From: an uncultured Ectothiorhodospiraceae bacterium
Lineage (GTDB): Bacteria; Pseudomonadota; Gammaproteobacteria; S012-40
Assembly (NCBI GenBank): GCA_945787715.1
Contig: CALZJE010000026.1
Coordinates: forward strand, 1 to 40,610
Length of the DNA: 40,610 nucleotides
Direction of reading: 5' to 3'
Below are positions 1 to 40,610 of this stretch, piece by piece. The notes under the pieces are model-generated. The model was given only the letters and a program-made list of their open reading frames with translations, searched no databases and was not told the DNA's origin. Made by a program: the position numbers and the translations under genes. Positions within the stretch are counted from its first letter, which is position 1, and each line of letters opens with the position of its first letter.

Positions 1-2
1 TG

Positions 3-686
3 CAAAATTTTGATTTACTTTTCTTGCACCAAGAGATTGTTTTGTTGGCTTTGCATAATGATAAAGGCACTTTAGCATCTGGTTTTTCCGAATATTCTGT
101 GGCTGGAGCAGTATTAGCTGAACTGCTACTTGAAAATAATATTTCTATTGATGAAAAACAGAAGCAACTGGTTAGTGTTGTCAACTCTAATTATGTTGGC
201 GACCCCATTATCAAAGAGTGTTTGAATAAAATAAATAGCAGTAAGAGGCGAGCATCGCTAGATACATGGATTTCTCGGTTAGCGGATACTAAAAATCTCA
301 TGAATAGTGTCTTACAACAGCTTTGCGAAAGAAAAATTGTTCATATTGAGGAAGATAAGATTTTCTTTATTTTCAAACAAAAAATTTATCCAGAAATTAA
401 TCCTCTTCCAGAGGAAAAGATGGTTGAACGCTTGCGTACAGCGATATTCACCGATAAGGAGGTAACTGATCCACGTACAGTTATTCTTGTATCGCTAGCT
501 GATAGTGCTGATTTATTGGAAGATGTATTTGGTCGCAAAGAGTTAAAACCTAGAAAGCAGAGGATAAAGGAAATCATTAGTGGTGAGGCGACAGGAGAAA
601 AATTGACGGAGATAATCCAAGCTATCCATATTTGCCAACAAATGATGTTTGCTTCTGCAGCTATGGTGTGTATCACAAACACTTAG
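3..686 (+). CDS. GPP34 (Golgi phosphoprotein 3-like) family protein, 5' partial
   Basis: Seen: the frame is open to the left edge. A TTG occurs at 24, but the residues before it (QNFDLLFLHQEIVLLAL) align with the usual GPP34 opening of the LTLYEEFLLLALHDDKG type, so the true start is probably outside the window. The motifs LLALHNDKGTL and YSVAGAVLAELLL near the N-terminus are typical of the family, and the total length of about 227 codons is close to a full domain. Known: eukaryotic GOLPH3 binds phosphatidylinositol-4-phosphate on Golgi membranes; bacterial homologues are mostly uncharacterised and commonest in Actinobacteria. Inference: a soluble, largely helical protein that may bind membranes. 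No signal peptide or TM segment is visible. The next gene is on the opposite strand, so this is the last gene of its transcript. Confidence 0.75.
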   Translation, partial: QNFDLLFLHQEIVLLALHNDKGTLASGFSEYSVAGAVLAELLLENNISIDEKQKQLVSVVNSNYVGDPIIKECLNKINSSKRRASLDTWISRLADTKNLMNSVLQQLCERKIVHIEEDKIFFIFKQKIYPEINPLPEEKMVERLRTAIFTDKEVTDPRTVILVSLADSADLLEDVFGRKELKPRKQRIKEIISGEATGEKLTEIIQAIHICQQMMFASAAMVCITNT

Positions 687-797
687 CTTTTTACTTATAC
701 ACGCACGTTTATATTAAGTCTTGCAAATGATTTTAATTATATTTTTGGGTTATTGTGAACCCCTAATATCTCACATCCACACAAAATCATTATGACG

Positions 798-1382
798 TTA
801 TTTTTCAAGTCTTTTTAAGACATCCGTATAGGTTACATCTAACATCTTTGCCAAATCTTCAATCTGATTACTGAGTGATTTTAGCGGAAGACTTTTTTCC
901 GGTTCAGTTTTTATTCCATCACTTTTCACTCGACCAACAAATTCTTCAAACGAATAAAGCGAATGATTATTTGGACGGTTAATGGCGCGTTTTGCTTTTG
1001 CAAGATGAAGTTGCATGGTTAGTTCAGTCATACGATCAAGTGGGTTGTTTGACTCTTTGTTATATGAGTTTTTATTTTCATTCATAAAAGGAAGTGGTGC
1101 TTTTATACGTGCGGCGAGGACCTTTTCCATTCCCATCTCTTTGGCAGTTGCAATCTCTTTATTGATAGCTGCCATATCATAGCCGCCAGAAAAGGGATCG
1201 TTAGAGAGTCCTGGGATGGAACTACCCCACATTGATTGTGCCTGATTACCCGAGAGGATATCGAACAGGGTAGAGTTGAATGTGGTTTTGTAGGTATCGA
1301 GTGCTTCTGTAATTTTGTCTTTATTTTCGTTTTTTATTTGCGACGTACCAGAGTCCCAGTATTTTATGGTTTGAATTGTCAT
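798..1382 (-). CDS. hypothetical protein, function unknown
   Basis: I do not recognise this family. The start is set at 1382 (MTIQTIKYWDSG) because an AGGAGG lies 6 bases upstream; an ORF start at 1415 would add 11 residues and put this ribosome site inside the gene. The product is 194 residues, soluble, with no signal peptide or TM segment. It is polar and rich in Asn, Lys, Ser and Met, with a probable helical stretch (DRMTELTMQLHLAKAKRAI) in the middle and another helix at the C-terminus (LSNQIEDLAKMLDVTYTDVLKRL). It is divergent from the CheX-like gene at 1644, and the gap between them holds a possible sigma-28 site, so a link to motility or chemosensing is conceivable but unproven. Confidence 0.6.
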   Translation of the reverse strand: MTIQTIKYWDSGTSQIKNENKDKITEALDTYKTTFNSTLFDILSGNQAQSMWGSSIPGLSNDPFSGGYDMAAINKEIATAKEMGMEKVLAARIKAPLPFMNENKNSYNKESNNPLDRMTELTMQLHLAKAKRAINRPNNHSLYSFEEFVGRVKSDGIKTEPEKSLPLKSLSNQIEDLAKMLDVTYTDVLKRLEK

Positions 1383-1388
1383 GCTATG

Positions 1389-1394
1389 CCTCCT
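1389..1394 (-). promoter_or_regulatory. strong ribosome binding site AGGAGG
   Basis: CCTCCT on the plus strand reads AGGAGG on the minus strand, 6 bases before the ATG at 1382. It decides the start of the minus-strand gene 798-1382. Confidence 0.75.
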
Positions 1395-1496
1395 GTTTAT
1401 AGAAGTGCTTTTCACAAGGCATGCCTAAATCGCTAATCATCAGTAACTGGTTAATATTCAACCATAAATAATTCTATGTATTATTTTTAAGACGAC

Positions 1497-1523
1497 GTAA
1501 GTTTGCCGCTTTAGGGCGGATAT
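1497..1523 (+). promoter_or_regulatory. possible sigma-28 (FliA) promoter
   Basis: GTAAGTTT, 11 bases, then GCGGATAT. The enterobacterial FliA consensus is TAAAGTTT-N11-GCCGATAA, so each half matches at 6 of 8 positions with exact spacing. It points at the CheX-like gene at 1644, about 120 bases downstream. This is a weak to moderate match that could arise by chance. Confidence 0.3.
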
Positions 1524-1643
1524 ATGGCCAAAATATGCCTAACCGAAACTGAATGGAGTTACCGAAAAAGATGTGATGCTATGGGTTAAGTTAATTACGT
1601 TAACCCCGATATTGATAGAAGATATTACACAAGGTAAATCGAG

Positions 1644-2153
1644 ATGATTCAAAATTCATTGCAGTGGGATGTGTTAAAGCCGTTTGCAGATAAATCGTGT
1701 CAGACATTGTATAACACGATTGATTTGAGCGTTGAACCTGGTGAGGGTTTTCAGGAAAAAATTAAAAATTTTCACTTTAATGGCTATGCAGTTGTTGTGA
1801 ATACGACGGGTAGTGTTGAAGGGCGAATTTTAATTCATCACTATACTGAAACCGCATTAGCCATCGCTAATAAAATAATGGATAAACAGGAACAAGACAA
1901 AAGTGTAGCAACAGAAATGAATGATCGTGCAAGCAATGCATTAGCAGAATTTTCACTTGCGCTTGTAGAAAACGCTGTTCTAAATCTTTCCAAAAAAGAT
2001 TTAAAAGTTAAAATTTCTCCTGCTTACTTCATTAAAGATACTCAAAATATTGATCAATTATTGGAAGGTGTAAAAAGTATCATTACAGTGCCCATGAAAA
2101 TAGACAATGTAGGAACATTTTACATTAACTATTTATTGAATAGTAAAATTTAA
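1644..2153 (+). CDS. CheX/CheC-like chemotaxis phosphatase-fold protein
   Basis: 169 residues. Seen: a GSVEGRILIHHYTETALAIANKIM stretch (about 56-79) followed by the helix MNDRASNALAEFSLALVEN (about 92-110), in the arrangement of CheX/CheC domains, where a glycine-containing strand and a helix precede an E-x2-N catalytic motif on a long helix. Here the Glu is E102, but the position expected to carry Asn is Leu105, so the catalytic pair seems incomplete. Known: CheX and CheC dephosphorylate CheY-P using Glu and Asn. Inference: a divergent or non-catalytic member, perhaps binding a response regulator or acting as a structural subunit. The start is the ATG at 1644 with AAGG about 10 bases upstream. 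A strong terminator follows at 2175. Confidence 0.6.
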   Translation: MIQNSLQWDVLKPFADKSCQTLYNTIDLSVEPGEGFQEKIKNFHFNGYAVVVNTTGSVEGRILIHHYTETALAIANKIMDKQEQDKSVATEMNDRASNALAEFSLALVENAVLNLSKKDLKVKISPAYFIKDTQNIDQLLEGVKSIITVPMKIDNVGTFYINYLLNSKI

Positions 2154-2174
2154 TTTAATAACAAAAACCGTAAA

Positions 2175-2201
2175 AGCCTCGACTTTAATCGAGGCTTTTT
2201 T
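2175..2201. terminator. bidirectional rho-independent terminator
   Basis: Perfect 8-bp stem AGCCTCGA / TCGAGGCT with a 6-base loop, a T run on the plus side and an A run before the left arm. It lies between the convergent CheX-like gene (ends 2153) and the porin gene (ends 2212) and can serve both. Confidence 0.9.
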
Positions 2202-2211
2202 GTTGCGATGG

Positions 2212-3564
2212 TTAAAAAGAGTTTGATGCAGAGATAAAAATGGATGCACCTAAATATTCGACATCCTGGATTTTAGTGTTGCCATCAACAACTTGGGCTT
2301 GACCCCGACCGTACGTGCCAGCTGCACCAAATGTAATAGAGGAAGTGCGGGTAAAGTGCGAAAGGCTCATTGTTCCGCCAACGATATCAATGTGTTCGTT
2401 AAATTCATTGACCGCATTTTGAGCTAATTTAGGTGTGTTGGCAAAATTAGTATAGCCACCCATGCGTATCGCAAAGCGACTGCTAATATAATATTCTAAT
2501 CCTGCTGCTGCGTTCACAAGCGGGGATTTATTAAGGTTCATTGCTTCATAGATCCAGACACTTGAACTCACCATGAGTGTTTTGCTCGCAAAATAGGCAG
2601 CGCCAAGATTAAGTGTAAAGGGATATTTACGTTTGCTATTGCTTGCCAATTCTATGCGGTTAAATGAATTAGGCTGACATACCGCTCCTGTTGATGTTTC
2701 TTCAAGATAAGATGTCGCACAACTCTGTTGTGTTTTAGTACTTGAATGTAACAATACTATTTTTGATAGTGTTAATCCTAATGAAACCTTTTCAATAGGC
2801 GTTATCATGAATCCCAATATTGGGTTAATACCATATTCACTTACCGATGAATATACATTCTCCCAATGATAGATATTGTTAGTTTCCGTATTTGGAAAAT
2901 CAAAACTTTGGCTCGCAATCTTTTCCTCAGTTCTGTTATAACCATACAAAGTTAAACCAATAGAAATCTTATCGTTGAAGGCGAGTGCATAAGAAGGACC
3001 AATATTGTTAACTGTTGTCTGGTTATTGAAATTCATGGTGAATTTTGTACCAGCTGTTGGGATGTCATTAAATGTTTGGTCTTGATCTTCCAATATCGAG
3101 TCTGTAACAGCATAAGAAAATCCAAGAGTCCCTGATCCTAATGGCTGCGTTATTCCGAAGAAGTTGGGGACAAGAGCAGCAGAGGTTCTTACCCAATCTT
3201 GCCCGCCAAGTACATCTTTGTACCTTGTTTGGGAAACATTGTATGCATTCATGTTTGCAGAAATATTGCTCGTTGTAGCGTAAACAATACCCGCCGGATT
3301 ATAAAAAAGACCAGAAGGATCATCAGCTATTGCAGAATATGCTCCTGCTAATCCTGACGCTCTGTCACCAATCAGCATATTATTATAGTGATATTCATCA
3401 GCAAAAACGCTGTGTGTTAGTAGTGTCGCCATTACAATTTGTAAGCTAACAAATGTGATGTAAGGATTCTTTTTAAAAATTTTCCAAGATGGGGAAATGT
3501 AAAACGTGAAACTCTTTACCTCTGGTTTTACTTTACCTATTAAGTCTCGGTTATTTAATGGCAT
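2212..3564 (-). CDS. FadL/OmpP1/TodX family outer membrane protein
   Basis: About 450 residues, normal for the family. Seen: after the signal region comes GDRASGLAGAYSAIADDPSG followed by LFYNPAGI, the N-terminal hatch signature of OmpP1/FadL porins, then a long alternating beta-strand pattern and a final aromatic residue (SASNSF), usual for outer membrane barrels. The hydrophobic segment FVSLQIVMATLLTHSVFA before DEYHYN is the likely signal peptide, but it is preceded by about 37 residues, which is unusually long. I prefer the ATG at 3564 over a TTG at 3573; either overlaps the end of the M48 gene, which indicates translational coupling. Known: the family carries long-chain fatty acids or other hydrophobic compounds across the outer membrane. 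The substrate here is unknown. Confidence 0.85.
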   Translation of the reverse strand: MPLNNRDLIGKVKPEVKSFTFYISPSWKIFKKNPYITFVSLQIVMATLLTHSVFADEYHYNNMLIGDRASGLAGAYSAIADDPSGLFYNPAGIVYATTSNISANMNAYNVSQTRYKDVLGGQDWVRTSAALVPNFFGITQPLGSGTLGFSYAVTDSILEDQDQTFNDIPTAGTKFTMNFNNQTTVNNIGPSYALAFNDKISIGLTLYGYNRTEEKIASQSFDFPNTETNNIYHWENVYSSVSEYGINPILGFMITPIEKVSLGLTLSKIVLLHSSTKTQQSCATSYLEETSTGAVCQPNSFNRIELASNSKRKYPFTLNLGAAYFASKTLMVSSSVWIYEAMNLNKSPLVNAAAGLEYYISSRFAIRMGGYTNFANTPKLAQNAVNEFNEHIDIVGGTMSLSHFTRTSSITFGAAGTYGRGQAQVVDGNTKIQDVEYLGASIFISASNSF

Positions 3565-4393
3565 ATTTTGCAAACCTTTTCTTCCCTTTGGGAAGTTTTA
3601 GCTTATTTAACCCATCGTTTTTAGCTATTCTATTAAGTGTTTTTAAACGTTTACTGGTAGGTGGGTGTGTTGGTTTTTGGCCTGATTTTTTTTCTTCTTG
3701 TATCGTTAGTTTTTGAATACGCTTTAAATAACGATACATTGCCTTGGGATCATATCCTGTGGCAGCTAACAAAGTGAGTGCCACTTTGTCTGACTCAAAC
3801 TCGTCGTTTTGCTTGAAGCCCTCTTTCATTAATTTATTAACGGCATTATCGACAGCTTGGGTAAATAATACTTGTGCAGAGCTTTGTGAACTTCCTAATA
3901 TTTGAGAAATACCACTGGTCGCTGATTTTTCTTTGCCTTTTATTTTAAACTCTTTGACGATGTGTTTTTCGGTAATATGTGCAATTTCATGGGCAAGTAC
4001 TGCTGCGAGTTCTGATTCATCCCGCATGGCTTTGATAGCGCCTTTGGTGACAAAGATATAACCACCTGGCGCAGAATAAGCATTAATGAAATCGGCATCT
4101 AAAACGGCAAAATGATAGTCAATTTCATCTCGACTGGCGTACAAAGCCAGGGATTTCCCAACCAGGTTTATATAATGTGCGAGTTTTTCGTTCTCATACA
4201 GAGGGAATTGGCCGAGAATTCTAGCAGCTATTGTCTTTCCAAAACGGATTTCTGCATCAATATCTTCGCTAATGTCAGTGTTAGAATTTTCGTGATGAGC
4301 GCGAGAACGAAAATTCTCATCAGCCTGAATAGCTGATGAGAATAAAAGTGAGATTGTTAGAACAAGGGTGGTGAGGGCAGGGCGTTGTATCAT
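3551..4393 (-). CDS. M48 family zinc metalloprotease, periplasmic
   Basis: 280 residues with a cleavable signal (LTTLVLTISLLFSSAIQA). Seen: NAYSAPGGYIFVTKGAI before the zinc motif HEIAH (135-139), and the third ligand region EFESDKVAL with Glu200, the standard M48 layout. The protein ends soon after the protease domain and has none of the C-terminal TPRs of BepA, so it resembles the short LoiP/YcaL type. Known: these enzymes are periplasmic, often lipid-linked, quality-control proteases for outer membrane proteins. I see no lipobox, so it is probably soluble. It sits between an SH3-domain gene (36 bases upstream) and the FadL-type porin gene (overlap of 14 bases). A role in assembling or clearing that porin is a reasonable inference. 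AAAGGA lies upstream of the ATG. Confidence 0.88.
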   Translation of the reverse strand: MIQRPALTTLVLTISLLFSSAIQADENFRSRAHHENSNTDISEDIDAEIRFGKTIAARILGQFPLYENEKLAHYINLVGKSLALYASRDEIDYHFAVLDADFINAYSAPGGYIFVTKGAIKAMRDESELAAVLAHEIAHITEKHIVKEFKIKGKEKSATSGISQILGSSQSSAQVLFTQAVDNAVNKLMKEGFKQNDEFESDKVALTLLAATGYDPKAMYRYLKRIQKLTIQEEKKSGQKPTHPPTSKRLKTLNRIAKNDGLNKLKLPKGKKRFAKYAIK

Positions 4394-4428
4394 TGCTGCG
4401 AATCCTTTCGCTTAATTGAATGCTGTGT

Positions 4429-4911
4429 TTAATTACTGATGGAGTCCATGAAACTGTAGAGCTCATCTTGATTAACAGTTTGTCTTTCAATCTTTTCAAG
4501 TGAGACATAATCCATAACGTCTTTGTTATTAACTCTAGATCGATCGATATTCTTTAATCCTCTCACTGCCGCAGTGGTTGATACGGTGCTAGCTCTTTTA
4601 CGCGAATTGTTAAGAAGTTTAGAGTCTTCACTGGCTATTCTTCGTTTACGTTTCAATGGTGGGTGATTAGAGACAGCCAAACGAGACATATAACCGACTT
4701 GGCCATTATGTTTTACTTTAAACCAGTTCGCTTGTTTTTCGAGGTTAGTAACTTTTTGACCTTTCATTACATTATCGAGTGTTTTTGATCCAAAAACGGG
4801 ACTAGATAAAATTTTTGCTCTTGCACTCATAACATATAAATATTCATCCGCTGCGAACGTCGTCAGCGGTATACTGATTAAGAATGCCAGTAAAAAGGTA
4901 AGCTTTTTCAT
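4429..4911 (-). CDS. periplasmic bacterial SH3-domain protein
   Basis: 160 residues with a signal peptide (MKKLTFLLAFLISIPLTTFA, cleavage before ADEYLY). Seen: one SH3_3-type domain at about 24-82, with the typical ARAKILSSPVFGSKTLDNV, GQKV, NWFKVKHNGQVGYMSR pattern. A basic, Ser/Thr-rich tail follows, including STTAAVRGL, a phrase recurring in small SH3 proteins of this kind. Known: bacterial SH3 domains often bind peptidoglycan peptides or other proteins. It is the second gene of the minus-strand cluster after the cyclase (gap 210 bases) and directly upstream of the M48 protease. Inference: a partner or targeting subunit for that protease. The exact role is unknown. Confidence 0.75.
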   Translation of the reverse strand: MKKLTFLLAFLISIPLTTFAADEYLYVMSARAKILSSPVFGSKTLDNVMKGQKVTNLEKQANWFKVKHNGQVGYMSRLAVSNHPPLKRKRRIASEDSKLLNNSRKRASTVSTTAAVRGLKNIDRSRVNNKDVMDYVSLEKIERQTVNQDELYSFMDSISN

Positions 4912-5121
4912 AGCCGGTACTCCAGGATTTAGTTAGTCTTTAGCTCTAGTCAATTCATCGACTTTGTATTTGCTTTTCTTTAACCACTGCGAGTAATGGA
5001 AATATGTTGGAATCATTATTAAGTTATTGATAATAAATGTATAAAAACAGAAAGGGAGGACGGCAGGAGTGATAAGCAAAGCAGGAAACTGTGACTTAGA
5101 ACATACAAATTTTGAGAGAAA

Positions 5122-7338
5122 TCATTTACTCGTCATGGTGAATACGCCATCCCACTGTAAATCTGGTGGAGACTTTTTAAATTCTTCACAACGATCACGC
5201 ATAAGATTATGCACGCTATCGCGAGGCAACAGTTTAAGTTCAAGAAGTGCGGCATCCCACTCTTGGTTAAGATAGTGTTCAAACACCTTGTTGCTCGCAT
5301 CTGCTATTTTAAAGGCCTCTTGTAGTGTCTCTTCATCAACCTGGTCGGGCAGTAATAGAGGCTGCAAGATTTTAATCGGTTTCTTTTTACCTTTAACCCT
5401 GACTAGATCAACGGGAACACAAGGTATAGGTGTTTTTAGGCATTTATAAGTTTCTTCTGTAATGAGAATTGCGATGCCATATTGCTTAGTTAAACCTTCA
5501 ATACGTGACGCGAGGTTTACATTATCGCCAATAATGGTGTAATCCAGCTTGCTTTCAGATCCGATATTTCCCAGTATGGCGTCCCCAGTGTGGATACCAA
5601 CGCCGATGGTAATTGGTTCTAGGCCTTTTTCTTTAAGCCATTCGTTGACAATTTTGAGCCGATTAATCATATCCAACGCTGCAATTGTTGCTTTTTCCGC
5701 ATGATCTTCTGACTTTATCGGTGCGCCCCAGAACGCCATAATGGCATCGCCAATGAACTTGTCGATAGTGCCTTGTTGGTTGAAGATGGCATCCGTCATG
5801 GAAGAGAAGTAGTGGTTTAACATTTCAACCACTTTTTCTGCACTGAGTTTTTCAGACATATTGGTGAAACTGCGTATGTCGGAGAAAAGCATGGTGATAT
5901 TCTCTTTGCTACCTACTTCAGCTTTAGCAAATTCTTCGTGATTATCAACCACAGTACTCAGTACCGCTGGTGACAGATATTGAGACATCATACGTTTGAA
6001 CTTTCGCTTTTCACGACCTTCCATTAATACCATGGCTGTAAATGATGCCACCCAAGTTCCAAGCAATGATGCCATAGGTGCTACCATATCGATGACATAA
6101 TTATTTTGAAATAAATAATATGCGGCAGTTAAAAAGAGTAACGCTACACTGAGGGGGAGCAAGTTTTTTATGACAATACGTTTTATAAAAAGCACACTTA
6201 AAGCAGTAATAATGCTGAAAATCAGAATTAAACTATAGGTGATTTTCACATCTGAGGGAATTAAGAAATCATGATCTAATATATTACTTGCCAGCGACGC
6301 ATGGATGAATACACCAGGTAATCTAGCGTCAATCGGTGTGTTTTTTAAATCATTTAATCCGGCAGCGCTACCACCGATAAAAATAAGTTTGCCTTTCAAT
6401 TCTTCAGGATCAACGAGAATATTTTCAATATTGCCGCTTTGAATGGCGTGCAATGAAGCAATGAGTCCACTAAAGGAATAGGTGTTATAGTTACCGTAGT
6501 AATTAACCAATACTTTTTCAGACTTATCGACCGGAATTTTTAGTTTGTCAATTTCTACCCTATTATCTTGATGTGTGATTTTATTCGGTTTTAAATCATC
6601 GATTATTGCTGCAGTAGAAAGTGATGGGAAATAATCACCCTGATAATTATGAAATAATCTCGCACGTCGGTAAACACTATCATTATCAGCTTGCACTTCC
6701 ACCACGCCAATTCCGCTAGTGGCATTTAATAGCTCTGGGAAGGGTAAGTAGAAGTTGTTGTTGTTTTTCGCGCTTAGATCAATAACATTACGACTAAGAG
6801 GCGAGCCATCCACATTTCGATGCCGTAAAGAAAATAGCTCTACGGTTCCTTCCGGTAATGGTCTATTCAGCTTTACATGACTAGTTTCATCATCAGCGAT
6901 TGAATCCAAAATAAATCGAACGGCATGATAGACAAAAGGATAACGGCTGGTGGATTCGACGAGTTCTAGATCATCGGGATTTATGGTTTGTGACTGTTCT
7001 GCATCCACTTTATGTTTTTCTGTAAAAGTGATATCAAACATCACTCCCTTCGGTTCTGCAAACGATAAAAATTCAAGCAAATCTGCATAAACAAATCTAG
7101 GCCAAGGCCATCGACCTGCATAGTTATCCATAGCATCTAACGATGCATCATCGATTAAAACAACAGCAACATCATTATTTGCTTTTTTATCTGAGCGTAT
7201 TTCAGACATGCGCCAGTCATAGCTAATACCTTCCAATGTGTTCAGTGAACCATAGGCGTGAAGTACCGATACCATAAAACTGATGACAAAGATGATCAGG
7301 GTTGGACGCAGAAATAATTTTGCTTTATTGTTTAACAA
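5122..7338 (-). CDS. CHASE2-domain adenylate/guanylate cyclase (class III)
   Basis: 738 residues. Order: TM helix at about 12-30; extracytoplasmic CHASE2 sensor at about 31-360 (begins SYDWRM, contains DVAVVLIDDASL and RWPWPR); three TM helices at about 365-437; short linker; class III cyclase domain at about 478-640; and an approximately 90-residue C-terminal tail. Catalytic residues are all present: metal Asp487 (FSDIRSFT) and Asp531 (IGDAIMAFWG), base-recognition Lys527 and Thr601, and transition-state Asn608 and Arg612. The Lys/Thr pair favours ATP, so cAMP is the likelier product. The start must be the TTG at 7338 or later, because a TAA lies three codons upstream and a later start would lose the first TM. 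It heads the cluster cyclase - SH3 - M48 - porin, which suggests envelope sensing. Confidence 0.92.
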   Translation of the reverse strand: MLNNKAKLFLRPTLIIFVISFMVSVLHAYGSLNTLEGISYDWRMSEIRSDKKANNDVAVVLIDDASLDAMDNYAGRWPWPRFVYADLLEFLSFAEPKGVMFDITFTEKHKVDAEQSQTINPDDLELVESTSRYPFVYHAVRFILDSIADDETSHVKLNRPLPEGTVELFSLRHRNVDGSPLSRNVIDLSAKNNNNFYLPFPELLNATSGIGVVEVQADNDSVYRRARLFHNYQGDYFPSLSTAAIIDDLKPNKITHQDNRVEIDKLKIPVDKSEKVLVNYYGNYNTYSFSGLIASLHAIQSGNIENILVDPEELKGKLIFIGGSAAGLNDLKNTPIDARLPGVFIHASLASNILDHDFLIPSDVKITYSLILIFSIITALSVLFIKRIVIKNLLPLSVALLFLTAAYYLFQNNYVIDMVAPMASLLGTWVASFTAMVLMEGREKRKFKRMMSQYLSPAVLSTVVDNHEEFAKAEVGSKENITMLFSDIRSFTNMSEKLSAEKVVEMLNHYFSSMTDAIFNQQGTIDKFIGDAIMAFWGAPIKSEDHAEKATIAALDMINRLKIVNEWLKEKGLEPITIGVGIHTGDAILGNIGSESKLDYTIIGDNVNLASRIEGLTKQYGIAILITEETYKCLKTPIPCVPVDLVRVKGKKKPIKILQPLLLPDQVDEETLQEAFKIADASNKVFEHYLNQEWDAALLELKLLPRDSVHNLMRDRCEEFKKSPPDLQWDGVFTMTSK

Positions 7339-7529
7339 CTTGCATTACCTGTGATGGATCAGGGTATACTCTTATCGTGTGGCTGAAACAATATCTTTAA
7401 CGGTGAAATAATGATCTTTATGCGAGAAGTTTAACGTGTAGCTCGTTTCGATGTTTAAGTTATTTTTCGCGTAAGTCGACGTAAGAATAAAGACATAAGA
7501 TTAAATAAGAGGGAATTTAGGATTCGGTA

Positions 7530-7955
7530 ATGAAAGCCAAAATATTATCGGCAGGCGTCGTAATTGTTCGCCGCGAAAAAGGTGAATTTTTGTACTTGCT
7601 TCTGCGTGCTTACAATCACTGGGATTTCCCTAAGGGTGTTGTGGAAGAGGGTGAGAAAGCATTGGATGGTGCTTTAAGAGAAGTGCGCGAAGAATCAACA
7701 ATTACTGACTTACAATTTACCTGGGGTTATCAATATCGCGAGACGGGCCCCTATGGCATCGGAAAAGTGGCGCGCTACTATCTTGCTGAAACTCAGGAAA
7801 ACTCAGTCAGTTTACCCATTAATCCTGAGATTGGAAAAGCCGAGCATGAAGAATTTCGATGGGTTAACTATAATGATGCAAGCAGTTTAGTTTCGCCACG
7901 TGTGAGATCTGTATTAGATTGGTCTCAGGATATTCTCAAATACATTGATATTTAA
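7530..7955 (+). CDS. Nudix hydrolase, bis(5'-nucleosyl)-tetraphosphatase-like
   Basis: 141 residues, a single Nudix domain. Seen: Nudix box from Gly36 to Ile58 with Glu42, Arg50-Glu51 and Glu54-Glu55; the terminal Gly of the consensus GX5EX7REUXEEXGU is Thr57. The opening AGVVIVRREKGEFLYLLLRAYNHWDFPKG resembles asymmetrical Ap4A hydrolases (human NUDT2 type). Known: these enzymes split diadenosine tetraphosphate to ATP and AMP in the cytoplasm. The substrate cannot be fixed from the motif alone, and an RppH-type or other Nudix role is possible. It is divergent from the cyclase gene (about 190 bases between starts) and monocistronic by appearance. Confidence 0.85.
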   Translation: MKAKILSAGVVIVRREKGEFLYLLLRAYNHWDFPKGVVEEGEKALDGALREVREESTITDLQFTWGYQYRETGPYGIGKVARYYLAETQENSVSLPINPEIGKAEHEEFRWVNYNDASSLVSPRVRSVLDWSQDILKYIDI

Positions 7956-8089
7956 TTATTCTTCAATGCATGTCTGACTCTCTTTCGTTATGAGTAATAA
8001 ATAACCAATATTGATCTGTTTCTTCGATTTTATAAATATTATTCAACCATTGGTCGTTATTTAACATTAAGCATGTTTTTTATGGCGTA

Positions 8090-10189
8090 ATGATGAAAGC
8101 GGCACTGAAAGAAGAGCAATTTCTAATTTTTCGAGTGGGTCTGGTTGCCTGCTGCGTACCAATAGAATCAATTGATTCTGTTGTACGTGCGCAATCCCAG
8201 GAGTTACATCATTTCCCTAATCAAGCAAGCTATATCAGCGGTGTGATTCAACATCGAGGTAAAGCCATATCTATTGTCAATCTTTTTCAAAAATTTGCTC
8301 AAACTCCTCCTCGGGATGAACCGGGTGATTATATTCTGTCTCATACCAAATTTGGCCTTGTCGGATTTTGGGTTAACGAAGTACTTGAAATTATTAATAC
8401 CAATGATGAAGACTGGGGTGCTTCTCCAAAGTTTCTTGGCGAGAACATATTTCATCAAACGCTACTGTGGCACGACAAACTAATTCTAAAGACTGAATTT
8501 GATTGCTTAATTGCGATGAATGATTCCGAGCGCTTACATGAGTGGGCAATTCAAAACAACTCAGATTTGTTCACGCAGCCAGCGGCAAATTCAACCTTCG
8601 AAGAGTTGGAAGACTCTCAAAATATTGATCACAATGAATCTGTGATTCCGGATCAAAGCGATATTGTTTTTCAACATTCTCAGCCAGTAGTAGTTTCTAC
8701 AGCAAACGAGTTGCCCAGTATATCGACAGAAATTAATAACGATATTGAAGTGGTGGAAACAGAACCTGACACAAACTTTGAAAGCGCATTGCCGACTATT
8801 GGACAAGAGTCAGAAGTTCAAACTCCGCTATCGAGTGTTGAATTAGCAGTTTTGAATATAGAAGAGACAGACATAATCAGCTCAGCAATTGAGGACAAAA
8901 GTTCTTTCGCAGAGACAATGCCTGTTAATGAAGCAGTGGTTGGCAATGAAACAGCGGTTGCTAATGAAAAAGTGGTGAACAGTCAGCCGATTAACAACAG
9001 CTCAAAAATTGATTCGAAGCTGGATATAGCTGAAGAAACAACGGCTGCTCCAGGCTCTGCACAATTTATGGCAGGCAGCGATGTCGTCAACGATGTCGTC
9101 AGCGATATTGGTGTGACAGTTCCTAATACTTCCATGATTGGCGAACAACTCACCAAGACTAAGCCGTTAATATCGGCCAATAACGATATTACACCGTCCA
9201 AATCAGTAAGTGAAAATTCCCATTCAACAACGGAAAAAATATCACAGCAAATAAACCACGACGAAGACTCCTTTCATGAAAGTGCTTTTGCCGAGGTAGA
9301 AAAGCTAGTTACTGATGATGAAAAATCCAGTGCGGAAGTTATTGAACAAACGTCTGACTCTGATATAGAAACGACTATTCCATCAGAGCAACAAAATCTG
9401 CCAGATATTAAAACGACTGACAAACATGTAATCGTTGACGTTGAAAAAAATGAGATCAAAGAGGGTAGTAACGAAGAACCCTCATCGATGAGTGAATTTA
9501 AAACAAACGATAGCATAGATAATGCTATTAATGACTATATTGCAAAAACCGAAAGTGGTTTTCAGGACACAAACAATAATGATTCAATAACTGAAGACTT
9601 TGATGCGGAAATTGAAGCGCAAATGGCTGAAAAGCGCGAAGCATCGATTCATAAAGTTATCAACCGAATAGAGAAGAATAATCCTAAAGATTCTGCTGTT
9701 AATCGATTCCGCCTCATTGCGAGTGTTATAGTTGCAGCGTCTGCTGTTTTTTTCGTTCAACATTATTACATGAATGGCGATGGTACATTATCTTCTGACT
9801 CACGTACCATTGAATTGCTAGCAGATAACAAACTTGAATCTGTACCAAACAGCCAATCAATTTTAAACACGGTAGAAAGTAATGTTACCAGTAGCACTGA
9901 TAACGACAGCAGTGAAGAAAACCCAATATTACTAATAAACTCTATACCAAAATCACAAAGTGTTCGGCAATCAACAATGCCGGAACCAATTTTTCCTTGG
10001 CGCAAACATGTTGTTAATAAGGGAGATACACTTTGGGATCTTTCTGAATACTATTTGAAAAATCCTTTCCGATATCCTGAGTTGGCTCGCTGGAGCAATA
10101 TTAAAAATCCAGATCTCATTTATCCAGGTGATGAAGTGAAATATCAGGATGATCAGGGTGTTGAAGTACAGTCGTATAGAAAACAGTAA
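8090..10189 (+). CDS. CheW-like / transmembrane / LysM fusion protein
   Basis: 699 residues. Order: N-terminal CheW-like domain at about 9-143 (FLIFRVGLVACCVPIESIDSVVR, ISGVIQHRGKAISIVNLF, then FGLVGFWVNEVLEI); a very acidic, Ser/Thr/Asn/Glu-rich, low-complexity linker at about 145-530; one TM helix at about 540-560 (RLIASVIVAASAVFFVQHYYM); a polar stretch; and a C-terminal LysM domain at about 637-685 with GDTLWDLSEYYL and NPDLIYPGDEV. The likely topology is CheW in the cytoplasm and LysM in the periplasm. Known: CheW couples receptors to CheA, and LysM binds peptidoglycan. Inference: it could tether a chemosensory complex to the cell wall. No cheA or receptor gene is in the window. FimV also joins LysM, TM and a cytoplasmic domain, but in the opposite order and without CheW. 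Confidence 0.8.
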   Translation: MMKAALKEEQFLIFRVGLVACCVPIESIDSVVRAQSQELHHFPNQASYISGVIQHRGKAISIVNLFQKFAQTPPRDEPGDYILSHTKFGLVGFWVNEVLEIINTNDEDWGASPKFLGENIFHQTLLWHDKLILKTEFDCLIAMNDSERLHEWAIQNNSDLFTQPAANSTFEELEDSQNIDHNESVIPDQSDIVFQHSQPVVVSTANELPSISTEINNDIEVVETEPDTNFESALPTIGQESEVQTPLSSVELAVLNIEETDIISSAIEDKSSFAETMPVNEAVVGNETAVANEKVVNSQPINNSSKIDSKLDIAEETTAAPGSAQFMAGSDVVNDVVSDIGVTVPNTSMIGEQLTKTKPLISANNDITPSKSVSENSHSTTEKISQQINHDEDSFHESAFAEVEKLVTDDEKSSAEVIEQTSDSDIETTIPSEQQNLPDIKTTDKHVIVDVEKNEIKEGSNEEPSSMSEFKTNDSIDNAINDYIAKTESGFQDTNNNDSITEDFDAEIEAQMAEKREASIHKVINRIEKNNPKDSAVNRFRLIASVIVAASAVFFVQHYYMNGDGTLSSDSRTIELLADNKLESVPNSQSILNTVESNVTSSTDNDSSEENPILLINSIPKSQSVRQSTMPEPIFPWRKHVVNKGDTLWDLSEYYLKNPFRYPELARWSNIKNPDLIYPGDEVKYQDDQGVEVQSYRKQ

Positions 10190-10222
10190 CATCATCCTGG
10201 AAATAGGGATCAACTGTTTTCT

Positions 10223-11179
10223 CTAGGATTGTGTCACCAAGTTTCTTTCCTCTCCCTGTATAAACGCTTTAATATTCTTTTCAATCTCATCAACCAAATT
10301 CTGCCGTGATGTACTACTCGCCCATGCGATATGAGGGGTGATAATTAAATTAGGCAATTTAGCGTTGATCAGGATATTAGCGTTTGGCGGTTCTTTACTA
10401 AGCACATCAAGCGCCGCTCCAGCGATTATTTTTTGCTTTAATGCCTCCAGTAAATCAACCTCATTAACAATTCCCCCTCTTGCCGCATTAATCAAGAAGC
10501 TTGTTGGTTTCATAAGTTTAAATGATTTTTTGTTGATTAAATTGCTCGTTTGTGGAGTTAGTGGACAGTGTAGAGAAACAATATCTGATTGCTGTAAAAG
10601 CGCTGATAAAGAAATTCTCCCGCTAGAATGATGACCACTCAATGATTCCGCAATGAGAATATTAAGACCAAAAGCTTGAGCTGCGTTGGCAACAGCTTTA
10701 CCTAATTCACCATAGCCAATAATTCCCAATGTTTTACCATGTAACTCTGAAATCGAGTAATTGAGTAAGCAGAAATGTTTTGATTTATCCCATTCACCTT
10801 CTGATACTAGATGGTGATAATTGATTAAGTTGTTAGTTAGGGCAAGAATCAGTGAAAATACATGTTGAACAACGGAGTGAGTGGCATAACCCGTGACGTT
10901 ACACACAGGGATGTTTAACTTGCGTGCCGCTGAAATATCAATATTATTGGTGCCAGTGGCAGCAACGCAGATGAGTTTTAATTGACTGGCACTGACCATG
11001 ATTGCTTCGGTGATCTGGACTTTATTAGTAATTATTATGTCCGCGTCTTTAATATGTGCGCAGACATCATCACTGTGTGTCGATTCATATTCCACCCAGG
11101 TTGCAAAGTTTGATTTTAACGAATCAAAATCAACATCACCTCGATCTAAACTACCTTTATCTAGAAAAACACATTTCAT
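10223..11179 (-). CDS. D-2-hydroxyacid dehydrogenase (glycerate/hydroxypyruvate reductase-like)
   Basis: 318 residues, normal for the family. Seen: NAD-binding GIIGYGELGKAV (153-164) and the catalytic set Arg234 (NAARGGIVNE), Glu263 (LSKEPP) and His283 (TPHIAW). The N-terminal substrate region has CVAATGTNNID. Known: these enzymes reduce 2-keto acids to D-2-hydroxy acids with NAD(P)H; HprA-type members act on hydroxypyruvate or glyoxylate. The exact substrate cannot be read from the sequence. The start is 20 bases from the divergent DUF523 start. It ends 33 bases from the end of the CheW-LysM gene without a clear terminator between them. Confidence 0.9.
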   Translation of the reverse strand: MKCVFLDKGSLDRGDVDFDSLKSNFATWVEYESTHSDDVCAHIKDADIIITNKVQITEAIMVSASQLKLICVAATGTNNIDISAARKLNIPVCNVTGYATHSVVQHVFSLILALTNNLINYHHLVSEGEWDKSKHFCLLNYSISELHGKTLGIIGYGELGKAVANAAQAFGLNILIAESLSGHHSSGRISLSALLQQSDIVSLHCPLTPQTSNLINKKSFKLMKPTSFLINAARGGIVNEVDLLEALKQKIIAGAALDVLSKEPPNANILINAKLPNLIITPHIAWASSTSRQNLVDEIEKNIKAFIQGEERNLVTQS

Positions 11180-11187
11180 TTTTTTAG

Positions 11188-11193
11188 TATAAT
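11188..11193 (+). promoter_or_regulatory. possible -10 box (TATAAT) for the DUF523 gene
   Basis: Exact TATAAT seven bases from the ATG at 11200, with no recognisable -35 and no Shine-Dalgarno before the ATG. If used, transcription would start at or next to the start codon, giving a leaderless message. It lies inside the 20-base gap shared with the divergent dehydrogenase gene. Confidence 0.3.
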
Positions 11194-11199
11194 CCGAAA

Positions 11200-11703
11200 A
11201 TGAAAAAATTACAGTGCGCGATAAGCCAATGCCTGTTGGGTGAGAAAGTTCGCTATGATGGGCGAGAAAAGCTCAACACATTTATCACACAAGAACTATC
11301 ACGTAACATAGATTGGCTTCCTATTTGTCCAGAAGTTGAGATAGGACTCCCTGTGCCGCGTCCTCCCATTCATTTAATCAATAGTGAAATAGGAATTCGT
11401 GCAGTTTTTGTTCAAGATGAAAGTCACGACTTAACAGAAACTCTTCGAGGACACGCTAGTAGCATGCAAGAAAAATTATTAAATGTCGACGGCTATATTT
11501 TTAAAGCACGTTCGCCAAGTTGTGGAGTCAGAACCGTACCAGTGCAAGGTGAGAAGTTTTTAACTAATGGTATTTTTGTTGAAGCGGTGAAAAAATTATT
11601 GCCTTGTCTCCCTTTGATTGATGAAGAACAAATTGCTGATAAAAACCTCCGCGTTCAATTTTTTGAATCGATGCTGAGTTATCGTGCTACACGAGAAAAA
11701 TAG
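11200..11703 (+). CDS. DUF523 / TudS-like [4Fe-4S] protein
   Basis: 167 residues, covering the whole DUF523 domain. Seen: the family's three cysteines in their usual settings, ISQCLLGEKVRYDG (Cys11), PICPEVEIGLPVPR (Cys43) and ARSPSCGV (Cys108). Known: DUF523 includes the thiouracil desulfidase TudS, which holds a [4Fe-4S] cluster with three cysteines and removes sulfur from thiolated uracil. Inference: a cytoplasmic Fe-S enzyme of desulfuration or related sulfur chemistry; the actual substrate is unknown. It starts 20 bases from the divergent hydroxyacid dehydrogenase and lacks a clear ribosome site. It appears monocistronic, with about 170 bases to the permease operon. Confidence 0.85.
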   Translation: MKKLQCAISQCLLGEKVRYDGREKLNTFITQELSRNIDWLPICPEVEIGLPVPRPPIHLINSEIGIRAVFVQDESHDLTETLRGHASSMQEKLLNVDGYIFKARSPSCGVRTVPVQGEKFLTNGIFVEAVKKLLPCLPLIDEEQIADKNLRVQFFESMLSYRATREK

Positions 11704-11872
11704 AACAAAATATAGGCGGAAGTCATTTAGAAACAATTTGTTTTCATCTTACGCCTTTGATGAATGGTCAATAAGAAGTAAAATCGGTTGAGTATTTGCA
11801 TCTATACGCATGATCAATAGACTGTTTTCACTTCATTTTTTCTAATAACTAGACTGGAAATCCCAAAACGTA

Positions 11873-12802
11873 ATGCTAAATTATCTCGTCTCTCGCATTA
11901 TCAGTGCGCTGATTGTTATTTTGGGAGTGACTTGTCTTGTTTTTTTATTGATCCATTTTGTTCCCGGTGACCCGGTTGAAATGATGTTGGGTGAATCTGC
12001 TCGCCCAGCAGATCGTGAAGCGCTGCGACAGGCGTTGGGATTAGATCAGCCAGTCTTGACACAACTAACTCAATACTTGAGCCGATTAGTCCAATTCGAT
12101 TTGGGTACTTCGATCCATTATCGCCAGCCCATTAGTGAAATTCTCGCGCAACGTATACCCGCTACTGCGCAGCTCGCCGTTGTTTCAATTGTCGTCGCTC
12201 TTGTAATTGCGTTTCCCTTGGGTGCTATCGCAGCCGTGAGAAAAGGCACGGCGTGGGATCACACTGCGATGGGATTTAGCATGCTAGGGGTATCCATTCC
12301 TAATTTTTGGATGGGACCTTTGCTGATTATGATTTTTTCATTGTGGCTTGGTTTGTTACCAGTCAGTGGAAAAGATGGATTTAACTCGCTCATTCTGCCC
12401 GCAATTACACTTGGTACTGCCATGGCAGCAATTTTAGCAAGGATGATACGCAGCACATTATTAGAAGTCCTTAATGAAGATTACATACGCACAGCTCGCG
12501 CAAAAGGTTTGAGTGAATACCAGGTAATAAGACGTCATGGATTACGTAATGCGCTATTACCAGTAATTACATTAGTTGGTTTGCAATTGGGCACTTTATT
12601 GGGTGGCGCGGTAATCACTGAAACTGTCTTCTCCTGGCCAGGGGTTGGTCAATTAACGATTGAAGCGATTCAGACACGAGACTACCCATTGGTCCAAGCT
12701 TGTGTGTTATTAATTAGCTTGAGCTACGTTGTGGTTAACGTCATAACCGATATTATTTATGCGGCGATTGATCCGAGAATTCGATTGGGAGACGAAGCGT
12801 GA
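11873..12802 (+). CDS. ABC transporter permease, DppB/OppB family
   Basis: 309 residues, the normal DppB length. Seen: first TM helix (ISALIVILGVTCLVFLLIHFVPGDP), then the typical DPVEMMLGESA and ALGLDQP periplasmic stretch, five further TM helices, and the EAA loop ARAKGLSEYQVIRRHGLRNALLPV, which docks on the ATPase. Known: one of the two membrane subunits of a peptide/nickel/opine-type importer. Its stop overlaps the GTG start of the next gene by 4 bases, so the two are translationally coupled. No ATPase or solute-binding protein gene is nearby. The SD before the ATG is weak. Confidence 0.92.
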   Translation: MLNYLVSRIISALIVILGVTCLVFLLIHFVPGDPVEMMLGESARPADREALRQALGLDQPVLTQLTQYLSRLVQFDLGTSIHYRQPISEILAQRIPATAQLAVVSIVVALVIAFPLGAIAAVRKGTAWDHTAMGFSMLGVSIPNFWMGPLLIMIFSLWLGLLPVSGKDGFNSLILPAITLGTAMAAILARMIRSTLLEVLNEDYIRTARAKGLSEYQVIRRHGLRNALLPVITLVGLQLGTLLGGAVITETVFSWPGVGQLTIEAIQTRDYPLVQACVLLISLSYVVVNVITDIIYAAIDPRIRLGDEA

Positions 12803-13599
12803 GCTTAAAAAGTTTTCCACTGTTTATTATTCTCGTTTGGGCGGTGTTCGCTATCTTTGGCCCTTTTATGCCACTGGATCCTGATGCGATAGATTTGCAT
12901 AAAATTTTGCATGGCCCTGACATGGATTCGTTGCTTGGTTATGATGATCTTGGTCGGCCTATTCTTGATCGCATGATTATGGGTGCTCAAACCTCATTCA
13001 TTGTTGCACTTTGGGTAACCTCTATTTCAATGCTAGTGGGTACAACCATCGGTGCTTCTAGTGCTTATTTTGGTGGATGGTTTGATTTGATTATTGTCCG
13101 CGTGATTGATGTGTTTCTCGCAGTGCCGGGGATTTTGCTAGCCATTGCGTTTGCGGGAATTATGGGGCCAGGTATCGAAAATGTCGTTATCGCATTGTCA
13201 ATCGTTGGATGGGTGGGATTTGCACGACTCTCTCGGGCACAAGTGATGGCCTTAAAACATCGCGATCATGTGCAAGCTGCTGTCTCTTTAGGCACAGGAT
13301 CTTTTACAATTATTCGCCGTCATCTACTTCCATTAATTAGTGCACCGCTTATAGTGGAGTCAACATTTAGTATTGCTGGTGTTGTAATCGCAGAAGCTGG
13401 ATTGTCGTTTTTAGGATTAGGCGTACAACCGCCGGATGCATCTTGGGGAAGTATGATTCGCGACGGTACCGCTTATATGCTTGTTGCGCCACATATGGTT
13501 ATCTCACCAGGCATTGCGATGATATTAATTGTGCTTGCGGTAAACTTGTTAGGTGATCGGCTGCGCGATACGTTAGATGTGCGATCAAGAAAACAATAA
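12799..13599 (+). CDS. ABC transporter permease, DppC/OppC family
   Basis: 266 residues, slightly short for DppC because the cytoplasmic N-terminal tail is nearly absent: the protein starts directly with TM1 (LFIILVWAVFAIFGPFMPLDPDAIDL). Seen: LGYDDLGRPILDRMIMGAQTS, typical of DppC, and the EAA loop AAVSLGTGSFTIIRRHLLPLI, where the usual ARAxG is changed to AVSLG. The end has LSFLGLGVQPPDASWG and GDRLRDTLD, both family hallmarks. The start is a GTG overlapping the dppB-like stop. Known: second membrane subunit of a peptide-type importer; it needs two ATPases and a binding protein, which must be encoded elsewhere. Confidence 0.92.
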   Translation: MSLKSFPLFIILVWAVFAIFGPFMPLDPDAIDLHKILHGPDMDSLLGYDDLGRPILDRMIMGAQTSFIVALWVTSISMLVGTTIGASSAYFGGWFDLIIVRVIDVFLAVPGILLAIAFAGIMGPGIENVVIALSIVGWVGFARLSRAQVMALKHRDHVQAAVSLGTGSFTIIRRHLLPLISAPLIVESTFSIAGVVIAEAGLSFLGLGVQPPDASWGSMIRDGTAYMLVAPHMVISPGIAMILIVLAVNLLGDRLRDTLDVRSRKQ

Positions 13600-13638
13600 G
13601 AGAGCTTTGTACGAATTATAGTCTACGCCTATTAGCAG

Positions 13639-13672
13639 AATATATGAATCGTACGAATATATGAATCATACA
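13639..13672 (+). repeat. 17-bp tandem repeat, two copies, upstream of nagZ
   Basis: AATATATGAATCGTACG at 13639-13655 and AATATATGAATCATACA at 13656-13672, 15 of 17 positions identical and directly adjacent. The pair ends just before the nagZ start, and CTTTGTA at about 13605 is mirrored by TACAAAG at 13669-13675. It could be an operator or a chance duplication. Confidence 0.55.
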
Positions 13673-13685
13673 AAGGTCTCTACAA

Positions 13686-14750
13686 ATGAAATACAAAGGA
13701 CAAAAAGGTAATATGACCATCGGACCATTAATGATCGATCTGGAAGGCGAAGTCCTCACAGATGAAGAGAAAGAATTAATTAAACATCCACTTGTTGGTG
13801 GAATTATATTCTTCGCACGAAATTATTCTTCACCTGAACAAATTACTGAGCTTGTGAAATCCATTCACGACAATACATCAAATACGATTATTACATGTGT
13901 CGATCAAGAGGGTGGTCGAGTTCAACGGTTTAAAGATGGCTTTACGCTGCTGCCACCATTGCGACCGCTGGGGAAAATCTACGATGCCTCCAATGCCGAA
14001 GGTATGGCTATCGCTAAAGCGATGGGCTGGTTAATGGCAAGCGAAGTTATTTCGGTGGGTGTGGATTTCAGTTTTGCACCAGTACTCGATCTGGATTATG
14101 AAAAAAGTGAAGTCATCGGCGATCGAGCATTTCATTCGGATGGCAATGCTGTCAGTCAAATTGCGCGAGCTTATATTCAAGGCATGGAAGAAGCGGGCAT
14201 GGCTAGCGTAGGAAAACACTTTCCTGGTCATGGTGCAGTTGTTGCAGATTCTCATTTAGAGCTTCCTGTGGATGATCGCTCAATTTCAGAGATTATGGAC
14301 AAAGATATGATCCCGTTTCAAGAGCTCATCGCAATAAACGCGCTTCAAGGCATCATGCCCGCTCATGTGGTTTATTCCCATCAAGACAGTAAACCAGCGG
14401 GTTTTTCAAAAACCTGGTTGCAGCAGATTTTACGTAATCGGCTCAATTTCCGAGGCGCAATTTTTAGCGATGATCTCAATATGGCAGCAGCAGGAATGGC
14501 AGGCAGTTTTGTCGAAAGGGCAAATCTCGCTTTAGAAGCAGGGTGCGATATGGTTTTGGTTTGTAATAATCGCGAGGGTGCTGTTGAGGTTATTGAACAA
14601 CTTGCATGGCAGCAAAGTGAAGAATCGGCTCAGAGATTGATGAAGATGAAAACCCAAGCAAAACAAACTAGGCAAGATTTGATGGAAACAGAAAAATGGA
14701 AAATTGCAGTCGCTGCTTGTGAACAGCTTTCGAACGATTTTCAGAGCTAA
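13686..14750 (+). CDS. nagZ: beta-N-acetylhexosaminidase NagZ (GH3)
   Basis: 354 residues. Seen: GPLMIDLEGEVLTDEEKELIKHPLVGGIIFFARNY, very close to the NagZ N-terminus; CVDQEGGRVQRF; the GH3 loop KHFPGHG (177-183) followed by ADSH (187-190), the Asp/His acid-base pair of NagZ; and the nucleophile motif FSDDLNM (Asp262). Known: NagZ removes GlcNAc from 1,6-anhydro-MurNAc peptides in the cytoplasm during peptidoglycan recycling and affects AmpC induction in some species. The start is uncertain: the ATG at 13713 (MTIGPLMID), with AAAAAGG just upstream, fits the E. coli start better, while 13686 adds nine residues and also has AAAGG upstream. The DsrE-like gene follows after 15 bases. Confidence 0.95.
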   Translation: MKYKGQKGNMTIGPLMIDLEGEVLTDEEKELIKHPLVGGIIFFARNYSSPEQITELVKSIHDNTSNTIITCVDQEGGRVQRFKDGFTLLPPLRPLGKIYDASNAEGMAIAKAMGWLMASEVISVGVDFSFAPVLDLDYEKSEVIGDRAFHSDGNAVSQIARAYIQGMEEAGMASVGKHFPGHGAVVADSHLELPVDDRSISEIMDKDMIPFQELIAINALQGIMPAHVVYSHQDSKPAGFSKTWLQQILRNRLNFRGAIFSDDLNMAAAGMAGSFVERANLALEAGCDMVLVCNNREGAVEVIEQLAWQQSEESAQRLMKMKTQAKQTRQDLMETEKWKIAVAACEQLSNDFQS

Positions 14751-14765
14751 TAAGGGAGAACAAGA

Positions 14766-15134
14766 GTGGCTGATAAATTAATGATTATTATGCTAAATAC
14801 TGACCTAGCTAATCCATCAGAGTTGGCTGCCCCGTTTTTGCAAGCAACGGTTGCCGCCGCCATGGAATTTGAAGTCGAGATTATTTTCACAGGCCGAGCG
14901 GGTGAGTTAGCGAAAACAGGTGTTGCCGAAAAACTCTATATTGAGGAAAAGGCGGGGAAAACGGTTTATGAAATCATGAAAGACGCGCTCGAAGCTGGCG
15001 TGATATTCAAAATATGCACAAGTACGCTCGATATTTGGGGAGAAGATCTTGTACCTGAAATCTCTGAGACAGTGGGTGACGCATATATCATTAGCGAAGC
15101 GATGGATGATGATACGGTGACTTTTACTTACTAA
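14766..15134 (+). CDS. DsrE/DsrF-like family small protein
   Basis: 122 residues. Seen: the DsrE-fold pattern KLMIIMLNTDLANP, ATVAAAMEFEVEIIFTGRAGEL, GVIFKICTSTLDIWG and AYIISEAM, with one cysteine, Cys84, at the position where sulfur-carrier DsrE/TusD proteins often have their reactive Cys. The GTG start has GGGAG about 9 bases upstream. Known: some members (DsrE, TusD) relay persulfide sulfur; many stand-alone members have no assigned function. It follows nagZ by 15 bases and is probably in its operon, although that context does not suggest sulfur relay. Whether Cys84 carries sulfur is inference. Confidence 0.75.
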   Translation: MADKLMIIMLNTDLANPSELAAPFLQATVAAAMEFEVEIIFTGRAGELAKTGVAEKLYIEEKAGKTVYEIMKDALEAGVIFKICTSTLDIWGEDLVPEISETVGDAYIISEAMDDDTVTFTY

Positions 15135-15313
15135 TTTTACCGTATAGTGTAAGTACTCTATGAGTATAATTCAATATTAATCAAAGAGGTATAGCTGGTT
15201 TTTAAATAAGTACAAAGCCGGTTTAGAGTATTTGCTCAAATAAGAAATCAGCTGCAACAATAAAAATTGGATATTTTTTGATGTTTTTTGAAGTTTTTAA
15301 GGAGTTTTAAGCA

Positions 15314-15874
15314 ATGGCAATAACTGCCCAAGAGGCACAAGCAGTATTCTCACGAGCCGACTGCCTGTTTGATAACCAAGCCGTGCAAGCAGCCATCGAT
15401 AAAATGGCAAATAATATTGGTGACGCATTAGCTGATAAAGATCCCCTAGTTATTTGTGTCATGAGTGGTGGGCTTATCGCCACGAGCGAGTTAATGAAGC
15501 GGTTTACCTTCTCACTTGAACTCGATTATGCCCACGCGTCAAGATATGGCAATGCCACTGTTGGAGATACTCTCCACTGGTATGTAAAACCGCACAAAAC
15601 GCTAAAAAATCGAACCTTGCTAATCGTTGACGATATCCTAGATGTTGGCCAAACACTCCATGAAATTGTTGAATATTGTAAAGCTGAGGGTGCAAAAACG
15701 GTATATACCGCTGCACTGGTAGATAAGCTGCATAATAGAAAGCAGGGCTTGTTAAAAGCCGATTTCACCGGATTAGAAGTGCCCGACCGCTACGTATTTG
15801 GATACGGAATGGATTACAAAAACTATTTAAGAAATGCCTCTGGCATTTATGCAGCGAGTAAAGAAGATGAATAA
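15314..15874 (+). CDS. hpt: hypoxanthine-guanine phosphoribosyltransferase
   Basis: 186 residues. Seen: CVMSGGLIATSELMKRF near the N-terminus, the PRPP-binding motif LLIVDDILDVGQTL (103-116) with its acidic pair, and the base-binding end VPDRYVFGYGMDY. Known: it transfers ribose-5-phosphate from PRPP to hypoxanthine or guanine to give IMP or GMP. A strong AAGGAG lies about 10 bases before the ATG, and a 179-base gap separates it from the DsrE gene, so it may have its own promoter. Its last 8 bases overlap the start of the S-methylthioinosine phosphorylase gene, whose product releases hypoxanthine, the substrate of this enzyme. Confidence 0.93.
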   Translation: MAITAQEAQAVFSRADCLFDNQAVQAAIDKMANNIGDALADKDPLVICVMSGGLIATSELMKRFTFSLELDYAHASRYGNATVGDTLHWYVKPHKTLKNRTLLIVDDILDVGQTLHEIVEYCKAEGAKTVYTAALVDKLHNRKQGLLKADFTGLEVPDRYVFGYGMDYKNYLRNASGIYAASKEDE

Positions 15875-16607
15875 ATTAGCAATTATTGGCGGAACGGGAT
15901 TATCCACCATGGAAAACCTTGAAATTATTCGACGAGAAATCGTACAAACGCCCTATGGAGAACCCTCAGCACCATTGGCCTATGGAAAAATTGGCAACTG
16001 CGATGTGATTTTTTTACCAAGACACGGCTATGGACACACCTTGCCACCGCATAAAATCAATTACCGGGCGAACATCCATGCATTAAAAGATGCCGGAGCA
16101 ACTCACGTGTTGGCCATCGCAGCGGTGGGTGGAATCCATAGTGATATGGGTGCCAAACGCATTGTTTTACCGGATCAAATTATTGATTATACCCACAGCC
16201 GAATAAATACCTATTTTGAAGAAAGCCTGACACATGTTACCCACATTGATTTCAGTTACCCCTATAGTGAATATGTCAGAAATAAGATTATTGCGGCGAG
16301 TAAGAAACTCAAAATTGATATCGCTACCAAAGCAACCTATGCAGCTACCCAAGGCCCACGTTTAGAAACAGCCGCTGAGATCGCAAAGCTTGAAAAAGAT
16401 GGTTGCGATATTGTGGGAATGACTGGAATGCCTGAAGCTTGTTTAGCACGTGAGCTAGGCTTGGAATACGCGTGTTTGGCGGTTGTTGCAAATCTTGCTG
16501 CTGGTAAAAGCGATGAAGAATTGACCATGGAAATGATTAAAGCGAATTTGAAAGAAGGTATGGAGAATACGCAAAAAATCGTGGCGGAAGTGATCGCTAA
16601 AATGTAG
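15867..16607 (+). CDS. S-methyl-5'-thioinosine phosphorylase (MTAP/PNP family)
   Basis: 246 residues from the ATG at 15867 (MNKLAIIGGTG), which overlaps the hpt stop by 8 bases. An in-frame start at 15834 is possible but would add 11 residues before the first strand. Seen: LAIIGGTGL phosphate loop, FLPRHGYGH, YAATQGPRLETAAEI, and DIVGMTGMPEACLARELGLEYACLAVVANLAAG. The Asn at 209 stands where adenosine-type MTAPs have Asp, which favours a 6-oxopurine substrate. Known: the Pseudomonas homologue next to nagZ phosphorolyses S-methylthioinosine to hypoxanthine and methylthioribose-1-phosphate. Inference: the same reaction here, paired with hpt. Confidence 0.88.
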   Translation: MNKLAIIGGTGLSTMENLEIIRREIVQTPYGEPSAPLAYGKIGNCDVIFLPRHGYGHTLPPHKINYRANIHALKDAGATHVLAIAAVGGIHSDMGAKRIVLPDQIIDYTHSRINTYFEESLTHVTHIDFSYPYSEYVRNKIIAASKKLKIDIATKATYAATQGPRLETAAEIAKLEKDGCDIVGMTGMPEACLARELGLEYACLAVVANLAAGKSDEELTMEMIKANLKEGMENTQKIVAEVIAKM

Positions 16608-16616
16608 GTATTTAAA

Positions 16617-16679
16617 CAAAGCAACACTCGCAGATGAGCTTGCATAGCCCGTCGACGAGTGTTGCTTTGATTTGTTTTT
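16617..16679. terminator. long-stem terminator hairpin
   Basis: A perfect 14-bp stem, CAAAGCAACACTCG (16617-16630) with CGAGTGTTGCTTTG (16656-16669), a 25-base loop and then ATTTGTTTTT. It lies between the convergent MTIP and csiV genes. The large loop is unusual for a simple terminator. Confidence 0.75.
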
Positions 16680-16737
16680 GAAAAAATATTGCGTAACACG
16701 ATCCTAGAAAGCATTAAATATCAATAGGGTATGAAGG

Positions 16738-17958
16738 TTAGTTTGCAGAGTTTGTCATGTCTTTAGATGGCTCATAACGAATGACTCTCGCAATTATTCC
16801 AAACTTGGGATGGTCAATATAGTAGACTTTGGATAAACGAACTCTTTTCGAACCCTGTAGGCGATAACCGATAAACGGCGGTTTTTCGGGAGTTAAAAAA
16901 CTCTCAGCATGATTCTGTTCAGAAGCAATAGTGTGCTCTAGAATCTCTAATTCTGGTTTTAAAGACTCATCTCTAATGTCTGATTCTCCCACTTCGTCCC
17001 TGAGTAGCTGCTCAGCGGTTTCTATCTCAATGTTCTTTTTTAATGCCTGATTTGCCGCTTCATTAGTTGGAAAATTTTCCACGTGATTTTCTGGCGTGAG
17101 GAGAAAACTGTTTTCAGTTACAGTTTCAGTGTCTAAAAAGTTATCCACACCATCTATATTATCCACAGCAGGTTCTTCAGTCTGTATAAGCTGTGGATAA
17201 ATCGTATGTTCGGTAATGATTTCGTGATCTCTGTAGATAAAATCAAGACTGATGTGCATGAATCGGCTTTTTGATAAACGAACCGTCCCATATATTTTGT
17301 GTTCGGGAGGACCCATTGTGGAAAAATCGACAGGATGAGATTCAGGAATAATAGGATTTTCATCAAAAGGGATGATCGGGTCGAGCATACTGAGTTGGTT
17401 TTCAGGACCTAACTGAAGCAATGTTTCATTCATCCTCTGCCTGTCTGCTAATTCATCGACAATTTTAACCGGTTCTTCAATTCGCTGATAAAGAAGATTG
17501 TCAGATTTGGATGCGATAAAAACGGGTAAACCTGAACTGTTGTCATCAACCGTTTGGTGCCATATTCGATGTAGCAATACGTTGTATTTGGAATTTTTTG
17601 ACATTCTCTTCACGTATGTCGAGAAATCATCATTAGAGGCGAAGTTAGGTTCTAAGTAATAAAAGGGAAGTTGATCAATTTCCGGATCAGTGAGTAATTC
17701 AAATGAATTCACCAGTTCTACACTACCGGTAATCGTCGGTGGTTCTGTGTTCTCTGCCCAGGTTTCGGTTTCACTGTCACTGGTACGAGTAAAAACTATG
17801 ATCTCTACTTCATACTGTTTTTCTTCAATTTCATCATCTCTTTGCTCTTTTGCAAGTGCGCTGTTTAAAAATCCCAATAAGCAAAATAGATAAAAGAGGG
17901 TGATGAAAAGAAATGCAGACTTTTTAGCATTAGCGGAAATAAATCTATTACTTAGCAT
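16738..17958 (-). CDS. csiV: CsiV-family peptidoglycan-binding protein
   Basis: 406 residues. Seen: signal peptide (AFLFITLFYLFCLLGFLNSALA), then YEVEIIVFTRTSDSETETW, the usual N-terminal CsiV phrase, and at the C-terminus GSKRVRLSKVYYIDHPKFGIIARVIRYEP, the CsiV signature ending. A Glu/Asn-rich, poorly conserved insertion lies at about 270-350. Known: in Acinetobacter, CsiV binds peptidoglycan and glycans, and its loss is synthetic with capsule defects; in many gammaproteobacteria it lies next to mfd and nagZ as here. The start is the ATG at 17958. It is convergent with the MTIP gene and separated from def by a 486-base gap. Confidence 0.85.
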   Translation of the reverse strand: MLSNRFISANAKKSAFLFITLFYLFCLLGFLNSALAKEQRDDEIEEKQYEVEIIVFTRTSDSETETWAENTEPPTITGSVELVNSFELLTDPEIDQLPFYYLEPNFASNDDFSTYVKRMSKNSKYNVLLHRIWHQTVDDNSSGLPVFIASKSDNLLYQRIEEPVKIVDELADRQRMNETLLQLGPENQLSMLDPIIPFDENPIIPESHPVDFSTMGPPEHKIYGTVRLSKSRFMHISLDFIYRDHEIITEHTIYPQLIQTEEPAVDNIDGVDNFLDTETVTENSFLLTPENHVENFPTNEAANQALKKNIEIETAEQLLRDEVGESDIRDESLKPELEILEHTIASEQNHAESFLTPEKPPFIGYRLQGSKRVRLSKVYYIDHPKFGIIARVIRYEPSKDMTNSAN

Positions 17959-18207
17959 AATATTTAATGAATATGGATGAGGTTATGGGTAATTAAGGCT
18001 AATTATACAATCATTCATGTCAGAATTTGCTTCTATGCGCTAATTTATTGAAATATCGTGAAGTTATTATGTTCACCTCTCGGTATATGTGCTTTATGAT
18101 GATTTTAATTACATATTGGTTCATTTATACTCGATTAATTGAGAAAAATCAGTTGGATGTAAAAATAGAATGTAGAATTTTGTTTTAAATAGCGTCATGA
18201 TTGTATG

Positions 18208-18288
18208 GCTTCATCAGGTTGATGAGATAAGCATTTTTCATCATGCTAGGCGAAACTAGAGGCTGCGTTACGCCGATAAGGAAGAGCC
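18208..18288 (+). ncRNA. candidate structured RNA / def leader element
   Basis: Seen: hairpin GCTT-CATCA / TGATG-AGAT-AAGC (18208-18232, one-sided AGAT bulge); then GGCGAAAC (18249-18256) pairing with GTTACGCC (18267-18274) with a single A.A mismatch and loop TAGAGGCTGC. The loop GGCT (18261-18264) can pair with AGCC at 18285-18288, which would make a pseudoknot. It does not match any riboswitch class I know well. Function unknown; a leader of def or a small RNA are both possible. Confidence 0.3.
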
Positions 18289-18391
18289 GTTGGAGCATAT
18301 TCATGGATCAGCTGCTTTTTCTAAGTTTAAAGTAAAATGTTGTAAACACAATCACTAAAGAGATCTTTTAGATCAATTAAAATATGTACCA

Positions 18392-18418
18392 CGTGAAACA
18401 TCAACCCTGGGTTTCACG
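18392..18418 (+). promoter_or_regulatory. 5' hairpin just upstream of the def ribosome site
   Basis: CGTGAAAC (18392-18399) and GTTTCACG (18411-18418) form a perfect 8-bp stem with an 11-base loop; outer bases can add pairs with a small bulge. The def ribosome site (AAGGAA at about 18430) follows by about 11 bases. It could be an operator dyad or a translational control hairpin. Confidence 0.5.
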
Positions 18419-18444
18419 GAAATGTCAAGAAGGAATTCTCTCTA

Positions 18445-18999
18445 ATGGCGATAAGGCCAGTTGTAAAAATCGGTAGTAAAATCTTGTTAACCCCTAGCGA
18501 ACCAGTCGCTATTATCAACGAAGAACTTAAGCAAACCCTGATCCAGGATATGTTGGACACCATGAAGGCAGAAGATGGTGCTGGTCTGGCTGCTCCTCAA
18601 ATTGGAGTGAACTTACGAGTGATGGTATTTGGTGTTGAAAAAAATCCTCGATATCCAGATGCCGAAGTGGTTCCTACCACTATATTGATCAATCCTTCGT
18701 TTAGACCACTTTCTGATGAAAAAGAAGAGGGGTGGGAAGGGTGTTTAAGTATCCCCGATTATCGAGGTGTCGTATCACGCTTCAAACAGATTGAGTATCG
18801 AGGTTATACCGAAAATGGCGAAGAGATCGTGCGACAAGTCAGCGATTTTCACGCCCGTGTTTTTCAGCATGAATTCGATCATCTTGACGGTATTCTCTAT
18901 GTTCATCGTATTGAAGATATGCGTTATTTCGGCCTTAATGAAGAACTTCATAACTCTGGGATGATTCCCAAATCAGATGTAGACGTGCAAGAAGAATAG
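18445..18999 (+). CDS. def: peptide deformylase
   Basis: 184 residues, normal for the enzyme. Seen: all three motifs, GAGLAAPQIG (45-54), EGCLSIP with metal ligand Cys100, and HEFDH with His142, Glu143 and His146. Known: removes the formyl group from N-terminal formyl-methionine of new proteins; a metal (Fe) enzyme in the cytoplasm. AAGGAA lies at a proper distance before the ATG. No fmt gene follows, unlike the usual def-fmt pair, so this may be a second, stand-alone def copy. It is convergent with mfd. Confidence 0.95.
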   Translation: MAIRPVVKIGSKILLTPSEPVAIINEELKQTLIQDMLDTMKAEDGAGLAAPQIGVNLRVMVFGVEKNPRYPDAEVVPTTILINPSFRPLSDEKEEGWEGCLSIPDYRGVVSRFKQIEYRGYTENGEEIVRQVSDFHARVFQHEFDHLDGILYVHRIEDMRYFGLNEELHNSGMIPKSDVDVQEE

Positions 19000-19020
19000 T
19001 CAGGTAGGTGCTTTTAGTCT

Positions 19021-19052
19021 TAATCATTCCCGTAAAATCACAGGAATGATTA
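19021..19052. terminator. hairpin between def and mfd
   Basis: Perfect 10-bp stem TAATCATTCC (19021-19030) with GGAATGATTA (19043-19052) and a 12-base loop. It lies between two convergent genes. There is no strong T run on either side, so efficiency is uncertain. Confidence 0.6.
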
Positions 19053-19062
19053 GAACCAATTT

Positions 19063-22000
19063 CTATCCCAACAGCTTCAATAACTCTTCCAAGAAGGTAA
19101 ATCGTGATTTGGTTTCTTCCAGATTACGTGTGATTTTGAGTTTGTTTTGGCCATCTAATTTGTAGGTCATCGGTGCTTTTTGAATCATGGTGATGATCTT
19201 CATGGGATCTATATTAGGTTGCTCATTAAAAGTAATACGCCCACCTTTGGCCGTCATTTCTATCTTATCTATACCAAGTAGGTTTGCGGTAAATTTAACT
19301 TCAGTAATATGGACGAGATTTTTCAACGGATCAGGAAGCAGACCAAACCGATCGATCATTTCCACTTGAAGTTCACGTAGATCGTCATAGTTATCACAAC
19401 TTGCGATGCGTTTATATAAAGTTAAACGTGCATGGACATCAGGTAAATAATCGTCAGGGATTAATGCAGGGATATTCATTTCCACTTCTGCGCCATGATC
19501 CAGTGGACGATCCAAGCTTGGCTGCTCACCTTGTTTCAGTGCTTTGACGGCTCTTTCTAAAAGCTCGGAGTAGAGGCTAAATCCGATTTCGTGGATTTGC
19601 CCACTTTGCTCATCGCCAAGTAACTCACCCGCACCACGTATCTCGAGATCATGCGATGCAAGCATGAATCCTGCGCCTAATTCCTCCAGTGATTCGATAG
19701 CTGCAAGGCGCTTTTTAGCATCTTCAGTCATTAAATTATCCGGTGGCACAAAAAGATAAGCATAAGCACGATGATGTGAACGGCCGACTCGACCTCTTAA
19801 TTGGTGCAGTTGAGCCAGGCCTAGTTTGTCTGCCCGGTTAATAATAATGGTGTTGGCAGTAGGTACGTCAATTCCACTTTCAACAATAGTGGTACAGACC
19901 AGTACATTAAATCGATGGTGATAAAAATCAAACATAATCGACTCAAGCTCTTTTTCCCGCATTTGACCATGTGCAACTTCAACTTTCGCTTCAGGTACCA
20001 GCTCTGCAATTTCTCTGGCAACACGTTCAATGCTCGCGACATCATTGTGGAGAAAATAGAGTTGTCCACCACGTTTGATTTCCCGCTGTGCAGCTTCTTT
20101 TAATAAAGTGTTGTTTGCTTGGGAAATAAATGTTTTAACCGCCAATCGATGTGCAGGTGGAGTGGCGATAATAGAAAGATCACGTAAACCAGCAAGCGAC
20201 ATATTGAGTGTGCGTGGGATTGGTGTTGCAGTCAGGGTTAATAGATCAACGTTCGCAGCAAAAGCTTTTATTTTCTCTTTTTGTCGAACACCAAAACGAT
20301 GCTCTTCATCCACAATGAGTAAGCCAATCTCTTTAAATTTTACAGTATCACTTAATAATTTATGTGTGCCGATGACGATATCAACTTTTCCTTCCGCCAT
20401 CTCTTTCAATATTGCATCGGTTTGTTTTTTAGATTTGAATCGTGATAGCACTTCAACGCGTACAGGCCAGTCAGAAAAACGATCAACAAAATTTTCGTAA
20501 TGTTGCTGGGCGAGCAAGGTGGTGGGGACAAGAACACAAACTTGTTTCCCGTCATTTGCCGCAATAAATGCAGCTCGCATTGCAACTTCTGTTTTACCAA
20601 ATCCAACATCCCCGCAAACCACACGATCCATTGGTTTTTCTTTTTGCATATCAACAAGCACATTTTCGATCGCTGTTTCTTGATCGGGTGTTTCTTCAAA
20701 AGGGAACGCAGAAGCGAACTGGTTGTATTCATCCATATTGGGTTTACAGCCATGCCCCCGGGCCGCTTCTCTTCGCGCAAATACTTCGAGAAGTTCTGCC
20801 GCTACATCACGGACTTTTTCTGCTGCTTTGCGTCTGGCTTTATCCCAATGGTCTGTACCAAGCTTGTGCAACGGCGCTTTTTCAGGAGCGGATCCTGTAT
20901 ATCGAGAAATTAATCCTAGAGATGCAACGGGGACATAGAGCTTGTCGCCACCAGCGTATTCCAGTGTGAGAAATTCCGATTCAATATTTCCCACGGTGAG
21001 TTTTTGTAGTCCGAGAAATCGACCAACACCCATATCCTGATGAACAACGGGAGACCCTATTGTCAATTCGGTCAGGTTTTTGATTATGGCGTCATTATCT
21101 TTACTTACCGCTTTGCGGCGTCTTCGTTGTTGAACGCGCTCACCAAACAATTGGGGTTCAGAAATCAAACTAATCAATGGTTCAAGCAGACTAAAACCAA
21201 TTTCTAGGGAAGCAATACAAATTCCTAGCTTAGTATCAGATTCCAGGAACTCCTGCCAACTGCTAAAGGTTTGTGGCTGCACATCATGATCTCGCAACAT
21301 GTCGATGATCATTTCCCGACGCCCCTGCGTTTCTGCCGCTAATAACACACGACCTTGGTAACTTTCTAAGAACGGATAAAGAGGGGCGGGATGATTATCG
21401 TGTCGCTGAGTGATGCTGAGTTCAGGTGGTCGTTGGGTTTTGATGTTGAATGAGTTTTCTGCTTGCTGGAGCGTTGTATCAAATTCGTGCGTTTGAACTT
21501 GAACCTGCTGATAGGAGCGAAGCTGCTCGAATATTTTCTCTGTGCTGAGAAATAATTTCTCTGGATGAAGAATAGGGCGTTGAATGTCGTGTCGTCGCTG
21601 TTCATAACGATCAGTAATATCATCCCAGGCATTTTCTGATGCGGTTTCAATATCACCATGGAATACGAATAGCGCAGATTTGGGGATGTAGTTAAAAAGT
21701 GTATGTGTTTCTTCAAAAAAGAGTGGCAAGTAATATTCTATGCCGTTGGGTGTTATGTTCTGGCTAACATCTTTGTAGACTTGTGAACGTAGTGGGTCGC
21801 CCTCGAAATTTTCTCGCCAGGATTGGCGAAAGTGTGAAATTGCTTCTTTAGTAAAAGGAAATTCACGTGCAGGCATCAAACGTACGTTTTTGATTTTTTC
21901 AATAGTTCGCTGTGTCTCTGGATCAAACGTTCGAATACTCTCTACTTCATTATCAAACAAATCTATACGAATAGGGTGTTTACTACCTGTCGGAAATAGG

Positions 22001-22542
22001 TCAAGTATCGAGCCGCGAACAGCAAATTCACCATGCTCCATCACTTGTGGCACACAGATATAAGCACAAGACTCCAATTGTTGACGCATGCGCTGTAAAT
22101 TTATTTCATCGCCTTCATCGATGAACAAAGTATTGGCGTTAAGAAATGTTTTTGGCGCGACACGTTGCATTAACATGCTGATAGGCAAAATGAGAATGCC
22201 TTTCGTGGTATTGGGTAATCGAAACAGTGTTTCCAGTCGTTGAGAAATGATGTCCTGATGTGGCGAAAATACGTCGTAAGGTAACGTTTCCCAGTCAGGA
22301 AATGAAAGTATTGGATAATTTTCATTGTCGCGAAGAAAAAATCGCAGTGCAAACTCCATTTGCAGCGCTTGGTTCATGTTCTCCGTAGCAATAACAGTCA
22401 TACTTGAATGCTGTTTTGCCAATTGACTGATCATTAATGCATCACTATTCCCGTATAACGAGCCATAGCATATTTTATTGCCCGCTTTTTTTGGCAAAAT
22501 AGGTGAAAAAACTGACAATTCCTGGTCTGAGTATTGCGGCAT
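19063..22542 (-). CDS. mfd: transcription-repair coupling factor Mfd
   Basis: 1159 residues, close to the roughly 1150 of E. coli Mfd. Domains in order: UvrB-like N-terminal modules (about 1-350); linker; RNA-polymerase interaction domain at about 490-570 (SPVVHQDMGVGRFLGLQKL, GGDKLYVPVASLGLISRY); SF2 translocase with Walker A GDVGFGKTEVAMRAAF (Lys near 650), DEEHRFG (near 745) and TATPIPRTLNMSL; TRG/motif VI region with QLHQLRGRVGRS; and a C-terminal D7 domain. Known: it removes RNA polymerase stalled at DNA lesions and recruits UvrA. The ATG at 22542 has only a weak AAAAGA upstream. It appears monocistronic. Confidence 0.97.
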   Translation of the reverse strand: MPQYSDQELSVFSPILPKKAGNKICYGSLYGNSDALMISQLAKQHSSMTVIATENMNQALQMEFALRFFLRDNENYPILSFPDWETLPYDVFSPHQDIISQRLETLFRLPNTTKGILILPISMLMQRVAPKTFLNANTLFIDEGDEINLQRMRQQLESCAYICVPQVMEHGEFAVRGSILDLFPTGSKHPIRIDLFDNEVESIRTFDPETQRTIEKIKNVRLMPAREFPFTKEAISHFRQSWRENFEGDPLRSQVYKDVSQNITPNGIEYYLPLFFEETHTLFNYIPKSALFVFHGDIETASENAWDDITDRYEQRRHDIQRPILHPEKLFLSTEKIFEQLRSYQQVQVQTHEFDTTLQQAENSFNIKTQRPPELSITQRHDNHPAPLYPFLESYQGRVLLAAETQGRREMIIDMLRDHDVQPQTFSSWQEFLESDTKLGICIASLEIGFSLLEPLISLISEPQLFGERVQQRRRRKAVSKDNDAIIKNLTELTIGSPVVHQDMGVGRFLGLQKLTVGNIESEFLTLEYAGGDKLYVPVASLGLISRYTGSAPEKAPLHKLGTDHWDKARRKAAEKVRDVAAELLEVFARREAARGHGCKPNMDEYNQFASAFPFEETPDQETAIENVLVDMQKEKPMDRVVCGDVGFGKTEVAMRAAFIAANDGKQVCVLVPTTLLAQQHYENFVDRFSDWPVRVEVLSRFKSKKQTDAILKEMAEGKVDIVIGTHKLLSDTVKFKEIGLLIVDEEHRFGVRQKEKIKAFAANVDLLTLTATPIPRTLNMSLAGLRDLSIIATPPAHRLAVKTFISQANNTLLKEAAQREIKRGGQLYFLHNDVASIERVAREIAELVPEAKVEVAHGQMREKELESIMFDFYHHRFNVLVCTTIVESGIDVPTANTIIINRADKLGLAQLHQLRGRVGRSHHRAYAYLFVPPDNLMTEDAKKRLAAIESLEELGAGFMLASHDLEIRGAGELLGDEQSGQIHEIGFSLYSELLERAVKALKQGEQPSLDRPLDHGAEVEMNIPALIPDDYLPDVHARLTLYKRIASCDNYDDLRELQVEMIDRFGLLPDPLKNLVHITEVKFTANLLGIDKIEMTAKGGRITFNEQPNIDPMKIITMIQKAPMTYKLDGQNKLKITRNLEETKSRFTFLEELLKLLG

Positions 22543-23037
22543 TATTTTATCTTTTGGGTAGTTTTGGTTAAAGGTTAAACATTAACAAAAGGGGGCTTGA
22601 GTCTATTACTGAAAGGTAATCACTAATGCTGAAAATAAGCGTTTTAAACATTCACATGATATTTAAGAAACGTCATCAGTAAAGTACCCCTTCAGATTTC
22701 AATGAGACAGATTCGAAATTACATTTTCCCATATCTATTTAGACTTTACTAGAAATGCTCGGTCTCAGTTTTATTGGTTTTAATGGCTTTACCCCAAAAA
22801 CAGTTTTTTACTTTTATTTGGCACAACGTAAAAAAGTAAACCGTAAGACAAATAGTGGTTTTTGCATGCAAATAGCTTTCTTTTCAGCCAGACTATAAAG
22901 ATAGATAAAAACAATATTTACTCAGGATGTCTGAGTCTCTCCCAGTAACTTTTGGGTATGACATTATTTTTACATCGTCGGTGAAGAGAATGTGAAATGT
23001 GTAGAAATCTCAAGCAGTCGTGAAAAGGGGAAACGCA
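22543..23037. other. 495-base intergenic region between mfd and the EamA gene
   Basis: Must contain the divergent promoters for mfd and the EamA gene. One AT-rich inverted repeat is visible: TTTACTTTT (22807-22815) and AAAAGTAAA (22832-22840). I see no gene and no clear -35/-10 pair. Confidence 0.6.
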
Positions 23038-23922
23038 ATGCATTATCAACAGAACAACAATGTTGCAGCAGCATATATTCTCGCCTCTGGGTTATTGTTC
23101 GCGTGCATGGGGGCTTGTATAAAACTTGTATCTGAAGAAGTCAGTAATGAATGGGTTGTATTTTGTAGAAACTTTTTTGGCCTCGTGGTATTGATCCCAA
23201 TAATATCCCGATACGGCATCGAAAATCTCAAAACAAATATATTGCATTGGCACTTGCTTCGATCACTAATGGGTTTAGGCGCTATGTATTGTTTCTTTTA
23301 TTCAATAGCACATATACCATTGGCAGACTCAGTATTACTTAGCTATACATCACCTTTGTTTGCACCAGTTATTGCTATCTTTTTATTAGGCGAGTTGATA
23401 ACAGCACGATTAGGTGTAGCACTTATTGTTGGTTTTACCGGCGTATACTTTATTATTAATCCAGATCTGCAAGACTTTTCTACTGTCTCTTTTATCGCAC
23501 TGCTATCCGGATTATTAGCGGCGATTGCCATGACCTGCATTCGTCGTATGGCGCGCACGGAATCAACCACACGAATTGTATTTTACTACTCAGTGATTTG
23601 TGCTTTTCTTTCTTCGTTACCACTTTATTACGCTGATCCAATTCCTAATCTTTATTTTATCGCAGTACTTGCAGTAATAGGAATGTTAGCTACATTAGGT
23701 CAGCTTGCATTGACACAAGGATACTCAAAAGCAAGCGTGGCACACGTTGGACCTTTTGTGTATAGCACAGTTGTGTTCGCAACCTTTTTAGGTTGGTTAT
23801 TTTGGCAGGAAATGCCAGATATGATTGCTTCGTTTGGTATTATTTTGGTGATTACCGCAGGTTCTGTCGCACTGTCATTTAATGGTGCACCAAAAAAAGC
23901 TATCACAAATCAAAGCGCATAG
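23038..23922 (+). CDS. EamA/DMT-superfamily transporter
   Basis: 294 residues from the ATG at 23038 (MHYQQNNNVAAAYILAS). A GTG at 23020 is in frame, but AAGGGG at 23025-23030 lies 7 bases before the ATG and so marks it as the start. Seen: ten hydrophobic helices in two repeats of five; GLLFACMGACIKLV opens the first EamA repeat and GLLAAIAMTCIRRMA the second. The motifs SYTSPLFAPVIAIFLLGE and PFVYSTVVFATFLGWLFWQE mark the ends of the repeats. Known: these inner membrane permeases usually export amino acids or other metabolites. The substrate cannot be named. The gene stands alone, with long gaps on both sides. Confidence 0.9.
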   Translation: MHYQQNNNVAAAYILASGLLFACMGACIKLVSEEVSNEWVVFCRNFFGLVVLIPIISRYGIENLKTNILHWHLLRSLMGLGAMYCFFYSIAHIPLADSVLLSYTSPLFAPVIAIFLLGELITARLGVALIVGFTGVYFIINPDLQDFSTVSFIALLSGLLAAIAMTCIRRMARTESTTRIVFYYSVICAFLSSLPLYYADPIPNLYFIAVLAVIGMLATLGQLALTQGYSKASVAHVGPFVYSTVVFATFLGWLFWQEMPDMIASFGIILVITAGSVALSFNGAPKKAITNQSA

Positions 23923-24250
23923 AATATACGCATAGAATAATAGTTAACTGTTAACGATCAGCCTTATTTCTAATTACCCATAATGTTGATTTTTCTGCCT
24001 TCCTGATTCGTCCGCATCCATAACGCTTTTTACCAGCTCATCAGTTTTAACGCCACACCCAAGTGTTTGCAGTCTTCCCTGGAATAGAGTTAATACTCAA
24101 TTATAATTAGGGCAATTACTCGCAATGAGATCAATTTCACAAAATATCTATTTGATTTTTATAAAATGTAATATTTGACCGTTAAATAAAGGTGAATTTA
24201 TGTGATCCAACAGACACTTTTAGATAAACAGACATCAAGGCGATTGAAGT
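23923..24250. other. 328-base intergenic region
   Basis: AT-rich, no gene. It contains GTTAACTGTTAAC near 23944 (two GTTAAC sites one base apart) and presumably the promoter for the cadherin/LRR gene. No convincing terminator after the EamA gene. Confidence 0.55.
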
Positions 24251-26578
24251 ATGAAGAGGGTAACATCGTTAAGCACTTTCTCTTTAAATACATATCTTTT
24301 CTCGCTTTTAGCTGCATTCCTAACGTTCTATGTTGTGTTTGTTATCGTTAATAGTGATTCTGAACAAGTCACCCCTGTTGTAGTATCAAACTCTCCGACA
24401 GATATCACGGAATTAAAAACGGATGATACAGATAAAGTAATAAAGAAATCAGAACCCGATATCGTGTTTGTGTATAAGAATAAATCAGATTCTGAAAGTA
24501 AAGATGAAGAAAAGCCTTCACCTTCTGTAGTAGATTTAAGTCAGGCTAGTAGCACAACTCCAAAAATCGCCAAAGTAGAAGATGACAATCTAAAAGATAA
24601 TGATTTCTTAAAAAATGTAGAAGTGATTGAAGAAATTGAAGCTGAAGAAATTGCACAAAATATCGTTGATAAAGAAATAGTAGAATTAAAAGAAAGAATT
24701 ATTATTGCGATCAAAGAAAATACTTCGTTTATCACTCACATTAAAAACCCTAATAATTCTGCTAGAAACACAATATTTTCCGTTGAAGATAATGTTGATC
24801 AGTTATTTTCCATTGATTCAACTCAAGGATTACTTTCATTTGCATATAATACTGATCATGAACGCCCTCAAGGTTTTTCAGGAACTAATATTTATTTCAT
24901 AAAAGTCTCAATGGAAACAGATGCTCAAAAGATTATCCAGCCTGTTTCAATTTTTGTTGAAAACGTTAATGATAATGTTCCAAAGTTCTCAAATGCAGAT
25001 ATCTTCGATATCGAAGAAAACACTCAGTTTATTGCAAACGTAAACGCGACAGATGCTGATGGAGACTCTATTACATACTCCTTACCAGATAACGCAAATA
25101 ATATGTTTAGTATTGATTCGTTATCTGGGAAATTAACATTTGTTGATGCACTAAAATATGAAGATTTTGTTAATAAGAATTCTTCTAATAGTGTTATGTT
25201 AGAAGTTAGTGCGGATGATGGGGAAAAAGAAACACTACAATTGATAACCATTAATCTAGTCAATGCGAATGATGAAGCGCCCGTTATTACCAGCAATAAT
25301 ACTATACGTGTATTTGAAAATTATGGGGTGTTACATCAGGTAACAGCTAGTGATACATTTACTGATAAGCTAAATTATTTTATTAAAAATGATCCTTACA
25401 ATTTGTTCAGTATCAATGATAAATCTGGAGAACTTACATTTACTGGCTCAACGGATTACGAAAACATCAACAATATAAAAAACTATCATCAATATAATGT
25501 GGAAATTGGTGTAAGTAATGGTAAACATAGTGCTTCGCAAATATTAACATTAGAACTTATCAATACTAACGATAACAGCCCTTTCATCACTAGCGAGAGT
25601 GATATTTCTGTGTTGGATATTGGGGGAAATATTGCGCAACTCACAGCAATAGATTTGGACAATGATGAAGTCAGTTACAAAATAGTGGAGGGTAATGATC
25701 AAGAAATATTTAGTTTGAATCAATATTCGGGAGCATTAAAATTTACGCAGACACAAAAACTAAATAATATAGATAAGAACACAAAAGATAAACATCACAT
25801 ACTTAAAGTCAGCGTATCTGATGGTTTTCACCAAACAGAGAAACTTCTAAATATTACTGTCAAACAACCTGATCTAGTGAGCAATGTTAATATACTTGAC
25901 CGTGGATTGGCACGCTGTATACAATCACAGAATAAAAAATATGTTCATGAAGTGGTAGAGTTAACTTGTGTAAATAAAGGTATAAAAATATTAATGGGTT
26001 TGGATAAATTCACTCATCTACATACATTGAACTTGGCTGAAAATAACATAAAATATATAAAACCCATCGCAAGTCTAAAATCTCTAAAAAATCTAAATAT
26101 CAATGACAATTTCGTGTCAAATATTGACCCACTAAAAGGTTTATCCAAATTAACTTCAATAGAGTTAGCAATTAATGCGATTAGTGATATTACGCCATTA
26201 TCGCAGTTGGAAAATCTAAAATTTCTTGATATTAGTGAAAATCGTCAGTTAGAAATGATTGACACTATTGCCAATTTTAAAAATCTAATTTATCTGGATA
26301 TAAGTCAGAATAAGCGCATTGATAATTTTGGCAGTCTTGTGCATTTGGAAAGCCTAGAATTCATTGGTATAGCATATAGCAATATAAATGACCTTTTAAT
26401 GCTACAACCCTTGAAGAAACTAGCTACAATCAATTTGCAGAGCACACAAGCAGAAAAACTAGAACCTTTTAAAACTTTGACTCATCTTAAATGGATATCT
26501 GTTGTCAACAGTGAGTTTGAAGATGAATCATCAGTTGAAAGAAACGCTGAGCTTGTATTAAATAGTGGTCAAAGTTGA
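24251..26578 (+). CDS. membrane-anchored cadherin-repeat and leucine-rich-repeat protein
   Basis: 775 residues. Order: short basic N-terminus and one TM or uncleaved signal helix at about 13-34 (YLFSLLAAFLTFYVVFVIV); acidic linker to about 150; about four cadherin-like repeats at about 150-540, joined by VNDNVP, ANDEAP and TNDNSP and each carrying an FSID/FSIN-x-SGxLTF strand pair; a two-Cys cap (ARCIQSQ... ELTCVNKG, about 553-573); then roughly seven leucine-rich repeats of the internalin/SDS22 kind (about 577-770; LHTLNLAENNIKYI, LKNLNINDNFVSNI). Known: cadherin repeats bind calcium between domains, and LRRs bind proteins. Inference: a periplasmic or surface-exposed adhesive or scaffold protein. 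Its end overlaps the RND pump gene tail-to-tail by 10 bases. Confidence 0.8.
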   Translation: MKRVTSLSTFSLNTYLFSLLAAFLTFYVVFVIVNSDSEQVTPVVVSNSPTDITELKTDDTDKVIKKSEPDIVFVYKNKSDSESKDEEKPSPSVVDLSQASSTTPKIAKVEDDNLKDNDFLKNVEVIEEIEAEEIAQNIVDKEIVELKERIIIAIKENTSFITHIKNPNNSARNTIFSVEDNVDQLFSIDSTQGLLSFAYNTDHERPQGFSGTNIYFIKVSMETDAQKIIQPVSIFVENVNDNVPKFSNADIFDIEENTQFIANVNATDADGDSITYSLPDNANNMFSIDSLSGKLTFVDALKYEDFVNKNSSNSVMLEVSADDGEKETLQLITINLVNANDEAPVITSNNTIRVFENYGVLHQVTASDTFTDKLNYFIKNDPYNLFSINDKSGELTFTGSTDYENINNIKNYHQYNVEIGVSNGKHSASQILTLELINTNDNSPFITSESDISVLDIGGNIAQLTAIDLDNDEVSYKIVEGNDQEIFSLNQYSGALKFTQTQKLNNIDKNTKDKHHILKVSVSDGFHQTEKLLNITVKQPDLVSNVNILDRGLARCIQSQNKKYVHEVVELTCVNKGIKILMGLDKFTHLHTLNLAENNIKYIKPIASLKSLKNLNINDNFVSNIDPLKGLSKLTSIELAINAISDITPLSQLENLKFLDISENRQLEMIDTIANFKNLIYLDISQNKRIDNFGSLVHLESLEFIGIAYSNINDLLMLQPLKKLATINLQSTQAEKLEPFKTLTHLKWISVVNSEFEDESSVERNAELVLNSGQS

Positions 26579-29500
26579 TCAGGTAAAATATTTTTATCTC
26601 TAAATTTTATTGGTTTATTTTTAATATCCAAAAATAGTCGGTGAACGGACTCCTGATAACTCAGTAATACTGGGATCACCAAGAGTACCAATAATGTCGA
26701 AAACGCTAATCCAAACGTTATAGACACTGCCATAGGAATAAGAAACTGAGCTTGAACTGAGCCTTCAAAGAGCAGGGGGGATAAGCCTGCTATTGTAGTG
26801 ATAGAGGTGAGGAACACAGCACGTAAGCGTAGGGTAGAAGCCTCAACTATCGCATCTTTAACAGCCATTCCTTTTTCACGTAAATCCTGGTAGATAGAGA
26901 CAAGGATAATCGAATCGTTTACGACGATGCCTGATAATCCAACAATTCCAAATAATGAGAGAATGGTTAATTCAATCCCCATCACATAGTGGCCAATAAA
27001 TGCGCCTGTAATGCCAAATGGGATAGCGGCCATGACTACCAGTGGTTTTACATAAGATTTAAATACCCAAGCAAGGATAATAAAGATCAGGGCTAATGAT
27101 ATCAGCGTACCAAATTTCATATCACGCATAGTCTCTTTCTGGCTAGATGCTCGTCCTTCATAAAAATATTCCACGCCATATTTCTCAGTTAGCAGTGGTA
27201 AAAAGTTTGTGCTTAATTCGTCAAGGATTCGATTGGCATTATTTAATGCACGATCTACATCGGCTGAAACGCGAACTGTCATATGGGTTTGGCTATGACG
27301 CAAAGCATCGAAACCTTTTCTCGATTCAAAAGTTGCCACTGAGGCAAGTGGAACAAACTGTCCATTAGGCAACCGAACGTTCATCCGATATAGATCAGAG
27401 ATTTTATCTCGTTCATGATCCGGCAGTATCACCTTAACTTCAATTTCATCATTGCCATCCTGAAAAACCTGAACTAATGAACCATCAAAAGCTGCGCGTA
27501 ATTGTTTACCAATTTCACTCACTGTCAACCCTAGGCTAATACCGGATGAATTCAAATGATAGATGAGCTGTTCCTGACCCCATGGAAGGTCATCTTCAAT
27601 TGCACTAACACCAGGGAAGCCACGAAGTTTATCTTGTAACTCTTCAGACGCTTGTTTAAGTATGACTGGTGTGTTGCCAGTCAAACGAATATCAACGTCT
27701 TGTCCTGGTGGGCCTCCCAGCCGTTGTGAAATAGCAAACAATTCTAATCCTGTTGGTATTGTTGTATTTTTATGCCATTGTCGGATGAATTCAGCGTTAC
27801 TAAACTCTCGCTCATCGGGTGATATTAATTCAACCAGAAGAGAACCGTATTGTTCGCCAGTTCTTCTGCCACTGCCACCAGCACTCGAACTAAATCCATG
27901 TCTAAGAATTTTAATTTCTACTGTATTACCACCAAAGTGTGCGTCTGTTTCATCAAGACTTTTTTCTAAATCATTAAGAAATGATTGAACACGTTGTTGT
28001 GGTGTTCCCGCTGTAAAGCTGACATTTGCAGTAATTATTTTTCCATCGGTACTGGGAAAAAACGTATATCCAATACGGTCACTAGCCACCAAGCCAATAG
28101 CGAGAATAAAAAGCGCAAGGGCTGAACTTAATGTGATCATACGATTGTTAATGGCTTTTTGTATAAATGGCTTAAACTTGTTATCACGAAAATTATTCAT
28201 GGTTGAATCGAGAGTTACTCGTAGCTTAGATGGTGTTTTTTCATGACTGTGTGTAAATGCAAAACGCATATGTGCAGGAAGGATTAAAAAACATTCGAAA
28301 AGCGACGCAATTACGATACAAATGATAACTAGAGGAATTTCAAACATGATTTTCCCCATGACGCCGCCTATTATCATTAATGGCAAAAATGCAGCGATAG
28401 TGGTGAGTGAGCTGGAGACTACCGGGGCCAGCATACGCCTGGCTCCCTGCTCGGCTGCTGCAGCTGGTGATTTTCCTTGATTAAATTTTGTCATTGCATG
28501 TTCAGCAACCACGATGGCATCGTCGACAATAATACCCACAGCCATAATGAGTCCAAACAAGCTGATCATATTAATACTGCTGCCCCATAAATACATCATC
28601 ACTAGGGTTGCGAAAAATGAGACAGGAATTCCGGCCGCCACCCAAAATGCAGCACGACCATTGAGGAAAATAAACAATATCGCGACAACTAGCAACAGGC
28701 CCCCGAAACCATTGACTAGAAGTACTGAGATTCGCTCATCGATCAAACGCCACGACTCATCATAAAGATGAAGTTCTACCCCTTTGGCTAAATGTGGTTT
28801 TGTTTCTTCCAGCCATTGTTCAAGGATTTTTGCAGCTTCGAGCGCATCAGAATTCTCGGTTCGTCTTAAGTGAAGTACAACTGCGGGTTTATCATTGATG
28901 AGTAGTGTTGTTTGTTGTTTCTGTGCTTGTTTTTTTATTGTTGCTATGTCACCTAACGCAAATTTTTGACCATCTTCTGAACTGGAAATATCAAGCTGTG
29001 CATAACCTTCTGCACTTCGCTGTTGGTTTAAGCCACGTAATTGACGAGCGACATCACCTTCACCAATAAAACCGGCTGGCGTATCATTACTAGCGGCTTG
29101 TACGGATTGGGCTATCTCTGAGACCGTTTTGTTCATAGCAATGAGTTGACGATTGCTTATTTCAATGGCTATTTCTTCTTCTGGTAATCCATTGATATCT
29201 ACTTTGGCGATACCTCTACTCAACAACTCATCACGAAGTTGGTAACTCAGCTGTCGGAGATCAACTAAAGAATCTCCCTGCGTAATAGCAACACGTGCAA
29301 TGTTTTCATAGTTAACAATGCGTGTGACTTCCGGTGCTTCTGCTTCGGCAGGCAATTGTCTAAAGCGCGTGATTCGTTGATTGACTTCATCCAATGCAAT
29401 GCCGATATCACTATCTTCATCGAATTCAAGGGTAATAGCGGAGACACCGGTAGCCGAAGTGGAACTAATTTTATAGAGACTATCAAGCGTAAAAAGCTCC

Positions 29501-29724
29501 TGCTCTAATGGTTTAGTGACGGATTTTTCCACATCCTCAGCACTAGCGCCACTCCAGAAAGTTCTGACTTGAACTATGTCCAGCGTAAATGTAGGCATAA
29601 ACTGAGTGTTCAATTTACTCAGTGCCCAAATACCGAGCAGTACAATTAACACCATCAGCAAATTCGAAGCGACTCGATGGTGAATAAATAGGGAGAGAAT
29701 ATCCTGTTTAGCGGCGGCTGGCAT
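26569..29724 (-). CDS. RND-family efflux permease (HAE1-like)
   Basis: 1051 residues, full length. Seen: TM1 at about 16-36, then NTQFMPTF, WSGASAEDVEKSVTKPLE, the porter and docking subdomains in two repeats, TM2-TM6 with the proton-relay motif GIIVDDAIVVAEHAM (Asp pair near 401) and the second-half equivalent GIVVNDSIILV. Known: proton-driven trimeric pump working with a membrane fusion protein and a TolC-type channel. The substrate (drugs, lipids, metals) cannot be assigned, but the absence of heavy-metal-type motifs and the overall layout favour the HAE1 class. It starts 2 bases after the fusion-protein stop. No regulator or outer membrane channel gene is adjacent. Confidence 0.95.
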   Translation of the reverse strand: MPAAAKQDILSLFIHHRVASNLLMVLIVLLGIWALSKLNTQFMPTFTLDIVQVRTFWSGASAEDVEKSVTKPLEQELFTLDSLYKISSTSATGVSAITLEFDEDSDIGIALDEVNQRITRFRQLPAEAEAPEVTRIVNYENIARVAITQGDSLVDLRQLSYQLRDELLSRGIAKVDINGLPEEEIAIEISNRQLIAMNKTVSEIAQSVQAASNDTPAGFIGEGDVARQLRGLNQQRSAEGYAQLDISSSEDGQKFALGDIATIKKQAQKQQTTLLINDKPAVVLHLRRTENSDALEAAKILEQWLEETKPHLAKGVELHLYDESWRLIDERISVLLVNGFGGLLLVVAILFIFLNGRAAFWVAAGIPVSFFATLVMMYLWGSSINMISLFGLIMAVGIIVDDAIVVAEHAMTKFNQGKSPAAAAEQGARRMLAPVVSSSLTTIAAFLPLMIIGGVMGKIMFEIPLVIICIVIASLFECFLILPAHMRFAFTHSHEKTPSKLRVTLDSTMNNFRDNKFKPFIQKAINNRMITLSSALALFILAIGLVASDRIGYTFFPSTDGKIITANVSFTAGTPQQRVQSFLNDLEKSLDETDAHFGGNTVEIKILRHGFSSSAGGSGRRTGEQYGSLLVELISPDEREFSNAEFIRQWHKNTTIPTGLELFAISQRLGGPPGQDVDIRLTGNTPVILKQASEELQDKLRGFPGVSAIEDDLPWGQEQLIYHLNSSGISLGLTVSEIGKQLRAAFDGSLVQVFQDGNDEIEVKVILPDHERDKISDLYRMNVRLPNGQFVPLASVATFESRKGFDALRHSQTHMTVRVSADVDRALNNANRILDELSTNFLPLLTEKYGVEYFYEGRASSQKETMRDMKFGTLISLALIFIILAWVFKSYVKPLVVMAAIPFGITGAFIGHYVMGIELTILSLFGIVGLSGIVVNDSIILVSIYQDLREKGMAVKDAIVEASTLRLRAVFLTSITTIAGLSPLLFEGSVQAQFLIPMAVSITFGLAFSTLLVLLVIPVLLSYQESVHRLFLDIKNKPIKFRDKNILPDQL

Positions 29725-29726
29725 AT

Positions 29727-30980
29727 TTATTTTTCAACACTGATATTAACTTTAAGTCCGTGTGAAGCGTTAGCAAATTTGCTGGTTAATAGAAGATCCT
29801 CGGCTGCTATGTTAGGACTTCGAATAAGTATTTGTGTTTGCTTTTCGTTTATTAAGGTTTCTCCAAGCCAATCTATCTCTAACCGTTGAAGATGATTATC
29901 GACGATTTTGTAGATACTGTCTGTTCCGTATAGAGCATCGTGTGGCAGTGCGATACTATTTTCTACTGCTGGGAGGTTTAAGGTAATATCGAGAGTTTGT
30001 CCTATGAGAAACACATCACTGGGTTCTGATAGCTTGAAGTAAACATAGTTACCTGCCAATCCCCGATCAATGTTGCCAGAAATACGATCGAGTCTAATCG
30101 CTTTTTGATAATTTTCTGTCTCTGCAAACCCGATTAAATCGTCTTTTTCTGATAGTGCTTTCTGTAGAAGATAAGAATATTTTTCAGGTAATAGGGCACG
30201 TATTTCTCGTTGCTCATTATCAAATAAACTAATAATAATTTTACCACGAGAAACTTGCTCTCCGAGGTTTACTGAAACATTATGGATATAACCATTGACC
30301 GGAGATCGGATTTCGGTGAAATCGAAATCTTGTTTAGCAAGTGCTAGACGAGTTTTTGCCTGAGCAAGTTTAGATTTCAGTTGTGAAAAGCGAGTAGGGT
30401 GGTTACGTATAGACGATTCTCTTTGGGTGATTGCAATTTGTTGGGTGAGTGAACTTTTAAGTGCATCATCCATCTGCGAATCAGAGGCCATTTCACTTTT
30501 TTCAAGTGTTTGTGCTCGCCGTACTGCATTCTCTGCAATTTGCAGCAGCTTTTTTTCTTTTTGTAGAAGTTCTTTATCAGTTTTATATCGATTAAATTCG
30601 TCTTTGATCAGAAACTCAATTTCTTCCGTTTCTGCCTTACGTTGTTTATAAACTAATTGATATTTTGTTGGATCAAAAGTGAGTAATATTTGGTCTTTAA
30701 CAACATACTCACCATTCTCCACCCAACGTTTTTCTACTTGCGCTTCAATAGCAGAAGATATCTCGATAGGAGAGCGAGAAATAAGTTGACCATATAGACG
30801 GATGATGGGTTTATGAGCATAAAGTTCAGCTTTCTGTGCTGTTACGTTCCAGGCTAGTTCTTCAACTTGGTTTTGCTTTGCTACGGGCTTAGTGCCGATT
30901 AACGCCATCACGATCGCAATAGCAACAGCCAAAATCAGGAATGAAATTAAATATTTTGTCAGAAAATTTTTAAAATGCAT
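29727..30980 (-). CDS. RND membrane fusion protein (periplasmic adaptor)
   Basis: 417 residues. Seen: N-terminal TM or signal anchor (ISFLILAVAIAIVMALIG), a lipoyl half-motif IEISSAIEAQVEKRWVENGEYVVKDQILLTFD, a long coiled-coil hairpin at about 110-220 rich in Glu, Lys and Gln, the second lipoyl half FTEIRSPVNGYIHNVSVNLGEQVSRG, then beta-barrel and membrane-proximal domains. Known: it links the RND permease to the outer membrane channel. It has no lipobox, so it is probably anchored by the N-terminal helix. It is the first gene of a two-gene minus-strand operon with the pump. Confidence 0.92.
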   Translation of the reverse strand: MHFKNFLTKYLISFLILAVAIAIVMALIGTKPVAKQNQVEELAWNVTAQKAELYAHKPIIRLYGQLISRSPIEISSAIEAQVEKRWVENGEYVVKDQILLTFDPTKYQLVYKQRKAETEEIEFLIKDEFNRYKTDKELLQKEKKLLQIAENAVRRAQTLEKSEMASDSQMDDALKSSLTQQIAITQRESSIRNHPTRFSQLKSKLAQAKTRLALAKQDFDFTEIRSPVNGYIHNVSVNLGEQVSRGKIIISLFDNEQREIRALLPEKYSYLLQKALSEKDDLIGFAETENYQKAIRLDRISGNIDRGLAGNYVYFKLSEPSDVFLIGQTLDITLNLPAVENSIALPHDALYGTDSIYKIVDNHLQRLEIDWLGETLINEKQTQILIRSPNIAAEDLLLTSKFANASHGLKVNISVEK

Positions 30981-31155
30981 AGAGATGTTTGTTTAATTTT
31001 AACGACTTTACTATAGATGTTATTACAGTATATTGATATAAAAACAGCACTAAGAGAAAGATCAACCACTCTCACGCTAATGTTTTTATTGCAATAGCTG
31101 GCGGTGAAATTGCACACAATTAAATCAATAACTCGATAGTTTAAGGAATGATCAT

Positions 31156-34100
31156 TTGCGTTTAAATTACCCAACACACTTTCTAAACTTGCTTATCATA
31201 AGCAGTCTATCTTTATTGGCAATAGCTGATATTTCAGCAAATTCAAAAAATTCAATTACCCACTCAAATTTACCGCAATTTTTTGAATACAATCGCGGAC
31301 AATATGACAGGTCTTATCAGTTTGTTGCACATAATCAAAATAGCTACTTTGCATATGCACCAGAACATATTGCCATATTTCTTGCGGGGGAAAAAATAGA
31401 CCACCAAATGACCATGAGATTTATTGGTGGTAACAAAAACGCAAAACTCCAAGGTAAAAACAAACGTCAGCATGTGATTAACTACCTGCGCGGAAGATCA
31501 AATCAAGCCCTCAATAATATATCTACATATGCGCAATTACATTACCGTGAAGTTTATCCCGGAATCGATGTACAGTTTTATTTTAACGACATGCTTTTGG
31601 AATATGACTTTGTTGTTAAGCCTTATGTCGATACTCAACAAATTTCAATAGACTTCGAACATGCTGATGCGATTTCAGTCAATGATTTAGGACAACTGGT
31701 CATATCCGTTGGTGATAAAACACTAATTCAACGAGCGCCGGTGAGTTATCAATTGGTAAATGGAAAACGTGTTGCTGTTGAAAGCCATTATTCGTTAAAG
31801 AATGACACTGTTGGCGTTGTACTGGCGAGCTATGATAAATCACTCCCGCTAGTTATTGACCCTATTATAGAGTTTTCCAGCTATTTTGGTGGTGAATGGG
31901 AAGATCAAGCAAGCGAAATAGAAACAGATAGCGAAGGCAATGTTTGGGTAGCCGGTGCGACAGCCACTAAGACTCGTATTACTTTTCAAAACGAAATGAC
32001 ACTTGAAAATACTGCACTTGCCACTTTAGAAGATACAAATACCGTCCATTTTTTTGATGATCTACATGGTGTAGGGCTACCTAATGATTTTAAAGATGAT
32101 GGTGTGACTGTCGACATTGATAACGACACAAAATATACCATTGTTGATGGTGTACGTGAGGACACTGAGTTCAATTATGAGTGCCGCTATAACTATCAAG
32201 GGACTTTTAGTAATGATCGGATAATTACCGATTATGATGCATTTCTTACCAAGTTTAATCCACAAATGGAGCCAATATTTACCACCTATTTTGGTGGCTG
32301 TGGTAATGACGGGGTAAGAGACATGGTTATTGATGATAATGTTGATGGTCCTGGTAATAATGTCTATCTTGTTGGTTTCACTTTGTCAGAAGATTTTCCA
32401 GTAAAATTCCCTGCACAATCGACGTTAGCACCTTCTCGTTTTACAACTGAAGCTGATGCGATACAAGCCGATAGTTTTTACGCGAAATTTGATAACGACG
32501 GTGGACAAGTATATACCAGTTATTTAGGCGGGAATGGTCGTGATGGCGCACGTGGCGTTGCCGTTGATGCTGATGAAAATATCTATATCACAGGTTATAC
32601 ACATTCAAATAACTTAGCAACAACACCCTGTACAGGCGGAATTCAAGATACAATCGCGTGTGAAAATATTGGTGGTGTTGATGAAACAGCTGCCAATCAG
32701 GGTTCAAATGACATCAGTTTATTTTCCGATGCTTTTATTGCTAAAGTTTCCAAAGTGGGTAATGTTATCGAGTTTCTCACCTATTTTGGTGGTCAGTTTG
32801 ATGATTGGGGGCAAACCATTGCCTTACAGAGTGATGGTGTAGTCGTAGCCGGAAATAGTGCTTCTAACAACCTACCTGTAAGCTTGGATGGCTATTCTTA
32901 TATGGCGAAAAATCGCTTTTTTGTGGAAGTAGATGATAAGCAGGTAGAAAAGCCATGTTCACGTTTAAAGACAGAAGAATTTCTGGATTTACGTCAGGCT
33001 GATGCACACGTCTGCGAAGATGTTTTTGTTACCAAATTATCGTTCGATGGAACAGATGTGCTATTTACCACTTATTTGGGCGGAGATAAAGATGACAATA
33101 TCTCCGATTTGAAAGTTGATAGTAACGATAATATATATCTCATCGGCACAACTCGGTCGCAGGGTGTGCAGTTGGAAGATGGGAAACCGGCAACCATAGA
33201 CAGTTCACCACTGAGTGATCGTTATCCACTCTACAAACATATTAAAAAATACGATTTTGACGTTGATTCATTGTCCACCATTGCATTTTTCTCTATTTTC
33301 AATCCTAGTGCTTCTGAATTACTAATGTCGAGTTTTATTGGCGCAGAAGATGATGATGCAGGAACAGCGTTAGCAATTAACGAAAAATCTTTTAACGGGG
33401 CAGAGCTTATCGCAGCTGACGTTTTTCTAGGTGGTCATACGGTATCCCAAAACTTCTACACTCACAATGCATTTCAAAGCCAAAGCGCAAATAGCGATGT
33501 CTTTATTCTGAAGATAGCACTGGCGCTGGATAAATTTTCCGAACCCTACAGTATTGATCCTGAAAATCCTGGTGGCTGCAATAAGGATGGTTGTGATTTG
33601 TATGAACTGAAATATTCAACGTTAATGGGTGGAGAGAGCCTGGATGCATTAAAAGGCATCTCTTATTCTCAATTCGATAATCAACTCTTGTTAGCGGGTT
33701 CCACTTTTTCCAAAAAATTTCCGATGACAAGTAATGCATTAAAAAGTGAGATAGAAGAGATAACAGAAATAGAGTACGATCCTTTTACGAGAGCAATCGT
33801 TGATCAATATGGCTATTACCCAGCGGATACTTTTATTATGAAAATAAAGGACGTTGATGAATTTGTTGATTTAGAAATTGCTTTAACAAATTCGTTGGTA
33901 AACGAAGTAAAAGAAGATAGTTTTGTCACTTATAATGTGAATGTTTCAAATAACAGTTCCTCGGTTGAAGCAAAGTCAGTTCGCTTGATCGTAAATTTCC
34001 CACACATTTCTATTAAAGAGAAGCTTGGTAATTATATTAATTATGAGCAAGATGACTGTGTGTTAGAGTTAAGATATCTGTATTGTGTGATTGGTGATCT

Positions 34101-34332
34101 ACCAGCAGGTGAAGAGAAAGCCATAACAATAAATATCTCAGCACGAAATAGTGGTAGCTTTGTCACTGATTTTAGTGTGATGTCCATAACTGCAGATGAT
34201 AATGTTAAAAATAACACAATAACCACTAGTGTTCATGTCAAATCAAAATCGAGTAGCGCGCAACTGAGTGTGTTATTTTTAATGCTTCTTCTCATTTTTC
34301 CACTTTATCGAAAGTTGATTTTAAAAAACTAA
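31156..34332 (+). CDS. secreted SBBP-repeat beta-propeller protein
   Basis: 1058 residues. The start is a TTG with AAGGA 8 bases upstream; a nearer ATG at 31148 runs into a stop after five codons. Seen: signal peptide (LLIISSLSLLAIADISA); an N-terminal DUF7948-like domain at about 38-230 (PQFFEYNRGQYD, YREVYPGIDVQFYF, VIDPIIEFSSYFGG); repeated SBBP units with TYFGG, SYLGGNGRDGARGVAVDADENIYITGYT and related phrases at about 235-890; a DUF11/CARDB-like Ig domain at about 903-1030; and a C-terminal TM helix with basic end (VLFLMLLLIFPLYRKLILKN). Four Cys pairs lie in the propeller. Inference: exported, anchored by its C-terminus. It lacks the GG of GlyGly-CTERM tags. Function unknown. Confidence 0.8.
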   Translation: MRLNYPTHFLNLLIISSLSLLAIADISANSKNSITHSNLPQFFEYNRGQYDRSYQFVAHNQNSYFAYAPEHIAIFLAGEKIDHQMTMRFIGGNKNAKLQGKNKRQHVINYLRGRSNQALNNISTYAQLHYREVYPGIDVQFYFNDMLLEYDFVVKPYVDTQQISIDFEHADAISVNDLGQLVISVGDKTLIQRAPVSYQLVNGKRVAVESHYSLKNDTVGVVLASYDKSLPLVIDPIIEFSSYFGGEWEDQASEIETDSEGNVWVAGATATKTRITFQNEMTLENTALATLEDTNTVHFFDDLHGVGLPNDFKDDGVTVDIDNDTKYTIVDGVREDTEFNYECRYNYQGTFSNDRIITDYDAFLTKFNPQMEPIFTTYFGGCGNDGVRDMVIDDNVDGPGNNVYLVGFTLSEDFPVKFPAQSTLAPSRFTTEADAIQADSFYAKFDNDGGQVYTSYLGGNGRDGARGVAVDADENIYITGYTHSNNLATTPCTGGIQDTIACENIGGVDETAANQGSNDISLFSDAFIAKVSKVGNVIEFLTYFGGQFDDWGQTIALQSDGVVVAGNSASNNLPVSLDGYSYMAKNRFFVEVDDKQVEKPCSRLKTEEFLDLRQADAHVCEDVFVTKLSFDGTDVLFTTYLGGDKDDNISDLKVDSNDNIYLIGTTRSQGVQLEDGKPATIDSSPLSDRYPLYKHIKKYDFDVDSLSTIAFFSIFNPSASELLMSSFIGAEDDDAGTALAINEKSFNGAELIAADVFLGGHTVSQNFYTHNAFQSQSANSDVFILKIALALDKFSEPYSIDPENPGGCNKDGCDLYELKYSTLMGGESLDALKGISYSQFDNQLLLAGSTFSKKFPMTSNALKSEIEEITEIEYDPFTRAIVDQYGYYPADTFIMKIKDVDEFVDLEIALTNSLVNEVKEDSFVTYNVNVSNNSSSVEAKSVRLIVNFPHISIKEKLGNYINYEQDDCVLELRYLYCVIGDLPAGEEKAITINISARNSGSFVTDFSVMSITADDNVKNNTITTSVHVKSKSSSAQLSVLFLMLLLIFPLYRKLILKN

Positions 34333-34772
34333 GGGTATTCGTAATTATTTTCAGGCTGAATACCCATCGTTGAGAAAAACGAATAAAAATGATTTGATTT
34401 GATTTGAATTGATATACCGCAACCGGATGCAACGAAAATGAGCAGTAATTTAGAGCAAAACAAAAGGAATGCACAGGCATTCTATGACCTAATGTTCAAT
34501 CAGTGTCAGCCGCGTGAAGCCATTGAAAAATTTTCATGATATTTTACCTACGATGTCATTAACGTTGATGTGATGTCCTAAGGTAACTGCTCACAGTGTT
34601 TTCAGGACAAGGCGTTTGGTGCTATGCAGGTCGTAGAAATCGTTGTCCGCATTCATGCGGACAACGAGCGCCCAGGGAAAGGTTAACAGCCTATTTTGGA
34701 TACCTGTATTACACCAAGCGCTTTGCGCCACACAGGGGGGCGAGTAGTTACGTCCTAAGAATCTTTAAAAAA
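34333..34772. other. 440-base intergenic region
   Basis: No convincing gene. The first half is AT-rich. The block at about 34590-34760 is clearly richer in G and C than its surroundings and contains a perfect hairpin (separate entry) and a GGGGGG run at 34735-34740. A 69-codon open frame at 34596 has odd composition and overlaps the sqr tail, so I do not call it. No T-rich terminator is evident after the SBBP gene. Confidence 0.6.
34641..34666. repeat. perfect 11-bp hairpin with 4-base loop
   Basis: CGTTGTCCGCA, loop TTCA, TGCGGACAACG. It is stable but without a following T run, so it is not a standard terminator. It may belong to a dispersed intergenic repeat or a small RNA. Confidence 0.6.
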
Positions 34773-36246
<1,474 letters not shown>

Positions 36247-36256
36247 AAACGCATAT

Positions 36257-36272
36257 TGCGAGGCGTGTGCCA
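36257..36272 (-). promoter_or_regulatory. sigma-54 (-24/-12) promoter of sqr
   Basis: Minus strand reads TGGCACACGCCTCGCA. It has the full -24 TGGCAC, 5-base spacing and TCGCA at -12, one mismatch from TGGCAC-N5-TTGCA. It faces sqr and lies next to a sigma-54 activator gene, which makes a chance match unlikely. Confidence 0.8.
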
Positions 36273-36410
36273 CATAAGGATTAATTGATGGTTTTATGTG
36301 AATTGGAATTAATTTAAGTTATTGTTTATAAAACTTAATGCAGTAGAGTGAAAAATTTGAATTAGAGCATAAAAGTTGACATCGCATAATGTTTAACCCG
36401 TTGTAATCCA

Positions 36411-36441
36411 AGTTTATTAGTCATATATGACATGCTAAACT
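36411..36441. promoter_or_regulatory. dyad operator, candidate FisR enhancer site
   Basis: AGTTTA-N3-GTCATATATGAC-N4-TAAACT: a perfect 12-bp palindrome inside a second inverted pair, 31 bp in all. The core GTCATATATGACATGC (36420-36435) matches a site upstream of the DUF2892 promoter at 13 of 16 positions. It lies about 147 bases upstream of the sqr -24 element and 30 bases before the regulator start codon, so it could serve both activation and autoregulation. Confidence 0.6.
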
Positions 36442-36471
36442 AGTAATAACTGACAAATGTGACGGTTTTAT

Positions 36472-37797
36472 ATGGAAATCAAAACTAAAAACGGCCAACA
36501 TAATTGGTCAGAAATTACATCTTTACTAGAGTCGATTCAGGACCCAGCGGTACTCATTGGGTTGGATTACAAAATACTGGCAGCAAATAGAGCCTATGAG
36601 CTCAATTATGAAACGACTTCGCACAAAGCACAGAAAAAGTTTTGTTATGAAATATCTCATCGCTATACACGACCTTGTGACGAAGCAGGGGAAACCTGCC
36701 CGCTAAAACAAAGCTTGTCGACCCAGCAACCACATCGCGTTTTGCACCTTCACCATACACCACGTGGGCAAGAGCACGTAGATGTGGAAATGCATCCCAT
36801 CCATAATAAGGACGGAAAGGTACTTTATTTTTTAGAGACGATGCGAACAAGCAAAGTTGCCAGTAGTACTGCCGAAGGTGATGGATTAATCGGTCGATCG
36901 ACATCATTCAATCAAATGCTCGAACTTATCGAGCGAGTCGCGCCCACTGAGGCAAATGTTTTGTTGCTGGGTGAATCAGGCACAGGAAAAGAGCTGGTAT
37001 CTCAAGCTATTCACAAAGTCAGCAAGCATGCGCTAGGACCGTTTGTGCCTCTAGAATGCTCAGGTTTAACAGAATCTCTTTTTGAAAGTGAATTGTTCGG
37101 GCATGAAAAAGGCGCATTCACCGGTGCCAGTAACCGTAAGATCGGTTTAGTGGAAGTTGCTCAAGGTGGCACACTTTTTCTTGATGAGATAGGTGATGTA
37201 CCTCTTGCCATGCAAGTTAAGTTGTTACGGTTGATAGAATCACAAACCTATCGACGTGTAGGCAGTACTGAGCCGCAAAAAGCTGATTTTAGATTAATAT
37301 GCGCTACTCACCATAATCTTGAGCAACTGATTGAGGAAGGTAAATTTCGACAAGATTTATTTTATCGTATCAGCGTGTTTCCTATGCATCTGCCAGCTTT
37401 ACGTGAACGTAAAGGCGATATTCAATTGCTGGCTCAGCATTTACTTAAAAAAATAGACCCAACACGTCATATTCAATTAGATAAGAAGGCACTGAGCTGT
37501 TTGGAAAATTATGAATTCCCCGGAAATATACGCGAGCTTCGTAATATATTAGAAAGGGCTTGTATATTAATAGACGGAAATACTATTTTAGTCAGACATT
37601 TACCAGATTCTTGCTCTCAGACGGAATTTTTCCAGCAAACATCAATTGCATTTTCAGGCGAAATAAAGTCACTGGCTGAAATTGAAAAAGATTATTTAAA
37701 GTGGGCAGTCGCACAGTTTAACGACGACAAAAAAGCACTGTCAGAAAAACTGGGCCTCGGCGAACGAACTTTGTATCGTAAATTGAAAGAATTATAA
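36472..37797 (+). CDS. fisR: FisR-like sigma-54-dependent sulfane-sulfur-responsive activator
   Basis: 441 residues. Order: PAS-like sensor at about 10-125; AAA+ domain at about 138-370 with Walker A GESGTGKE (167-174), the sigma-54 contact loop GAFTGA (214-219) and Walker [10 protein letters not shown] (233-241); and a C-terminal Fis-type helix-turn-helix ([20 protein letters not shown]). The sensor has Cys58, Cys69 and Cys76, spacing 11 and 7, the same as Cys53/64/71 of Cupriavidus FisR, which react with sulfane sulfur. It is divergent from sqr and followed by a DUF2892 gene with its own sigma-54 promoter. Known: FisR activates sqr/pdo operons when polysulfide accumulates. Inference: the same job here. 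The ribosome site is weak. Confidence 0.88.
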
Positions 37798-37880
37798 AAT
37801 CAAAAATTGGTAGGTAATGTGTTTTATTTGTAGCTGACTGACAAAATTGGTATTCAACTCGAAAGTTTAAGTATTTTTAT

Positions 37881-37896
37881 GCCAAATATGTCATGC
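37881..37896 (+). promoter_or_regulatory. candidate FisR enhancer site upstream of the DUF2892 gene
   Basis: GCCAAATATGTCATGC, identical at 13 of 16 positions to GTCATATATGACATGC at 36420. It lies 62 bases upstream of the -24 element at 37959, a normal distance for a sigma-54 enhancer. Confidence 0.5.
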
Positions 37897-37958
37897 GTAC
37901 AGGAGGGTATAAAATCCAATTATCTAGATTAACCAGAAATAACAATACTTTATGTAAT

Positions 37959-37974
37959 TGGCCTATGTGTTGCA
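37959..37974 (+). promoter_or_regulatory. sigma-54 (-24/-12) promoter of the DUF2892 gene
   Basis: TGGCCTATGTGTTGCA: -24 TGGC, exact 5-base spacing, perfect TTGCA at -12. Transcription would begin near 37986, about 37 bases before the start codon. Confidence 0.75.
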
Positions 37975-38022
37975 AAATTACATTGTAACATCCATTTTTT
38001 TTGATTAATTCTGGAGGCTAGA

Positions 38023-38226
38023 ATGAACAAGAATGTAGGACACATAGATCGCGGAATTCGTGTTGTTGTCGGTGCAGGAATTATTGCAGCTGGTGTTTAT
38101 TTTCAAAACTACTGGGGTGCTATTGGTTTAATACCTTTTATAACCGGAATAATTGGCTGGTGTCCAGCTTACAAATTATTTGGCTTATCGTCATGTAAAG
38201 TGAATCAAGCAGCCAATCCTCAATAA
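38023..38226 (+). CDS. DUF2892 (YgaP-type) small membrane protein
   Basis: 67 residues. Seen: start MNKNVGHIDRGIRVVVGAG, the usual DUF2892 opening, two TM segments (VVVGAGIIAAGVYFQNYWGAIG and IGLIPFITGIIG) and the ending WCPAYKLFGLSSCK with Cys at about 48 and 58. GGAGG lies 8 bases before the ATG. Known: this domain forms the membrane part of the rhodanese YgaP in E. coli and is often encoded near sulfur-oxidation genes. Inference: it may help move or tether sulfur species or act with SQR. It is under its own sigma-54 promoter and followed by a terminator, so it is a single-gene unit of the FisR regulon. Confidence 0.85.
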   Translation: MNKNVGHIDRGIRVVVGAGIIAAGVYFQNYWGAIGLIPFITGIIGWCPAYKLFGLSSCKVNQAANPQ

Positions 38227-38260
38227 CTAGTTACTAGTACCTAACATGCAGTTCAAACAG

Positions 38261-38305
38261 AGTAATTACTTGGGGATTTAAGCTCCTCGAATAATTACTT
38301 TTTTT
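38261..38305 (+). terminator. rho-independent terminator after the DUF2892 gene
   Basis: AGTAATTA (38261-38268) pairs with TAATTACT (38292-38299), with an inner GGGGA/TCC pairing possible, and a seven-T run follows at 38299-38305. Confidence 0.8.
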
Positions 38306-38475
38306 GTGATTAATATTTCGGAATGACTGGTGAGGGCTGGGTATAGCACTATGCTTCTCTCAATATAGTCTGTAGAAAAATGGTACAATAATGGGCCAAA
38401 AGTCAATGTTATACGAATAATGAGTATTCGGTGTATATTATATTCGTGGTTTACAATTCTTCTAAAGGGCTTTGT

Positions 38476-39039
38476 TCATAAGCCGAGCTTCTTATTCTCC
38501 AATAGCATGCGGATTGTTTCACTAATTCTTCTTTCTCGAGTCTCAATTCGTTTTGCACTTTTAATCCACCAAAGAAACTGCTTTTTACGAGAAGGAGATA
38601 GTTCTTCAAATTTCTTCTTGGCAGAATGATTAAATTTAAACGCCTCTTGCAGTTCTGGGGGAGTTTCTATTCGAATATCGACACTATCTAGTTGGTTCCA
38701 GGAGCCATTTTCTTTCGCAGTTTCAATTTTCTTCAAGCCAAATTCTGTCATAGCACCTTCGTTAATTAACTTCTCGACTCTGGACTTGTTACTGGCAGAC
38801 CAATTACTCTTATCCTTTCTTGGTGTATATTTTTGCATATGTTTTTCATCGTCAATTCTTTTAACAATGGAATCTATCCAACCATAACATAACGCCTCTT
38901 CAACAGCTTCTTGATATTTTATGGATTTCTTATGGCTTTTTACTTTGTAAAATATTAACCAGAGTTCAGACACTTTATCATGATTCTTCTCTAACCAAGA
39001 CCTCCACTCCTGGCGGTTTTTAAAAAGATTTTTTTGCAT
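38476..39039 (-). CDS. YdeI/OmpD-associated family protein
   Basis: 187 residues. Seen: FKNRQEWRSWLEKNHDKVSELWLIFYKV, EAVEEALCYGWIDSIVKRID, YTPRKDKSNWSASNKSRVEKLI and a C-terminal RKKQFLWWIKSAKRIETRERRI, the full pattern of this family. Known: members are called YdeI/OmpD-associated or bacteriocin-protection proteins from genetic association; the biochemical role is unclear. It is cytoplasmic, with no signal or TM. The ATG at 39039 is preceded by a poor ribosome site. The gene stands alone and is convergent with the DUF2892 unit. Confidence 0.85.
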   Translation of the reverse strand: MQKNLFKNRQEWRSWLEKNHDKVSELWLIFYKVKSHKKSIKYQEAVEEALCYGWIDSIVKRIDDEKHMQKYTPRKDKSNWSASNKSRVEKLINEGAMTEFGLKKIETAKENGSWNQLDSVDIRIETPPELQEAFKFNHSAKKKFEELSPSRKKQFLWWIKSAKRIETRERRISETIRMLLENKKLGL

Positions 39040-39559
39040 AAATGTTAGTTTCCAGATTTATTGATAATTATTTTTCTAAGAGAGCCTCTGATTAAGTCAT
39101 CTAGCGAACATCAACGGCGTTAAATACAAACTCAAAATGCTCAATTACTCCAGTAAACTCGACAACTGCTCCTGCGTTGTTCTAACCACTCACATTAGTC
39201 ATAGTTTATTTCCGTTCACCTCAAACTTTTAGTGATCTTACTTGCGTCGTTGGAATTGTAAAAGATAGTCTTTGTTCATTGATGATAATTTACTTCATGT
39301 TCAATGAGCCGACACAACCACACTATAGGCTCAACTCGCTACCAGTGATTGTACCTCTCTAATTTGACAATTCCCCAAAACTGACGCAATCTTAGATCTG
39401 CTTTTATTGAATCAGAAATTGAAAGGATATGTCAGCAATTTAAACGCATCTTGATGGTAATAATGCAACAAATGTTGAACAGCATCGCAGCCATTAACTG
39501 GAAAAAAGCACTTAATGATTAAAAACTGACTATTCCTAAAATAATAACAGGAAAATATA
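39040..39559. other. 520-base intergenic region
   Basis: Promoter regions of the YdeI gene (minus) and the lipoprotein gene (plus). A short open stretch of 26 codons on the minus strand (39101-39181) reads like the end of a protein but has no start. A weak inverted pair TGAGCC/GGCTCA lies near 39305-39332. Otherwise I see nothing specific. Confidence 0.5.
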
Positions 39560-40315
39560 ATGATTCCCCTCAAAATCGCACAATTATCACGCGTATTTAT
39601 CGCGCTTCTTTTAACCGCATGCGCTAACGACAATAATGAAATCAGTGCAGATGTACGTGCTGATCTTCAAAAACTCGCTAATAGCGTTAATACCTTCTCA
39701 ATAAACGGCACTAGTGCGAGTGCTGCCACTAGCAGAAGTAAGTCTACCTCTCTAGCGCGAAGTATTGACAACACCGAACAGGAAAGTGGCAGTGATGAAT
39801 TTGGTACTTATACAATAGATATTGAATATTTCGCCGCCGATGCGACCACCCCAATTACCCCTGCAGAATCATCAACATTAGATAGCTATGTAATAAAAAT
39901 AACATCACAGTTTCGCAATGATCAATATGAAAGCAATGCATCACAAAATTCTACTATCGAAAACATTGAGAATGAACGGATTCCAAATTACACATCAACC
40001 GGAACTGGCAGCGTTAATTATTACAACGATAATTTATTACTGACAGCAGATTCAATTTTTACCAAAGTAAACGCTCAAGATGGATTTTATTTGCGTTATG
40101 AAATGTCTTTTCTTGATCATAAATACTCATTCACCCTAGAAGCTACTTTAGATATTGATGTAATACTTGAAGCGGAAGATGAAACGATAATGCTGGCGAT
40201 TACTAGCAAAATCTACGATGTAGACGGCAAGCATGTTGGGTATTTCATCTTAAATGAAGATGAGTCAGTCGTAATCAAAGATAATGCGGGCAAGGTAATA
40301 CAGTCAGCTGGTTAA
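39560..40315 (+). CDS. hypothetical lipoprotein
   Basis: 251 residues; I do not recognise the family. Seen: a type II signal peptide, IAQLSRVFIALLLTACAND, with lipobox LTAC (Cys21 as the lipidated residue). A Ser/Thr/Asn-rich region at about 45-85 is probably a flexible linker; after it come alternating beta-strand-like segments (YTIDIEYFAAD, YVIKITSQF, YLRYEMSFLDHKYSFTLEATLDIDVILE) that suggest a beta-sheet domain. AGGA lies 7 bases before the ATG. Asp is next-but-one to the Cys (C-A-N-D), giving no clear inner-membrane retention signal, so it could reach the outer membrane. Both neighbours are unrelated. Confidence 0.7.
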   Translation: MIPLKIAQLSRVFIALLLTACANDNNEISADVRADLQKLANSVNTFSINGTSASAATSRSKSTSLARSIDNTEQESGSDEFGTYTIDIEYFAADATTPITPAESSTLDSYVIKITSQFRNDQYESNASQNSTIENIENERIPNYTSTGTGSVNYYNDNLLLTADSIFTKVNAQDGFYLRYEMSFLDHKYSFTLEATLDIDVILEAEDETIMLAITSKIYDVDGKHVGYFILNEDESVVIKDNAGKVIQSAG

Positions 40316-40610
40316 TATGATGCATAAAGCTGGTTCATCTTGAATGATTATTTGTGGTGGGTTTTTGCATTAATCAGCTATTTAGAATATGCGGAAAGGT
40401 CAGCTTAGTACCCAGGCTGTGTGAAAACGAATTTGGTTGAACCGAAGGTTTAAAGTATCAGCAAATGCTTACACAACGTCGGTCTAACGCAACAAGCAGG
40501 GCATTTGTCTCGTTTGGTCATTTAAGCCATTAAATACAAAAAGTTATTTTTTCTTTTTTTTTGTGTTACGAAACTTTAAAATCCAAGAAAATGAAATAAC
40601 AGATTAAATC
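40316..40610. other. 295 bases to the right edge, no gene seen
   Basis: AT-rich with a long T tract near 40548-40562. No ORF or clear terminator for the lipoprotein gene is visible. Confidence 0.5.

Follow-up and report, generated by a model that had tools for sequence, protein, structure and literature searches.

A conserved gammaproteobacterial protein joining a CheW-like domain to a LysM domain: a candidate wall-anchored adaptor of chemosensory arrays

Introduction

How bacteria position their chemosensory arrays is understood in few cases (ParC/ParP with HubP/FimV). One reading frame of the window, by which we mean the whole 40,610-nucleotide stretch of DNA analysed here, joins a CheW-like domain and a LysM domain in a single chain, and thus raises the question of whether such a protein could serve as a cell-wall anchor for a chemosensory complex, as the initial annotation of the locus proposed, and of whether its CheW domain would act there as a signalling component or as a docking module.

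Results

Domain organization and predicted fold

The coordinates of the gene, its domains and its conserved neighbours are collected in Table 1. The second Met of the 699-residue frame coincides with the start of the orthologues, so that the true start is probably at position 8093. Pfam searches place CheW (PF01584) at residues 10–112 (E-value 1.9e-13, 50.6 bits against a cut-off of 23.5) and LysM (PF01476) at residues 640–683 (8.4e-7, 29.3 bits against a cut-off of 20.9); beyond these two, no other credible Pfam domain was found in the protein. The CheW match spans just 102 of the 138 profile positions, ending at position 102, as might be expected of a truncated domain. The fold is nevertheless complete, since the AF2 model and its structural alignment show the whole domain. 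The model (23 sequences) has pLDDT values of about 80–96 for most of residues 10–160 and of 76–96 over residues 631–690, a helix of transmembrane length at residues 536–560, and a linker mostly below 50. Alignment of the model with VIA-align gives, for the CheW domain, Z-scores of 16.9 with 9a72_B (135 residues, spanning 6–142) and of 16.1 with T. maritima CheW (2ch4_W, model residues 6–144), the two-subdomain CheW fold being retained, and a Z-score of 8.2 for the LysM domain with the LysM of Kbp.K/GINKO1. The assignment of the N-terminal domain as CheW-like, which structure prediction could have overturned, is thus borne out, as is the presence of a C-terminal LysM domain and one transmembrane helix in the same chain. 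Peptidoglycan binding by the LysM domain is putative.

Table 1. Features of the fusion gene and of its conserved neighbours, in window coordinates
Feature	Position	Strand	Basis
CheW–linker–TM–LysM protein, copy A, 699 residues	8090..10189	+	ORF, Pfam, orthologue starts, AF2
Complete CheW-like domain, residues 6–144	8105..8521	+	Pfam, AF2, VIA-align
Ser30 in place of Glu38 (E. coli CheW); loss of a salt-bridge partner	8177..8179	+	Alignment
QHRG replacing NLRG (E. coli 60–63); Arg62 equivalent R56 kept	8249..8260	+	Alignment
Disordered acidic cytoplasmic linker, residues 162–503	8573..9598	+	pLDDT mostly <50, composition
Juxtamembrane helix preceding the TM helix, residues 504–529	9599..9676	+	AF2; similar in genus relative and G003 remnant protein
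Single TM helix, residues 536–560, N-in	9695..9769	+	Positive-inside bias, AF2
LysM domain, residues 637–690, predicted periplasmic	9998..10159	+	Pfam, AF2, VIA-align
Nudix hydrolase immediately 5' of the fusion gene; neighbour retained in most f1 genomes	7530..7955	+	Pfam, locus comparison
Divergent CHASE2–class III adenylate/guanylate cyclase; conserved neighbour in f1	5122..7338	-	Pfam, locus comparison
SH3_3 protein, conserved neighbouring block	4429..4911	-	Pfam, locus comparison
M48 peptidase, conserved neighbouring block	3551..4393	-	Pfam, locus comparison
Probable outer-membrane barrel, conserved neighbouring block	2212..3573	-	Weak Toluene_X/PorV-like match below cut-off

Topology and linker

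Hydropathy analysis reveals one transmembrane segment outside the CheW domain; a second hydrophobic stretch, at residues 10–28, corresponds to CheW β-strands in the AF2 model. The best hydrophobic helix also lies between CheW and LysM in 25 homologues. Lys and Arg residues within 20 positions of the helix number five inside and one outside in the window protein, and 99 on the N-terminal side and 41 on the C-terminal side over the 25 homologues. This positive-inside bias points to an N-in/C-out orientation, which would make CheW cytoplasmic and LysM periplasmic, and the topology initially suggested is consistent with it.

The linker carries 20% Asp+Glu and 5% Lys+Arg over residues 161–500, for a net charge of −53 that stems largely from the scarcity of basic residues. 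It had been described as about 390 residues long and very acidic: the acidity holds, the length is rather 340–375 residues, and "very" appears somewhat strong in view of a CsiV-family (peptidoglycan-binding) protein of 406 residues, encoded in the same window at 16738–17958 (minus strand), whose 19.7% Asp+Glu over 340 residues is nearly linker-like. Linkers from the window's own family (f1) are acidic, with net charges of −12 to −118; those outside f1 are mostly Pro-rich and neutral to basic, with net charges of about +2 to +14 and one exception at −31. Acidity is thus f1-specific and was discarded both as a general trait of the architecture and as its defining feature. The defining linker traits are length, which ranges from roughly 90 to 600 residues across homologues, and low complexity.

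Distribution of the architecture

Scanning of genome contigs with the single sequence gave no match, whereas an alignment-based scan succeeded, its weaker matches being other CheW proteins. In the class-wide scan, strong matches came from several families besides f1; those weaker than about 1e-24 were not counted, since most belonged to ordinary CheW proteins or to LysM proteins of other kinds. The survey of gammaproteobacteria that the initial annotation had called for yielded 34 proteins from several families with CheW and LysM in a single frame (25 found at first and nine more from family f137). Outside f1, fused frames occur in families f137, f127, f34, f124, f49 and f125, and in f137 the fusion is present in 17 of 54 genomes and 7 of 14 genera. 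Most f1 genomes have copy A, the one described here, a paralogous copy B, or both; orthologues of copy A occur in the majority of them, and copy B is found in the window's own genome (G000 contig C51, a 753-residue frame) and in others. One carrier (L063) has a family name, being an uncultured Ectothiorhodospiraceae bacterium; the remaining carriers with a name are gammaproteobacterial MAGs without further classification. A phylum-wide sample of 299 genomes, with few per family, gave a match at E ≤ 1e-24 in the window's own genome alone. The CheW-LysM architecture is a conserved gene family and not a single-genome oddity, and an assembly artefact was ruled out, the same domain order recurring in many independent genomes. 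In a tree of CheW domains the 28 fusion rows are all found to the same side of a single branch (mean of 21.5 changes after shuffling); support for this branch is modest (87/30), and it is present in 84% of the bootstrap trees.

Several loci depart from the single-frame layout. Two genomes, G136 (L173:8062-9466) and G189 (L172), carry the gene as a pair of frames that overlap or adjoin, which probably reflects sequence error or decay and less likely a programmed frameshift, and fusion frames are cut by contig ends in G112 and G047. At the same locus in G003, a 168-residue ORF (L055:7155-7658, plus strand) keeps the juxtamembrane helix and TM helix, sharing about 42% identity with the window protein over this part, without CheW or LysM. 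G112 also encodes a LysM-TM-coiled-coil protein with no detectable CheW domain (L171:6213-8534, plus strand), divergent to a response regulator-CheB-MCP-CheW cluster; it is a separate link between such a wall anchor and a chemosensory cluster. In G007, a short FimV_N protein of 528 residues with a C-terminal TM helix (L048:5776-7359, minus strand) lies directly downstream of a copy-B fusion; its counterparts lie elsewhere in the other genomes checked.

Residue pattern of the CheW domain

We aligned 37 fusion CheW domains with 29 ordinary CheW/CheV domains, seven ParP-like domains and the CheW proteins of E. coli and T. maritima. The structural invariants are retained in 86–97% of the fusions (E. 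coli P49 in 35/37, G57, V102 and D103 each in 36/37, V36 in 32/37). The E. coli residues Glu38, Asn60 and Leu61 are found in 1, 1 and 0 of the 37 fusions, in 29, 25 and 27 of the 29 ordinary CheW/CheV domains, and in none of the seven ParP-like ones, a set chosen on gene position beside cheW and on sequence rather than on function. Arg62 is kept in 14 of 37 fusions, all of them f1 copies. In ordinary CheW, Glu38 and Arg62 form a salt bridge, R62A leaves partner affinity near normal and impairs chemotaxis, and residues 55–68 are a proposed CheA-binding site (PMC3828127). The window protein thus lacks the Glu38-Arg62 pair and the NLRG motif of a signalling CheW, keeping the Arg62 equivalent.

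The receptor-groove positions L14, V27, I30 and V33 of T. maritima CheW correspond to L12, I25, I28 and V31 in the window protein, all hydrophobic, and outside f1 one groove position is Ala, Ser or Thr and Arg62 is lost. Acidic E100 stands at the position of E. coli D107, which touches the receptor in the core-unit model (PMC6954272). T. maritima CheW has a Met aligned to Glu38, so that this position alone is not diagnostic; moreover, E38A was reported to disrupt receptor binding of E. coli CheW, and the loss of Glu38 could therefore also mean weaker receptor binding. Taken together, the residues fit a CheW domain that docks rather than one that signals. Proteins carrying CheW in two or three copies were also encountered (L154, L157 and L153 in class-level genomes, L132 and L187); several adjoin MCP-like and other chemosensory-type genes, and those aligned retain Glu38 and Arg62.

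Genomic context and co-occurrence

Copies A and B both lie outside che operons. In f1 genomes, the barrel, M48, SH3 and CHASE2 cyclase genes on one strand and the Nudix and fusion genes on the other persist as a block even where the far flank is rearranged. Outside f1 the fusion often follows rsmA, and not the cyclase, so that a link to the cyclase is possible for f1 only. Elsewhere in the window, predicted proteins of 775 residues with cadherin and leucine-rich repeats (24251-26578, plus strand) and of 1058 residues with DUF7948/SBBP/DUF11 domains (31156-34332, plus strand) are encoded.

CheA is present in all 13 genomes of the window's order and in all 14 other carriers checked. Within f137 it occurs in 16 of 17 fusion-bearing genomes versus 16 of 37 others (Fisher p = 3e-4), an association that is suggestive only and phylogenetically confounded, since p rises to 0.035 for genomes at least 90% complete and to 0.46 at genus level (7/7 versus 5/7). 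FimV_N is nearly universal in f137 (49/54 genomes), so that the fusion does not simply track FimV. It is likewise found in 13/13 genomes of the window's order, and on this ground the fusion was ruled out as a FimV replacement. Several chemosensory clusters were located in the window's own genome: contig C104 of G000 has a ParP-like gene between a ParA-type ATPase gene and cheW, and contig C6 (L184:7365-13779) has, in a row, genes for CheA, CheW, an ATPase of the ParA type and an MCP with globin and PAS domains that is predicted to be soluble, which looks like a positioned cytoplasmic array.

Discussion

We propose that the fusion is a ParP-like adaptor that is anchored to the wall and positions arrays, and not a CheW that signals, a reading based on sequence and predicted structure to which we give about even chances. 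The cytoplasmic CheW domain would dock into a chemosensory array, with receptor tips and/or the CheA-CheW ring as the likeliest sites; the disordered linker would act as a flexible cytoplasmic leash leading, with the TM helix, to the periplasmic LysM domain, which would hold peptidoglycan and so fix the site. With CheW docked to the array and LysM gripping the wall, the protein would pin an array to the wall, or nucleate it there, with the pole as a plausible place. The CheW fold is retained, its Glu38 and NLRG residues are gone, as they are in ParP, and the domain no longer resembles a signalling coupler. In ParP, an adaptor for which the linking of arrays to the pole has been demonstrated by experiment, the CheW-like domain has MCPs and CheA as binding partners and tethers arrays (PMC5706961); in HubP, the LysM domain is both required and sufficient to target the protein to the pole (PMC8789113). 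The idea of a cell-wall anchor for a chemosensory complex is partly supported, being in keeping with the cross-family conservation, the CheA co-occurrence and the ParP-like residues, with the amendment that a ParP-type tether fits better than a signalling CheW. Array binding, peptidoglycan binding and localization are what we infer. Counted against the adaptor are the location outside che operons, the phylogenetic confounding of the CheA association, the altered groove position and lost Arg62 outside f1, and the shortened G003 gene without CheW and LysM; without the NLRG region, a proposed CheA-binding site, the domain might also have given up binding to arrays. Moreover, the genome already possesses the ParA–ParP-like–CheW gene order and a FimV-type protein, so that the job may be covered.

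Other explanations can be set against the same observations. The CheW fold could now serve for general docking within a hub of the pole or envelope that has nothing to do with MCP arrays, possibly in concert with the CHASE2 cyclase in f1. The link of FimV to cAMP control in Pseudomonas offers an analogy for a hub-cyclase pairing, and the metal-site and substrate-site motifs of the cyclase look intact. The loss of Glu38 and NLRG, the block kept in f1 and the position of the fusion genes outside che operons would all agree with such a hub; we nonetheless consider it rather improbable, given that the fusion tracks CheA, that the structural invariants and several receptor-groove hydrophobics are retained, and that the neighbour outside f1 is often rsmA and not a cyclase.

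A sensor of wall or turgor state, in which engagement of peptidoglycan by LysM is relayed through the TM helix to CheW and alters CheA activity, would make use of a single membrane-crossing chain bearing both domains and of the predicted juxtamembrane helix. However, a linker of about 90–600 residues between TM helix and CheW, predicted to be disordered in the window protein, is a poor conformational route, and the Glu38-Arg62 pair needed for CheW signalling function is lost, so that we regard this mechanism as distinctly unlikely. Finally, the residue pattern may mean binding without signalling, as would suit a decoy in the membrane that ties up receptors or CheA and damps the signalling of a competing system; a decoy leaves the conserved LysM domain unexplained and has no operon link to an antagonized system, and its likelihood appears to us slight.

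On a bolder reading, the fusions would constitute a so far undescribed class of array anchor in which a CheW domain without its signalling residues is tied straight to peptidoglycan through LysM, the wall setting the position of the array with neither a ParA-type ATPase nor a FimV/HubP hub involved, and with two paralogues in one family; this we hold to be somewhat short of an even prospect.

Comparison with known systems

No protein with this domain order was known at the initial annotation, and no paper on a CheW-LysM fusion was found among open full texts, the material covered. Compared with ordinary CheW, the fusion shares the complete fold (Z-scores of 16–17) and differs in its membrane and wall linkage, in the loss of Glu38 and NLRG and in its location outside che operons. 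CheV is likewise a multi-domain adaptor with CheW, but combines it with a receiver and keeps Glu38 and Arg62. The LysM domain is closest, by NCBIfam match and fold, to KbpA/YgaU-type proteins, from which the fusion differs in that it is membrane anchored and that no BON domain was found in it.

FimV/HubP proteins share with the fusion a periplasmic LysM, a single TM helix and, for f1 only, a long acidic cytoplasmic region. However, the orientation is reversed, CheW being N-terminal and inside and LysM C-terminal and outside; FimV_N (PF25800) gives no Pfam match at E ≤ 1 in the 699-residue protein, and LysM occupies the C-terminus in place of a TPR/FimV domain. The initial comparison, similar in idea to FimV with a different layout, holds as an analogy and is qualified by this opposite orientation and by the FimV-type protein (a 949-residue frame) that coexists in the genome, which indicates that the fusion is not a FimV replacement.

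A close parallel is the ParP of the Vibrio ParC/ParP system, whose AIF (array-integrating) domain is CheW-like, is joined by a long linker to a localization module, and binds MCP and CheA; the fusion is alike in its residue pattern, having lost the same Glu38 and NLRG residues, and its proposed array-tethering role is alike as well. The tether of ParP is the ParA-like ATPase ParC, that of the fusion would be the wall, and whereas ParP has an N-terminal localization module and a C-terminal AIF domain, the fusion runs from N-terminal CheW through TM to LysM. It lacks the ParC-interacting N-terminus, which is here the CheW domain, and a position between parC and cheW, the locus holding no che operon. 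We regard the fusion as a variation on array-positioning adaptors already described, in which a wall anchor would replace the ParA-type partner. If this is true, a single protein would connect the array to the wall, a simpler way of positioning, and the residue loss common to ParP and the fusion would be a signature telling positioning adaptors from signalling CheW.
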